64,000 nt of DNA, taken from contig NZ_BMZE01000001.1 in NCBI RefSeq assembly GCF_014652635.1, positions 425,293-489,292 on the forward strand. The letters run 5' to 3'. Numbering within the stretch: the first letter of the stretch is position 1; every line of letters starts with the position of its first letter. Source of the stretch: Devosia pacifica. GTDB taxonomy: Bacteria; Pseudomonadota; Alphaproteobacteria; Rhizobiales; Devosiaceae. Both the position numbers and the translations under genes were made by a program. Under the pieces are notes generated by a model. The model was not told where the DNA came from, did no database searches, and saw only the letters and a list, made by a program, of their open reading frames with translations. This document shows, piece after piece, positions 1-64,000 of this stretch.

Positions 1-792
1 ACCATCATGGGCATTCTCAATGTAACCCCGGACAGCTTCTCGGACGGCGGCTCTTATGATGGCGTCGATACCGCTGTTCGTCAGGCGATAGCGCTCGCCG
101 ATGACGGCGCAGAGATCATCGACATCGGTGGCGAGAGTACCCGGCCCGGCGCCGAAGAAGTTCAGGTGCAGGATGAGCTCGACCGAGTCATGCCGATCCT
201 CGATGCTCTGAAAGCGATCAGCTTCAAGTCCCTGATATCAATAGATACTTACAAGCCACTGGTTGCGGATCAGGCTCTTCAGGCTGGCGCCTGCATTATA
301 AACGATGTCTACGGTCTCCAGCGGGACCCGGAAATGGCAGACGTGGCGGCCCTTCATAAGGCGCCACTGATAGCAATGCATTGGGACAAGAACCGCGACC
401 GTGACAAGCCGCTGCTAGACGAGGTGCGTCGTTGGTTCGACCGCACGATCGCGACCGCAGAGAATGCAGGAATGTACAAGTCTCAGCTCATCCTTGATCC
501 GGGATTCGGTTTTGCGAAAACCCTCGACGAGAACTACCGATTGTTACGCGAGCTCGGATCTTTTTACCCCGGGTACCCTATAGCCGTCGGCACCTCTCGG
601 AAATCGATGATCGGCAAGCTGCTCAACCGCGAGGTGGACGAGCGCCTGCCGGGTACGATCGCGACCAATGTTCTTGGCTACCAATCCGGGGCGCACCTGT
701 TTCGGGTGCATGACCCGCGCCCGGTGCGCGATGCGCTGATGGTGGCTGCGGCAACGCTCTATTCACTCGGCGTGGAAGGTGCGCAGCAATGA
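1..792 (+). CDS. folP: Dihydropteroate synthase, 5' end outside window
   Basis: Joins p-aminobenzoate to 6-hydroxymethyl-dihydropterin diphosphate to give dihydropteroate, a cytosolic step of folate synthesis. The frame is open from base 1 and reads into the hallmark MGILNVTPDSFSDGG, which in the family is preceded by more residues. The ATG at base 7 is therefore internal and the true start lies upstream. Further family motifs are IDIGGESTRPGA (diphosphate loop), SIDTYKP, INDVYG and DPGFGFAK, ending with the GTSRKSMIG loop. The stop overlaps the folB start as ATGA, so the two are probably translationally coupled. The downstream order folB-folK confirms a folate operon. Confidence 0.96.
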   Translation, partial: TIMGILNVTPDSFSDGGSYDGVDTAVRQAIALADDGAEIIDIGGESTRPGAEEVQVQDELDRVMPILDALKAISFKSLISIDTYKPLVADQALQAGACIINDVYGLQRDPEMADVAALHKAPLIAMHWDKNRDRDKPLLDEVRRWFDRTIATAENAGMYKSQLILDPGFGFAKTLDENYRLLRELGSFYPGYPIAVGTSRKSMIGKLLNREVDERLPGTIATNVLGYQSGAHLFRVHDPRPVRDALMVAAATLYSLGVEGAQQ

Positions 793-1166
793 CAATCGAT
801 GGCGATGCTATCATACTGCGCGACCTCGGTTTTTATGGATATCATGGGGTCCTGGAGGAGGAGGCGCGCCTTGGCCAGCGCTTCTTCATCGACATCGAAT
901 GTGGCCTAAATCTCGCGAAAGCGGGCCGTTCCGACCAAGTTGAGGATACGGTTTCTTATGCTGAGATGTATGATGTCATTAAAGCAGCGTTTGAGGGCAA
1001 AAGGTTCAAACTCCTTGAGGCTCTGGGCCAACGCATCGTCGACTCATTGTTCGAGGAGTTCCCCCTAATCACTTGTATTGAAATCACAATCCGGAAGCCC
1101 GAGGCACCGATTGCGATGGTGCGCGGCGATGCCCAGGTACGTTTGCTCCGCAGCCGCGAGGGATAA
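789..1166 (+). CDS. folB: Dihydroneopterin aldolase
   Basis: Cleaves 7,8-dihydroneopterin to 6-hydroxymethyl-dihydropterin and glycolaldehyde, one step before folK in folate synthesis. The 125 residues match the usual family length. The N-terminus shows the typical ILRDLGFYGYHGVLEEE with the substrate-binding YHGV. A TVSYAEMYDVI segment and a C-terminal EITIRKPEAPI with the conserved lysine follow. It overlaps the folP stop by 4 bp and sits 2 bp before folK. Function is inferred from family motifs and operon position. Confidence 0.95.
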   Translation: MTIDGDAIILRDLGFYGYHGVLEEEARLGQRFFIDIECGLNLAKAGRSDQVEDTVSYAEMYDVIKAAFEGKRFKLLEALGQRIVDSLFEEFPLITCIEITIRKPEAPIAMVRGDAQVRLLRSREG

Positions 1167-1168
1167 GA

Positions 1169-1615
1169 ATGCCGACAGCCTGGTTGTCACTTGGTGCGAA
1201 TATTGGTGAGGATCCTGCAAGCCAGGTTCGGCGAGCGGTGGCGCTACTGGATGCAGCGGATGGCCTTGAAGTTACAGGGGAATCTGCGTTGATGACGACC
1301 AAGCCATGGGGCAAGACCGACCAGCCGGACTTCATAAACATGGCACTCGAGGTTAACACCACGCTACCACCAACCGCTCTGCTTGAGCTCTGCTTTTCAA
1401 TCGAGCGCAGGATGGGACGCGAGCGCTTGGAGAAGTGGGGGCCGCGCGTCATCGACATCGACATCATCGCCTATGACCGCCAGGAAATTCTTTCCGACAG
1501 ACTAAAGCTGCCCCACCCACACGCTCACGAGAGATCGTTCGTTCTCGATCCGCTGCGCGAGATCGCGCCCGACACAGCCAATTGGCTTGAGGAGCGCGCT
1601 AGATCTCGCTCGTAA
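1169..1615 (+). CDS. folK: 2-amino-4-hydroxy-6-hydroxymethyldihydropteridine diphosphokinase
   Basis: Transfers diphosphate from ATP to 6-hydroxymethyl-dihydropterin, supplying the FolP substrate. The 148-residue protein starts with AWLSLGANIGEDPAS, the standard HPPK opening. It contains KPWGKTDQPDFINMALEV, the RMGRERLEKWGPRVIDIDI catalytic segment with the metal-binding aspartates, and LPHPHAHERSFVLDPLREI. The short protein ends about 20 residues earlier than many homologues. Its last 17 bp overlap the end of the convergent acetyltransferase gene. Confidence 0.95.
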   Translation: MPTAWLSLGANIGEDPASQVRRAVALLDAADGLEVTGESALMTTKPWGKTDQPDFINMALEVNTTLPPTALLELCFSIERRMGRERLEKWGPRVIDIDIIAYDRQEILSDRLKLPHPHAHERSFVLDPLREIAPDTANWLEERARSRS

Positions 1616-2072
1616 ACCAGGCCGAGGCGAGCGAGAGCCCCTGCTGGCGCAGGAACACCATCTTGGCATTGTCCTTGTAAGCACTGACGGCAACGATCTG
1701 CTTGATGCCTTTTTCCGAAAGCCGCTGCTTGGCATTCTCGATCAGCGCCACGCCGGCGGTGATCCAGCGGTCTGGCGACAGCATGTAGAAATCATCGATG
1801 ACGGCGGTCGGCCCTGCATCATAGACTGGCGGCGTCGGCATTGGCCTCGCGAACAGAAAACCGACAAGGATGCCGGATTCCATCGCGACAAGGCACAACG
1901 ATTCCTCATCCTCGAGAACAGTAGCCAAAAAGGCCTTGCTGGACGCCGCAGCATCCTCGCTGATCTTCCAGAAGACGGGTTCGTATCGCTCATGTTCGGC
2001 GCGGCGCGCCTGAAGAATGTCGATGACGGCAGCAAGGTCCGCTACTTCGCAATTTCGGACCTCGACGGCCAC
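1599..2072 (-). CDS. GNAT-family N-acetyltransferase
   Basis: A 157-residue protein that fits a GCN5-related acetyltransferase. It opens with VEVRNCEVADLAAVIDIL, like the first strand and helix of the fold. A central AVIDDFYMLSPDRWITAGVAL lies where the acetyl-CoA strand and loop are expected, though a clear Q/R-x-x-G-x-G/A motif is not visible. The end, ENAKQRLSEKGIKQIVAVSAYKD-type text, resembles the last two strands. It begins 2 bp after the ATP12 gene and is the last member of a minus-strand operon, and it overlaps the 3' end of folK tail to tail. The substrate is unknown. Confidence 0.75.
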   Translation of the reverse strand: MAVEVRNCEVADLAAVIDILQARRAEHERYEPVFWKISEDAAASSKAFLATVLEDEESLCLVAMESGILVGFLFARPMPTPPVYDAGPTAVIDDFYMLSPDRWITAGVALIENAKQRLSEKGIKQIVAVSAYKDNAKMVFLRQQGLSLASAWFTSEI

Positions 2073-2074
2073 CC

Positions 2075-2860
2075 TTACCTCCGCATCGCTTCTACCAACC
2101 TGACTGCAGCATCAAACTCCGTACGGCGTTTTCTCCGCCTGAGCGCAGCCTCTTCGTCGACTCCCCAAAGACGCGCTTGAAAGTCTTCGTCCACATGCGC
2201 GGAATTCCAGACCGAATCCGCATCGAGCAAGTCGTGACGCAAAGCGATTGCAAGAATCCCCGAGCCGGTCAATGACGTTATTGATACAAGTGCGGTGATC
2301 TCCAGTAACCCTGCCCCTTCAAGGCTGTGATCGAGCTTCTCGAGCGTGGTTGCCGGCTGTTCCTGATAAAGGATGCCGACCGTTGGCTGAAAACTGACCT
2401 CGAAGTGCCGAGCAATACGAACAAGCGCCGCGTCCCAGTGCTGCTCCTGCTCGGCTACCAGCTCTTGCGGGTGTTCGGCACGATAAAGCAGCAGATCGCT
2501 TGCAGCATATTTGACGACCTCCGCCCGCAGCGCCGGAATGCTCGTCTCCCCGCTTTCGATCGCGGAATTTACGAGCCGGACCATCGGCATCGTTTCGGCA
2601 TCGATACGCTCGCCCTGGCTTCCCCACTCGCCGGCCATGATTGCGGCAATATCCTCTGACGGCACACGCACCGGCGTCCGATTGCCGGGGGTCAGGGTCG
2701 GCCTGTTATCAAGCGCGACAGTGTATCCACCATCCGCCGGCAACGCTGTCGCTTCCTTGTAGAAGCGCTTGGGCAACTCTGGACGCAGATTGCGTTGCAC
2801 GCGCCCATAGCCGTCGTCGCGGTGGTTCAGCGCCTCTTCCAAATGGTCTCGCATAGTCAA
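2075..2860 (-). CDS. ATP12-family F1-ATPase assembly chaperone
   Basis: Homologue of mitochondrial Atp12, which binds the alpha subunit during F1 assembly. Such genes are found in alphaproteobacteria and mitochondria. The 261 residues carry the family features: an early RFYKEAT, a VALDNRPTLTPGN strand, IAAIMAGEWGSQGERIDAETMPM and a DLLLYRAEHPQ segment, followed by the H-W-D-A-A-L helix. The start overlaps the HAD stop as TGATG, suggesting coupling. The second ATG (codon 3) is an alternative start. The family assignment is strong; a role in ATP synthase assembly is inferred from homology. Confidence 0.9.
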   Translation of the reverse strand: MTMRDHLEEALNHRDDGYGRVQRNLRPELPKRFYKEATALPADGGYTVALDNRPTLTPGNRTPVRVPSEDIAAIMAGEWGSQGERIDAETMPMVRLVNSAIESGETSIPALRAEVVKYAASDLLLYRAEHPQELVAEQEQHWDAALVRIARHFEVSFQPTVGILYQEQPATTLEKLDHSLEGAGLLEITALVSITSLTGSGILAIALRHDLLDADSVWNSAHVDEDFQARLWGVDEEAALRRRKRRTEFDAAVRLVEAMRR

Positions 2861-3519
2861 GCCAACACTTGGTCTATGGCACCGGATAGCTGATCGAAAT
2901 CATCGATCAGGATGTCGGCGCCGGATTTCAGAAGGTCTTGAGGCTCATGATAGCCCCAGGAGACCGCGATTGTCGCCACGCCGGCGGCGCGGCCCATTTC
3001 TATATCGAAGGTCGTATCACCAACCATAACCGTCGAAGCAGCCTCTGCGCCGGTTTCATCGATCGCGCGCAACACCATGCCGGGGTGCGGTTTTGACGGA
3101 TTATGGTCTGGTGTCTGTAGTGTGACGAAATAGGGCGCAAGCTCGTGCACCGAAAGGATACGGTTTACGCCTGACAGCCCCTTGCCTGTCGCGATGCCAA
3201 GGAGAGTGGCCGGATCGGCGGAGAGCACTTCGAGGACTTTTCGAGCGCCGGGAAACAGCCCCTCCCGATCCTCGTCGCGCACAAGGCCGGCCCGGTAGTG
3301 GCTCCTGTAAGTCTCCACCAATCGCTCGACAGTCTGGGCATCAGCGTCAGCAGCCAACCGGCTTATTGCAATAGGGAGCGACAACCCGATGACTCGACGA
3401 ACCTCGGTCGGTCTTGGTGGCTCCAGCCCCACGGCTTGGAAGGCGCTTGCCATGTGTTCGCTGATCAGGGCCTGCGTATCGATCAGCGTGCCATCCATGT
3501 CGAAGATAACAAGCCTCAA
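2857..3519 (-). CDS. HAD-superfamily hydrolase, phosphoglycolate-phosphatase-like
   Basis: A 220-residue HAD-IA phosphatase. Motif I is VIFDMDGTLIDT with the nucleophile and acid aspartates (about residues 7 and 9). Motif II is the threonine in LLGIATGKG, motif III the lysine in KPHPGMV, and motif IV VGDTTFDIEMGRAAG. A helical cap domain of about 70 residues follows motif I. The substrate cannot be fixed from sequence, and phosphoglycolate or another small phosphate ester is possible. It overlaps the pseudouridine synthase stop by 4 bp and the ATP12 start by 4 bp. Confidence 0.92.
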   Translation of the reverse strand: MRLVIFDMDGTLIDTQALISEHMASAFQAVGLEPPRPTEVRRVIGLSLPIAISRLAADADAQTVERLVETYRSHYRAGLVRDEDREGLFPGARKVLEVLSADPATLLGIATGKGLSGVNRILSVHELAPYFVTLQTPDHNPSKPHPGMVLRAIDETGAEAASTVMVGDTTFDIEMGRAAGVATIAVSWGYHEPQDLLKSGADILIDDFDQLSGAIDQVLA

Positions 3520-4505
3520 GCGCCATCCTCCGGATCGTTCTTTTGAACATCGAACCGATCCGCATCGAACCCGAGCGCTTCAAAACTCTGCCGCATGTGA
3601 GGCGGCAGAGGCGCGGAAATATCGAGGCGCTTACCAGAGCGCAACGGGAATGCCAAACGGCGTGCATGCAGGTGAAGCCCCTCGCCGAGGCCATCCGAGC
3701 GCTCGTAGTTCTCGATATTGAAATACCGCGGATCATCGAGGATTGGATTGCCAAGCTGCGCCATGTGCACACGCAATTGGTGCGTACGCCCTGTCACCGG
3801 CTTGAGCGTAACCCAGGCGAAACGCCTGCTGGCCGTGTCGGTGGTGGAATAGTAGCTCATTGAGTGTTGCGCGCCCGGCGTACCGTTTGCGACCACCCTC
3901 ATCTGTTCACCATCCTCCGTCTTCTGGCGAGCAAGGAAACAAGAGATCTCACCCTGCTTCGGCGTCGGGTTGCCGGCCACCAGCGCCCAATAGATCTTGC
4001 GCGCAGAGCGCGAGCGGAACACGGACCCGAAGTGGCTCGCCGCCTGCCGCGTCTTTGCGACGATCAGGCAACCAGACGTGTCGCGGTCCAGACGATGGAC
4101 GAGCCGCGGCGGCTCCCCCAGCTTGTTCGGCAGGCTGCGCAACATTCCGTCGATGTGACGCGTGGTGCCGCTGCCGCCCTGCACTGCAAGCCCGTGCGGC
4201 TTGTTGAAGACGTAGATTTCATCGTCCTCATAAATGATGAGATCACGCAGAAACTGCGCATCTTCATCGACGATGCGTGGCGCGCGATAGGTATCCTCGT
4301 CATCGATGGGCGGTATCCGCACCATCTGCCCCGGCTCGAGCCGGGTGCTGGTTTTCACCCTGCCCTTGTCGACACGCACCTCGCCATTGCGGATAAGCTT
4401 TTGCAGGCGGCCGAAGCCGAGCTGCGGGAAATTACGCTGAAACCAGCGGTCAAGCCGCATGCCCTGCTCGTCTGCCTCTACGCGACGCTGCTGAACACCA
4501 CTCAT
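3516..4505 (-). CDS. RluA-family (RluC/RluD-like) 23S rRNA pseudouridine synthase
   Basis: A 329-residue RNA-modifying enzyme. The N-terminal S4 domain (about residues 1-75) contains GMRLDRWFQRNFPQLGFGRLQKL and a V-R-V-D-K-G strand. The catalytic domain has NKPHGLAVQGG, the active-site segment LVHRLDRDTSGCLIVAKT with the catalytic aspartate, and GRTHQLRVHMAQLGNPILDD. This architecture is that of RluC/RluD, which modify helices 39 or 69 of 23S rRNA. Which site is modified cannot be decided here. It overlaps crcB and the HAD gene by 4 bp each in the operon. Confidence 0.93.
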   Translation of the reverse strand: MSGVQQRRVEADEQGMRLDRWFQRNFPQLGFGRLQKLIRNGEVRVDKGRVKTSTRLEPGQMVRIPPIDDEDTYRAPRIVDEDAQFLRDLIIYEDDEIYVFNKPHGLAVQGGSGTTRHIDGMLRSLPNKLGEPPRLVHRLDRDTSGCLIVAKTRQAASHFGSVFRSRSARKIYWALVAGNPTPKQGEISCFLARQKTEDGEQMRVVANGTPGAQHSMSYYSTTDTASRRFAWVTLKPVTGRTHQLRVHMAQLGNPILDDPRYFNIENYERSDGLGEGLHLHARRLAFPLRSGKRLDISAPLPPHMRQSFEALGFDADRFDVQKNDPEDGA

Positions 4506-4885
4506 AACGGCAGGCTCCTTATTAGGCTGAGACCGACAAACAGGCCGAACACGGATATGACGACCGAGGCCAGAATATATGCAAGGGCCTGCCCGTACGC
4601 ACCGCGCTCAAGAAGTGCAACGGTGTCTAGCGAGAAACTTGAGAAAGTCGTGAAGCCGCCAAGCAGTCCAATCGCCACGAACAGCCGTAGTTCGGCCTGC
4701 CAGGACGGTGTGGAGCGTGCAAGCCAGCCGATGAACAGCCCCATCGCGATCGAACCGAGAATGTTCGCCACAAGCGTGGCGGCGGGAAACCCGGTGGGCA
4801 GCAGGCGACCGAACAGAACCGAAAGACCGTACCGCCCGATGGCGCCGATCGCCCCGCCTGCACCCACCAGCAGAAAATTCTGCAT
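4502..4885 (-). CDS. crcB: Fluoride ion channel CrcB/Fluc
   Basis: A 127-residue inner membrane protein with four predicted hydrophobic helices. It opens with LLVGAGGAIGAIGRYGLS and contains GLLGGFTTFSSFSLDTV, the two signatures of the dual-topology fluoride channel that protects cytosolic enzymes from fluoride. Length is typical. The start coincides with the last base of rarA and the end overlaps the pseudouridine synthase by 4 bp. I saw no fluoride riboswitch, and with no spacer upstream the gene probably depends on operon transcription. Confidence 0.95.
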   Translation of the reverse strand: MQNFLLVGAGGAIGAIGRYGLSVLFGRLLPTGFPAATLVANILGSIAMGLFIGWLARSTPSWQAELRLFVAIGLLGGFTTFSSFSLDTVALLERGAYGQALAYILASVVISVFGLFVGLSLIRSLPL

Positions 4886-6216
4886 CAGTCTTCTGTTCCT
4901 TCGCGCTTGCTCGCCCGCAGGCGATCAAAATAGTCCAGCCGCTTGCGCAGCTCCCGCTCGAAGCCGCGCTCGACAGGTTTGTAGAAGTCCTGTCGGCCAA
5001 TGGCCTCGGGGAAGTACTCCTGGCCAGAAAAACCCTCGGGCGTATCGTGATCATAGATATAGCCTTCGCCATAGCCCTCAGACTTCATGAGCTTTGTCGG
5101 CGCATTGAGGATGACGAAAGGCGGTGTTGGCGACCCGCTGGATTTTGCGACGCTCATTGCACCCTTGAAGGCCGTGTAGACGGCATTCGATTTGGGCGCA
5201 GACGCGAGGTAGACGACTGCCTGAGCGAGGGCCAGCTCACCCTCGGGTGAGCCGAGCATCTGGTAGGCATCCCGAGCCGCGACCGCCTGCGGCAGCGCTT
5301 GCGGATCTGCAAGCCCGATATCCTCCACCGCCATGCGGATCAGCCTGCGGGCAATGAACAACGGGTCTTCTCCCGCATCGAGCATGCGCGCGAAATAGTA
5401 GAGCGCCGCATCGGGATCCGAACCGCGCACTGTCTTGTGCAGGGCCGAGATGAGGTTGTAGTGCCCATCCTGCGCCTTGTCGTAAATTGGCGCGCGACGC
5501 TGCACGACGGACAGCAGGCCAGGCGCGTCGAGCACCTCTCCCTCGCGCACGGACGCCAGAACCTCCTCGACAAGACCAAGCAGAGCCCTGCCGTCGCCAT
5601 CCGCAAGCGTCAGCAGCGTCTGTCGCGCCTCGAGTTCAAGCGGCAGCTGTGCGCCCGTCAGCTCCTCGGCACGGCGTGCAAGCTGGTCGAGATCCTCGAT
5701 CGCCAAGGACTGGAAGCGCAGCACCTGGCTCCGCGACATCAAGGCGGCATTGAGCTCGAATGACGGATTTTCTGTCGTCGCCCCCACCAGAACCACGGTG
5801 CCATCTTCCATGACAGGCAGAAAGCCGTCTTGCTGGGCGCGGTTAAACCGGTGGATCTCGTCGACAAACAATAAGGTGCTACGGCCGCTCCGCCGCTCAA
5901 AACGGGCGCGTTCAAATGCTTTCTTGAGGTCAGCGACACCGGAAAAAACAGCCGAGATCTGCTCGAAACGGTAATCAATGCGGTCGGCCAGTAGACGCGC
6001 AACTGTGGTCTTTCCGGTACCAGGCGGGCCCCAAAGGATCAAAGAGCCTAGCCGGCCCGACGCCAGCATGCGCGATAGCGAACCATCGGGCCCGAGCAGA
6101 TGGGCCTGCCCGATGACCTCGTCAAGACTACGTGGCCGAAGCTGGTCGGCGAGCGGACGGCTACCCCCATCCTCATAATCGGACTCATCCTGCGGACTGG
6201 CAAAAAGATCGGACAT
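4885..6216 (-). CDS. rarA: Replication-associated recombination protein RarA (MgsA) ATPase
   Basis: A 443-residue AAA+ ATPase of the RarA/WRNIP1 clamp-loader-like family, acting at stalled replication forks. It carries RPLADQLRPRSLDEVIGQAHLL, Walker A GPPGTGKT at residues 63-70, Walker B LLFVDEIHRF at 115-124 and sensor 1 GATTENPSFELN. The C-terminal tetramerisation region follows (ARMLDAGEDPLFIARRL, ASAPKSNAVYTAF). Length is normal. It starts 3 bp after the Do-like protease stop and abuts crcB. The neighbours suggest shared transcription rather than a shared function. Confidence 0.96.
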   Translation of the reverse strand: MSDLFASPQDESDYEDGGSRPLADQLRPRSLDEVIGQAHLLGPDGSLSRMLASGRLGSLILWGPPGTGKTTVARLLADRIDYRFEQISAVFSGVADLKKAFERARFERRSGRSTLLFVDEIHRFNRAQQDGFLPVMEDGTVVLVGATTENPSFELNAALMSRSQVLRFQSLAIEDLDQLARRAEELTGAQLPLELEARQTLLTLADGDGRALLGLVEEVLASVREGEVLDAPGLLSVVQRRAPIYDKAQDGHYNLISALHKTVRGSDPDAALYYFARMLDAGEDPLFIARRLIRMAVEDIGLADPQALPQAVAARDAYQMLGSPEGELALAQAVVYLASAPKSNAVYTAFKGAMSVAKSSGSPTPPFVILNAPTKLMKSEGYGEGYIYDHDTPEGFSGQEYFPEAIGRQDFYKPVERGFERELRKRLDYFDRLRASKREGTED

Positions 6217-6219
6217 GGT

Positions 6220-7761
6220 TCAACCACTGACCCGGGTACGAATGACCCGGCCGTTTCGTTGCAGGACAATCTCCCAGACGCGCTGACGCTGTGAGGCAAG
6301 CTGAGAGAAAGTTTCGGCGTTTTCGATCTCTATGCCGTTAAGGGTAAGAATGACATCCCCTGTGGCAAGGCCCATGGCAGAAGCCGGCGAGGACGCGGCC
6401 ACATCGGTGATGACAACGCCGCTGGCCTCGTAGGACAGACCATACTGCTCAGCGAGGGCCGGTTGCAGGGTTTCAGCCGTCGCGCCGGCAAACCGCGTGT
6501 TTCCCTCGATCGTTGTCGCGCTGACATCGGTGCCGCCGGAGGGCGCCTCGACTGGAAGATTGAGCGACACGGTCTCACCCCGTCTCACGACACTCAGCTC
6601 TGCTTCTGTGCCGAGCGGCATCGTCGCCAGACGAAAGTTCAACGTTGCCGGGGTGGTCACGGGTACGCCATCGATCGCGGTGATCACGTCTCCCGTTTGC
6701 AGACCCGCCTGCATGGCAGGGCCAGTTGGCGCAACTTCGTTCACAAGGGCGCCCGATGGCGAGGAGAGCTGAAGGCTCTCCGCCAGTTCGGGGGTAACCG
6801 GCTGCAGCCGGGCCCCGAGCCATGGCCGCACGATATCGCCGCCGCGCGAGCCGGCATCGGCGACGACTCGCGCCATGTTCGAGGGAATGGCGAAGCCGAT
6901 TCCCACCGATCCACCAGACCGGGAGAAGATTGCTGTGTTGATCCCGACCAGATTGCCATCGAGATCGACCAGTGCCCCGCCGGAGTTTCCCGGATTGATG
7001 GCAGCATCGGTCTGGATGAAGAACTCGTAATCGCTCGCCTCCACCCCGGTCCGTGCTAGGGCCGAAACGATGCCGCTGGTCACGGTTTGCCCGACGCCGA
7101 ACGGATTGCCGATTGCGAGCACAAGATCGCCGACCTCAAGCGTATCTGAATCCGCAAACCCGAGTGAGGGCAACGGCTCGGTCTCCGGCTCGCTCAGCCG
7201 CAACACCGCCAGATCGGTTTCAGGATCATCGAGAACGAGTTCGACCCCGAGTTCCCGCCGGTCCGTCAGGGCAATGCGAATGTCGGTTGCGCCGCTGACC
7301 ACGTGACTATTGGTCAGGATCAGTCCCGAGGGATCGATGATCACGCCCGATCCCAACGACTGGGAGGTCTGAGGCCGGCTTTGATAGGGCGTCCGCCCGC
7401 CGAAGAACCGCTGAAAGAACGGATCATTGGCGAAAGGGCTGGCGCTCCTCTGCTCGACCCTCGTGGCGTAGACGTTGACGACCGCCGGGGCAACGGCGCT
7501 TACGACCGGCGCGAAGCTGAGGCGCACCTGATCTTGAGAGCTCGGCACCGCCCGCGTGATTTCGGGTGCGGGCGCCTCAGCGATCATCTGCGAAACCGGG
7601 GCTTCGGTGCCGACAACTGCCGGCTCCACAACTGACGGCGCTTCAGAGGGTTGGTTGAAGACCGGGTTGACACTATCGTGTTCATCTAGCGCAAACCAAC
7701 CCGCCAAGAGGATGACGCCAACCCCTCCGACGATGCCCAAGACTGTTCTAGACGATGCCAT
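6220..7761 (-). CDS. Do-like (DegP/HtrA family) periplasmic serine protease
   Basis: A 513-residue envelope quality-control protease. One hydrophobic segment (about residues 7-25) anchors or exports it. The trypsin-like domain has the catalytic triad His153 (LTNSHVV), Asp183 (ETDLAVLRL) and Ser260 (NPGNSGGALVDL). Two PDZ domains follow, about 305-390 and 425-505, the second ending DVILTLNGIEIEN. A proline/alanine/valine-rich linker fills residues 35-80. It is the first gene of the seven-gene minus-strand run, so its promoter should lie in 7762-7932. The family is clear; assignment to DegP versus DegQ/DegS is not possible. Confidence 0.95.
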   Translation of the reverse strand: MASSRTVLGIVGGVGVILLAGWFALDEHDSVNPVFNQPSEAPSVVEPAVVGTEAPVSQMIAEAPAPEITRAVPSSQDQVRLSFAPVVSAVAPAVVNVYATRVEQRSASPFANDPFFQRFFGGRTPYQSRPQTSQSLGSGVIIDPSGLILTNSHVVSGATDIRIALTDRRELGVELVLDDPETDLAVLRLSEPETEPLPSLGFADSDTLEVGDLVLAIGNPFGVGQTVTSGIVSALARTGVEASDYEFFIQTDAAINPGNSGGALVDLDGNLVGINTAIFSRSGGSVGIGFAIPSNMARVVADAGSRGGDIVRPWLGARLQPVTPELAESLQLSSPSGALVNEVAPTGPAMQAGLQTGDVITAIDGVPVTTPATLNFRLATMPLGTEAELSVVRRGETVSLNLPVEAPSGGTDVSATTIEGNTRFAGATAETLQPALAEQYGLSYEASGVVITDVAASSPASAMGLATGDVILTLNGIEIENAETFSQLASQRQRVWEIVLQRNGRVIRTRVSG

Positions 7762-7932
7762 ATACTATTCCCCGGACCTGCAGAATGTGCAGTTCCTCAA
7801 TCCCTCAAAGGTGACGCCAATAAGGTGGTCGCACGATCGTCAGATCCCTGCGCCATATACCAATTGCGCTGCGCGCCAACACTGATTATACGCGGCGCTC
7901 CCTTCTCAAACCAACGCCGAGGACGCGGATTC

Positions 7933-9105
7933 ATGACCGAGACTATTGCTGCGTATCCGACCACGTCTGCCCTGATCGCCGCCGAGGCGCCGGATTACCC
8001 GAGCTTTCTGTATTCGGAGCGCGAATTGCAGCGTGCGGTACAGGTTTTCCGGAAGGGCTTTTCGGGTCTTCTGACCTATGCCGTCAAGTGCAACCCCTCG
8101 CCGCACATCCTGGCGAAGCTGCATGAGGAGGGCCTGCAAGCCTTCGACGTGGCATCGAACACCGAAATGGCGCTGGTGCAGAAATATGCGCCGGGCGCGA
8201 CGATGCACTACAATAACCCGATCAAGAACCGCCGCGAGATCGAGCGCGCCTATAACGAGTTCGGCGTGCGCTCCTTCACGATCGATCACCCGCAGCAGCT
8301 GGATCAGCTGGCCTCGGTGGTGCCGCCGGATCGCGATGTGGAAGTGACCACACGGTTCAAGGCTGGCAAGGCGCTGAAGTCCTACGATTTCGGCACCAAG
8401 TTCGGCGTGATGGAACAGGGTGCGGTGGAGATCGCCACGATGGTCGAGCAGATGGGCTACCAGCCCAGCCTCTGCTTTCACGTCGGCAGCCAGTGCGAGG
8501 ACGCTTACGCCTATGAGCGCCACATCGCAGCGGCAGCGCGCATCGCGCGCGACTCCGGCATTGAGCTCAAGCGCCTCAATATCGGCGGTGGGTTCCCGGC
8601 ACCCTACCCGACCAGCGTCGCACCGCCGATGGACTATTATTTCGACTTCATCAATGAGGCGATGGACGACAATTTCGGCTCCTCGCGTCCCGAATTGATC
8701 TGCGAGCCCGGCCGCGCGCTTGCAACCTCGTGCACGTCGTTGCTGCTGCGCGTAAAGCATCAGCGCGGCGGGCTGTCGGTCTATCTCAACGATGGCGCCT
8801 ACGGCGCTCTGATGGAAGTGAAGTTCATGGACTTCACGCCGCCAGTGCGCGTTTGGAGGGGCGCGCGGATTCATGCCGAGGAAGATGTGGCAGGCTTCAC
8901 GATCTTCGGGCCGACCTGCGACAGCTATGACGTGTTGCCGCAGACCTACATGCTGCCGGCCGATATCGGCGAGGACGACTGGATCGAGTTCGGCCTGATG
9001 GGGGCCTATACCCAGGCATCGCTGACCCCCTTCAACGGCTTCGATAAGCGCCATCAGTATTTTGTCGACGAGATCTATACCGGCAAGGACGTTCGTCCGG
9101 AGTAG
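7933..9105 (+). CDS. Fold-type III PLP-dependent decarboxylase (ornithine/lysine decarboxylase family)
   Basis: A 390-residue alanine-racemase-fold enzyme of the eukaryotic-type ornithine decarboxylase group, which makes putrescine or cadaverine in the cytosol. Lys52 in LLTYAVKCNPSPHIL is the PLP Schiff-base lysine. CFHVGSQC, LNIGGGFPAPYP and CEPGRALATSC bind cofactor phosphate. FGPTCDSYDVLPQ supplies the catalytic cysteine from the partner subunit. I chose the ATG at 7933, which begins the conserved N-terminus; an upstream ATG at 7825 would add 36 unlikely residues. Ornithine or lysine specificity cannot be told apart here. A strong terminator follows. Confidence 0.93.
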   Translation: MTETIAAYPTTSALIAAEAPDYPSFLYSERELQRAVQVFRKGFSGLLTYAVKCNPSPHILAKLHEEGLQAFDVASNTEMALVQKYAPGATMHYNNPIKNRREIERAYNEFGVRSFTIDHPQQLDQLASVVPPDRDVEVTTRFKAGKALKSYDFGTKFGVMEQGAVEIATMVEQMGYQPSLCFHVGSQCEDAYAYERHIAAAARIARDSGIELKRLNIGGGFPAPYPTSVAPPMDYYFDFINEAMDDNFGSSRPELICEPGRALATSCTSLLLRVKHQRGGLSVYLNDGAYGALMEVKFMDFTPPVRVWRGARIHAEEDVAGFTIFGPTCDSYDVLPQTYMLPADIGEDDWIEFGLMGAYTQASLTPFNGFDKRHQYFVDEIYTGKDVRPE

Positions 9106-9125
9106 ACCTGACAAGCCTCAATGTT

Positions 9126-9156
9126 GCCGCCGGCTTTCCGGGCCGGCGGCTTTTTC
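9126..9156 (+). terminator. Intrinsic terminator after the decarboxylase gene
   Basis: A perfect 9-bp inverted repeat, gccgccggc (9126-9134) and gccggcggc (9142-9150) with a 7-base loop, is followed at once by five T residues. It starts 20 bp after the decarboxylase stop and ends just before the ribosome binding site of the next gene. Confidence 0.9.
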
Positions 9157-9172
9157 GTCTCTGGAGGGTGTT

Positions 9173-9715
9173 GTGCCTGCGATCCTGCCACTCGCCGAGT
9201 TCGGCGAACGCATTGTCATTCTCGGCCCCTCGAATGCGGGCAAGTCGACGCTCGCTGAAGCGATCAGTGGCGCAACCGGGTTGCCAGCCATCCATCTCGA
9301 CCGGTTCAGATTTCTCGAGAACAGTGATTGGCAGGAGCGCCCCGACGAGGAGTTCAAGCGTCTTCATGATGAGGCCGTCGCGAGCGCGCGCTGGGTGATG
9401 GAGGGGAACTACTCGAAGCTCTACCCTACCCGTTTCGCGAGGGCGACCGGCGCCATCGTGCTCTGGGACAATCGATGGCGGCGTATGGGCCGGTATCTCT
9501 TGCGCACGTTCGGCTTCAAGCCACGCGCAGGAATGCTCGAAGGCGGCCGCGACAGCCTGAAATGGTCGATGGTGAAATGGGTGTTCATCGTTTCGGCTCG
9601 GCGCCCGCAGCGTTATCCTGAGACCGCGCGCTCGATCGGCGTGCCGATGGTGTACTGCCGCTCCGCACGCGAGCTGAACGCGCTCTACGACGCGTGGGCT
9701 CTGACAAGACCTTAG
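9173..9715 (+). CDS. Small P-loop NTPase, adenylate-kinase/topology-modulation-like
   Basis: A 180-residue protein with Walker A LGPSNAGKSTLA about 15 residues from the N-terminus and an LPAIHLDRFRF segment typical of the family once called DNA topology modulation FlaR-like proteins. These are uncharacterised kinase-fold NTPases. A GTG start at 9173 is chosen because ctggaggg lies 6-12 bases upstream. The open frame upstream runs back into the terminator and the decarboxylase gene and is unlikely to be translated. W-V-M-E-G-N-Y is another family signature. The last 4 bp overlap the convergent reductase gene. The substrate is unknown. Confidence 0.85.
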   Translation: MPAILPLAEFGERIVILGPSNAGKSTLAEAISGATGLPAIHLDRFRFLENSDWQERPDEEFKRLHDEAVASARWVMEGNYSKLYPTRFARATGAIVLWDNRWRRMGRYLLRTFGFKPRAGMLEGGRDSLKWSMVKWVFIVSARRPQRYPETARSIGVPMVYCRSARELNALYDAWALTRP

Positions 9716-10776
9716 GCCGAGCGACGCTTCGGTACGGCCTTATCTGACAACAACCCGAAACGGGTAACGGTCTCTGCTGCGCTGAGCACTGCCTCTTCCG
9801 CCGAAATGTAGGGGCGCCCGAGCAGGCGCTCGCCTTTGCGCCCCTCGAAATGCTTGACGTTGCCGACATCATTGATGATCTGGCGAACCGGAGCGCCCAT
9901 GCGCGCCATGATTCGCAGCATCCAATCCGGCACTACCTTGCGGGTGATCGGCCGGTCCGGGTACTTCTGCCGCAATATCTCCGCGACTTCCGTAAAGTGG
10001 ATATAGCGGTTGGTCGCCAGATACCGCTCTCCGATTGATTCATCGTTTTCGAGCGCAGCGATGTGCATGGCCGCGACGTCGCGCACATCTATAACAGCGA
10101 AGCCCATATTGAGCATGGCGGGTGTCGAACCATCCAGCAGCCCCGAGACCAGACCTAGAGAGATACTGGTGTCCTGATCGGAGGCCGGCCCCAGGATCAT
10201 GCCCGGATGGATGGTTGTGAGCGCCATGTCGTTCGCCCTGGCATAGCTCCAGGCGGCCTGCTCGGCACGCGTCTTGCCGATACAGTAGGCCCATGGCTTC
10301 GCCATTGCATCGAGATTGGTGAAATGCTGCTCAGTATAGGTCCGCTCGCCGCTCTTGTGGCCATGCCCGTACCCAACGGTGGCAATCGAAGATGTCAGGA
10401 TGACACGGCGGACGCCGGCGGCGTGCGCGGCTTCCATGACACGGCGTGTCCCCTCGACCGCTGGCCGAACCACACTATCCGCATCCTTCGGTTCGATCTT
10501 CACGACGGTTGCTGCGACATGCATGATAGCGGACACGTCGTTCATTGCCGCCGCCCAGCCCGCATCGGCCAACAGATCGGTCTCGACGAACTCAAGCTGG
10601 GAGCGCGCGCTATCAATAGGGCAAATGTTGGCAACTGCCTGACGGACGCTGTCAGCTTTTTTTAAGTCCCTCAAGGTGCCTCGCACCTCGTAGCCGCCAC
10701 TGATCAGTCCGGCGATCACGTATTTCGCAACGAACCCCGATGCACCGGTTACAAGCACAAGGCCCTTGTTGCTCAT
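9712..10776 (-). CDS. NAD(P)-dependent reductase of the dihydroflavonol-4-reductase-like extended SDR family
   Basis: A 354-residue Rossmann-fold oxidoreductase. The glycine-rich VTGASGFVAKYV lies at about residues 8-19, followed by a VRGTLRDLKKAD segment that discriminates the cofactor phosphate. The active-site region has ILTSSIATVGYG and an A-Y-C-I-G-K, the Tyr-x-x-x-Lys pair, about 30 residues later. TTIHPGMILGP is typical of bacterial aldehyde reductases of this family. The substrate is not predictable. It stands alone, transcribed toward the convergent P-loop gene, with which it shares 4 bp at the stop codons. Confidence 0.88.
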   Translation of the reverse strand: MSNKGLVLVTGASGFVAKYVIAGLISGGYEVRGTLRDLKKADSVRQAVANICPIDSARSQLEFVETDLLADAGWAAAMNDVSAIMHVAATVVKIEPKDADSVVRPAVEGTRRVMEAAHAAGVRRVILTSSIATVGYGHGHKSGERTYTEQHFTNLDAMAKPWAYCIGKTRAEQAAWSYARANDMALTTIHPGMILGPASDQDTSISLGLVSGLLDGSTPAMLNMGFAVIDVRDVAAMHIAALENDESIGERYLATNRYIHFTEVAEILRQKYPDRPITRKVVPDWMLRIMARMGAPVRQIINDVGNVKHFEGRKGERLLGRPYISAEEAVLSAAETVTRFGLLSDKAVPKRRSA

Positions 10777-10796
10777 CGTTTCCCCCAGCCCAACAG

Positions 10797-10830
10797 AAAA
10801 AGGGCGGTCACGACATTGCGTGACCGCCCT
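10797..10830 (-). terminator. Intrinsic terminator of the rpsM-rplQ operon
   Basis: A perfect 12-bp stem, agggcggtcacg (10801-10812) and cgtgaccgccct (10819-10830) with a 6-base loop, is followed in the minus direction by a short T tract (A residues 10797-10801). It lies 30 bp beyond the rplQ stop and ends the long ribosomal run. Confidence 0.92.
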
Positions 10831-10860
10831 CCTAAAGTCTAGCCGAAACTGTGTGGCAGC

Positions 10861-11289
10861 TTATGCTGCGGCAGCTTCATCCTCGTCATCGCGTTCCTGC
10901 ACCGGGCCGCTGTCGAGACCCTTTGCATTCACATCGCGATCAACGAATTCGATGACAGCCAGCGGCGCATTGTCGCCATAGCGGAAGCCCGCCTTCATGA
11001 TGCGCAGGTAGCCGCCCTGACGATCAGCATAGCGCGACGCCAGAACGTCAAACAGCTTCTGCACCTGAGCCTCATCGCGGATCTGCGAGATCGCCTGACG
11101 ACGGGCATGCAAGTCGCCGCGCTTGCCGAGCGTGACGAGCTTCTCAACGATCGGACGAAGATCCTTCGCCTTCGGCAAAGTGGTGACAATCTGCTCGTGC
11201 TTGATCAGCGCGGCGGACATATTCGCGAACATCGCCTTGCGGTGGCTGGCGGTTCGATTGAGCTTGCGGCCTCGGTTTGCGTGGCGCAT
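10861..11289 (-). CDS. rplQ: 50S ribosomal protein L17
   Basis: Large-subunit protein near the exit tunnel. The 142 residues start [20 protein letters not shown], the invariant L17 opening, and contain [19 protein letters not shown]-like text. A short acidic alanine-rich tail of the alphaproteobacterial type ends it. Last gene of the alpha operon, 31 bp after rpoA and before a strong terminator. Confidence 0.97.
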
Positions 11290-11320
11290 TTCAGGTCTCC
11301 TTTAACAGTGCCGCGCGAGA

Positions 11321-12337
11321 TCAGTAGTGATCTTCGTAGCGCTTGGCGAGGTCGTCAATGTTTTCAGGCGGCCAGTTGGCCACGTCCATTCCAAGGTGCA
11401 GGCCCATCTGTGCCAGCACTTCCTTGATCTCGTTGAGCGACTTGCGGCCGAAGTTCGGGGTCCGCAGCATTTCGGCTTCCGTCTTCTGGATGAGGTCGCC
11501 GATATATACGATGTTGTCGTTCTTGAGACAGTTGGCGGAACGCACCGAAAGCTCGAGCTCGTCCACCTTCTTGAGCAGCGCCGGGTTGAAGGCCAGCTCG
11601 GGAACACTGTCCTGCGCCTTTTCCTTCGTCGGCTCTTCGAAGTTCACGAAGACCGTCAGCTGATCCTGCAGAATGCGGGCGGCATAGGCAACCGCATCCT
11701 CAGGGCTGATACCGCCATTGGTCTCGACCTGCAGCGTCAGCTTGTCCTTGTCGAGGCTCTCACCCGAACGGGTGGGGTCGACCTTGTAGCTGACACGGCG
11801 AACCGGCGAGAACAGGCTGTCGACCGGAATATAGCCGATCGGAGCATCTTCGGGACGGTTCTTGTCGGCAGCGACGTAACCCTTGCCGGTATCGACGGTG
11901 AACTCGATATTGATCTCGGCACCGTCATCGAGGTGGCAGATCACGAGTTCCGGGTTCAGGATCTCGATATCTCCGGTGACGCGGATGTCGCCGGCGGTAA
12001 CGGTGCCTGGACCCTGCTTGGAGAGCGTGAGCCGCTTCGGCCCCTCGCCATCCATCTTTACCGAAATTTCCTTCACATTCAGCACGAGATCGGTCATATC
12101 TTCGCGCACGCCCGGCAGCGAAGAAAACTCGTGCAGAATGCCATCGACCTGAATCGCAGTGACAGCGGCGCCCTGGAGAGACGACAGCAGCACGCGACGA
12201 AGAGCATTGCCAAGGGTCAGTCCGTACCCGCGCTCAAGCGGCTCAGCAACCACTGAAGCCACGCGCGCGTTGTCACCCGAAACAATGTCCAGCTTGGTCG
12301 GCTTGATCAGTTCTTGCCAGTTCCTCTGGATCGTCAC
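11321..12337 (-). CDS. rpoA: DNA-directed RNA polymerase subunit alpha
   Basis: The 338-residue alpha subunit that dimerises to seed RNA polymerase assembly. The N-terminal domain has the assembly signature [22 protein letters not shown]. The C-terminal domain (about 255-338) has [16 protein letters not shown] and [21 protein letters not shown], the helix-hairpin-helix region that contacts UP elements and activators. Length and domains are normal. It lies between rpsK and rplQ, as in other alphaproteobacteria. Confidence 0.98.
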
Positions 12338-12441
12338 GGTATATTCCTTTCAATAGAGCGGCCCACCCAAGGCCGCTTGGCCGCAAACGCAAATGCAGCT
12401 CCCGGCGCCATGCGGCAGGCCGGGAGTCCAGGGGCGTCTGA

Positions 12442-12834
12442 CTAGACGCGGCGCCGCTTGCGCGGACGGCAGCCATTGTGCGGAATTGCGGTCACGTCAC
12501 GGATCGAGGTGACGCTGAAACCGGCCGCCTGAAGTGCACGAAGCGCCGATTCACGCCCCGAACCGGGACCACGAACCTCGACCTCAAGGGTCTTCATGCC
12601 GTGTTCCTGAGCCTTCTTAGCAGCATCTTCAGCCGCAACCTGCGCGGCGTACGGGGTCGACTTGCGCGAACCCTTGAAGCCCATCACGCCCGACGAGGAC
12701 CACGAAATCGTGTTGCCCTGCATGTCGGCGATGGTGATCATCGTATTATTGAAGGAGGCGTTCACGTGGGCCACGCCCGACGTGATATTCTTGCGTTCCT
12801 TGCGGCGAACGCGTGTAGTCTCGGTCTTTGCCAT
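12442..12834 (-). CDS. rpsK: 30S ribosomal protein S11
   Basis: Platform protein of the small subunit. The 130 residues contain [35 protein letters not shown] and the conserved end [18 protein letters not shown]. It sits 74 bp after rpsM and 104 bp before rpoA. Confidence 0.97.
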
Positions 12835-12908
12835 TTAAGTCCTCAGTTCGATATCAGCGCTGCCGTCAGCCGAATGCCCCGGCAGCTACATCGTGGATCC
12901 AGCGGATC

Positions 12909-13277
12909 CTATTTCTTCTTGCCGGCGATCGCCTTAGCGGGGCCCTTGCGGGTACGCGCATTGGTATGCGTGCGCTGACCGCGAACAGGAAGGCCGCGGC
13001 GATGACGCAGGCCACGGTAGTTGCCCAGATCCATCAAGCGCTTGATGTTCATCGCCACGCTGCGACGCAGATCGCCTTCAACGATATAATCGCGGTCGAT
13101 CGTCTCGCGGATCTGAATGACTTCAGCGTCGGTCAACTCATTGACACGGCGCTCGGCGGGAATGCCCACCTTCTCACAGATATCGACAGCAAACTTGTCA
13201 CCGATACCGTGAATGTACTGAAGCGCGATAACCACGCGCTTGTTCGTCGGGATATTGACGCCAGCAATACGAGCCAC
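12909..13277 (-). CDS. rpsM: 30S ribosomal protein S13
   Basis: Head protein of the small subunit that contacts tRNA and L5. The 122 residues begin [20 protein letters not shown] and include [20 protein letters not shown] and a lysine-rich tail ending GKKK. First gene downstream of the promoter proposed at 13404-13432 in the 180-bp gap after adk. Confidence 0.97.
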
Positions 13278-13403
13278 GCCTGCTCTCCTTCATTCAACGC
13301 GGACCACCTGGATGCGCGTCGTTAAACAACAAGGGACCGGACTTCGACCCCCAACCAATTGAGGAACCGAATCCAGTCCAAAAATCCGTGAGACTGGTGC
13401 GGT

Positions 13404-13432
13404 TCTTTAAGGACAAGGCTTGACACTGTCAA
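13404..13432 (-). promoter_or_regulatory. Sigma70-type promoter for rpsM-rpsK-rpoA-rplQ
   Basis: On the minus strand TTGACA (13427-13432) is separated by 17 bases from TAAAGA (13404-13409), close to the consensus for the housekeeping sigma factor. The -35 hexamer is half of a perfect palindrome, TTGACA-G-TGTCAA (13420-13432). The element lies 127 bp upstream of rpsM in the only sizeable gap between adk and the alpha operon. Confidence 0.6.
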
Positions 13433-13457
13433 CAGGCCCGCCTTGCCTTTATTCGTT

Positions 13458-14027
13458 TCAGCGTCCGAGCGACGCCTTAATCGAAGCGGTGACTTCATCC
13501 ACCGGCTTCATGCCGTCAACCGGCTTCAGAAGACCTTTGCCGCGGTAGAATTCTACCAGCGGCGCTGTCTGCCCCTTGTAGACCTCGAGGCGCTTGCGCA
13601 GCACTTCCTCATTGTCGTCGGCGCGAGCACCGCCACTTTCCTTGGCACGATTCTTAACGCGCTCGACAAGCGTATCGGCATCGGCCTGAACCTCGATAAC
13701 GGCATCGAGCTGCATGCCCTTTTCCTCAAGCATGGCCTCAAGCGCTTCCGCCTGGGCGATGGTGCGCGGGAAGCCGTCAAGGATGAAGCCCGGCTTGCAA
13801 TCCTCGGCATCGAGCCGCTCCGACACAATGCCGTTGACGATATCGTCTGAAACCAGGTCGCCGCGATCGACGATGGCCTTGGCTTCCAACCCCAGCGGGG
13901 TCTTCTCCGCGATAGCGCCGCGCAGAATATCTCCGGTCGATAGATGCGGAATGCCATACTCCGCGATCAGGATCTTTGCCTGTGTGCCCTTGCCTGCCCC
14001 CGGCGGGCCCAAAAGGATCAGCCTCAT
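13458..14027 (-). CDS. adk: Adenylate kinase
   Basis: Interconverts ATP, ADP and AMP in the cytosol. The 189-residue short form lacks the long LID insertion: only a short segment lies between the AMP-binding and C-terminal parts. Motifs are the P-loop ILLGPPGAGKGTQA, the AMP-binding HLSTGDILRGAI and FILDGFPRTIAQAEAL. It overlaps the secY stop by 4 bp, the secY-adk order common in bacteria. Confidence 0.96.
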   Translation of the reverse strand: MRLILLGPPGAGKGTQAKILIAEYGIPHLSTGDILRGAIAEKTPLGLEAKAIVDRGDLVSDDIVNGIVSERLDAEDCKPGFILDGFPRTIAQAEALEAMLEEKGMQLDAVIEVQADADTLVERVKNRAKESGGARADDNEEVLRKRLEVYKGQTAPLVEFYRGKGLLKPVDGMKPVDEVTASIKASLGR

Positions 14028-15361
14028 CGGCGTCGCCCTCCCCCAAGTCTCGATTTCTTGACCAGCCCTTCGTACTGCTGGGCGATCAGATGGCTCTGAA
14101 TTTGGCTGATGGTATCAAGCGTCACCGTCACCATGATGAGCAGCGACGTACCGCCGATGAACTGGCTGACACTGAGCTGGCTCACCAGAACTTCCGGAAT
14201 AAGCGCAACAACCGCAAGGTAGGCTGCACCGACGACGGTGATACGCGTCAGCACGTAATCGATGTGCTGGGCCGTACGCTCACCTGGGCGAATGCCAGGG
14301 ATGAAGCCGCCTGAGCGCTTCAGATTGTCAGCAGTCTCCGTCGGGTTGAACACGATTGCCGTGTAAAAGAACGCGAAGAAGATGATCAGCGCGGCAAACA
14401 GAGCCAGATAGAGAGGCTGACCGCGACCGAGCAGAGCTGTAATGGTCGTCAGCCAGCCGGGAGCATTCCCCTGCGCGGCGAACGACGCGATGGTGGCAGG
14501 CAACAGCAGCAGCGAAGACCCGAAAATCACCGGAATAACACCGGCAGTGTTCAGCTTGAGCGGCAGGTGCGAGGTATCGCCCTGGAACATCTTGTTGCCC
14601 ACTTGGCGCTTTGGATACTGGATCAGCAAGCGACGCTGGGCGCGTTCGAAGAATACGATGACGGCGATGACCGCCACGGCAAGAACCAGGAGCCCGACAC
14701 CAGCCCAGGCCGGCAGAGCGCCGGTTCTGCTGAGCTCGAGCGTCTGCGCCACCGTGCCAGGCAGGTTCGCGACGATACCGGCGAAAATGATCAACGAAAT
14801 ACCATTGCCGACACCGCGGGCGGTGATCTGCTCACCAAGCCACATCAGGAACATCGTACCGCCGACGAGCGTGATGACGGTCGAAAGGCGGAAGAACCAG
14901 CCCGGATCGAGTACCACGCCAGGACTCGATTCCAGCCCTACGGCGATGCCGTATGCCTGCACAGAACAGAACACGACCGCCAGGTAGCGCGTGTACTGGT
15001 TCATCTTGCGGCGACCCGCCTCGCCTTCCTTCTTCAACTGCTCGAGCCGAGGGATGGCTGTGGCCATGACCTGCACCACGATCGATGCGGTAATGTAGGG
15101 AATAAGATTGAGCGCAAAGATCGCCATGCGTTCGACGGCACCGCCGGCGAACATGTTGAACATGCCGATAATGCCCTGCTGGCTTTGCTCAAACGTCGCC
15201 CGGAAGGCATCAGGATCGATGCCGGGAACGGGAATGAAAGTACCCAGACGATAGACAAGCAGCGCGCCCAGTGTGAACCAGATGCGCTGCTGCAGGGCTT
15301 TCGCCTTCGAAAATGTCGAGAAATTGAGATTTCTGGCCAGCTGTTCGGCTGCGGACGCCAT
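14024..15361 (-). CDS. secY: Protein translocase subunit SecY
   Basis: Core pore subunit of the SecYEG translocon in the inner membrane. The 445 residues contain ten hydrophobic segments. Signatures are GTFIPVPGIDP near the first helix, the plug-region AGGAVERMAIFALNLIPYITASI, and GGFIPGIRPGERTAQHID in the cytosolic loop. Length is normal. Its partner secE is at 41947-42141 in this window. Confidence 0.97.
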   Translation of the reverse strand: MASAAEQLARNLNFSTFSKAKALQQRIWFTLGALLVYRLGTFIPVPGIDPDAFRATFEQSQQGIIGMFNMFAGGAVERMAIFALNLIPYITASIVVQVMATAIPRLEQLKKEGEAGRRKMNQYTRYLAVVFCSVQAYGIAVGLESSPGVVLDPGWFFRLSTVITLVGGTMFLMWLGEQITARGVGNGISLIIFAGIVANLPGTVAQTLELSRTGALPAWAGVGLLVLAVAVIAVIVFFERAQRRLLIQYPKRQVGNKMFQGDTSHLPLKLNTAGVIPVIFGSSLLLLPATIASFAAQGNAPGWLTTITALLGRGQPLYLALFAALIIFFAFFYTAIVFNPTETADNLKRSGGFIPGIRPGERTAQHIDYVLTRITVVGAAYLAVVALIPEVLVSQLSVSQFIGGTSLLIMVTVTLDTISQIQSHLIAQQYEGLVKKSRLGGGRRR

Positions 15362-15437
15362 TAATCGCTCCCTTGGCGTGGGTGCCCACTATCTGCCGAA
15401 GCAGAGGACACTCCAATCTGTCATTTAGCGCACCAGA

Positions 15438-15468
15438 ACGCGCAGGACGGGCTCACCCGCCTGCGCGT
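15438..15468 (-). promoter_or_regulatory. Long hairpin in the rplO-secY spacer
   Basis: A stem of 13 pairs with one bulged base (15438-15451 pairing with 15456-15468) and a four-base loop occupies the 139-bp gap. No T tract follows in the transcribed direction, so it is more likely a processing or partial attenuation structure than a full terminator. Function is inferred. Confidence 0.45.
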
Positions 15469-15500
15469 CGATGCTCCAGAGGCCAGGCGCGGGGCCGAGA

Positions 15501-15980
15501 TTACTCGGCCGATGCGTCTACTGCCATTTCGACCTTGCCGCCCGCAGCCTCGATGGCCTCACGAGCACCCTTGGTCGCATAGTCAACCTTGAAGGACACC
15601 TTCTGCGTGGTGAAACCTTCAGATCCGATCAGGCGCACGCCGTCCTTGGCACGACGGATAACGCCGGCGGCAACCAGTGCGTCGGTGTCGATCACCTGCT
15701 TGGCGTCCAGCTTGCCGCTGTCGATGTAGCCCTGGATGCGATCAATACGGACCGCATTCCACTTCGAGGGATTATACGCATTGAAGCCACGCTTCGGCAT
15801 GCGCATGTGCAGTGGCATCTGGCCACCCTCGAAGCCGTTGATGGCAACACCCGAGCGCGCCGTCTGGCCCTTGCCGCCGCGGCCGCCGGTCTTGCCCTTA
15901 CCCGAACCGATGCCCCGCCCGATGCGGATGCGGGACTTCGACGAGCCGGGGTTGTCGCGGAGTTCGTTCAAACGGGTCAT
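15501..15980 (-). CDS. rplO: 50S ribosomal protein L15
   Basis: Large-subunit assembly protein. The 159 residues start with [20 protein letters not shown] and show the glycine-rich [16 protein letters not shown] and [17 protein letters not shown]. Located 17 bp after rpmD, with a 139-bp gap before secY. Confidence 0.97.
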
Positions 15981-15997
15981 ATCGGGACCTTACCTTC

Positions 15998-16186
15998 TCA
16001 CTCGCCGACGATGCGGACGAGGTGCGGAATCTTGCGGACCATGCCACGAACGTCGGGCGTGTCTGCAAGCTCGCGCTTCTTGTTCATCTTGTTCAGCCCG
16101 AGCCCGATCAGGGTCGCGCGCTGCGATTTGTCGCGACGGATCGGCGAACCGATCTGCTCGACAACGATGGTCTTAGCGTTGGCCAT
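15998..16186 (-). CDS. rpmD: 50S ribosomal protein L30
   Basis: A 62-residue large-subunit protein containing [20 protein letters not shown] and an [19 protein letters not shown] segment, typical of bacterial L30. It lies 16 bp after rpsE. Confidence 0.95.
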
Positions 16187-16202
16187 TCTTTGTCTCCGTC
16201 AC

Positions 16203-16736
16203 TCAGGCTTCAACGGCGATTTCGCCGCGACGAGCCTGAAGCTCCGAGACCTTGAGGCCCCGGCGCGCCGCAACCGAGCGCGGGCTGTCCACGCGCTTGA
16301 GAGCGTCAAACGTGGCTCGCACCATGTTGTAGGGGTTCGCCGTGCCCTGGGACTTGGCGACGATATCGTTGATTCCGAGCGTCTCGAACACTGCACGCAT
16401 CGGACCACCGGCAATGATACCCGTACCGGGCACAGCTGCACGCAGGATCACCTTACCGGCGCCGTGGCGACCGGCCACATCGTGGTGCAGCGTACGCGCA
16501 TCGCGCAGCGGCACACGGATCATCTGACGCTTGGCCTGCTCGGTTGCCTTGCGGATCGCTTCCGGCACTTCGCGCGCCTTGCCGTGTCCGAAGCCAACGC
16601 GGCCCTTCTGATCGCCAACCACAACAAGAGCGGCGAAGCCGAAGCGACGGCCACCCTTGACCACCTTGGCAACGCGGTTGATGTGAACCAGGCGATCAAC
16701 GAATTCGCTATCGCGTTCCTGAACGTCTCTGCTCAT
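16203..16736 (-). CDS. rpsE: 30S ribosomal protein S5
   Basis: Small-subunit fidelity protein of 177 residues. The motif [19 protein letters not shown] and the C-terminal [16 protein letters not shown] are characteristic. The frame is open further upstream, but the ATG at 16736 is preceded by gaggaaag at the right distance and gives the normal S5 N-terminus. An upstream start would overlap rplR. Confidence 0.96.
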
Positions 16737-16758
16737 AATGTTTCTTTCCTCAGCCGCG

Positions 16759-17121
16759 CTAGAACTGCAGGCCGCCTTCACGGGCGGCGTCTGCGAGGGC
16801 CTTCACACGGCCATGATAGATGTAGCTGCCACGATCAAAGACAACCTGCGAAACCCCGGCCTGGCAGCCACGTTCGGCGATCAGCTTGCCGATGCGGGCC
16901 GCTGCGTCGGTTGTGGAGCCGTTCTTGACCTCGGACTTGACGTCCTTGTCGAGGGTCGATGCCGCAGCCAACGTGCGCCCCGAGGCGTCGTCGATGATCT
17001 GCGCATAGATGTTCTTGTCGGAGCGGAAGACCGAGAGCCGCGGACGGCCGTTGGCACGGGCCCTGAGCGCCTTGCGCACGCGAGCCTTGCGACGGGCCGC
17101 TCCCTTTGCACTGATTGCCAT
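16759..17121 (-). CDS. rplR: 50S ribosomal protein L18
   Basis: 5S rRNA-binding protein of 120 residues. [20 protein letters not shown] and [20 protein letters not shown] are family signatures. It lies 12 bp after rplF. Confidence 0.96.
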
Positions 17122-17133
17122 ATCCGGCGCTCC

Positions 17134-17667
17134 TTACTTCTTCTTGCCTTCTTTGCGGAAGACCTGCTCATCCGCATACCGTACACCCTTGCCCTTGTAG
17201 GGCTCAGGCGGGCGCCACTCACGAATATTCGATGCCACCTGGCCGACCTGCTGCTTGTCGATGCCCGAGATCACGATCTCGGTCGGCGTCGGCGTTGCCA
17301 GCGTGATTCCTTCAGGAGCCTGATAGACCACTTCGTGGCTGAAGCCCAGCGACAGCTTCACGTCCCTGCCCTGCATGGCAGCGCGATAACCGACGCCCTG
17401 GATCGCCAGGCGCTTCTCGAAGCCGTTGGAGACCCCGGTGACCATGTTCTGGATCAACGCGCGCGTCGTGCCCCAGGCCGCCCGAGCCTTGCTGGAGTCG
17501 TTGTTCGGCGTAACCACGACACCGTCATCGGAGTTCTCGACCGAGACGTTGTCCATCAGCATCATGCTGAGTTCGCCCTTCGGGCCCTTGGCGGATACGG
17601 AGCGACCATCAATCGCGACCGTCACACCGCTCACCGGAGCAACCGGCTTCTTGCCAGTACGTGACAT
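17134..17667 (-). CDS. rplF: 50S ribosomal protein L6
   Basis: A 177-residue, two-domain rRNA-binding protein. It begins MSRTGKKPV and ends with [17 protein letters not shown] and a lysine tail, the standard L6 ending. It lies 66 bp after rpsH. Confidence 0.97.
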
Positions 17668-17733
17668 TTCATAAACCTTTTGAGTAATCGTCTTACCCGC
17701 ATTCCAGAATACGCCCGCCGAACGGGCGCAGCA

Positions 17734-18132
17734 CTAGAACACGCGGCAGAGTACCTCACCACCAACATTGGCCGCGCGCGCTTCGTGATCGGCCATCACA
17801 CCCTTCGGGGTGCTCAGGATCGACACGCCAAGCCCATTAGCGACCGACGGAATATTGCGGACCGACGCATACACGCGACGTCCAGGACGCGAAACCCTCT
17901 GGATCTCGCGGATGACCGGATCGTTCTCAGAATACTTGAGTTCGATCTCGTATTCGGCAGCGCCGTTCTCGAACTTGACCTCGCTGTAGCCGCGGATGAA
18001 TCCTTCGGACTGCAGCACGTCGAGCACACGACCACGGATATTGGAAGCCGGAGTAGTCACCGAGTTCTTGCGACGCATCTGCGCATTGCGGATGCGGGTC
18101 AGCATATCCCCGATCGGATCTGTAAGGCTCAT
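17734..18132 (-). CDS. rpsH: 30S ribosomal protein S8
   Basis: A 132-residue 16S-binding assembly protein. [16 protein letters not shown] at the N-terminus and [18 protein letters not shown] near the C-terminus define it. In Escherichia coli S8 represses the spc operon by binding near rplE; whether this occurs here was not tested. Confidence 0.97.
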
Positions 18133-18145
18133 CTTCTTTTTCTCC

Positions 18146-18451
18146 TTACCAGCTCGACTTAACCAGGCCCGGGATCATTCCCATGTTGCCCAGTTCGCGC
18201 AGTGCCACACGGCTCAGATTGAGCTTGCGGTAGTACCCACGCGGACGGCCGGTCACTTCACAGCGGTTGCGCACGCGCACCGGCGACGAATTGCGGGGCA
18301 ACTCGGCCAGTTTGAGCTGAGCGGCAAAACGCTGCTCCATGGACAAGCTCTGGTCCTTGGTGATTGCCTTGAGAGCGGCGCGCTTCGCAGCGGTCCGCTT
18401 CGCAGCGGCGGCGCGCTGCTTGTTCTTTTCGATGGAGCTGGTCTTTGCCAT
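18146..18451 (-). CDS. rpsN: 30S ribosomal protein S14
   Basis: The 101-residue, zinc-independent long form. [20 protein letters not shown] and [20 protein letters not shown] are characteristic, and the CxxC pairs of the short zinc form are absent. It lies 13 bp before rpsH. Confidence 0.97.
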
Positions 18452-18481
18452 ATCCTGTTCCTTGTCCCTTCCCTCTTGCGC

Positions 18482-19039
18482 CTACTGGCGGAATGGGAAG
18501 TTGAAACCCTTCAAGAGCGCACGAGCTTCGTCGTCCGTCTTGGCGGTCGTCGCAATGATGATGTCCATGCCCCAGATCTGATCGACCTGGTCATAGTTGA
18601 TTTCCGGGAAAACGATGTGTTCCCGAATACCCATGGCGTAGTTGCCACGGCCATCGAACGACTTGGGGTTGAGCCCGCGGAAGTCACGAACGCGCGGCAA
18701 CGCAATGTTCACCAGGCGATCGAGGAATTCGTACATGCGCTGCTTGCGCAGCGTAACCTTGACGCCGATCGGCATGTCTTCACGAACCTTGAAGCCGGCG
18801 ATCGACTTGCGGGCACGGGTGATGACAGGCTTCTGACCGCTGATGCGTTCGAGATCGGCGGCAGCAGAACGGATCTTCTTGGAATCCGCAACGGCTTCAC
18901 CGACGCCCATGTTCAGCACGATCTTCTCGAGCCGCGGCAGCTGCATGACGTTCGAATAACCGAACTGCTCGGACAGCGCCTTCTTGATGTTTTCGTCATA
19001 CTCGGTCCGGAGCCGAGGGACATAAGCTGTCTCAGCCAT
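18482..19039 (-). CDS. rplE: 50S ribosomal protein L5
   Basis: A 185-residue 5S rRNA-binding protein. The start at 19039 gives the family N-terminus [10 protein letters not shown] and overlaps rplX by 8 bp; the open frame continues upstream but is only rplX in another frame. [16 protein letters not shown] and [15 protein letters not shown]-like text identify L5. Confidence 0.96.
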
Positions 19040-19343
19040 CGATTGCATCTCCGGTGGTCTTGGCGACGCGGCTCTTAACCCCGTCCTTGATCTGGAAACC
19101 GACACGCGACGGCTTGCCGTTAGCATCGGCGACGGCCAGGTTCGAAAGGTGAATCGGCGCTTCCTTGGTGAAGATGCCGGCCTCATTAGATGGCGTCTGA
19201 CGCTGATGGCGACGAACCAGGTTCACGCCCTGGACTAGTGCGCGCGTTTCGGACGGAATGACCTCAAGGACCTGGCCAGTCTTGCCCTTGTCCTTGCCGG
19301 CCAGGACGACAACCTTGTCGCCCTTTTTAATCTTGGCAGCCAT
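19032..19343 (-). CDS. rplX: 50S ribosomal protein L24
   Basis: A 103-residue assembly initiator protein with a KOW motif: [19 protein letters not shown] at residues 4-22. It overlaps the rplN stop by one base and the rplE start by eight. Confidence 0.97.
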
Positions 19344-19711
19344 TACAGCACCTCTGGGGCGAGCGAGATGATCTTCATGTGGTTGCGTGCGCGCAGTTCG
19401 CGCGGCACTGGCCCGAAGATACGTGTGCCGACCGGTTCCTTCTGATTGTTGATCAGAACCGCGGCGTTCTTGTCGAAGCGGATCACGGTGCCATCGGGGC
19501 GGCGGATGTCGTATGCGGTGCGAACCACCACAGCCTTCATCACCTGGCCCTTCTTAACACGGCCACGCGGAATCGCGTCCTTCACCGAGACGACGATGAT
19601 ATCGCCAACCGATGCGTACTTGCGATGCGAGCCGCCCAGCACCTTGATGCACATAACACGACGAGCGCCGGAATTGTCCGCGACGTCGAGATTGGATTGC
19701 ATCTGAATCAT
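19343..19711 (-). CDS. rplN: 50S ribosomal protein L14
   Basis: A 122-residue interface protein. [20 protein letters not shown], the [20 protein letters not shown] segment and FGPVPRELR are diagnostic. Confidence 0.97.
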
Positions 19712-19778
19712 GACTGGATGCCTTCTTGTTGAGCCGGCCCACCGTCCCCGGCTCGCCGACCTAAATCTCTAAAATTCA

Positions 19779-20012
19779 CTACGCCTGCGGAACAAGCGAC
19801 CAACGCTTGGTCTTGGACTTCGGTGCGCATTCTTCAATCGACACCGCATCCCCTATTTGGGCCGTATTGGCCTCGTCATGGGCGTGGTACTTCTTGGAAC
19901 GGCGAACCGTCTTCTTCAGCAGCGGGTGGGTAAAGCGACGCTCAACGCGCACCACCACCGTCTTATCAGTTGCGTTGGAGACGACAGTCCCCTGCAAGAC
20001 ACGTTTTGGCAT
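19779..20012 (-). CDS. rpsQ: 30S ribosomal protein S17
   Basis: A 77-residue primary 16S-binding protein. It has [20 protein letters not shown] and the [18 protein letters not shown] end. It lies 12 bp after rpmC. Confidence 0.97.
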
Positions 20013-20024
20013 TGGGGCCGCTCC

Positions 20025-20219
20025 TTACTTCGCTGCGGTCTTCTCGGCCAGGATCGTCTTGATCCGCGCGATATCGCGGCGGACCTGACGCACCCGGGCC
20101 GGAGCTTCCAGCTGCTGGGTTGCCTGCTGGAAACGCAGGTTGAACTGTTCCTTCTTCAGGTTCACGAGCTCGCTCTTCAGCTCGTCTGCGGTCTTCGCCC
20201 GCACATCACTGGCATTCAT
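20025..20219 (-). CDS. rpmC: 50S ribosomal protein L29
   Basis: A 64-residue exit-tunnel protein with the sequence [20 protein letters not shown] and [18 protein letters not shown], the two-helix hairpin of L29. Confidence 0.96.
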
Positions 20220-20231
20220 AGCTCGCGGTCC

Positions 20232-20645
20232 TTAGTCGATAATCCGCGTCACGACACGGGTCGTAACCGGAAGCTTCATGGCACCGAGACGCAGCGCTTC
20301 ACGCGCAACATCTTCCGGCACACCGTCAATCTCGAACATGATACGGCCGGGTTTGACGCGAGCAGCCCAATATTCAATCGAGCCCTTGCCTTTACCCATG
20401 CGTACTTCAGTCGGCTTCTGCGAAACCGGCAGATCCGGGAACACCCGGATCCACACGCGACCCTGGCGCTTCATTTCGCGGGTGATCGCGCGGCGGGCCG
20501 CCTCGATCTGCCGCGCGGTCACGCGCTCGGGTTCGGTCGCTTTAAGGCCAAACTGGCCAAAGTTCAAGTCCGTACCGCCCTTGGCATTGCCGTGCAGCCG
20601 GCCCTTGTGGGCCTTGCGGAACTTAGTGCGTTTTGGTTGCAGCAT
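20232..20645 (-). CDS. rplP: 50S ribosomal protein L16
   Basis: A 137-residue protein contacting tRNA in the A and P sites. [16 protein letters not shown] begins it, and [20 protein letters not shown] is the family hallmark. It lies between rpsC and rpmC with gaps of 14 and 12 bp. Confidence 0.97.
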
Positions 20646-20659
20646 AATTCACTACCTTC

Positions 20660-21367
20660 CTAGCCGGCGGCCTGCTGGCGGCGGCCAGAGCCTTCCCCGC
20701 CACCTTCAGTGGCGCGACGCTCATGCGCCATCGGGTCGTGCTCAAGAACTTCACCTTTGAAGATCCAGACCTTGACACCGATGATGCCGTAAGTGGTCTC
20801 GGCTTCAGCAACGCCATAGTCGATGTCGGCACGCAGGGTGTGCAGCGGAACGCGACCTTCGCGGTACCATTCGGTACGCGCAATATCGGCACCACCGAGA
20901 CGACCGCCAACATTCACGCGGATGCCACCGGCACCCATGCGGACCGCAGTCTGCACCGCACGCTTCATGGCACGACGGAATGCAACGCGACGCTCGAGCT
21001 GCTGAGCGATACCCTGGGCGACCAGAGTGGCATCGGTCTCGGGCTTGCGCACTTCAACGATGTTCAGGTGAACCTCGCTGTCAGTGAACTTGCGAACCTT
21101 GGCGCGCAGCTTGTCGATATCTGCGCCCTTCTTGCCGATCACGATGCCCGGACGGGCAGTGTGGATCGAAACGCGGCACTTGCGGTGCGGACGCTCGATG
21201 ACGATCTTGGAGACCGCCGCCTGCTTCAGCTCGCGCATCAGCATGTCGCGGATCTTCAGATCTTCCTGCAGAAGCGAGCCATACTCGCCCTTGTTCGCGT
21301 ACCAACGCGAATCCCAGGTCCGGTTGATCCCGAGACGGAAGCCGATCGGATTGATTTTCTGGCCCAT
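20660..21367 (-). CDS. rpsC: 30S ribosomal protein S3
   Basis: A 235-residue protein at the mRNA entry channel. The opening [20 protein letters not shown] and a KH domain with [17 protein letters not shown] are visible, followed by the C-terminal [20 protein letters not shown]. It overlaps the rplV stop by one base. Confidence 0.98.
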
Positions 21368-21747
21368 TATGCGGCCTCCTCAGCTTCACGGACAACAATC
21401 GTCAGATGCGCGAATGGCTTCAGGATCCGCGAGGAGCGTCCACGGCCCCGTGCGGTGAAGCGCTTCATCACCAGCGAGTTGCCCACATAGGCTTCCTTGA
21501 CGACGAGCGCATCCGGGTCGAGCCCGTGATTGTTCTCGGCGTTCGCGATCGCGCTTTCCAGCACCTTCTTGACCTGCCCGGAGATCCGCTTGTGCGAGAA
21601 CTCGAGTTCAGCCATGGCCTTCTCAACGCGCTTGCCGCGGATGAGCTGTGCCACAAGGTTCAACTTCTGCGGGCTGATCCGAACCATACGCAGAACGGCC
21701 TTGGCCTCGTTGTCGGCGAGCGCCCGCGGGGTTTTCGACTTACCCAT
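21367..21747 (-). CDS. rplV: 50S ribosomal protein L22
   Basis: A 126-residue exit-tunnel protein. [20 protein letters not shown] and the C-terminal [20 protein letters not shown] are characteristic. It lies 2 bp after rpsS. Confidence 0.97.
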
Positions 21748-21749
21748 GA

Positions 21750-22028
21750 CTACTTCCTTCTCGCCTTCTTGTCGGCCGCGTGCCCGTAATAGGTGCGCGT
21801 CGGAGCGAACTCACCGAACTTGTGGCCGATCATTTCTTCGGACACGAGCACCGGAACATGCTTCTGGCCGTTGTGAACACCAAAGGTGATGCCCACAAAC
21901 TGCGGCAGGATCGTCGAACGACGGCTCCAGATCTTGATCACTTCGTTACGGCCGCCCTCGCGTGACTTCTCTGCCTTCTTCAGCAGGTAGCCATCAACGA
22001 AGGGACCTTTCCAAATCGAACGGGTCAT
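21750..22028 (-). CDS. rpsS: 30S ribosomal protein S19
   Basis: A 92-residue head protein. [20 protein letters not shown] and the [20 protein letters not shown] end are diagnostic. It lies 3 bp after rplB. Confidence 0.97.
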
Positions 22029-22031
22029 GGC

Positions 22032-22871
22032 TTAGCGGCCCTTCCTGGTGTGGCGCGAACGGATAATGAACTTATCCGTCGACTTGTTCGTGCGGGTACG
22101 CTTGCCCTTGGTCGGCTTGCCCCACGGCGTCACAGGGTGACGACCACCTGAGGTCCGGCCTTCACCACCACCGTGCGGGTGGTCGACAGGGTTCATGGTC
22201 ACGCCGCGGTTAACCGGCTTCTTGCCGAGCCAACGCTTACGACCGGCCTTGCCGAGCGATGTATTCGAGTGGTCCGGGTTGGACACCGCACCAACGGTTG
22301 CGAGGCAGGAACCATGCACGCGGCGCTGCTCACCCGAGTTGAGACGGAGAACCGCCCAGCCCTGGTCGCGACCGACATACTGAGCATAGGCACCGGCGGA
22401 GCGGGCGATCTGACCGCCCTTTTTCGGCTTCAGCTCGATGTTGTGCACGATAGTGCCGACCGGCATCCGCTCGAGCGGCATTGCATTGCCCGGCTTGACG
22501 TCGACCGTACCCATCGAGGAGACGATCTTGTCGCCGGCCTGCAGACGCTGCGGGGCCAGGATGTAGGCCTGCTCGCCATCGGAGTAGGTTACAAGCGCAA
22601 TGAACGCGGTCCTGTTAGGATCGTATTCCAAACGCTCGACCGTGCCCTCAACGTCGTACTTGACCCGCTTGAAGTCGACCATGCGGTAGGCGCGCTTGTG
22701 CCCGCCGCCACGGTGAAAGGCGGTGATGCGACCAGCGTTGTTGCGTCCGCCCGACTTGGTCAGACCCTGCGTCAGAGCCTTGACCGGCTTGCCAGTCCAC
22801 AGGCCCGCACGGTTGACCGTGACGAGGTGACGAACACCCTCTGAGGTCGGATTGTAGGTTTTTAGAGCCAT
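22032..22871 (-). CDS. rplB: 50S ribosomal protein L2
   Basis: A 279-residue protein needed for subunit joining and peptidyl transfer. [20 protein letters not shown] opens it. The [20 protein letters not shown] loop carries the conserved histidine near the peptidyl transferase centre. Confidence 0.98.
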
Positions 22872-22889
22872 TATCTTCTTCTCCCTCCC

Positions 22890-23183
22890 TTAGAGGCCGG
22901 TCGAAATATCGATCGACTGACCGTCGACGAGGGTCACCACGGCTTTCTTGACATCGTTGCGAGCACCGAGCTGGCCGCGGAACCGCTTGACCTTGCCCTT
23001 GCGCACGAACGTGTTGACCGCCTTAACCTTCACCGAGAACAGCTGCTCGATCGCAGCCTTGATCTCGGGCTTCGAGGCATCAACCGCGACGTCGAAAACC
23101 ACCTGATTGTACTCCGAAGCCAGGGTCGACTTTTCAGTCACCACCGGATTGCGGATGATGTCGTATGCAGCGAGCTTGTTCAT
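22890..23183 (-). CDS. rplW: 50S ribosomal protein L23
   Basis: A 97-residue protein at the tunnel exit that docks SRP and trigger factor. [20 protein letters not shown] and [15 protein letters not shown] are typical. It overlaps rplD by 4 bp. Confidence 0.97.
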
Positions 23184-23821
23184 GCCGACACCTTCTCGGT
23201 CTTGTTGAACCGCGCTTCGAGAGCATCGAGAGCCGACTTCGTCAGAACCAGCTTCTGGCGACGAAGGATGTCGACAACGTTGATACCCTGCACCGGCAGA
23301 ACGTCGATGTGAGGAATGTTCCGCGCGGCAAGCGCGAAGTTCTTATCCACCTCGGTGCCATCGATGATCAGCGCGTTGGTCCATTCCAGCTTGCCGAAAG
23401 CCGTGCGCAGACCGGCCGTACGGGCCTCCTGCTGCGCGACACTGTCGACAACAACGAGATCGCCTGCCCGGGCTTTCGCCGAAAGTGCATGCTTGAGAGC
23501 AAGCGCGCGAACCTTCTTGGGAAGATCAATCGCATGGCTGCGGGTCTCGGGACCAAAGGCGCGACCACCACCACGGAACTGGGTGACCTTGCGATCGCCG
23601 TGACGTGCACCACCGGAGCCCTTCTGGCGAACAAACTTCTTGCCCGTCAGCGAGATATCGGAGCGGTGCTTGACCTGGTGCGTACCGGCCATGGCCTTGA
23701 GCTGCTGATAGCGAACCATGCGGTGCAGAAGATCCTGGCGGACTTCCAGACCGAATACGTCGTCTGCCAGCTCAACCTTGCCGGCCGACTTGCCGTCGAG
23801 GGTTGTGACCTGGAGTTCCAT
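23180..23821 (-). CDS. rplD: 50S ribosomal protein L4
   Basis: A 213-residue tunnel protein. It contains the extended-loop signature [20 protein letters not shown] and [20 protein letters not shown]. It abuts rplC with no spacer. In Escherichia coli L4 represses the S10 operon; that control is not documented for this group. Confidence 0.97.
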
Positions 23822-24523
23822 TTATTTACCTTCCCCCGCAGCTTCCGAGGCCGGCTCGAACGAACCGGGAAGAGCGATACCTTCAGGAGCGGGCCGCTTG
23901 ACCGCATCGCGGATCTGGATCCAGCCGCCCTTGGCGCCTGGCACCGACCCCTGAACCATGATCAGACCACGCTCAACATCGGTCTTGATGACCTTGACGT
24001 TCTGCGTGGTGACGCGCTGGGCACCCATGTGACCAGGCATCTTCTTGTTCTTGAACACCTTGCCGGGGTCCTGGTTCTGACCAGTCGAACCGACGGAACG
24101 GTGCGAAACCGACACACCGTGCGAGGCGCGAAGACCACCGAAGTTCCAGCGCTTCATGCCGCCGGCGAAGCCTTTACCGATCGAGGTGCCGGTAACGTCA
24201 ACAAGCTGGCCTTCAACAAAATGGTCAGCCTTCAACGTGGCGCCAACTTCAATGAGGTTCTCAGCGTCAACGCGGAATTCCGCGACGTGCCGCTTGGGCT
24301 CGACCTTGGCCACGGCATACTGGCCACGTGTGGCCTTCGCCAAATTCTTGGCCTTCGCCTGGCCGGCGCCGAGCTGAAGTGCGACGTACCCGTCCTTGTC
24401 GGCGGTCCGCTGTCCCACGACCTGGCAATTCTGCAGGCCGAGCACCGTCACCGGAACATCCGATCCATCTTCCGTGAAGATGCGGGTCATGCCCAGCTTT
24501 TGTGCGATCAATCCAGAACGCAT
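23822..24523 (-). CDS. rplC: 50S ribosomal protein L3
   Basis: A 233-residue protein near the peptidyl transferase centre. It begins [20 protein letters not shown] and holds the [20 protein letters not shown] loop. The C-terminus has an alphaproteobacterial extension rich in glutamate and alanine. It lies 84 bp after rpsJ. Confidence 0.97.
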
Positions 24524-24607
24524 CGGTTGCTACCTTCTCTATTGAGCGCTGTTCCGGGTCATGTCTTCAGAGGACCCTTTTGCGGAAGAGCGCGGAAACT
24601 CAGTCAC

Positions 24608-24916
24608 TCAGAGCTTGATTTCGACGTCCACACCGGCGGCGAGATCGAGCTTCATCAGTGCATCAACCGTCTGAGGAGTTGGATCCACGATATCGAGCAA
24701 ACGCTTGTGGGTCCGGATCTCGAACTGTTCGCGCGACTTCTTGTCGATGTGCGGCGAACGGTTCACGGTATACTTTTCAATCCGCGTCGGCAGCGGGATG
24801 GGGCCACGAACCTGGGCGCCCGTGCGCTTGGCCGTGCTGACGATCTCCCGCGTCGATGTATCGAGCACGCGATGGTCAAAGGCCTTGAGCCGTATGCGAA
24901 TATTTTGACCGTTCAT
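24608..24916 (-). CDS. rpsJ: 30S ribosomal protein S10 (NusE)
   Basis: A 102-residue protein of the small subunit, also part of transcription antitermination complexes with NusB and Nus[20 protein letters not shown] and [20 protein letters not shown] identify it. The ATG at 24916 is preferred over an in-frame TTG two codons upstream because agga lies 7 bases before it. First gene of the S10 cluster, 69 bp after tuf. Confidence 0.97.
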
Positions 24917-24940
24917 TTTCAAATCCTGACAAAATGGACT

Positions 24941-24968
24941 GCGGCGCGCGGATAGCCCCGCGCGCCGC
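24941..24968 (-). terminator. Strong hairpin between tuf and rpsJ (partial terminator or attenuator)
   Basis: A perfect 11-bp stem of only G and C, gcggcgcgcgg (24941-24951) and ccgcgcgccgc (24958-24968), with a 6-base loop, fills much of the 69-bp tuf-rpsJ gap. In the minus direction only ATTTTG follows, five bases later, so readthrough from tuf into the S10 genes is likely partial. It may set the ratio of EF-Tu to ribosomal protein output; that role is inferred. Confidence 0.55.
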
Positions 24969-24985
24969 GAGTGTCTTTAGGGTTC

Positions 24986-26176
24986 TTACTTCAGGATCTT
25001 CGCAACCACGCCGGCGCCGACGGTACGGCCACCTTCACGGATAGCGAAGCGGAGCTTCTCTTCCATGGCGATCGGCACGATCAGCTGCACGTTCATGTTC
25101 ACGTTGTCGCCCGGCATGACCATCTCAGTGCCTTCCGGCAGGGTCACGACGCCAGTCACGTCGGTCGTGCGGAAGTAGAACTGCGGACGGTAGTTACCGA
25201 AGAACGGAGTGTGACGGCCGCCTTCTTCCTTGGTCAGGATGTAGGCTTCTGCAACGAAGTCCGTGTGCGGGGTAACCGAACCGGGCTTGCACAGAACCTG
25301 ACCACGCTCGACCTGCGAACGGTCGATACCGCGGATCAGTGCGCCGATGTTGTCGCCAGCTTCACCCGAGTCGAGCAGCTTGCGGAACATTTCAACGCCG
25401 GTAACGGTCGTCTTCTGCGTCGCCTTGATGCCGACGATTTCGACTTCCTCGCCAACCTTGACGATGCCGCGCTCGACACGACCGGTCACAACGGTACCAC
25501 GACCCGAGATCGAGAACACGTCTTCGATCGGCATCAGGAACGGCTGGTCAACCGGACGCTCCGGCTGCGGAATGTACTCGTCGACAGTCTTCATCAGCTC
25601 GAGGATGGCATCGTGGCCGAGCTTCGGATCGCCGTTCTCGAGAGCAACAAGAGCCGAGCCCTTGGTGATCGGAATATCGTCGCCGGGGAACTCGTACGAG
25701 CTCAGGAGCTCACGCACTTCCAGCTCGACGAGCTCGAGCAACTCCGGATCGTCGACCATGTCGCACTTGTTGAGGAACACGACGAGAGCCGGAACACCAA
25801 CCTGACGAGCGAGCAGGATGTGCTCACGGGTCTGGGGCATCGGGCCGTCGGCAGCCGACACGACGAGGATCGCACCGTCCATCTGCGCGGCGCCGGTGAT
25901 CATGTTCTTCACATAGTCAGCGTGGCCGGGGCAGTCGACGTGAGCATAGTGACGGTTTTCCGTCTCGTACTCGACGTGAGCGGTGTTGATGGTGATGCCG
26001 CGGGCCTTCTCTTCGGGCGCAGCGTCGATGTCGGCGTAGTTCTTGAAGAGCGCGCCGCCGGTCTCGGCGAGCACCTTGGTGATCGCTGCAGTCAGCGAGG
26101 TCTTGCCATGGTCAACGTGACCGATGGTGCCGATGTTGCAGTGCGGCTTGCTGCGAGAGAACTTTTCCTTCGCCAT
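24986..26176 (-). CDS. tuf: Elongation factor Tu
   Basis: The 396-residue GTPase that delivers aminoacyl-tRNA. G-domain motifs are GHVDHGKTS (G1), DCPGHADY (G3), NKCDMVDD (G4) and GSALVAL (G5). Switch I includes [15 protein letters not shown]. It lies 72 bp after fusA. Many proteobacteria carry a second tuf; none is seen near secE in this window. Confidence 0.98.
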
Positions 26177-26248
26177 CGCTTTTCTCCGTAATCGTCAGCG
26201 CAAAGGCCGACATTCTTAGATTGACTGTTATTGAGTAGGCTTGCGCTG

Positions 26249-28339
26249 TTAGGCGTATTTGGCCTGGACTTCGTCCGCGACCGCCTGCGGCACCTGCTCG
26301 TAGTGATCGAACTGCATCGTGTACTGAGCACGACCCTGGCTCATCGAGCGCAGCGAGTTCACATAACCGAACATGTTTGCAAGTGGCACGAACGCATTCA
26401 CGACCTGAACCACACCACGGCCTTCGGTGCCCTGGATCTGACCACGCCGCGAGTTGAGGTCACCAATAACGTCGCCCATATAGTCTTCAGGCGTCGTCAC
26501 CTCAACCTTCATGATCGGCTCCAGGATACGCGGAGCCGCCTTGCGCAGCGCTTCGTTGAAGCCGGCACGACCGGCGATCTCGAAAGCGAGCACGGAGGAG
26601 TCGACGTCGTGGTAGGCGCCATCGAGCAGGGTGACCTTCACGTCGACGATCGGGAACCCGATCAGCGGACCTGAAGCCATCACAGAGCGAACGCCCTTGT
26701 CGACACCCGGAATGTACTCGCGCGGGATCGAACCACCAACGATCTTGTTCTCGAACACGAGACCTGCTGCGGGCTCTGCCGGCTCGACCGTCATCTTGAC
26801 GCGAGCAAACTGACCCGAACCACCCGACTGCTTCTTGTGGGTGTAGTCCACTTCAGCAAGCTTCGTGATCGTCTCACGATACGCGACCTGCGGCTGACCG
26901 ATATTCGCCTCGACCTTGAACTCGCGCTTCATGCGATCGACGAGAATGTCGAGGTGCAATTCGCCCATGCCCGAGATGATGGTCTGACCGGACTCTTCGT
27001 CACTCTTGACGCGGAAGCTCGGATCCTCAGCGGCCAGACGGGCCAAGGCAAGGCTCATCTTTTCCTGGTCGGCTTTTGACTTCGGCTCAACCGAGATGTC
27101 GATAACCGGATCCGGGAAGATCATGCGCTCAAGAATAACCTGCGAGTTCGGCACGCACAGCGTGTCACCCGTAGTGGTATCCTTAAGGCCCACGATCGCC
27201 ACGATATCACCGGCAAACGCCTCGGTGATCTGCTCACGGCTATTCGAGTGCATCTGGAACATACGGCCGACGCGCTCACGCTTGTCCTTGACCGTGTTAT
27301 GCAGCTGCGCACCGGCTTCGAGCTTGCCCGAATAGATACGGCAGAACGTCAGCGAACCCATGTGCGGGTCGTTTGCGATCTTGAACGCAAGCATGGACAG
27401 CGGCTCGTCATCGTCTGCATGACGCTCGATCGGCTCTTCTGTCTTCGCATCGACACCGGCAATAGCTGGAACATCGAGCGGCGACGGAAGGAAATCGATC
27501 ACGCCATCAAGCAACGGCTGAACGCCCTTGTTCTTGAACGCTGAACCACAGAATACCGGGAAGAAGGCCACATCGCAGGTGCCCTTGCGGATAAGACGAC
27601 GAATGGTGTCGTTATCCGGCATCTCGCCTTCGAGATAGGCTTCCATGGCAGCATCGTCCACCTCAACGGCGGCTTCGATCATCTGCTCACGATACTTCTC
27701 GGCCTGCTCTTTGAGTTCAGCGGGGATCTCGACGATATCCCACTGTGCGCCGAGTTCTTCGTTGCGCCAGATCAGTGCGTTCATCTCGATCAGATCGACA
27801 ACGCCCTTGAACTCGCTCTCGGCGCCGATCGGCAGCTGCATGACAACAGGCTTCGCACCAAGGCGATCCTGGATCATGTCAACGCAGCGGAAGAAGTCTG
27901 CACCGATCTTGTCCATCTTATTGACGAAGATCATGCGCGGGACTTCGTACTTGTCGGCCTGGCGCCAGACAGTCTCGGTCTGCGGCTCGACACCAGCGTT
28001 CGCATCGAGCAGCGCAATTGCACCGTCGAGAACGCGGAGCGAACGCTCGACTTCAATGGTGAAGTCAACGTGTCCGGGAGTGTCGATGATGTTGAAGCGG
28101 TGCATGGTGCCATCGCGACCCTTCCAGAAGGTCGTCGTGGCAGCCGAGGTAATGGTGATACCCCGCTCCTGCTCCTGCTCCATCCAATCCATGGTCGCAG
28201 CGCCGTCATGAACTTCGCCGATCTTGTGGCTCTTGCCGGTATAGAACAACACGCGCTCAGTCGTGGTGGTCTTGCCGGCATCGATGTGAGCCATGATGCC
28301 GAAGTTGCGGTAGTGCTTCATAGAATATTCGCGGGCCAT
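26249..28339 (-). CDS. fusA: Elongation factor G
   Basis: The 696-residue translocase GTPase. [20 protein letters not shown] holds G1, [20 protein letters not shown] holds G3 and [12 protein letters not shown] holds G4. Domains II-V follow to the C-terminal [20 protein letters not shown]. The normal length and the rpsL-rpsG-fusA-tuf order mark it as the housekeeping copy. Confidence 0.98.
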
Positions 28340-28351
28340 AAGGTCCTCCTA

Positions 28352-28822
28352 CTACCAGCGGTAGTGCGAGAAAGCACGGTTGGCATCTGCCATGCGGTGC
28401 GTATCTTCGCGTTTCTTGACGGCCTGGCCGCGCCCGTTGAGCGCGTCCATCAGCTCGCCAGACAGGCGCTCGCGCATGGTGTTCTCACCACGCTTGCGGG
28501 CACTGTCGATCAGCCAACGGATGGCCAGAGCCTGCTGACGGTCTGTACGAACCTCGACCGGCACCTGATAGGTGGCACCGCCAACGCGGCGGGAGCGAAC
28601 TTCGACGGCGGGACGAATGTTATCGAGAGCGCCGTGGAAGACCTCGATCGGGTCCTGCTTGATCTTGGCCTGCACGATGTCGAAAGCGCCGTAGACAATG
28701 CTCTCGGCGGCCGACTTCTTGCCGTCCTTCATCAGCGAGTTCATGAACTTGGTGACGATGATATCCCCGAACTTTGGATCGGGGAGAACGTCACGCTTTT
28801 CTGCACGGTGGCGACGGGACAT
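28352..28822 (-). CDS. rpsG: 30S ribosomal protein S7
   Basis: The 156-residue protein that nucleates head assembly and contacts E-site t[23 protein letters not shown] and [20 protein letters not shown] are characteristic. It lies between rpsL (14 bp) and fusA (12 bp). Confidence 0.97.
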
Positions 28823-28836
28823 GACTCGATATCTCC

Positions 28837-29208
28837 TTACTTCGGCCGCTTCGCGCCGTACTTCGAACGGCGCTGCCTGCGGTCCTTCACGCTCTGCGTG
28901 TCGAGGACACCGCGGAGCACGTGATAACGGACACCCGGAAGGTCACGAACGCGACCGCCACGGATCAGAACCACGGAGTGCTCCTGCAAATTGTGCCCCT
29001 CACCGGGGATATAGGAGATCACTTCACGGGCGTTGGTCAGGCGAACCTTTGCCACCTTGCGCAGAGCCGAGTTCGGCTTCTTGGGCGTGGTGGTGTATAC
29101 ACGCGAGCAAACCCCACGCTTTTGCGGGTTCGCTTCCATCGCCGGGACCTTGTTCCGCTTCGGCTTCGACGAGCGAGGCTTGCGGATCAACTGATTAATG
29201 GTCGGCAT
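28837..29208 (-). CDS. rpsL: 30S ribosomal protein S12
   Basis: The 123-residue decoding-centre protein. The start at 29208 gives the invariant [12 protein letters not shown]; a start 7 codons upstream is less likely. The [19 protein letters not shown] and [18 protein letters not shown] segments keep the lysines at which streptomycin-resistance changes occur, so the allele looks wild type. First gene of the str operon. Confidence 0.97.
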
Positions 29209-29652
29209 CGAGCTCTTTCCATCGTCCAAAATTCAATTCGATCGCGATACAAGCAAACCAAATCGGCGCCCGCCCGTGGCTTTCAGCCCGGCGGCGCCTC
29301 AATTGCAGGGGACCATCGCCCGAGGACGACAGTCATGCGTACAACGATTTGCTCGTCTATCTACCTGACAGTGTGTTTGAAAGTCCCGGATGCCCGCGCT
29401 AGGTGGCAGGAACCCAAAGCGACAATCACGACCGACCGCTAAGGTAGGCGCTGTTTACTTGCCGACTCTCGCGACGTCAAGGGCTGTATCGAGAATTTCC
29501 TGCAACCCCGCCATGCGGGAGGCTAATCGAGACAATATTTGGTCTCATGCTGATGATGGAGGCGGAAATGCCACCTGCCCATCCGCGCCAAACCATGTAC
29601 CCTGACCCGAAAGTGTCGGTCGAGTACACATGTAGGAACGGAAGGTGCCCAA
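29209..29652 (-). other. Intergenic region between divergent rpsL and the YbjN-like gene
   Basis: About 440 bp without a convincing gene; short open frames here have no ribosome binding site or family resemblance. It must hold the str-operon promoter (minus) and the promoter of the YbjN-like gene (plus). I could not single out a well-scoring pair of -35 and -10 boxes. Confidence 0.5.
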
Positions 29653-30129
29653 ATGAAGATGATTCGAATTCTTTTCTTCGCAACCGCGTCTTTGACAACG
29701 ACTGTCGCTGCCCCCGCCCAGGAGACAATTGACGGCAGCAACGTCGAGGCGATTCTGGACATCGCGCGCGGTTACGGCAAGGCAATCACTGAGCATGATG
29801 CCGGCGAAGATCCGCTGATCACAGGACGGCTCGATGGGCTGATCTATCAGATCTACTTCCTCAACTGCACCGATAATCAGGACTGCGAGGACGTTAACTT
29901 TTACATGGGGTTCAGCGCGCTAACGCCATCGCTCGAGACGGTCAACGACTGGAACAGGAGCAAGCGATTCAGCCGCGCGTATATCGGCGAGGACGGAACA
30001 CCAAATGTTGAGATGGATCTCGATCTCGCGGTGCCGGTATCGGTCGAATATATGCGATCCGTCTTCGACCTGTGGCAGCTGGTGTCGACGCAGTTCGCCG
30101 AGCACATCGGGTATATCGAAACGGAATAA
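29653..30129 (+). CDS. Exported YbjN-domain protein
   Basis: A 158-residue protein with a signal peptide (basic M-K-M-I-R, hydrophobic core and A-P-A-Q-E cleavage region at about residue 23). The rest resembles the YbjN domain, a type III secretion chaperone-like fold: ILDIARGYGKAITEHDAGED, LIYQIYFLNCTDNQDCEDV, then VNDWNRSKRFSRAYIGEDGT and a final helix after VPVSVEYM. Two close cysteines suggest a periplasmic disulfide. The start has ggaagg 8 bases upstream. Function is not established. It is the only gene between the rpoBC and str operons. Confidence 0.8.
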   Translation: MKMIRILFFATASLTTTVAAPAQETIDGSNVEAILDIARGYGKAITEHDAGEDPLITGRLDGLIYQIYFLNCTDNQDCEDVNFYMGFSALTPSLETVNDWNRSKRFSRAYIGEDGTPNVEMDLDLAVPVSVEYMRSVFDLWQLVSTQFAEHIGYIETE

Positions 30130-30131
30130 AA

Positions 30132-30155
30132 AAGGGGCGCCCGCAGGCGCCCCTT
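30132..30155. terminator. Bidirectional terminator between YbjN-like gene and rpoC
   Basis: A perfect 10-bp stem aaggggcgcc/ggcgcccctt (30132-30141 and 30146-30155) with a 4-base loop lies between the convergent stops at 30129 and 30180. T-rich sequence on one side and an A run on the other allow it to work in both directions. Confidence 0.9.
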
Positions 30156-30179
30156 CTTCTTTGTCTTCCTGAGCCGATT

Positions 30180-34388
<4,209 letters not shown>

Positions 34389-34466
34389 CACTTCTCTCCT
34401 CGTTCCGTACAGCCGGAGCACTCAGCTCCGGCGTACGAAAGCGTTAATGGGTAGGCTGCGCCAGAT

Positions 34467-38603
<4,137 letters not shown>

Positions 38604-38772
38604 GAAAGCTCCTGTTTCTTGCGAATATGTCTCGGAGGCAAATGTCCAAAGATCCGACAATCAGCCGTCGAATATCGGGACATGTGCCCTGCACGGGATC
38701 ATCCTAGACACGATTTGCCGAAGGCGGAATCCGCGCTTCGGCTCGAATACTCTGTGATGATCCGCAACTCAT

Positions 38773-38838
38773 TGCCACCAAAGTGGCAGTACCCCGTTCC
38801 AAGGGTTAGGCCGGGATGGCACCTGAGCGCCACCCCGG
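38773..38838 (-). promoter_or_regulatory. Two hairpins in the rplL-rpoB spacer
   Basis: The 254-bp gap holds a 10-bp stem with one G-U pair (38811-38820 with 38829-38838) and a 6-bp stem tgccac/gtggca (38773-38778 with 38783-38788). Neither is followed by a T tract. In Escherichia coli the equivalent spacer holds a partial terminator and an RNase III site that lower rpoBC output relative to rplJL. The same job here is inferred from position. Confidence 0.5.
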
Positions 38839-38857
38839 AACACGAACTTTTGACGAA

Positions 38858-39235
38858 CTACTTGAGTTCGACCTTTGCGCCGGCAGCTTCCAGCTTCTTC
38901 TGGATGTCTTCGGCTTCTGCCTTGGAAATGCCTTCCTTGACAGCCTTCGGAGCGCCTTCGACGAGTGCCTTGGCTTCGCCGAGACCCAGACCGGTGATGC
39001 CGCGGACTTCCTTGATGACGTTGATCTTGTTGTCGCCAAACGACGCAAGAATGACATCGAATTCAGTCTTTTCTTCGGCAGCCGGAGCATCGGCAGCAGC
39101 AGCGCCACCAGCAGCAACAGCGACCGGAGCGGCGGCGGAAACGCCCCACTTCTCTTCGAGCATCTTGGAGAGCTCGGAAGCCTCCAGGACGGTCAGAGCG
39201 GACAGATCTTCAACGAGCTTTTCGAGATCAGCCAT
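38858..39235 (-). CDS. rplL: 50S ribosomal protein L7/L12
   Basis: The 125-residue stalk protein. The N-terminal dimerisation helices, an alanine/proline hinge (about residues 37-54) and the factor-binding C-terminal domain [20 protein letters not shown] with the [20 protein letters not shown] helix are present. It lies 71 bp after rplJ. Confidence 0.97.
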
Positions 39236-39306
39236 TTCGGTACTTCTCTTTCAATGTGTTTCGGTTCGAACAGTGGACGAAGCCCCTTGGGACTTCGGAG
39301 TGCCTC

Positions 39307-39822
39307 TTAGGCAGCGCCCTTTTCCGCATAGGCGGACAACACGCGTGCGATCTGCGCACCCGGTGCCTGCGCGACGGTTGCAATGCGCTGTGCCGGCTGC
39401 TTGAGCATTCCGGCGAGGGTCGCACGCAGTTCGTCGAGCGAGGGCATCGTGGCGAGTGCCTTGACGCGATCGGCGTCAAGCGCGGTTTCACCCATGGCAC
39501 CGCCGAGAACCACATATTTCTGGTTCTTCTCGGCGAACTTGGCGACGATCTTCGGCGCCACCACAGGGTCTTCCGCATAGGCAATCACCGTCGGACCTGT
39601 GAACAGGTCCGCGATGTCCGCGGTCTCGGTTTGCTTGAGAGCGAGCTTGACGAGGCGGTTCTTGGCGACTTTGAGCTGCCCGCCTGCCTGCTTGACCTGC
39701 ACGCGCAAGTCAGTCAGTTCAGCCACGGACAGACCGGTGTTGTGCGCGACGACGATAGACCCAGCCTGGCCCAGGGCCTGCTGGAGCATCGCGACGGCTT
39801 CAACCTTCTCCGCTCTTTCCAA
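39307..39822 (-). CDS. rplJ: 50S ribosomal protein L10, TTG start
   Basis: A 171-residue stalk base protein. The conserved N-terminus ERAEKVEAVAMLQQAL begins right after a TTG codon at 39822, preceded by ggag seven bases upstream; no ATG fits. The open frame continues to 39858 with a GTG, but those residues do not resemble L10. AHNTGLSVAELTDLRVQVKQ and a C-terminal helix for L7/L12 binding follow. A weak start may help autogenous control, which is an inference. Confidence 0.9.
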   Translation of the reverse strand: MERAEKVEAVAMLQQALGQAGSIVVAHNTGLSVAELTDLRVQVKQAGGQLKVAKNRLVKLALKQTETADIADLFTGPTVIAYAEDPVVAPKIVAKFAEKNQKYVVLGGAMGETALDADRVKALATMPSLDELRATLAGMLKQPAQRIATVAQAPGAQIARVLSAYAEKGAA

Positions 39823-39867
39823 TGCTAGTCTCCACTTCCAGCCCGGCGGACGAGCCACCGGACCATT

Positions 39868-39938
39868 GCCAATTGTCGCTTCCCTGCGGGAAGCAACGGT
39901 TAGTGCCTGTCAACCATCGCCCCAGCGGGACAATTGGC
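39868..39938 (-). promoter_or_regulatory. Structured leader upstream of rplJ (candidate L10 leader)
   Basis: The 298-bp rplA-rplJ gap contains a perfect 10-bp inverted repeat, gccaattgtc (39868-39877) and gacaattggc (39929-39938), closing over a 7-bp hairpin gcttccc/gggaagc (39878-39894). Long leaders with nested stems upstream of rplJ bind L10-(L12)4 in other bacteria. The position fits, but I did not confirm the consensus motif of that leader family. Confidence 0.5.
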
Positions 39939-40120
39939 CTGGTTCGAACCGAACCACCGCCAACGGCGGAATTCGGTCTCACCCCATCTGTGCAGGCTCC
40001 TTGCGGAATTAAACGCTACCAAATTGCAGCGCACCGGCAGTCTCGGACAGGTCTTGCCCGTCCCGGCCGAAGCCGGATCGGGTTTACCGGGCACGGCAGA
40101 ACCGCACCCGGAAACTTAAA

Positions 40121-40813
40121 TCAAACAGCCGAAGACGGATCGACGTGGACGCCAGGGCCCATCGTCGAGGACACAGACACGCGGCGCACATACGTGCCCT
40201 TGGCGCCTGCCGGCTTCGACTTCTGAACGGCGTCCGTAAACGCCTTGATGTTCTCGCGCAGTGCATCTTCCGAGAAAGACACCTTGCCAACGCCTGCATG
40301 CAGGATACCGGCCTTCTCGACGCGGTACTCGACTGCACCACCCTTGGCGGCCTTGACCGCGGCCGTAACATCTGGGGTCACCGTGCCGACCTTCGGGTTT
40401 GGCATCAGGTTGCGCGGGCCGAGGATCTTACCAAGACGGCCAACCAGCGGCATCATGTCCGGCGTTGCAATACAACGATCGAAGTTGATGTTGCCGGCCT
40501 GAACCTGCTCTGCGAGATCGTCGGCACCGACGACGTCAGCACCAGCGGCGCGGGCTTCTTCAGCCTTGGCATCCTTGGCGAAAACGGCAACGCGCACCGT
40601 GCGGCCGGTACCGTTCGGCAGGTTGACGACGCCGCGGACCATCTGGTCTGCGTGGCGCGGGTCAACACCGAGATTGATCGCCACTTCAAAGGTCTCGTCG
40701 AACTTCGCCGAGGCGCGATCCTTCACCATCTTGATGGCTTCATCGAGCTGGTAAAGCTTCTTGCGATCGATGCCTTCACGCGCTGCGGCTTGCTTCTTTG
40801 CAATCTTTGCCAT
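40121..40813 (-). CDS. rplA: 50S ribosomal protein L1
   Basis: The 230-residue L1-stalk protein. [40 protein letters not shown] and [20 protein letters not shown] are family signatures. In many bacteria L1 represses its own rplKA mRNA. It lies 4 bp after rplK. Confidence 0.97.
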
Positions 40814-40817
40814 CGTC

Positions 40818-41246
40818 TCAGCCCTCGACCTGAATGCCCATGGAGCGCGCGGAACCGGCGATCATCGACATCGCGCCTTCCACGGTATCCGCGTTAAGAT
40901 CTTTCATCTTCTTCTCGGCGATATCACGAAGCTGAGCTTCAGTGATGGTGCCGGCGGATTCCTTGCCCGGGGTCTTCGAGCCGGACTTCAGGTTCATCGC
41001 CTTCTTGATAAAGAAGGTCACCGGCGGCTGCTTCATCGTGAAGGTGAAGCTCTTGTCGGCGTAGGCGGTGATGACGGTCGGAATCGGCGAGCCTTTTTCC
41101 AGCTCCTGCGTGGCGGCATTGAACGCCTTGCAGAATTCCATGATGTTCAGGCCACGCTGACCGAGCGCAGGACCAATCGGGGGCGACGGCGTCGCTGAGC
41201 CAGCCGGCACCTGGAGCTTAATATAGCCCGTAATCTTCTTTGCCAT
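40818..41246 (-). CDS. rplK: 50S ribosomal protein L11
   Basis: A 142-residue GTPase-associated-centre protein. [19 protein letters not shown] and [20 protein letters not shown], then [18 protein letters not shown], are characteristic. Confidence 0.97.
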
Positions 41247-41382
41247 GTTCGTCCTTTCAATGTCCCGCTTGGGACGCTGTGTCCGGCTCTACCGGACAGT
41301 TGACGCTGTGGTTCGCAGGGTCAGGCAACTGGCGATTGCCACCTACTCCCACAGATTTCGCCGAGCCAGTTGGCCCGGCAGA

Positions 41383-41913
41383 TCAGACCTTTTCGACCTG
41401 ACCGTATTCCAGCTCCACCGGCGTCGGCCGGCCAAAGATGGAAACTTCTACCTTGAGGCGCGAACGCTCCTCATCGACTTCCTCGACGACGCCATTGAAG
41501 CTGGCAAACGGCCCGTCGGCCACACGCACGCTTTCTCCCACCTCGAAGCTGATCGACGGCTTTGGCCGATCGACGCCTTCCTGCACCTGCTGCAGGATCG
41601 ACATTGCTTCAGCCTCGGAGATCGGCATCGGCTTGTTGTCGGCACCGAGGAACCCCGTAACCTTCGGCGTATTCTTGATCAGGTGGAATGCCTGATCGGT
41701 CATGTCCATCTTCACCAGCACGTAGCCAGGGAAGAACTTGCGCTCGGCATCGACCTTGCGGCCACGACGCACCTCGACGACCTTTTCGGTCGGGACGATG
41801 ACGTCCTCGAAAAGATCCTCAAGCTTCTTCTGCGCAACCTTCTGGCGGATGTCTTCCGCCACCTTGCGCTCGAAATTCGAGTACGCCTGAACAATATACC
41901 AGCGCTTGGCCAT
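41383..41913 (-). CDS. nusG: Transcription termination/antitermination protein NusG
   Basis: The 176-residue elongation factor linking RNA polymerase with Rho or S10. [20 protein letters not shown] opens the NGN domain, [20 protein letters not shown] follows, and the C-terminal KOW domain shows [20 protein letters not shown]. It lies 33 bp after secE and 136 bp before rplK. Confidence 0.97.
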
Positions 41914-41946
41914 GCGGCTCGCCGCTCCTAATTCTCAGTGGTCCGA

Positions 41947-42141
41947 CTAGCGGATCGACAGCAGCAGCGAGACAAACCAGGAAATCACCTGATCCGCCGC
42001 CAGAAAGAAAAGACTCGCGAGGATCACAAGGATGATAACCATCACCGTGGATATCAAAACCTCACTCCGCCCCGGCCAGGTAACCTTGGAGACTTCCTGA
42101 CGAACCTGCTGGAGAAATGTAATCGGGTTCGTTCGGGCCAT
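41947..42141 (-). CDS. secE: Protein translocase subunit SecE
   Basis: A 64-residue single-helix form of the SecYEG subunit. The start at 42141 gives MARTNPITFLQQVRQEVSKV, followed by the conserved TWPGRSEVL and one membrane helix. The frame is open for 19 codons upstream, but that part has no similarity to SecE. It begins the secE-nusG-rplK run. Confidence 0.94.
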   Translation of the reverse strand: MARTNPITFLQQVRQEVSKVTWPGRSEVLISTVMVIILVILASLFFLAADQVISWFVSLLLSIR

Positions 42142-42212
42142 CCGCGAATCGACTCTTGTGCTGTGAGCAAAACTAAAGGCCGCGCGGTATGCCCGCACGG
42201 CTCGGAGATGCG

Positions 42213-42241
42213 TATCTAGAAGCTTTGGAGCGGGATTGCAA
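42213..42241 (-). promoter_or_regulatory. Candidate promoter for secE-nusG
   Basis: Minus-strand TTGCAA (42236-42241) and TAGATA (42213-42218) are 17 bases apart, about 70 bp before secE. The boxes match the housekeeping consensus only partly (4 and 3 of 6), so this is a weak call supported mainly by position. Confidence 0.35.
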
Positions 42242-42374
42242 CACCTGGGCGCTCAGGCTCATGCATTTTTGGACTCTACGATGGATCTGCAACATGCCTA
42301 TTGCCGACCGACATGAACCGTTGGACTGATAGCGCGTTGTCGCTAGAGTTCCAATTGTGCTCGAGTTGGAAACA

Positions 42375-42665
42375 ATGAAGAAGGTTGGGATGGACAAATA
42401 CCTGAGACGCGCAGCCTGCGTCTTATGGCTTGGGCTAATCGGGACGACAGCCGTTCAGGCAAGATGTGTCGCGTTAGCCGACAACGCCAGCTCTAATTAT
42501 CTGACCAATCAACGCCAAACGATCATTTGCCTTAATAATGAGCTAGGTGATCGCGTCCGCAGAACGGACGAACGGTCACAATTCGACCAGCTGGACCAGC
42601 GGCTAGATCGCTTGCAGATACAACGTCGTTTCGACGCGCTTCCACGGCCGGGTCTCGATCGATGA
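42375..42665 (+). CDS. Small exported hypothetical protein
   Basis: I do not recognise a family. The reading frame from 42375 gives 96 residues; a second ATG at 42390 may be the true start. It has a clear signal peptide: D-K-Y-L-R-R, a hydrophobic stretch and cleavage after T-A-V-Q-A (about residue 30). Two cysteines follow, and the C-terminal half is rich in Arg, Asp and Gln (RRTDERSQFDQLDQRLDRLQ), a likely amphipathic helix. No strong ribosome binding site is seen. Confidence 0.45.
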   Translation: MKKVGMDKYLRRAACVLWLGLIGTTAVQARCVALADNASSNYLTNQRQTIICLNNELGDRVRRTDERSQFDQLDQRLDRLQIQRRFDALPRPGLDR

Positions 42666-42799
42666 TCCCGCGCTGGGACATTAACTTAGCAAGTTTACCT
42701 AAGTCGATAATGTGTAGTGCCCCGCGCAACTTAGTGATGTAGGGCCGTAGACACCGCAGAGTTCAAGTGTTTGTATGCGGCGCGCTGAGGGGGCGCCCA

Positions 42800-43033
42800 A
42801 TGGCTAGAACCGGCCTGCATTTCAAATTGACCAGTCCACGGCGCTTGCAAATCCGCATGAGCGTCGATGGCGAGTCCGTGGCGACCAGCGAGTTTGGCCC
42901 GGATAGCCTAGACACGCTTATTGCCACCTTGCAGAACTACCGTGACCAGATGGAGGGAAACCACACAGACAGCGGTGTGACACTTCCCATTTTACGTCCT
43001 GCACATTCTCGCGAAGACAAAAAAGAGAAGTAG
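42800..43033 (+). CDS. Small hypothetical protein
   Basis: A 77-residue soluble protein without recognised family. The ATG at 42800 has gaggggg 8 bases upstream and gives MARTGLHFKLTSPRRLQIRM; the frame is open 11 codons further upstream. The sequence predicts two or three beta strands (V-D-G-E-S-V-A-T-S-E-F) then a helix (SLDTLIATLQNYRDQMEG) and a charged tail. Base composition fits the surrounding genes. Confidence 0.5.
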   Translation: MARTGLHFKLTSPRRLQIRMSVDGESVATSEFGPDSLDTLIATLQNYRDQMEGNHTDSGVTLPILRPAHSREDKKEK

Positions 43034-43113
43034 TTTCTGCTTCCTGAGATCGCCGAGGGAACCAGGCGCTCGTCTCGGCCATTCCTGTGACGAACAGAAC
43101 CCAGGAGGCTAAG

Positions 43114-43257
43114 ATGAGCAACAAGGACCGTCAGGCCGGGCGCCTCAAGCATATGAGCACCGGTGATCAGGTTGGCGGAACAAAGTTCGGCCAAGCCGCC
43201 GGCATGGCAAAAGGCAACGGACGCCAGAACAATCAGTCTCGCGGACGCGGCCGCTAA
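43114..43257 (+). CDS. 47-residue basic, glycine-rich protein
   Basis: A short gene with a full aggagg ribosome binding site 6 bases before the ATG and a strong terminator 18 bp after the stop. The product is rich in Gly, Arg, Asn and Gln: it begins MSNKDRQAGRLKHMSTGD and ends GNGRQNNQSRGRGR. It is highly basic with no predicted membrane segment. It resembles nucleic-acid-binding or disordered proteins in composition only, and no function is known. Signals on both sides argue it is expressed alone. Confidence 0.7.
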   Translation: MSNKDRQAGRLKHMSTGDQVGGTKFGQAAGMAKGNGRQNNQSRGRGR

Positions 43258-43275
43258 ACGAGCCAACGAATTCTC

Positions 43276-43310
43276 AAAGCCCCCTCAAGTTCCGCTTGAG
43301 GGGGCTTTTT
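43276..43310 (+). terminator. Intrinsic terminator after the 47-residue protein gene
   Basis: A perfect 14-bp stem, aaagccccctcaag (43276-43289) and cttgagggggcttt (43295-43308), with a 5-base loop and a run of five T residues (43306-43310). Confidence 0.95.
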
Positions 43311-43479
43311 GCTGTCGGGCCGTCAACGTCGGCATGTTTTTTAGCTGCACCTGCTCACAAGCGGACCTTGAGGTGCTATCAGCATTCCACCATCCGAAGC
43401 GAGGCGCACCTTCCTCGCGATCAAACTCGAAAAAACTCGCGCGCAGCACGTCTGCGCCAAAAACGTCAAGAGGCAAGAT

Positions 43480-44571
43480 ATGGCCACGCTCCGTCACGCA
43501 ATCATAGGTGTTGGCGCCAGCATTCTCGGCGGGCACCGCCCGGGTCTGGAACTGGACACAGCCGAATTGGTGGGTGTCACTGATGTGAACCAGGAAATCG
43601 GTTCTGCGCGTGCCGAAGAACTGGGCGTTCCTTTCTTTGCCGACCACCATGCACTTCTCGCAGAGGCCAAACCGGATGTGGTGGTGATCCTCGCACCGCA
43701 CCCATTCCACGCCTCGCTCACTATTGATGCGCTCGACGCTGGTGCGCATGTGCTGGTTGAAAAACCGATGGCGGTCCGCGCCTCGGAAGCGGACGCAATG
43801 GTTGAAGCTGCCGAGCGAAACGGCAAGCTGCTGGCCATCAACTTCCAGCATCGCACCCGCGGCGACATTCGCGCCATCCAGCAGCTGATTCAGTCCGGCG
43901 AGCTTGGCAAGCTACAGCACGTGGACATGGTGGCGGCGTGGCCACGCACCGCGAAATATTACGCGGGCGGCGGCTGGCGCGGCACGTGGAAGGGCGAAGG
44001 CGGCGGCGTTTTGATGAATCAAGCGCCCCATAATCTTGATCTCATCTGCCATCTGTTCGGTTTGCCTGCGCGGGTTTTCGCCTGGACCCGCACCGTTCTG
44101 CATAACATCGAAACCGAAGACACCGTGCATGCCATCTGCGAATGGCCCAACGGCATGCTCGGATCGCTCCACATCACCACTGCTGAAGCAGGCCGCTCAG
44201 AGCGCTTCGAGATCGTTGGCTCGGCCGGCTCAGTTCAGATCATCGACAGTGAACTGACGCATCGGCGGCTATCGCCGGACTTCGCCGAGATCGCCAAGAC
44301 CAGCGATGAAGCCATGCCGAAGCTTTCTGCAGATGACGTTGCGATCAAGCCGCTCGACGGCGAAGGCAATCACCGTGAAATCTACCGCAATCTGCATGAT
44401 GCGATCCAGAACGGCACCGCATTGGTGGCAGACGGCGCAAGCGGGCGGCAGTCGCTGGAACTGGCGAACGCTCTGATCCTGTCCAGCCACACCGGGGCTC
44501 CAGTTGAACTGCCGTTGTCCCGCCAAGCTTATGATGAGCTGTTCTCGAAGCTTGCAGGGCAATCGGCCTGA
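43480..44571 (+). CDS. Gfo/Idh/MocA-family oxidoreductase
   Basis: A 363-residue NAD(P)-dependent sugar or polyol dehydrogenase-like protein. The N-terminal Rossmann domain has IIGVGASILGGHRPG at the dinucleotide position (a variant glycine loop), then VVVILAPHPFHASLTIDALD and HVLVEKPMAVRASEADAMV with the active-site E-K-P. The C-terminal domain shows GGVLMNQAPHNLDLICHLFG, with a histidine typical of the catalytic region. agaggc precedes the ATG. The substrate is unknown, and no transporter or sugar gene is next to it. Confidence 0.9.
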   Translation: MATLRHAIIGVGASILGGHRPGLELDTAELVGVTDVNQEIGSARAEELGVPFFADHHALLAEAKPDVVVILAPHPFHASLTIDALDAGAHVLVEKPMAVRASEADAMVEAAERNGKLLAINFQHRTRGDIRAIQQLIQSGELGKLQHVDMVAAWPRTAKYYAGGGWRGTWKGEGGGVLMNQAPHNLDLICHLFGLPARVFAWTRTVLHNIETEDTVHAICEWPNGMLGSLHITTAEAGRSERFEIVGSAGSVQIIDSELTHRRLSPDFAEIAKTSDEAMPKLSADDVAIKPLDGEGNHREIYRNLHDAIQNGTALVADGASGRQSLELANALILSSHTGAPVELPLSRQAYDELFSKLAGQSA

Positions 44572-44660
44572 GTTTTCATTGCTGGGCTACGCCGGCCGCT
44601 CATGCAGCTGGCGTGCCCTTAAGGAAGTGACATTCAGCACCACTAGATGCGTGGTATGCG

Positions 44661-45182
44661 ATGGCTGGCCTATACATCATCACTGGAGCCATGGCGGCGG
44701 GTAAGTCCACCGTGGCGCGAGCGCTGGTCGAGCGATACGACAGGGCCGCCCATGTCGGCGGCGATGCGTTCCTGCACATGATCGCGAGAGGCCGGGCTGT
44801 GATGGGTCCCGTGCTCGACGCCGAGGCAGTTTCGCAGCTGCGTTTGAGGCAGGACATCGCCATGGATACCGTGCGCCGCTTTGTCGGCGCCGGTTTCACT
44901 ACCGTTTACCAGGACATATTGATCGGCGAAGACCTCATCCGCATCACGCATGAGCTGTCCGATCTTCAACCGCGTGTGGTGGTTCTCAACCCCACTGTCG
45001 AAGTCCTGTCGCGGCGAGATCAGCAGCGAAGCAAGACAGGATACAACGAAGGTTTCCCAGCCAGCGTGCTATCTAAGGCGCTTCAACAGCTAACGCCCCG
45101 AGACGGGCTGTGGCTGGATACTTCGCAGATGACGGTGGAGGACACTGTTGACGCCATAATATCAGCATATGGCACCGGCTAA
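44661..45182 (+). CDS. P-loop kinase-like ATPase
   Basis: A 173-residue AAA/kinase-fold protein with Walker A ITGAMAAGKSTVARAL at about residues 7-22, then a GGDAFLHMIARGRAVMGP segment and V-Y-Q-D-I-L-I-G, features shared with chloramphenicol phosphotransferase-like and zeta-toxin-like kinases. The C-terminal region has RRDQQRSKTGYNEGF, where phosphoryl-transfer arginines are expected. No antitoxin-like gene lies beside it, so a toxin role is not supported. The substrate is unknown. Confidence 0.8.
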   Translation: MAGLYIITGAMAAGKSTVARALVERYDRAAHVGGDAFLHMIARGRAVMGPVLDAEAVSQLRLRQDIAMDTVRRFVGAGFTTVYQDILIGEDLIRITHELSDLQPRVVVLNPTVEVLSRRDQQRSKTGYNEGFPASVLSKALQQLTPRDGLWLDTSQMTVEDTVDAIISAYGTG

Positions 45183-45229
45183 AGCCTACCGGTGCTCGAG
45201 AGGTCAACAGTTTCGGAAGACTTTAGGCC

Positions 45230-45305
45230 TGGCAGGGGCGGAGGGACTCGAACCCACGGCCCTCGGTTTTGGAGACCGATGCTCTACCAACTGAGCTACA
45301 CCCCT
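45230..45305 (-). tRNA. trnW: tRNA-Trp (anticodon CCA)
   Basis: A complete 76-base cloverleaf on the minus strand: acceptor AGGGGTG paired with CGCCCCT, D-arm TAGCTCAGTTGGTAGAGCA, anticodon loop CTCCAAA with CCA at 45270-45272 (plus-strand TGG), T-arm GTGGGTTCGAGTCCC-type, and an encoded 3' GCCA. In many bacteria tRNA-Trp stands directly before secE. Here about 3 kb of other genes separate them. Confidence 0.97.
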
Positions 45306-45368
45306 TCAGGCCGAATGCTGTCTAAAGCCAAAGCCCGCGCTGTGCAAGGCCTTATCCCTGTTTCTCCA

Positions 45369-45758
45369 CTACCACAGATGCCAAAGCAGCGGAATCACCA
45401 TCGCAATCAGACCGAGCAGTGAAATGCCAAACGCAACCGAGCGCCACGGGCTCAGGGCACGCAGGTAGCAGACAAGATGCGCCACCCTTGCAAGCAGATA
45501 AAGCACGGCACCAGCGAGGCTGATGATCGTCACTGCGTCAAGTACGATGCCGAGCACTGCCAACGTCAGAAAGATCGGTAGCGTCTCCTGCAAATTGCGG
45601 AGGGCGTTCTGGGCGCGATGCAACTCGGGGGACGGCTGTGGGAGGTCGTCGCGCGGGCCCATCTGCTTTTCCGGCCCCACCTGATCGGTGAGATATTTGG
45701 CAGGAAGGAACGCCTGCACCATGAGCAGAAGCAGAACGAGGAGAATTATCAGGACCAT
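45369..45758 (-). CDS. MAPEG-family membrane protein
   Basis: A 129-residue inner membrane protein with four hydrophobic segments (about residues 2-20, 60-80, 83-100 and 108-128). RAQNALRNLQETLPIFLTLA and ARVAHLVCYLRALSPWRSVA are MAPEG signatures (membrane-associated proteins in eicosanoid and glutathione metabolism). Bacterial members are mostly of unknown function; some act as glutathione transferases. It lies 55 bp after tdh on the same strand. Confidence 0.92.
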   Translation of the reverse strand: MVLIILLVLLLLMVQAFLPAKYLTDQVGPEKQMGPRDDLPQPSPELHRAQNALRNLQETLPIFLTLAVLGIVLDAVTIISLAGAVLYLLARVAHLVCYLRALSPWRSVAFGISLLGLIAMVIPLLWHLW

Positions 45759-45813
45759 GCTGGCCTCCTATTGAGTTGGCTCTCACCTTCAACGCCGCTC
45801 AGGCGTCCGCCGA

Positions 45814-46839
45814 TCATTGCCAATCGAGAACGATCTTTCCTTCGCCACCAGCCGCAGCCGATTCGAAGGCTTTCTGGTAGTCAGCTGCCGGCATGCGGCT
45901 GGTGATGACACCACGTATGTCGAGGCCGCTTTCCAGCATCGCCAACATCTTGTGCCAGGTCTCGAACATCTCGCGCCCGTAAATACCCTTGAGGGTAATC
46001 ATCCGGAACACCACTTTGCCGAGATCGAATGGGAAAGGTTGCGCGGGGATGCCTAGTAGCGCGATGCGACCGCCCATGACGGTGTGAGCGATCATCTCGT
46101 CGAGCGCGGCAGGTGCGCCGCTCATTTCGAGCCCGACGTCAAACCCCTCTTTCATCCCGAGCCGGCTCATGACGTCACGCAGCTCTGTCTCCGCAACATT
46201 CACCGGCACCACGTCTGCCACTTTGCCCGCCAGCTCCAGCCGCTGCGGATTGACGTCTGTAATCACCACATGACGCGCCCCGACATGCCGCGCGACAGCC
46301 GCGCCCATGATGCCGATCGGCCCGGCACCGGTAATCAGCACGTCCTCGCCGACGATGTCGAACGCGAGGGCCGTGTGAACAGCATTGCCCAGAGGATCGA
46401 GAATTGCGCCGAGTTCATCGTCGATGCTGTCGGGCAAAGGCACCGCATTAAAGGCCGGGAGAGCGAGATACTCGGCAAAGGCTCCGGGCAGATTGACACC
46501 GATACCGCGCGTTTCAGGATCGAGATGAAACTTGCCCGCACGGCTGGCGCGACTGTTCATTCCCACCACATGCCCTTCTCCGGACACACGCTGCCCTATG
46601 GCCAGGTCTTTGACGTCGCTGCCGACCTCGACGATCTCTCCGGCAAACTCGTGTCCGACGACCATCGGCACCGGCACGGTGTTCTGGGCCCAAGCGTCCC
46701 ATTTGTAGATGTGCACGTCGGTTCCGCAGATGCCGGTCTTGTGGACCCGCACCAGGACTTCCTTGGGTCCGATTTCGGGCCGGGCACGCTCTTCCATCCA
46801 GATGCCCTGCTCGGGCTTTGCTTTGACCAATGCACGCAT
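45814..46839 (-). CDS. tdh: L-threonine 3-dehydrogenase
   Basis: A 341-residue zinc alcohol dehydrogenase-type enzyme that oxidises threonine to 2-amino-3-ketobutyrate with [23 protein letters not shown] holds the catalytic zinc cysteine, [13 protein letters not shown] the histidine-glutamate pair, and [19 protein letters not shown] the dinucleotide loop. The structural-zinc region seen in E. coli Tdh lies in [20 protein letters not shown] but lacks the expected four cysteines, so that site may be lost. It lies 11 bp after kbl, which acts next in the pathway. Confidence 0.94.
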
Positions 46840-46850
46840 GACAAGCGCTC

Positions 46851-48068
46851 CTAGATGACCTTGAGGGCTTTGCCGGCATCGACAAACGCATCAAGCGCGG
46901 CATCGACGTCCGTCTCGGAAAGGGCGGCAGACATCTGCGTGCGGATACGCGCCCTGCCCTTTGGCACCACCGGATAGAAGAAGCCGGCAACGAAGACGCC
47001 TCGCCTGTCGAGCTCCTGCGCCATGCGCTGCGCCAACTCGGCCTCCTCGAGCATCACCGGAATAATCGGCGTGCGGCCTGGGATCAGCGTGAACCCAGCA
47101 TCCTCAAGGCCTTGACGAAACTTCTTGCTGAGCCGCTGTAACTTTTCGCGCAGATCGTCTGCCTGCTCCGCCAGGTCGACGGCCTTCAGGGCTCCGGCAG
47201 TCAGAGCAGGCGAGAGAGCATTTGAGAACAGGTAGGGACGAGCCCGCTGGCGCAGGAGATCGATCACCGCCTGCGGCCCCGTGATGAACCCGCCCATCGC
47301 GCCGCCGAGGGTCTTGCCGAGCGTCCCCGTGATGATGTCGACCTTACTACCGGCGCCGGTGAGTGTCGGCGTGCCGCGCCCTCCTTCACCGAGATGGCCG
47401 GTAGCGTGGCAATCGTCGACGACGACCATCGCGCCATAGCGTTCCGCCAGATCCGCCATCTCCGGCAACTGCGCGACGTGGCCATCCATCGAGAAGACCC
47501 CGTCAGTCACGATGAGCTTGAACCGAGCGCCGGCAGCGTCCGCTTCCTTCAGCCGCGCTTCGAGCTCATCCATGTCGTTGTTGGCGTACCGGAAGCGCTT
47601 CGCCTTCGACAGGCGAACGCCGTCGATGATGGAAGCATGGTTCAGGGAATCGGAAATGACTGCATCCTCCGCCTCAAGCAGCGTCTCGAAGATCGCGCCG
47701 TTGGCGTCGAAACACGCGGCGAAGAGAATCGCGTCATCTTTTTCCAGGTAATCTGCAATGCGCCGCTCCAGCGCACGATGAAGGTCTTGCGTGCCGCAGA
47801 TAAAGCGCACCGAGGCCATTCCGTAGCCGTGGGAGTCCATGCCCGCCTTGGCCGCAGCCGCAATCTCGGGATGGTTCGCGAGGCCGAGATAGTTATTGGC
47901 GCACAGATTGATCGCCTGGCGCTCTCCGTGCTCGCTCTTGAAGCTGATGCGCCCATCCTGTGCGCTGGTTATCTGGCGCTCGCGCTTGTAAAGGCCATCG
48001 GCCTCGATCTGCGCCAGGATTTCCCTCGCATGATCCTCAAACTTGCCGAGCATGCCCATCTCCATCAA
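46851..48068 (-). CDS. kbl: Glycine C-acetyltransferase (2-amino-3-ketobutyrate CoA ligase)
   Basis: A 405-residue PLP enzyme that cleaves 2-amino-3-oxobutyrate with CoA to glycine and acetyl-CoA. [20 protein letters not shown], the [19 protein letters not shown] aspartate region and [20 protein letters not shown] with the PLP lysine are visible. Start choice among several early methionines is uncertain by a few residues. With tdh it forms the two-step threonine-to-glycine operon. Confidence 0.95.
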
Positions 48069-48291
48069 CTGATCCGGTTCTGAGCGGTCAGCGGTATCGG
48101 GTTCGCCGTCAACAGTCGAGTGCAGATAGACGGGCAGCTGTCATGAGGTGCGTGAAAGGCAGCCGTACGGTTGTTGGCGCTGCTCCAGGGCGTCACTGTC
48201 CGCGATGCTTGGGTCAGCAAGACCCTTTCCTCGTGAACCTTTCCTGCTTTGCAGGCTTTCTCGTAGCAAAAGCACCACGAGGAGCCTGAAC

Positions 48292-48531
48292 ATGCCAACA
48301 CCCATCAACCCCGCTGACCGTGTACCGAAGGGCGATCACAATCGCCGCCTCGACCTTGGTCTTGAGCTTGAGCAACTGGCTGCAGAGGCGGGTGTGACGC
48401 CTGACCAACTCCACGAATACGAGACGACCAGCCCCGATCATGACTTCGACACAAGCGTTGCCGAGCGCGTCGGGGCGGCGCTGGAACGGCTGGAAGCCAA
48501 CCCGCCGTCATCCCAGAGCGTCAAGACCTGA
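48292..48531 (+). CDS. Small HTH-like protein
   Basis: A 79-residue protein starting at an ATG with aggag 8 bases upstream; the frame is open further upstream but has no start signal. DLGLELEQLAAEAGVTPDQL resembles the first helices of an XRE/Cro-type helix-turn-helix, followed by a helix VAERVGAALERLEAN. Divergent from kbl-tdh across a 223-bp gap, it could regulate that operon, but this is only inference from position. Confidence 0.6.
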   Translation: MPTPINPADRVPKGDHNRRLDLGLELEQLAAEAGVTPDQLHEYETTSPDHDFDTSVAERVGAALERLEANPPSSQSVKT

Positions 48532-48563
48532 TCAGAAGACTAGGCGCCACCGTCGAAGATTGG

Positions 48564-49616
48564 CTATGTGAGCCATATTCCGTCAGCGATCGCTCCCGCA
48601 ACATTCGCAACGTTTTCGTCGCTTTCGGAAAAACTCGCCAAGGTCCTGGCGCGGTCATAAGCGCCACTATCAAGCTGTTCGTTCCACCATTGTGTGCCTT
48701 CAGCCTCGCCTTCTCTGCCGAGAACGTTGCGATAGAGCAAATCGACAAATTCCGCGTTGCTCGGGCTGGCCCCGTATAGCGCGATAAATTCCTGCGAAAT
48801 CAGGAAGCGCGTCGAGACATCATAAAGCGACATGCCTCCATCCATTTCGCCAATCCAGAAGGAAAGTCCCTCAGCGTCCGGCGTGCGATCGAACGCGGCC
48901 TGGTAGATGCGGTAGCCCTGCCCCGCCGTTCCCGAGATATCGAACGCCAGAACCCCGTCGTTGAACGCCACGCGTTCATAGTCGGACAGCGTCACCGAAA
49001 TCGTGCCGGTCGTAATGATGATGGTTTTGTCGGACGTTTCTATCGTCGCCGCGCCACGGCCGGCATCCAGCGTATAGATATCGAGGCCGGGCGTTCCGGT
49101 AATCACGCCGGACGGTCCAGTATCGGGATCCGTCTCGTGTCCGAACCAGACATGGGCGATGCCCTTATACATGCCGATACCAATCGCAAGCCATGGATCG
49201 TCCCATGGCCCCTGATTTGTGAGAACATCATTGTGCGGGGGTGAACCCTGCCAGTTTTGCAGGGCACGCTCCGGAGACATCTCGTACGAGGCTATGTTGC
49301 CGGTATACCCGGTGCTGATCTCGTAGCCATTCCCGGGATAGTCGGTCTGCAGCCGCTGCGGCGCATACCAGATGGTCCCGTAAGTGGCAGGATTGGAGGG
49401 ATCGTAAGGCGCGTCGCTCCACGAATGACCAGAATACGTTCCGACATTCTCTACCGTATCAAGCGCATGCCGTGCTGCGACGGTAGACAAGGCCTCGGAA
49501 AGCGGAACCGACGCCAGCCCAAGCGTCGCCCTATAATCCATGATCAGGTTGTAGAGCTCCAACTCCTTGGCATTAATAGCGTCTTGCGAGCTATCAGTTC
49601 TGTAATCAACTGCCAT
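48564..49616 (-). CDS. CAP/SCP-domain protein with C-terminal DUF4214
   Basis: A 350-residue protein. The N-terminal half is a CAP/SCP-like domain: LELYNLIMDYRATLGLASVP, ARHALDTVENVGTYSGHSWS, and ALQNWQGSPPHNDVL with the family histidine, ending IGIGMYKGIAHVWFGHETD. The C-terminal half is DUF4214, two similar units with RIYQAAFDRTPDAEGLSFWI and LLYRNVLGREGEAEGTQWW. No signal peptide is seen, so export by a C-terminal type I signal is possible. gggggg precedes the ATG at 49616. A middle beta-rich part (VITGTPGLDIYTLDAGRGAA) looks like a degenerate RTX-type strand region. Confidence 0.85.
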   Translation of the reverse strand: MAVDYRTDSSQDAINAKELELYNLIMDYRATLGLASVPLSEALSTVAARHALDTVENVGTYSGHSWSDAPYDPSNPATYGTIWYAPQRLQTDYPGNGYEISTGYTGNIASYEMSPERALQNWQGSPPHNDVLTNQGPWDDPWLAIGIGMYKGIAHVWFGHETDPDTGPSGVITGTPGLDIYTLDAGRGAATIETSDKTIIITTGTISVTLSDYERVAFNDGVLAFDISGTAGQGYRIYQAAFDRTPDAEGLSFWIGEMDGGMSLYDVSTRFLISQEFIALYGASPSNAEFVDLLYRNVLGREGEAEGTQWWNEQLDSGAYDRARTLASFSESDENVANVAGAIADGIWLT

Positions 49617-49788
49617 AGTGTCCCCCCGATCAATATTCCCGGGATGATAAGCTTTCAAAGCTACGCTTTACAATCGAAAGTCGCCTCCAGCTCTGAATCA
49701 CGCGGACTAACCTGCGCGATCTGCGGAGCCTAATGCCGCCGAGACTCATTGGATCAATTAGCATTTTACTGAGACAGAAGAGGCGCTG

Positions 49789-50268
49789 GTGGACTTCTCC
49801 GAGATGTTTTTCCAGAACTGGAGCGGAATTGTCCGCACCCTCATTGTCGGGGTGCTGGCATATTTGACGCTGGTTCTATTCCTGCGGATTTCCGGCAAGC
49901 GCACCCTGGCCAAGCTGAACGCGTTCGATCTGGTTGTGACGGTCGCACTTGGCTCCACGCTGTCAGCGATCCTCTTGCAGGAATCCATCGCTTTAGCCGA
50001 AGGCGCTTTGGCGCTGGCGCTGCTAATCTCGCTGCAATTCCTGGTGACCTTCATATCCGTTCGGTCGCGACCGTTCGCGCATGTGATGCGCTCTGATCCG
50101 ACCCTGCTGGCGCACAAGGGCGAATACTGCGCCGGCGCATTGAAACGTGAGCGCGTCACCTTGGAGGAAGCCGAGAGCGCGCTGCGTGCCGGCGGCGCTC
50201 AGGAGGTCTCTGCGGTACAATCCATGGTTCTCGAAAGCGACGGCACCATCAGCGTAGTATTGAAGTAG
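49789..50268 (+). CDS. DUF421 (YetF-like) membrane protein, GTG start
   Basis: A 159-residue protein with three hydrophobic segments (about residues 14-33, 46-65 and 66-90) followed by a short soluble domain. VLFLRISGKRTLAKLNAFDL and TVALGSTLSAILL are signatures of the YetF/DUF421 family. The GTG start at 49789 has agagg 7 bases upstream. The soluble domain (LLAHKGEYCAGALKRERVTL) is shortened to one subdomain. Function is not known. Confidence 0.88.
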   Translation: MDFSEMFFQNWSGIVRTLIVGVLAYLTLVLFLRISGKRTLAKLNAFDLVVTVALGSTLSAILLQESIALAEGALALALLISLQFLVTFISVRSRPFAHVMRSDPTLLAHKGEYCAGALKRERVTLEEAESALRAGGAQEVSAVQSMVLESDGTISVVLK

Positions 50269-50285
50269 CATCAAAGATTGACATG

Positions 50286-50326
50286 GTGCCTCAATTTGTA
50301 TCAGTTGATGATACAAATTGAGGCAC
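50286..50326 (+). promoter_or_regulatory. 18-bp perfect inverted repeat covering the methyltransferase ribosome binding site
   Basis: gtgcctcaatttgtatca (50286-50303) and its exact complement tgatacaaattgaggcac (50309-50326) are separated by five bases and end four bases before the ATG. The gagg ribosome binding site lies inside the right arm. As RNA it would hide the start; as DNA it looks like an operator for a dimeric repressor. No T tract follows, so it is not a terminator. Confidence 0.8.
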
Positions 50327-50330
50327 GAGC

Positions 50331-50990
50331 ATGTCTGATCATCTCACTTCTGGTTATATCGCTAATGCGCGTCGGCAGGTGCCGGGTCTCGAGGCACTTC
50401 ACCGAATGACCGCACTGCTGCTGCAGGAGACGGTTCCTGCAAGCGCCCGCCTCCTCGTTCTGGGCGCCGGCGGCGGTATGGAAACCAAGGCGCTTGCCGA
50501 AACGTCACCTGGCTGGCGCTTTGATGGTGTCGATCCTTCCACGGATATGCTTGCCCTCGCACGGCAGACGTTGCACGAGTTTGGTCCGCGGATGTCGCTG
50601 CACGAAGGCTCCATTTCTGCCGCACCTGACGGGCCGTTCGACGCGGCGGTCAGTCTTCTGACCTTTCATTTCATCGCGCCCCCCGAACGGCTCGAAACGC
50701 TGCGCCAAATGCGGGCAAGGATGAGACGGGGCGCTCCCCTGATCCTTGCGCATATCAGTTTTGCGCAGTCCGAACCTGAGCGGGCGAAGTGGATTGCAAG
50801 GCATGTCGCTTACGGCCTGGGCCCGAGCGCTGACCCGGCAAAAGCCGAAGAGTCGCGACGCGCCATCGCCACGCGATTGCACGTACTGTCTCCGTCAGAC
50901 GAAGAAGCTATGCTTGCCGAAGCCGGTTTTTCCGGCATCGAGCTATTCTACTGTGCCTTGAGCTTCAGAGGGTGGGTGGCGTACGCCTAG
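50331..50990 (+). CDS. Class I SAM-dependent methyltransferase
   Basis: A 219-residue protein. Motif I is LLVLGAGGGMETKAL at about residues 43-57. GWRFDGVDPSTDMLALARQ holds the acidic residue that binds ribose, and FDAAVSLLTFHFIAPPERLE is motif IV. The rest matches small trans-aconitate or rRNA-type methyltransferases in general layout only. The substrate is unknown. Expression is probably governed by the hairpin that overlaps its ribosome binding site. Confidence 0.88.
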   Translation: MSDHLTSGYIANARRQVPGLEALHRMTALLLQETVPASARLLVLGAGGGMETKALAETSPGWRFDGVDPSTDMLALARQTLHEFGPRMSLHEGSISAAPDGPFDAAVSLLTFHFIAPPERLETLRQMRARMRRGAPLILAHISFAQSEPERAKWIARHVAYGLGPSADPAKAEESRRAIATRLHVLSPSDEEAMLAEAGFSGIELFYCALSFRGWVAYA

Positions 50991-51019
50991 CTCGTAATCG
51001 AACAGACAAAGTCAGCAGA

Positions 51020-51547
51020 ATGGGCGTTCGCAACTATCTGATCGAAGGCGTTTCCGGTACTGGCAAGACCTCGGTCTGTCACGAATTGCGTCGACGTGGG
51101 TATCAGGCTTTGAATGGCGACCGCGACCTCGCCTACAAGGGAGATCCGGCAACCGGAAAGCCCATCCTCAACGTTCCGGATGGTCAGGGCCACTACTATC
51201 ATCTTTGGGATGTCACCAAGGTAGCGGACATCGCCGCGGACACCTCTGCGCCGGCAACGTTCTTTTGTGGAGGCTCGCGAAATTTCCCCCAGTTCATCGA
51301 CCTCTTCGACCGTGTGTTTGTGCTTGATGTCGACGCAGAAACCCTGCGTCAGCGGCTGGAGCAAAGACCTAAAGACGAATGGGGCAGTCACCCAGAAGAG
51401 CGTGACTTCATAATGCGCCTGCATGCCAGCCGTGAGGATATACCGACCGACTCGATCACCATCGACGCGACAAGGCCGCTGAGCGACGTGGTCGACACAA
51501 TACTGAGTTATTGCACGCTGTCGCAGAGACCCCCGTCAATCGCCTAG
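51020..51547 (+). CDS. P-loop nucleoside/nucleotide kinase-like protein
   Basis: A 175-residue kinase-fold protein beginning MGVRNYLIEGVSGTGKTSVC with Walker A GVSGTGKTS at residues 9-17. LNGDRDLAY and FDRVFVLDVDAETLRQRLEQ (a LID-like arginine region) follow. I take the ATG at 51020; the frame is open 16 codons earlier into the methyltransferase gene. The ribosome binding site is weak, and it begins 29 bp after the methyltransferase stop, so the two may be cotranscribed. The substrate is not known. Confidence 0.8.
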   Translation: MGVRNYLIEGVSGTGKTSVCHELRRRGYQALNGDRDLAYKGDPATGKPILNVPDGQGHYYHLWDVTKVADIAADTSAPATFFCGGSRNFPQFIDLFDRVFVLDVDAETLRQRLEQRPKDEWGSHPEERDFIMRLHASREDIPTDSITIDATRPLSDVVDTILSYCTLSQRPPSIA

Positions 51548-51680
51548 AAGCTCTCCACTTCCGGCTGCTGTTCGCCCTGGCTTTCTGATGGCCGACCGCA
51601 AAGATGGTGTGGGCTGGCCGGGGTATTGCGTACGGTTAGCTTGTCGCTACAACTGAACCGCCCCACGGAGGGATCAGGCA

Positions 51681-52088
51681 ATGCCCACTTCGATTTTCAT
51701 CAACGTGCCCATTCGGGATCTTGCAGCCTCGATGGCTTACTACAAGGCCCTCGGCTTCGATCACAATCCCCAGTTTACGGACGAGACGGCGGCGTCGATC
51801 GTGATCAGCGACACCATTTACCTGATGGTGCTCACCCACGAGAAGTTCAAACAGTTTTCGCCATTGCCAATCCCTGACCCCAAAGAGCAAACTCAGGCTC
51901 TATACGCCCTGTCCCGCGAAAGCCGCGAAGCTGTTGACGAAATCGCTGATGCGGGCATCGCCGCCGGTGGCACCGAGATACGCGATCCGCAGGACCATGG
52001 ATTCATGTACGTCCGGGCGGTTGCCGATATTGACGGGCATGTCTGGGAATACGTCTACATGGACATGAGCCAGTTTCCCTCCGCATAA
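51681..52088 (+). CDS. VOC-family (glyoxalase-like) protein
   Basis: A 135-residue protein of the vicinal oxygen chelate superfamily, PhnB/lactoylglutathione-lyase-like. FINVPIRDLAASMAYYKALG, a metal-region segment VLTHEKFKQFS, and the final VADIDGHVWEYVYMDMSQF with the conserved Glu are present. cggaggg precedes the ATG. The substrate is unknown. It is the last intact chromosomal gene before the island scar at 52,200. Confidence 0.88.
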   Translation: MPTSIFINVPIRDLAASMAYYKALGFDHNPQFTDETAASIVISDTIYLMVLTHEKFKQFSPLPIPDPKEQTQALYALSRESREAVDEIADAGIAAGGTEIRDPQDHGFMYVRAVADIDGHVWEYVYMDMSQFPSA

Positions 52089-52105
52089 GATCTCGGGAGG
52101 TGACC

Positions 52106-52168
52106 ATGCCGAAGCTCACGCAAGGTTGCGTTTGCGGGGCGATTTCAGAATGGCTTGGGAGCGGATGA
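52106..52168 (+). pseudogene. 5' stub of a GFA-type (CENP-V/GFA) gene
   Basis: A strong gggaggtg ribosome binding site leads to an ATG and 20 codons reading MPKLTQGCVCGAISEWLGSG before a stop. The pattern Lys-Leu-Thr-x-Gly-Cys-x-Cys-Gly-Ala is the N-terminal zinc-binding start of glutathione-dependent formaldehyde-activating (GFA) proteins, which are normally about 110-150 residues. The gene is cut off after about 14 family residues, 50 bp before the tRNA-Gly fragment. Confidence 0.65.
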
Positions 52169-52199
52169 CCGGCGCAATCAAGGGAAAGCGGTAGTCTAT

Positions 52200-52249
52200 T
52201 GGAGCGGGTAGCGGGAATCGAACCCGCATATTCAGCTTGGAAGGCTGCT
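52200..52249 (-). other. 3' fragment of tRNA-Gly(TCC), likely attachment site
   Basis: On the minus strand 52249-52200 reads as the 3' part of tRNA-Gly. The anticodon is TCC at 52239-52241 (plus-strand gga), followed by a variable loop, a T-arm built on GCGGGTTCGATTCCCGC (52211-52227), the acceptor TACCCGC and T-CCA at 52200-52203. The 5' half, the D-arm and the acceptor partner are missing; matching stops at the 5' side of the anticodon stem. This is the usual product of tyrosine-integrase insertion into a tRNA 3' end. Confidence 0.85.
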
Positions 52250-52352
52250 AGGTAGTCAATGATTTCAATGACGTGTTCCAACTAAAATGAGCGCCGATCT
52301 GCTATTGGTCGGCGCCCGTTCACCGTTGTTCCAGTTCCTCAGGCCGCGGTTT

Positions 52353-52703
52353 TCAGGCTGCCCTTTGCTCGGTTACCAGCTGCACGATGGCTTCAATTGG
52401 ATCACCCGCCGGGCCGTGATGTGTCATGTCCCGAATAAGCAACCGTAGACGCCGATCCTCATCAGCGCGCTCAGAAAAACGCCGAATCCTGAGTGCTCCC
52501 ATCAGTTCATCTAGAACGGACGCGCACCAACCCTCGCCCAGTTCGACGATGAAGTCAGCGCCGGCGTAGTACTGTGAGCCATCATACGCGCGTGGCTGGT
52601 TCTGGAGCCACAGAGCTGCCTCTGCCACCTGGCGGATACCATCATAGGCAAGCTCGAAGTCGAGGATCGACCAGTCGGTCATATCGAGAGATTCGGGCGT
52701 CAT
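52353..52703 (-). CDS. Hypothetical protein
   Basis: A 116-residue acidic protein with no recognised family. It contains LAYDGIRQVAEAALWLQNQP and LDELMGALRIRRFSERADED, mainly helical, and ends near IVQLVTEQRAA. Its start overlaps the stop of the next upstream minus-strand gene as ATGA, so it is part of a four-gene run with the antirepressor-like gene. Confidence 0.6.
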   Translation of the reverse strand: MTPESLDMTDWSILDFELAYDGIRQVAEAALWLQNQPRAYDGSQYYAGADFIVELGEGWCASVLDELMGALRIRRFSERADEDRRLRLLIRDMTHHGPAGDPIEAIVQLVTEQRAA

Positions 52704-52936
52704 GCTGTGCCCTCACTTCCACGGAGAGAAAGGGGCATCGACCGCTTCAGGCGTTCGAGCCCCTTCGGCGTCACCAGAATGCGCGTCCCCCTCCCCATTG
52801 AGCCATCGGGGTATTGCAACACAACATCCTGATTGATCATGAAGCCTGCGCGAACTGCCTTGCGGCCGGCGCGGTGGTGATAGTTCTCGCCGTCGGTGAG
52901 GCCGACACCATCAAAGGTCACAACGATCGTTTCCAC
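52700..52936 (-). CDS. Small hypothetical protein, GTG start
   Basis: A 78-residue protein with GTG start at 52936 preceded by gggaggt and overlapping the stop of the ORF6N gene by one base (TAGTG). The frame is open upstream to 52993, but that part lies inside the neighbouring gene. It contains YPDGSMGRGTRILVTPKGLE, a segment like the beta-wing of phage antirepressor C-terminal domains, and ends in basic residues. The resemblance is weak. Confidence 0.6.
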   Translation of the reverse strand: METIVVTFDGVGLTDGENYHHRAGRKAVRAGFMINQDVVLQYPDGSMGRGTRILVTPKGLERLKRSMPLSLRGSEGTA

Positions 52937-53778
52937 TATACGACCTCCCGAGCGACCAATTCGCGAACAATGGTGATCATGCTGGTCGGCCATTTCAGCT
53001 GACGGGCGGAGCCGGTGACGTCATGGGCCCGCTGCACCACGACCATCGTACCGCCATGCTGCTCACCCTTGGGCGTCGGCACCCAGTACGGCTTCCCCTT
53101 CTTGGTGCGCTTGCCCTCCTGAAAGCCATGGACCTGGAGAAGGTGGTTGACCTCGACGGCGTTGAGGCCGACCTCCTTGCCGATATCGGACGGGACGATG
53201 AGCGCGTCCTTCTGAGGCGCGATGACGTGCCGCTGGCCCATCGCCTCGAGCGTGTCGAAGCCGGTGGCACGCGCCGTCGCCTGATTGGCAGCGATGGCAG
53301 CTTCAGCGCCCTTGAGCCCGATCAGCGCCGCCATCTTGAGGTTCTGCGCGAACTGGAGACGGTGTTCTCGTGCGGCGCGGTAATCGCTGAAGTCGAGAGT
53401 GCCGGACCGCGCCTGCTCCACCATGAAGTAGCGGTCGACCATCTCGCCTTGCACCTTCCATGCCCGATCATCGTTCATGGGCTTGACCAGTTTGAGGTAA
53501 CCGCGGCGAGTCAACAGGATGATCGGCTTGCGGTTGCCGCCCTTGGTCCGACGCACTACGTCGGACGAAAATGCATCGTACGGCGCTTCGACGAAGTCTT
53601 CGCCTTCGACAAAGCGCTCACGGTTTTCGCGAAAGGTTCTTCCCGCCGTTCCATCGACTCGTTGATGCACCCGGTCGACTATCGCGAATGTCACGACCGG
53701 CTCACCGCGATAGGCGATCTGACGCACCGTGGTACCGACGATTGCAATTTCGTGCAGATTGCCCTTATATTCAGGCAT
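52936..53778 (-). CDS. ORF6N-domain phage antirepressor-like protein
   Basis: A 280-residue protein whose N-terminal half fits the ORF6N (KilA-N-like) DNA-binding domain. VRQIAYRGEPVVTFAIVDRV, then RTFRENRERFVEGEDFVEAP and ILLTRRGYLKLVKPMNDDRA are typical of prophage antirepressors. The middle is helical, and the C-terminal part (DIGKEVGLNAVEVNHLLQVH, GFQEGKRTKKGKPYWVPTPK) resembles the KilAC second DNA-binding module. The ATG at 53778 has ggagg 5 bases upstream; the open frame continues but without signals. It overlaps the upstream ribbon-helix-helix gene by 8 bp. Confidence 0.85.
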   Translation of the reverse strand: MPEYKGNLHEIAIVGTTVRQIAYRGEPVVTFAIVDRVHQRVDGTAGRTFRENRERFVEGEDFVEAPYDAFSSDVVRRTKGGNRKPIILLTRRGYLKLVKPMNDDRAWKVQGEMVDRYFMVEQARSGTLDFSDYRAAREHRLQFAQNLKMAALIGLKGAEAAIAANQATARATGFDTLEAMGQRHVIAPQKDALIVPSDIGKEVGLNAVEVNHLLQVHGFQEGKRTKKGKPYWVPTPKGEQHGGTMVVVQRAHDVTGSARQLKWPTSMITIVRELVAREVV

Positions 53779-54025
53779 CATTTCCTCCATCCATTTCCGT
53801 GGGGTGGTTATGATCATGGCTCGGCGAGATTGCAGTCTCGGCCGGGCCTTTCTCGTTCTTGGCGTCAGCTTGGTAACGACCCTCGCGAACAAGGTGTCGG
53901 ATAGCGGCGCTCCGAGAAGTCATCCCCAACGCCACACCAACTCTGTCAATCTTCTGTAGTTCTGACTGGTCGAAGAGGACTACCACTCGACAGGGCTTCG
54001 GGCGGTTCCTTCGATATGCAAGCAT
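53771..54025 (-). CDS. Ribbon-helix-helix protein
   Basis: An 84-residue protein starting at 54025 with aagggt 7 bases upstream. RVVVLFDQSELQKIDRVGVA forms the beta strand and first helix, and MTSRSAAIRHLVREG the second helix, of an RHH DNA-binding fold. The tail is acidic, rich in Asn and His. It is first in a minus-strand run with the ORF6N gene and is divergent from a second RHH-like gene, a typical regulatory layout. Confidence 0.75.
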   Translation of the reverse strand: MLAYRRNRPKPCRVVVLFDQSELQKIDRVGVALGMTSRSAAIRHLVREGRYQADAKNEKGPAETAISPSHDHNHPTEMDGGNDA

Positions 54026-54131
54026 TCTGTTACCCTTAATGTGACAACGATTGTGACATTGCTCGTGCAATGGATCATTGTCAAGCAGGCGGCTACCACT
54101 GCCCACACCTGCGGTACAAATGGAGGGAACA
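54026..54131. promoter_or_regulatory. Divergent control region between two RHH genes
   Basis: The 106-bp gap contains tgtgacaa (54040-54047) and tgtgaca (54052-54058) as direct repeats 12 bp apart, plus ttgtca (54078-54083) in reverse orientation. RHH repressors bind short repeated half sites of this kind. Binding here is inference, and no consensus promoter was assigned. Confidence 0.4.
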
Positions 54132-54659
54132 ATGGTTGATGATGATGAGGGCGGCCAAAAGCAGCCGGTGAAGGGTCGGCTTAAAGCTCAGGAAGGAATT
54201 CCCTATCCGCCCTCGCCGCCAGCACCTGTCGAAACGCAGCGCCGGGTTTACGCTCTGCCCGCCGACCTTGTAGAGCGGATAGTCGAGTACCAGAGGGAGA
54301 AGGGTTATCCTTCTGAGGTTGAAGCAGTTCGCCGGCTTCTCGACGACGCGTTGAAATCTCGGGATACCTTAGAGCGAATCATCAGCCGATTTTTGACTAG
54401 GCTGGGCGCTCAGCGAAGTGCTGTCGAAGTGTCACGGGACATCCTCGTCGGGCACCCGCTGGTCGGGTCCATGTCTTTCGAAGAAGATAAAGTCGACTTT
54501 TGGATGAAGGACGGTTGGAACGTTAAAATATCGGACGATGGGACAGTTCTGGTTTGGCCTCCAGGGGAAGCCAGCAAGCGCGGCGGTTTGGCTTGGTCGT
54601 GGGTGCCTGACGACGACAAATTCGGTCCCGGCACTATCACTGACGACATACCTTTCTAG
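54132..54659 (+). CDS. Ribbon-helix-helix-like protein with C-terminal domain
   Basis: A 175-residue protein with start at 54132 and ggaggg 5 bases upstream. A proline-rich N-terminus precedes RRVYALPADLVERIVEYQRE and YPSEVEAVRRLLDDALKSRD, which fit a ribbon-helix-helix domain at about residues 37-78. The remaining 95 residues (FWMKDGWNVKISDDGTVLVW) are beta-rich and of unknown function. It is divergent from another RHH gene. Confidence 0.65.
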   Translation: MVDDDEGGQKQPVKGRLKAQEGIPYPPSPPAPVETQRRVYALPADLVERIVEYQREKGYPSEVEAVRRLLDDALKSRDTLERIISRFLTRLGAQRSAVEVSRDILVGHPLVGSMSFEEDKVDFWMKDGWNVKISDDGTVLVWPPGEASKRGGLAWSWVPDDDKFGPGTITDDIPF

Positions 54660-54852
54660 GACGATAGCAGAAGTGAGCACCTCTTGCGCCCCTGACGCAT
54701 CCGCGCGATCCTGCCGGCCAGGAAAGGAGCCATGTAGCCGTCAGCCACTATCTGGACCAGCGCACCGAGGTGAAGGGACGGACTGCAACGCAGGCTCTCT
54801 CGCTGTGGCGCAAGACCGCCAAGTACAGCGGGAACTGAAATAGGACAGTAGC

Positions 54853-55299
54853 GTGAGAGACATCGTCGAAGGACCGGACGGCCCCGAGGGGTCTGAGCCC
54901 ATCGAGTTCTCGGAGTACGGTGTCCGCTTCGCGCTCCTCACCGAAGATGGCGACGTCGAGGACTTGGAGGACCACTACACGCTCGACATGTTCGGAGGCG
55001 TCCTGCCCAGCGTCGGCGATATCAAGGTCATGCTCTGGCCGCGCCGAGACCCCGGCGATGAAGACGCCTTTGAGGTCGTCCGGCGCTACTATGTCGGCGA
55101 GTTCAACGGTGACAACTGCTGGTGGATCCTGGTCAAGGCGGTGAAGCCAGGACCGACAGAATTGAAGCTGTTCGACATTACCCGTGCGGCATCTATCGAG
55201 AGCAAGCGTCAGAAGGTTGAGTTCATGAACAACAGCTATGAAGACCTGAAGCGTCTCCGCGAAGAATTGGACAAGCGCAAGAAGACGAAGAAGCGTTGA
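54853..55299 (+). CDS. Hypothetical protein, GTG start
   Basis: A 148-residue protein starting at GTG 54853 with aggaca upstream (weak). The first half is acidic (FALLTEDGDVEDLEDHYTLD, a beta-rich region), then VVRRYYVGEFNGDNCWWILV, and the last 30 residues are a basic coiled helix (LKRLREELDKRKKTKKR). No family is recognised. Confidence 0.6.
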   Translation: MRDIVEGPDGPEGSEPIEFSEYGVRFALLTEDGDVEDLEDHYTLDMFGGVLPSVGDIKVMLWPRRDPGDEDAFEVVRRYYVGEFNGDNCWWILVKAVKPGPTELKLFDITRAASIESKRQKVEFMNNSYEDLKRLREELDKRKKTKKR

Positions 55300-55317
55300 T
55301 GAGGCGCGGCTCGCGTC

Positions 55318-55524
55318 CTACTTCGAACTCTGCCACTCCTTGATCTGTTCGCAGAGCCCCCACACGAATGAGTGCGCGAACAACTCCTCCTCAGATCCAT
55401 CCGGAGTAAACGTGTAGATCGCGTCATTGATGTCGGACCAAGTGCCCAGATACTCGCCATCGGCGGTAAGGACCGAACCGTCATCCATTAGGTTGATCTC
55501 GAACTGCATCTTCGGTTGTTTCAT
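55318..55524 (-). CDS. Small hypothetical protein
   Basis: A 68-residue acidic protein. The ATG at 55524 gives MKQPKMQFEINLMDDGSVLT with ggaagg about 9 bases upstream. YLGTWSDINDAIYTFTPDGS and a C-terminal SFVWGLCEQIKEWQSSK look like a small alpha/beta domain. No family is recognised. It is convergent with the gene at 54853. Confidence 0.55.
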   Translation of the reverse strand: MKQPKMQFEINLMDDGSVLTADGEYLGTWSDINDAIYTFTPDGSEEELFAHSFVWGLCEQIKEWQSSK

Positions 55525-55556
55525 CCTCGCATCCTTCCGCCCTTCTAGACTCCCGG

Positions 55557-55793
55557 AATGCAACAATCTCCGAAACCGAGATTGATATCGATCGCCCCTA
55601 CCGCCTCAAAGACATTCTGCCATTGGCTTATCCGGGCGGCGAACTGACGGTGAACAGTCTGCGACTCGAGATCCGTCGAGGCAACCTAGAAGCCGAGTAT
55701 GTTGCCGGGCGGCTTTACGTAACTATGCGGGTAATTCGGGAGAAGCGGCAGCGGTGCCGAAATACTGACAGGGTCAAGGGAGTACCTCGCTGA
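55557..55793 (+). pseudogene. Start-less helix-turn-helix/excisionase-like remnant
   Basis: The frame reads ATISETEIDIDRPYRLKDIL, then LAYPGGELTVNSLRLEIRRG and NLEAEYVAGRLYVTMRVIRE before a stop at 55791. This resembles short helix-turn-helix proteins found beside integrases in alphaproteobacterial islands and prophages. No ATG, GTG or TTG precedes the conserved part in frame, and many relatives run on past R-Q-R-C-R. It therefore looks truncated at the 5' end, perhaps at both ends. Confidence 0.6.
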
Positions 55794-55845
55794 GCTTCAG
55801 ACGGACATTCTACGCGTCGCGATTTGTCGGCAATGACGATAAAGC

Positions 55846-56022
55846 TTAGCGGTCGGTCCTAACCTTCAGCTGATAGGGATCGTTTCCGTATGTCCACTCG
55901 GTCCTGAACTTGTTGTCCCTGCCTTGGACAAGAACTTGAGGGTCGTGCCCATTGCGACCTGCCTCGTGCGCAACATCCACAGCAGATTTTATGCGAGTGC
56001 TCGCGTATTGTGCGGTCCGCAA
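55846..56022 (-). pseudogene. DUF2188-like remnant
   Basis: The minus strand encodes RIKSAVDVAHEAGRNGHDP, then QVLVQGRDNKFRTEWTYGND ending P-Y-Q-L-K-V before a stop. The pattern helix, then Val-x-Val/Leu-x-Gly-Arg-Asp and a late Tyr-Gly-Asn-Asp-Pro is that of the small DUF2188 family. Upstream a stop at 56029-56031 removes the usual N-terminal strands; only a TTG at 56022 could start it (58 residues). It is more likely a fragment than a gene. Confidence 0.5.
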
Positions 56023-56188
56023 CGCTGCCTATTGAAGCTGATTTTCCGTTGCCCCTAACCCTGTCGCACCTTCACTGCGCAAACGGGGTGGATAGCTTCC
56101 AAACCGCTTCAGGTCGCGGAGCGCTGAAAGCATATCCTACACCAGCGCGATCTCCTAGTATAACGGCCATGATGGAGTTTGCTCAACG

Positions 56189-56218
56189 TTGATCTATCGA
56201 TCGAGCACTGACTATATT
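56189..56218 (+). promoter_or_regulatory. Candidate promoter for the restriction-modification gene
   Basis: TTGATC (56189-56194) and TATATT (56213-56218) are 18 bases apart, 75 bp before the first ATG of the large gene. The rest of the 55,794-56,292 interval shows only the DUF2188-like remnant. The match to consensus is fair. Confidence 0.4.
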
Positions 56219-56292
56219 TTGTTTTTCGACACCGTCGCTAACGCATAGATGAAGCGAATGCGAACGACTGCCGTTAGTACTGGATTCGCTAC

Positions 56293-59200
56293 ATGCCGTT
56301 ATTCCATCCCCGTGCAATCACAAAAAAGCTGCGGAATATGGGTCCGATCCCAGCCACCCATGCGACTATCCTTTCAGCGTGGAGTCAGAGTCTTTCGGAC
56401 GGTGTGTACGACCGAGAGACGTCGAACGATGGCGAATTTATTCAGCGCATTCTAGTCGATACCCTCGGCTATTCCGGCAGCAGTGCGGGGCCGACTTGGA
56501 CCGTTGCGAAGAACCAGCCGGTCGGGACAGGGAACGTCGACGTAGCCCTCGGCCGGTTCGGGGCCGGAATAGATCCGAAGATCCTGGCACCGTTCGAGCT
56601 GAAGGGCGCCCGGATGAAGGATCTGGACGCCATGATGTCAGGGAGGAATAAGTCCCCCGTCCAGCAGGCGTGGGAATACGCAATGGACGCGAAGGGTGCC
56701 CAGTGGGTCATTGTTTCCAACTATCGCCAGATTCGCCTCTACGCCGTGGGATACGGACGAAAGGACTACGAAGCCTTCGATTTGGCTACGATGACGCGGC
56801 CGGAGAACTACCACCGCTTCATGCTGCTCCTGTCGGCCGAAAACTTGCTGTCCGGCGCGACGCTTGACCTCCTGAAGGAGAGTGATGCGACACAGAAGGA
56901 GATCACGAAGCAGCTCTACGCGGAGTACAAGAAGATCCGAACCGAACTGATTGAGGAAATCAGGTCATCGGATCCGGCCATCAAGTCGCTTTCGGCCGTC
57001 CGTATGGCGCAGACCATCCTGGATCGGGTGCTGTTCATCGCCTTCGCGGAGGATCGTGGACTGCTTCGGAAGGAAAGTTTGAAGGAAGCCTTCGAGACGA
57101 AGAACCCCTACAGCCCCCAGCCGGCTTGGGAGAACTTCAAAGGCCTCTTCAACTCGATCGACCAGGGCAACGAACGCCTCGGTATCCCCGGCTACAACGG
57201 CGGTCTCTTCGCGAAGGACGAAGACATCAACGCCCTCGCGATAAGCGAGAAAATGTGCGCCCGTTTTGCCGCCATGGGCGACTACGACTACGACAGTGAG
57301 GTGTCGGTCAACATCCTCGGCCACGTCTTCGAGCAGTCGATCTCCGACATCGAGGACCTGAAGAAGGAGCTCGACCCCGACTCCGCGCCTCCGCCTGAGG
57401 TCGGCTCGAAGCGGCGGACAGACGGCATCTTCTACACCCCGCCATTCATCACTCGCCACATCGTCGAGCAGACGGTCGGACGCTGGCTCGCCGAGAGGAA
57501 GGCGGAGCTCGGCTTCGACAAACTGGCGCCGCTCGCGGACGCCGACTACGCGTCCATCAGGATCCCAACGAGGGGTCGGAAGGTATCGAAGGTTGTTTTC
57601 AACGAGAACATCCGGAAGCACGTCGCCATCTGGGAGGCCTATAGGGACCGGTTATCGACGATTCGCGTCGTGGATCCCGCGTGCGGCTCAGGCGCCTTCC
57701 TGAATGAGGTCTTCGACCTACTGTACCGCGAGGGACAGACGATCAATCGGACGCTGGAGACCCTGTACGGGGGCCAGATCAACCTCTTCCGATGGGACAC
57801 ACATATTCTTGCAAATAACGTCTACGGCGTGGACATTAACAGCGAGTCCGTAGAGATCACCAAGCTCTCCCTGTGGCTGAAAACCGCCAACCGCAACGAG
57901 AAGCTCAGTTACCTCGATGACAACATCAAGACGGGAAACTCCCTCATCGACGACGCGTCTGTCGTAGGCGACAACGCTTTCGACTGGGAAGTTGAGTTTG
58001 AGGAGATCATGGAGGACGGAGGGTTCGATGTGGTGGTCGGCAATCCCCCCTACGTCGACTCGGAAGCGATGGTGAAGGCATGGACCCGCGAACGCGAGTT
58101 CATCACCCAGACCTACTCGCAGACTAGGGGGAACTGGGACCTGTACATCGCCTTCCTAGAGCTCGGCTGCGACCTGATGGCTCCCGGCGGCTACCTCTCC
58201 TACATCACGCCCGACAAGTGGATCTCGAAGGACTTCGGCACCGCGATGCGCAAGCGTATTGTGCCGGGTATCCTGTCGATTCTGCCGGTCGGTCGCGACG
58301 TCTTCGAGAGCGCGCTAGTGGATTCAATCATCACGACGATAGGCGATAAGCCGTCGGACGAGTTGCAGATCCACGATCTGATCGACGGCGAGATCGTAGT
58401 TTCCGGAAGAATTCCAAAGGCTGAACTCAATGGTGAGGATGGGTTCGACCGTCTTCTCTCCGTGCATCATGCCTTCCTGCGCAAGTTGGACAAAAAAGCC
58501 GCGAAGCGGCTCGGCGAGCTCGCGGAGACCGAGAACGCTTGCGCCACAGCCGACACGTACACCCTCGGCGGGATCATAGAGGACGCGGAATCCGTACATG
58601 GCTACGACCCGGCAAAGGACTACAGAATCGCCAACACCGGGACGCTCGACAAGTACGTCTTCCGTTGGGGCGCGAAGCCAATGCGCTACCTCAAGAACGA
58701 CTACGAGTTCCCGATCGTCTCGAAAGCATCGTTCCGGGAGACTCTCGGCGCCACATACAATCGGCGGGCGGCATCGCCCAAGATCGTCATCAAGGGACTG
58801 ACCCTCCTAGACGGAGCGATCGATCTCGACGGCTCCTACGTGCCCGGCAAGACCACGCTGGTGATCTGTTCAGACGACCTCGTCCTACTGAAGTGCCTGG
58901 CCGGCATTGTGAACAGCCAGATTGCGTCGTTCTACGTGAAGCAGAAGTACGCCAGCGCCAGCTACAACGGCGGCGTCAACTTCACCTCGGACATGATAAA
59001 CTCGATCCCAGTTCCGAAGGGGATCAAGAAGCCTGTGATCGCTGCGCTTGTCGACCGCATTGTGGCTGGCCGGTCGAAGTTCGTGGAGACCACAGCCTCG
59101 TTGCATTCCCTGCTCCGGGCATCGGGCGGTGCGGCAAAGCTCGGGCGGAAGCTCGACGCGTGGCATGAACTGTCATCAGCAGAATTCCTTGCCGAGATAG

Positions 59201-59382
59201 TGAAGCGCGGTGTCCACGTCCCGATAAAGGAACGTCCGCAGTGGCTGGACGTCTTCGCCCGCCATAAAGCCCGAGTAGCCAAGGTCATGGCTTCCGCTGA
59301 CGCCGCCGAGGCCGAGATCGACGAGACGCTGGCCACGGCATTTGGGCTCAGCCAAACAGAACGTGACATTATCGGCATCTAG
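56293..59382 (+). CDS. Type IIG restriction-modification enzyme (Eco57I-like N6-adenine methylase with N-terminal nuclease)
   Basis: A 1029-residue single-chain enzyme. Near the N-terminus Asp83 (NVDVAL) and Glu102-x-Lys104 (PFELKGA) form a PD-(D/E)XK nuclease site. A helical linker follows. Methylase motif I is VVDPACGSGAFLNEVF (about 459-474) and motif IV is VVVGNPPYVD (NPPY at 584-587), marking N6-adenine methylation. The last third, with F-T-S-D-M-I-N-S-I-P-V-P, is the TaqI-like specificity domain. No separate R, M or S gene adjoins it. The start is uncertain: 56293 or a methionine 15 codons later, neither with a clear ribosome binding site. The frame is complete and looks functional. Confidence 0.88.
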   Translation: MPLFHPRAITKKLRNMGPIPATHATILSAWSQSLSDGVYDRETSNDGEFIQRILVDTLGYSGSSAGPTWTVAKNQPVGTGNVDVALGRFGAGIDPKILAPFELKGARMKDLDAMMSGRNKSPVQQAWEYAMDAKGAQWVIVSNYRQIRLYAVGYGRKDYEAFDLATMTRPENYHRFMLLLSAENLLSGATLDLLKESDATQKEITKQLYAEYKKIRTELIEEIRSSDPAIKSLSAVRMAQTILDRVLFIAFAEDRGLLRKESLKEAFETKNPYSPQPAWENFKGLFNSIDQGNERLGIPGYNGGLFAKDEDINALAISEKMCARFAAMGDYDYDSEVSVNILGHVFEQSISDIEDLKKELDPDSAPPPEVGSKRRTDGIFYTPPFITRHIVEQTVGRWLAERKAELGFDKLAPLADADYASIRIPTRGRKVSKVVFNENIRKHVAIWEAYRDRLSTIRVVDPACGSGAFLNEVFDLLYREGQTINRTLETLYGGQINLFRWDTHILANNVYGVDINSESVEITKLSLWLKTANRNEKLSYLDDNIKTGNSLIDDASVVGDNAFDWEVEFEEIMEDGGFDVVVGNPPYVDSEAMVKAWTREREFITQTYSQTRGNWDLYIAFLELGCDLMAPGGYLSYITPDKWISKDFGTAMRKRIVPGILSILPVGRDVFESALVDSIITTIGDKPSDELQIHDLIDGEIVVSGRIPKAELNGEDGFDRLLSVHHAFLRKLDKKAAKRLGELAETENACATADTYTLGGIIEDAESVHGYDPAKDYRIANTGTLDKYVFRWGAKPMRYLKNDYEFPIVSKASFRETLGATYNRRAASPKIVIKGLTLLDGAIDLDGSYVPGKTTLVICSDDLVLLKCLAGIVNSQIASFYVKQKYASASYNGGVNFTSDMINSIPVPKGIKKPVIAALVDRIVAGRSKFVETTASLHSLLRASGGAAKLGRKLDAWHELSSAEFLAEIVKRGVHVPIKERPQWLDVFARHKARVAKVMASADAAEAEIDETLATAFGLSQTERDIIGI

Positions 59383-59582
59383 GCCTTATGTCACTCCGCC
59401 CCGCGCCGCCCCGCATCCTCGAACGACCGGTTCAGGAGTGACAGGCGAAATCATTATATGTAGAGCTCAGGAAATGTTCCCACTCGCCATCCACATTGGC
59501 AATGCTGCAAAGTGGTCAGAAGTGGGAACGGGTCCTGCCTGCAACTGGCTAGGGGCATTGAGGCGGTGCTATATCGTCGAGC

Positions 59583-59993
59583 ATGAAGCGAACAGCCATC
59601 CTCTTGTTGAGCGCCCTCCTCGCCCTGCCCGCTCAAGCCATAGAGAAGTGCCGACCGGGACAACCAAACACCGCAGATAAAACCTGCGTTGTTGACGGCG
59701 ACACGCTCTGGCTCAATGGCGAAAATATCAGGCTGAAGGACTTCGACACTCCGGAGCCGATGACGAACATCTGTGGTGGTGCTCAAGAGAAGGCACTGGC
59801 AGAGCAAGCCAGCAATCGCCTGGTTGAGTTGCTCAACGGCTATGAGTGGACGATTGAGACAGGCGGCACCGGCAACTACGGCAGGACGCTCGGCACGATT
59901 CGGATCGGCGGCCGCGACGTTGGCGATATCCTGATCAGCGAAGGACTGGCGCGCAGGTGGCCGGATGGTGAGGAGTGGTGGTGCAGTGAGTGA
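59583..59993 (+). CDS. Exported thermonuclease-family (SNase-like) protein
   Basis: A 136-residue protein with a signal peptide (M-K-R-T, hydrophobic core, cleavage after P-A-Q-A near residue 18). The body is a staphylococcal nuclease-like OB fold: CVVDGDTLWLNGENIRLKDF followed by D-T-P-E, and NYGRTLGTIRIGGRDVGDIL holds the second active arginine region. R-L-K, D-x-D and E residues match the calcium site only partly. It overlaps the next gene by a few bases. Confidence 0.88.
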   Translation: MKRTAILLLSALLALPAQAIEKCRPGQPNTADKTCVVDGDTLWLNGENIRLKDFDTPEPMTNICGGAQEKALAEQASNRLVELLNGYEWTIETGGTGNYGRTLGTIRIGGRDVGDILISEGLARRWPDGEEWWCSE

Positions 59994-60921
59994 GAGTCGG
60001 CAAAACCCGGCTCACAAGCATCACTATATTCCGGCGTTCTACCTCAAGCGATGGGCCACCGGGGTCGACGGAAAGTTAACTGAATTTAGGAGGGTGCATG
60101 GCAATCGGATCGCTGTGCGCCGCGCTCATCCCAATGCTACCGGCTTCATGGATCGACTTTACGAACTGCAGCATGTTGAACCCGCCGCCGCGAGCATCCT
60201 TGAGACGCACTTTTTCGCCCCGATCGACAACGCCGCTTCGGATGCGCTGGATCTCCTAGATCAACCCAATATCTGGGAAGGAAACTGGACCGCCCGCAGA
60301 ACCTCTGCGTGGTCGCGATTTATTTATTCTCTCTTGGTGCGATCTCCAGAAGATGTCGCCGTATTTCGCCGAGAGTGGCCGCGAGAGATTAGGCAGATAG
60401 ATGCCGCTGACGAAGAGGACTATAAGGAGCATGCGCCTCCTGGCTTTGATGGGTCGATCTTGGACCTAATAGACAGCATGACGGAGCGCGAACACGAGCT
60501 ATCCATGGCACAGGTGTTCGCCTACTGCATTGACAGTTCTCGTGTGGCACAAGAGATTAATAACCTTCATTGGTCGGTTTATAACAACTTTTCCGACCGA
60601 ACGTTTCTGACTTCCGATCGACCGGTCATCCGGACGGCGGCTTTGCTGCGCAAGGGCGGTCACCTTCTGCTCCCTATCGGCCCGCGGAAGCTATTTCTGG
60701 CGGCCACCGACGACACGATGGCGGCAGGACTTTCGAAGGTAAGGCCGCGAGACCTAGTAGCATATGTGAATCAGGCGGTGACTGAGGGTGCGGCTAACTA
60801 CGTCTACGCCGTCGATGAGCGTCAAAGTCGATTCATTCACAACAGATTCGGCAAGACCCCACAGCCCCGACTAATCGAAGCCGTCTTCGCCACCCGCCGC
60901 GAGCGGTCTTTGACTGGATGA
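59986..60921 (+). CDS. DUF4238-domain protein
   Basis: A 311-residue protein with the DUF4238 hallmark HKHHYIPAFYLKRWA at about residues 10-24 and a later SDRPVIRTAALLRKGGHLLL and PIGPRKLFLAATDD. The GTG at 59986 lies within the last bases of the thermonuclease gene; an ATG 7 codons upstream is the alternative. The family is widespread in accessory regions and uncharacterised as far as I know. It shares an ATGA overlap with the next gene, so the three are probably one transcript. Confidence 0.85.
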   Translation: MSESRQNPAHKHHYIPAFYLKRWATGVDGKLTEFRRVHGNRIAVRRAHPNATGFMDRLYELQHVEPAAASILETHFFAPIDNAASDALDLLDQPNIWEGNWTARRTSAWSRFIYSLLVRSPEDVAVFRREWPREIRQIDAADEEDYKEHAPPGFDGSILDLIDSMTEREHELSMAQVFAYCIDSSRVAQEINNLHWSVYNNFSDRTFLTSDRPVIRTAALLRKGGHLLLPIGPRKLFLAATDDTMAAGLSKVRPRDLVAYVNQAVTEGAANYVYAVDERQSRFIHNRFGKTPQPRLIEAVFATRRERSLTG

Positions 60922-61385
60922 CCCTGCCCCGCCTCCCCTGGCAACGCTCCACCTCTGGCGACTGGTTCGTCGCCTATCCCGACGATCACCCGGATCATGC
61001 CGCAACAGTCCGGCACATGCCGCAGGCTGTCGGGCAGGAGAAATGGCAATGGAGCGTGTTCTGGGAAGGACGCTTCGGTGAGTTCGGCATGGCAGCCGAT
61101 CGTCAGGCCGCAGCGGATGCAGCAACCGAAGCATGGCATCGGCTCATCGAGACGACAAAGGTGCCGAGGGATGTGGTGGGAGAGATCGATGCGATGCTCG
61201 ACAGGCTCTCTCAACGGATCCCGGCCGGGCTGCTTGAGGAAGACACCGAATATCTGCACAAGGTGCTGAACCAGATCCGAGTGAGGTGGGAAACAGCAAT
61301 TAGGCTCGATCGCATGGAGCCGAACATCAAGCGCCTTATGGAGGCGGTGTCGGCGGAACTGTATCGACGGCGCACCGGTATATGA
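60918..61385 (+). CDS. Hypothetical protein
   Basis: A 155-residue protein, start overlapping the DUF4238 stop by 4 bp. It opens with WQRSTSGDWFVAYPDDHPDH, contains VFWEGRFGEFGMAADRQAAA and ends in a helical stretch finishing AVSAELYRRRTGI. The last 28 bp are repeated with two changes about 790 bp downstream. The N-terminal half looks like a small beta sheet with a helix. No family is recognised. Confidence 0.65.
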   Translation: MTLPRLPWQRSTSGDWFVAYPDDHPDHAATVRHMPQAVGQEKWQWSVFWEGRFGEFGMAADRQAAADAATEAWHRLIETTKVPRDVVGEIDAMLDRLSQRIPAGLLEEDTEYLHKVLNQIRVRWETAIRLDRMEPNIKRLMEAVSAELYRRRTGI

Positions 61386-62170
61386 AGTTCTCAGAGACGC
61401 AACTCAGCATCACAGGATAAAACCGGCACCTCAGAAGCCCACTTGCGTTTGTCGGCGTAGAAAAATTCGTGTGGAGTTTGCCAGCATGCAATGGTTGTCG
61501 AGTAATACTGAGCTGCTCAATCTCGCAGCAAATTGGGGGATGCTGTTTATCTGGGTGGCCTACCTTCATTTGTTCCTGCAAAGCTACAGACGGCAGACCC
61601 GATCGAAGATCCTGATCAACCGCGGCGCCAGCGGCGGACTAGATGCTCGGTGCCTGATCAGCAACATGAGTTCTGATGCGATTTACGTCGAGAGCATTAT
61701 AGCGACGCTGGAGGCCGGTGACCGGCGATGGAGTGCCTCAGTCACAGCGCGCGAACTGTCGGACGACAGCGCTCGGCCCAACGACCCAAGAGAGTTGACG
61801 TTTCAAGGTCCGCTGGGCGCGGGAGACTATCTGGACGCCGGCGCATACGGCGAACTGCTCGATAGGGCACTAGACAAGGACAGAGGGCAATCGGCGGAAA
61901 CCTTGCGCCGCCTAGAATCGCCGGTTACCGCACAAATCGACGTCTTTGCCGACTACGCGTCCGAAGATCTCATGATCGGTGCAAGACGGCGCTTCAATCT
62001 TGTGGAGCACGAGGGCGTTTGGCAGCTGCGACCGCAACGCATGCAAACGCAACAGATTCGGTCGAAGTCCGAGCGGGCTAGGATCGCTGATCAACTGGCA
62101 GCAGACTAAGGTTGAAAAGCGGCCTGACCCCTTCACAGCGCCGTCGGCGGAGCTGTATCGACGGCGGACC
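61349..62170 (+). repeat. 28-bp direct repeat pair flanking the membrane-protein gene
   Basis: The unit at 61349-61376 and the unit at 62143-62170 agree at 26 of 28 positions (core gtcggcgga and ctgtatcgacggcg). The first is the coding end of the 155-residue protein; the second is untranslated but reads SAELYRRRTN before a stop. The pair brackets about 770 bp holding one gene. It could be a duplication scar or a recombination site. Confidence 0.7.
61486..62109 (+). CDS. Membrane-anchored hypothetical protein
   Basis: A 207-residue protein starting at ATG 61486 (a GTG five codons earlier is possible). One membrane segment, LLNLAANWGMLFIWVAYLHLF, near the N-terminus is followed by a cytosolic beta-rich domain beginning SKILINRGASGGLDARCLIS. 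The pattern resembles a small family I recall from other proteobacteria as hypothetical proteins; no function is known. It lies between the two 28-bp repeats. Confidence 0.65.
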   Translation: MQWLSSNTELLNLAANWGMLFIWVAYLHLFLQSYRRQTRSKILINRGASGGLDARCLISNMSSDAIYVESIIATLEAGDRRWSASVTARELSDDSARPNDPRELTFQGPLGAGDYLDAGAYGELLDRALDKDRGQSAETLRRLESPVTAQIDVFADYASEDLMIGARRRFNLVEHEGVWQLRPQRMQTQQIRSKSERARIADQLAAD

Positions 62171-62226
62171 AACGGACGGTAAGAAGCAATAGGCAACGCA
62201 TTGCGGCACAATCGCAGGAGGTAACC

Positions 62227-62583
62227 ATGCTACGCATAGGTTCAATCGTTTGGGGAGTCGACGATGTCCCACGGGCCATCGCATTCTGGTGTGAGGCCCT
62301 CGACTACCGGCCACTGCGGGAGCCAGATGTTGACTGGGCTATTCTAGTGCCTTGCAATGGTGCCGGCGTGCAGATTGCCATAGATCAGGCTGATGTCAGA
62401 GCTTCCAGGGAGCGCCCGCGCCACCATCTCGATCTTTATGCCAAGAACCAACAGGCCGAGGTCGAAAGACTGATCGCACTTGGGGCGACGCGTGTGGAGA
62501 GAGATTATCCGGAAGACGCTGACTACGTTGTTTTGGCGGATCCCGATGGAAATCGGTTCTGTGTAATTCAGAAGCAAGTATAG
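62227..62583 (+). CDS. VOC-family (glyoxalase-like) protein
   Basis: A 118-residue protein with a caggagg ribosome binding site 6 bases upstream. It has IGSIVWGVDDVPRAIAFWCE, a metal-like HHLDLYAKNQQAEVERLIAL and the closing VLADPDGNRFCVIQKQV, the usual C-terminal Asp-Pro-x-Gly-Asn-x-Phe-Cys. Similar to bleomycin-resistance or dioxygenase-like proteins; the ligand is unknown. Confidence 0.88.
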   Translation: MLRIGSIVWGVDDVPRAIAFWCEALDYRPLREPDVDWAILVPCNGAGVQIAIDQADVRASRERPRHHLDLYAKNQQAEVERLIALGATRVERDYPEDADYVVLADPDGNRFCVIQKQV

Positions 62584-62893
62584 GCACATCCGTCGCGGAT
62601 CGATCGGACCGGAATAGCTTGGTCCGGCTCCGTGTCAAGCCTTCCGACGGCTCTTCTGCCCTGTGCCTAGTGCAGCGCTGTTTTCAGCCCCCTACCCACG
62701 CTCTGCGCGATATCTACTCGTTGCGCGCTGACAAACGGATGGCGGTGGAATTTGAATGGCGGCACGCGGGCAGTGAGCCAGCTCCAACCCTTGCCGAGAA
62801 TTAATCCCTAGGACAGATCGTCGTTAGATCGCAAGCAATAGCCTGATGCTGCGGTCGCTTGAGGCCGCGATCACTAAGCTCAGGACAAAATCA

Positions 62894-63070
62894 ATGTCGC
62901 ACGCACAAAAGCATGACCACGATCTCGGTTTTACACACGACCTTCACAAGATGATTGGACGCAGGCGGTTGCTATCGATCATGGGGGGACTAGGGCTGGC
63001 TTCTGGCTTGGGGCTGCCAGCGATGGCGCTCGATTTCGTGGCGTTGCCATGGGAAACCGCTGGTCCATAT
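62894..63070 (+). pseudogene. 5' fragment of an intradiol ring-cleavage dioxygenase-like gene
   Basis: Codons from 62894 read MSHAQKHDHDLGFTHDLHKM and MIGRRRLLSIMGGLGLASGL (a twin-arginine-like leader) and end DFVALPWETAGPY. This is the N-terminal start of secreted protocatechuate-dioxygenase-like proteins, whose conserved continuation after E-T-A-G-P-Y is missing. Beyond about 63,070 the DNA matches the opposite strand of a phage gene, so the reading frame runs on only as nonsense to 63,241. Confidence 0.75.
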
Positions 63071-63863
63071 CGCGCTCGCCCTCGCGCTTGCACGTGTCAT
63101 TGGCTTCTCTCGCCTCATCGGCATCGGCCATCACGTCACGCGCCAAATTGTCAGCCTCGACACCCTCGGCGCCGAACTTTAGCGTCTCGGTCACGAACTG
63201 GGCCGACTTGCGGTCGAACCATTTTGCAGAGCCAGACTTGAACGCCCGCCGTGGCGCACGAGGGGTGATGTCCCAACTGATGACATTCTGCCCGACGATG
63301 CCGAGGACAGCACCGACAGACTCAGCGCCACGTTTCGCCAGCACCGCTCGATCGCCTCGGATCTTGAAGGTGCCGCCGAGCTTCTTCGCCATGCGGTTGC
63401 CGAGCGCCAGAAAGCTCTCACCTTCGGCTGACCAGTAGTCGCGAACGATCCCTGCAAAGTCCGGATCGATGTTGATCGTCATGCCGGCATGCCCGGCTGC
63501 GCGACTGAGGAACGCCTCGAGGCTGGCATCATCCATGTGAAAGCCCTGCGGCTCCTTCACCTTGCCGGTCGAGTCGAACCCCTTGGCACGGATTTTCAAC
63601 ACCCTGCCGGCACTGCGCGAGCCGCTCGATTGCGGCTGCTCGATAAAGCCCTCGAACACCTTGCCGCCTTCGAGAAAAACCATCAGCCGATCGCCCTTGT
63701 TGGGCAGGCGCACCTGGCCATCGGTGTCGTCGATCGTCAGGCTGCAGGTGTCAGACGAGGTGCCGTCGCGGTCCTCGATCTCTATGTCGATCAGCACTGG
63801 GCGCCAAGCCGAAGTGAGGTCACGGCCATTGATCAGCACGCGCCACGAAACGGTCCACGCCAT
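62979..63863 (-). pseudogene. Phage late control gene D (baseplate hub) protein, 3'-truncated
   Basis: The frame opens with AWTVSWRVLINGRDLTSAWR, then IDIEIEDRDGTSSDTCSLTI and GDRLMVFLEGGKVFEGFIEQ, features of gpD/VgrG-like hub proteins. Phage-like sequence runs to about 63,071 (ANDTCKREGE region, about residue 264). The last 30 codons read antisense through the dioxygenase fragment, so the native C-terminus is lost. The ATG at 63863 overlaps the tail X stop as TGATG. A full gpD is longer than the 264 native residues left here. Confidence 0.8.
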
Positions 63864-64000
63864 CACGCGTCTCCGAACAGCGAAAGAACCTTGCGCGAGC
63901 GCTGCGCGGTCTCGAGCGGCGGCTCAGGCAGCGTCACGACGGTGCCGAGTGGAAGCACGGGGCCGAGTGCAGCAAGGCCGGGGTTGAGAGTGAGCGCAGC
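63863..64000 (-). CDS. Phage tail protein X (partial, runs off window)
   Basis: The minus strand from the window edge reads LTLNPGLAALGPVLPLGTVV then TLPEPPLETAQRSRKVLSLF before TGA. N-P-G-L-A-x-x-G-P-x-L-P-x-G-T is the LysM-like C-terminal signature of gpX tail proteins. Only 45 codons are visible; the start lies beyond 64,000. The X-D order is that of P2-like and many transposable or temperate phage tail modules. Confidence 0.8.
   Translation of the reverse strand, partial: AALTLNPGLAALGPVLPLGTVVTLPEPPLETAQRSRKVLSLFGDA

Follow-up and report, generated by a model that had tools for sequence, protein, structure and literature searches.

A tRNA-Gly(TCC) fragment in Devosia pacifica as the probable left end of a 51-kb prophage whose integrase departs from the catalytic consensus

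The window studied here, a stretch of 64,000 nucleotides of Devosia pacifica DNA (positions 425,293 to 489,292 of contig C1), contains a piece of a tRNA-Gly(TCC) gene that is broken off in its anticodon arm, which raises the question of why part of a tRNA gene stands at this place. The initial annotation, made from the letters of the window, took the fragment for one end of an island inserted by an integrase into a tRNA 3' end, and predicted that an intact tRNA-Gly(TCC) and an integrase gene would be present to the right of the window.

The fragment and its intact counterpart

Read on the minus strand, positions 52249-52200 give AGCAGCCTTCCAAGCTGAATATGCGGGTTCGATTCCCGCTACCCGCTCCA, with the CCA end at window 52200, which bears out the description of the fragment as running from the anticodon stem to CCA without a 5' half. 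Comparison of the fragment with its source genome (4.02 Mb in 9 contigs, 99.98% complete, 43 tRNA hits) revealed one other exact copy, and the third and last match was tRNA-Gly(CCC), at 78%. The exact repeat proved slightly longer than the 52200-52249 first marked: it covers 52197-52249 (minus strand), from the anticodon stem through CCA plus 3 bases, and is identical at 53 of 53 positions to C1:528752-528804, the two copies forming 53-bp direct repeats beyond which similarity drops off on both sides of each. In a genome of 4.0 Mb, an exact repeat of 53 bases goes far beyond what chance would give. As the missing 5' half would lead one to expect, no tRNA was called at 52197-52249 by ARAGORN or by Rfam at the gathering threshold; a permissive Rfam scan of the fragment picked up a T-arm-like stretch alone, through the tmRNA model and two plastid models.

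The second copy of the repeat is contained in an intact tRNA-Gly(TCC) gene on the minus strand of the same contig (C1:528755-528828; window frame 103463-103536), and the distance from copy to copy is 51,263 bp. Adjoining the 3' end of this tRNA, inside the interval, is a tyrosine-integrase gene (int; C1:527496-528671) that ends 83 bp from the tRNA and consists of a 401-aa open frame, with 391 aa from the chosen start, without stops. Both predictions thus came true, and the lack of a matching intact tRNA in the genome, which had been named as grounds for giving up the idea, does not apply. Directly upstream of int is a small frame of 104 aa, with a similar-looking frame (by eye) in another genome of the genus, G080; it matched nothing in PHROGs or NCBIfam and gave only weak, sub-threshold Pfam matches, and to call it an excision factor would be a guess from position.

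Integration into a tRNA gene, with the gene rebuilt at the other end, is a common route for bacterial viruses and a textbook mechanism. We conclude that the fragment is almost certainly the left attachment site (attL) of a prophage of about 51 kb integrated in tRNA-Gly(TCC), the intact tRNA being the right site (attR); the 53-bp duplication, the intact tRNA, int and the phage genes between the repeats support the proposed insertion into a tRNA 3' end. A lambda-type tyrosine integrase would have recombined a phage attP, which included a tRNA-Gly(TCC) 3' half of its own, with the host tRNA-Gly(TCC) gene (attB), presumably exchanging strands within the 7-bp anticodon loop. The phage 3' half would now complete a working tRNA at attR, with the host promoter and 5' half to the right and the phage int to the left, while the host's own 3' half would have been pushed 51.3 kb to the left and left over as the fragment in the window. 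The arrangement suggests one integration event rather than several.

Gene content between the repeats

The 3' end of the fragment was said to point towards the core genome, and the genes on the left are indeed without phage character by reading of their sequences. Its broken side, as had been noted, looks onto phage- and restriction-type genes. The window holds the left 11.75 kb of the prophage (52250-64000), which continues to C1:528751 (window frame 103459), the end marked by int and the intact tRNA. In this part we recognised an ORF6N anti-repressor-like protein (52936-53778, minus strand; PF10543, 7.6e-10; PHROG anti-repressor, 7.9e-24), a type IIG restriction-modification-like protein with an Eco57I/MmeI-type methylase, regarded as cargo (56293-59382, plus; PF07669, 9.7e-42; PADLOC REase_MTase_IIG, 5.6e-111), a staphylococcal-nuclease-like protein (59583-59993, plus; PF00565, 1.1e-7; PHROG endonuclease, 2.6e-16), a DUF4238 protein (59965-60921, plus; PF14022, 1e-32) and a glyoxalase-like protein (62227-62583, plus; PF18029, 6.7e-24). 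The leftmost structural gene recognised is a phage tail protein at 62979-63866 on the minus strand (PHROG_52 tail protein, 2.3e-34, on the 294-aa frame C1:488271-489155). Just outside the left prophage end, a gene at 51681-52088 was read by inspection as a member of the same superfamily as the glyoxalase-like protein.

A simple gene caller, which missed or shortened some frames, placed 58 genes including int between the repeats; 39 distinct element frames were scanned in at least one library, about one third of the called genes being outside the scan. Read from int to the left, the products recognised include ParB-like, helicase, primase, tail completion, terminase, head maturation protease and decoration proteins together with the major head protein and with baseplate, tail fibre, sheath, head closure, tape measure and tail proteins. 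One block unites the genes for terminase, major head protein, sheath, tape measure and baseplate, as in a contractile-tailed prophage. Two further genes inside the prophage are cargo: one for a GAF-EAL protein resembling c-di-GMP phosphodiesterases (C1:490090-491283; L005:91-1283), on the opposite strand to the surrounding tail genes, and one for a protein with RTX calcium-binding repeats (C1:515646-516476; L006:5647-6477).

The left 10.5 kb differs from the rest, with mixed gene orientation, many proteins without a family match and a G+C content of 58.0% vs 61.3% in the structural block. These features would suit a composite in which the true prophage boundary lies more to the right and the 10 kb at the left, with cargo such as the restriction-modification and DUF4238 genes, arrived in a separate event. 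We consider this unlikely, as the left stretch includes the anti-repressor and the phage-type nuclease, and the fragment has as its immediate neighbour an element typical of attP: a 15-mer, CATTGAAATCATTGA (52256-52270, minus strand), which occurs once in the window and in 0 of 100 shuffles. The same 15-mer is found at a similar place beside the half-tRNA in 3 of 8 attP-like TCC sites of viral contigs (L082, L122 and L124; see below), indicating that one att system accounts for the left boundary as well. Candidate arm sites formed by the hexamer GTTCCA on the attL side (52275-52280 and 52328-52333) were rejected as not beyond chance, the 3.1-kb attL locus containing 3 copies vs 1.43 expected and 35 of 200 shuffles reaching 3.

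The gaps between the simple gene calls and the failure to recognise a lysis gene among the 39 element proteins scanned would suit a defective prophage, no longer able to excise or to form particles, a reading to which we give appreciable weight while holding it to be the less probable one; the two att cores have kept full identity over 53 bp, int is open over its 391 aa, and the principal head and tail genes read as long open frames.

The genus neighbourhood and sibling insertions

Comparison with related genomes that lack the insert had been suggested as a check, and it succeeded in part: a filled/empty pair was obtained for a sibling of the integrase, but the empty site of this genome itself was not found among genomes of the genus. 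A search with its joined flanks found no empty site in 60 relatives, and in 74 other genus genomes (E up to 1e-55) no match covered both flanks. Thirty-one of the 74 matched the query, each only within positions 183-608, i.e., the gene to the left of the fragment. That the two flanks are joined in none of the 74 speaks against our explanation. The gene left of the fragment sits elsewhere in relatives, and the neighbourhood of the tRNA is rearranged in the genus: among 35 relatives, comparison of the flank proteins around tRNA-Gly(TCC) revealed no conserved right flank, and int was beside the tRNA in none. None of these 35 had a second copy of the tRNA 3' end in the stretch compared, which extended up to about 10 kb to each side of the tRNA and, for three relatives, less than 3 kb on the 3' side; a copy lying past a larger insert would have escaped notice.

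Other tRNA genes offered some orientation. In 18 of the 35 relatives tRNA-Trp lies within about 10 kb of tRNA-Gly(TCC), and in 5 of the 18 (G001, G004, G020, G030 and G034, by reading) it is on the same strand and on the 3' side; here it is 6.9 kb to the left of the fragment, a placing that matches these relatives, so the left side is plausibly the old neighbourhood. tRNA-Tyr is within about 10 kb in 30 of the 35 but 51.5 kb to the right here, indicating that the right flank is not the ancestral one, a further point against our explanation. The 51.5 kb between tRNA-Gly(TCC) and tRNA-Tyr (C1:528829-580286; L007, L067 and L068), to the right of the window, is possibly a second acquired block or the product of a right-side rearrangement. 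Signs of a second tRNA-marked element were sought in the fetched parts of C1:415000-584999, the window being covered from C1:470000 rightwards, and no fragments of tRNA-Tyr or tRNA-Trp were found besides the genes. A scan of C1:528830-584999 for integrases with the classical boxes also gave nothing, the motif being wrong for this branch.

A relative of int was found, at E up to 0.001, in one other of 75 genus genomes, G080 (62% identity), where 72 bp separate its end from an intact tRNA-Gly(TCC) and another contig carries a truncated copy of the tRNA. The genome G016 is near-identical to G080 around the tRNA (99.80% over 9,959 bp on the tRNA side and 99.61% over 1,552 bp on the fragment side), has no insert and represents the empty site; the two matching sides of G080, whose ends are on separate contigs, meet inside the G016 tRNA. 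G080 and G016 are therefore a clean filled/empty pair, for the sibling integrase and not for the window's own element. Beside its int, G080 has two genes, of 408 and 330 aa, that belong to PHROG families of unknown function (L077:642-2742, G080:C55); they differ from the genes found here, and the int module may thus be common to unlike phages. tRNA-Gly(TCC) likewise adjoins two further int relatives, one in Aureimonas sp. AU4 (75% identity in the part recovered) and the other in an IMG/VR contig (61%). The AU4 assembly also contains a degenerate tRNA-Gly 3' end (L075, G099:C98:6461-6505; 82% to the query), perhaps a decayed attL or the relic of an older insertion.

Of 50,697 phage records, only 4 contain a related integrase; three of these proteins are annotated as hypothetical and the fourth as a tyrosine-type recombinase. 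When IMG/VR was scanned with the family alignment, 312 relatives came up, and the 80 best were retained. Among these best 80 of 312, an intact tRNA follows int in 24, always on the opposite strand and 59-152 bp after the matched region; 32 end too soon, and 24 have sequence but no intact tRNA. Forty-four of the best 80 are closer relatives (44% identity or more), 27 of them with enough sequence, and in 25 of these 27 a tRNA-Gly or its 3' half stands just after int (tRNA-Gly(TCC) in 14, tRNA-Gly(CCC) in 1, the 3' half only in 10, neither in 2). The two with neither tRNA nor fragment, L111 and L123, count against our explanation; their matched stretches contain stops. The ten half-tRNAs, with 0-3 mismatches in 46 for nine and 7 for L121, look like attP or like junctions of tandem prophages. 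Near-duplicate contigs are apparent (L088 to L090; L083 is the contig of L030), and the counts are of loci, not of independent events. The 36 more distant relatives among the best 80 gave a tRNA in 9 (3 Arg(ACG), 2 Arg(CCT), 2 Leu(TAA) and 2 Gly(CCC)), a contig too short in 15 and none in 12, half-tRNAs having been sought here with two Gly sequences only.

These observations also bear on whether the fragment might be the relic of a tRNA duplication or chromosomal rearrangement with no relation to the phage genes next to it. The rearranged tRNA neighbourhood and the missing empty site would fit such an origin, which we nevertheless regard as extremely improbable: the two repeats enclose a block that has int at one end and the phage-arm element at the other, the same arrangement and its empty counterpart exist for the sibling integrase, and attP-like half-tRNAs adjoin int in viral contigs. 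The same truncated fragment at this place in island-free relatives had been put forward as an observation that would tell against an insertion, and none of 19 loci carrying the left-flank gene (about 1.5 kb on each side) has a tRNA-Gly fragment, the best match having 16 mismatches in 40.

The integrase branch, its att sites and known systems

Int matched the PHROG_1 integrase family over residues 260-380 (E 3.8e-12), gave no Pfam match up to E 0.01, the cut-off of PF00589 not being reached, and matched none of the NCBIfam models; four members of the branch scanned with NCBIfam gave no match in any. PF00589 was weakly matched by five int relatives and above the cut-off in one of the five. A structure was modelled with a viral relative (70% identity to int) in the lead together with 36 viral sequences (mean pLDDT 87.7, pTM 0.65). 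Its best structural match was lambda Int (1z19_B; Z 20.3, rmsd 3.4, 271 aligned), and comparison with 1z1b_A covered residues 2-387 at an rmsd of 15.1, i.e., with the domains placed differently. The model, made for the relative, thus points to the lambda-Int fold expected of a tyrosine recombinase. The columns of R224, R338, H361 and Y370 are invariant in 7 of 7 sequences and the matching columns in 36 of 36, R224 as the putative first catalytic Arg being chosen by our reading of the alignment.

At the position of the HxxR histidine, int has Met335 and its relatives have M or R. Among 83 integrases (80 viral, plus those of the source genome, G080 and AU4) this residue is M in 63 and R in 18, and the remaining two, missed by the regular expression, show M when their letters are read directly; since the collection was seeded partly with a pattern requiring M or R there, the lack of His is in part a product of the selection. 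Three phage proteins found without this seed have M, R and M, the G080 integrase, found by protein search, has M, and in a profile alignment the His of PDB 3nkh falls on Met335 (E 0.0017). Since KxxR and YxxR variants are described in PMC8371274, a residue other than His does not exclude membership of the tyrosine recombinase family. A classical HxLR...H...Y regular expression detected no integrase in 36 genomes scanned around the tRNA, our own included, a scan that is uninformative because the motif is wrong for this branch.

Four kinds of att site are seen in the integrase family, namely attL, attR, the empty site and attP-like sites. In two attL and eight attP-like TCC sites, identity to the tRNA sets in 2-7 bases before the anticodon loop, on its 5' side. 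This loop, CTTCCAA between AGC and GCT, is built like a 7-bp overlap with inverted core sites on either side. As a general point, tyrosine integrases require identity across the overlap (PMC8371274). As identity starts just before the anticodon loop, we infer that crossover takes place within these 7 bp. Three GTTCCA hexamers in tandem lie between int and the tRNA (C1:528682-528708; shuffles give an expectation of 0), and GTTTCA or GTGTCA recurs with the same spacing (by eye) in G080, AU4 and the IMG/VR contig, suggesting arm repeats that the integrase would bind.

The mechanism of the prophage is standard. Its integrase branch, largely missed by profile libraries and off the catalytic consensus, is less usual; limited searches of the literature found no description of it. 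We somewhat favour the reading that the branch is widespread, mostly unannotated, works without the HxxR His and cuts in the anticodon loop, with sub-branches tied to particular tRNAs: Met in the branch using Gly-TCC and less often Gly-CCC, versus Met or Arg in the rest, with Arg-ACG, Arg-CCT and Leu-TAA. A short fragment has thus led to a precisely bounded 51-kb prophage with its far end, target gene and integrase identified, and to an integrase branch that common profile libraries largely overlook. With natural attB, attP-like, attL and attR sites available, both the chemistry without the usual histidine and the choice of tRNA are directly testable.

Islander-type islands (PMC4383910) have an intact tRNA at one end and, at the other, a displaced 3' fragment that points the same way, with an integrase inside; 3760 cases have a 3' fragment and 159 a 5' fragment. 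The present element has the same layout and the usual kind of fragment: the intact tRNA and its cognate fragment are on the same replicon and both on the minus strand, the 3' fragment is to the left, i.e., on the downstream side, and int lies in between, while the uninterrupted site in a relative comes from G016 for the sibling G080 and was not found for this genome. We see no difference in principle from Islander islands and prophages. The closest terminase in the phage collection is that of Paracoccus phage vB_PyeM_Pyei1 (43.8% over 97%), which is not among the four phage records with a related int. The integrase would resemble that of lambda in the modelled fold of its 70%-identical relative and in having tandem arm-type repeats beside the core; it differs in its sequence (13-15% identity), in Met or Arg at the HxxR histidine and in its target, the anticodon arm of a tRNA. 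It shares a different residue at this histidine with the SSV1-type (KxxR) and pNOB8-type (YxxR) integrases (PMC8371274), but unlike them it has MxxR or RxxR, in phages of bacteria.
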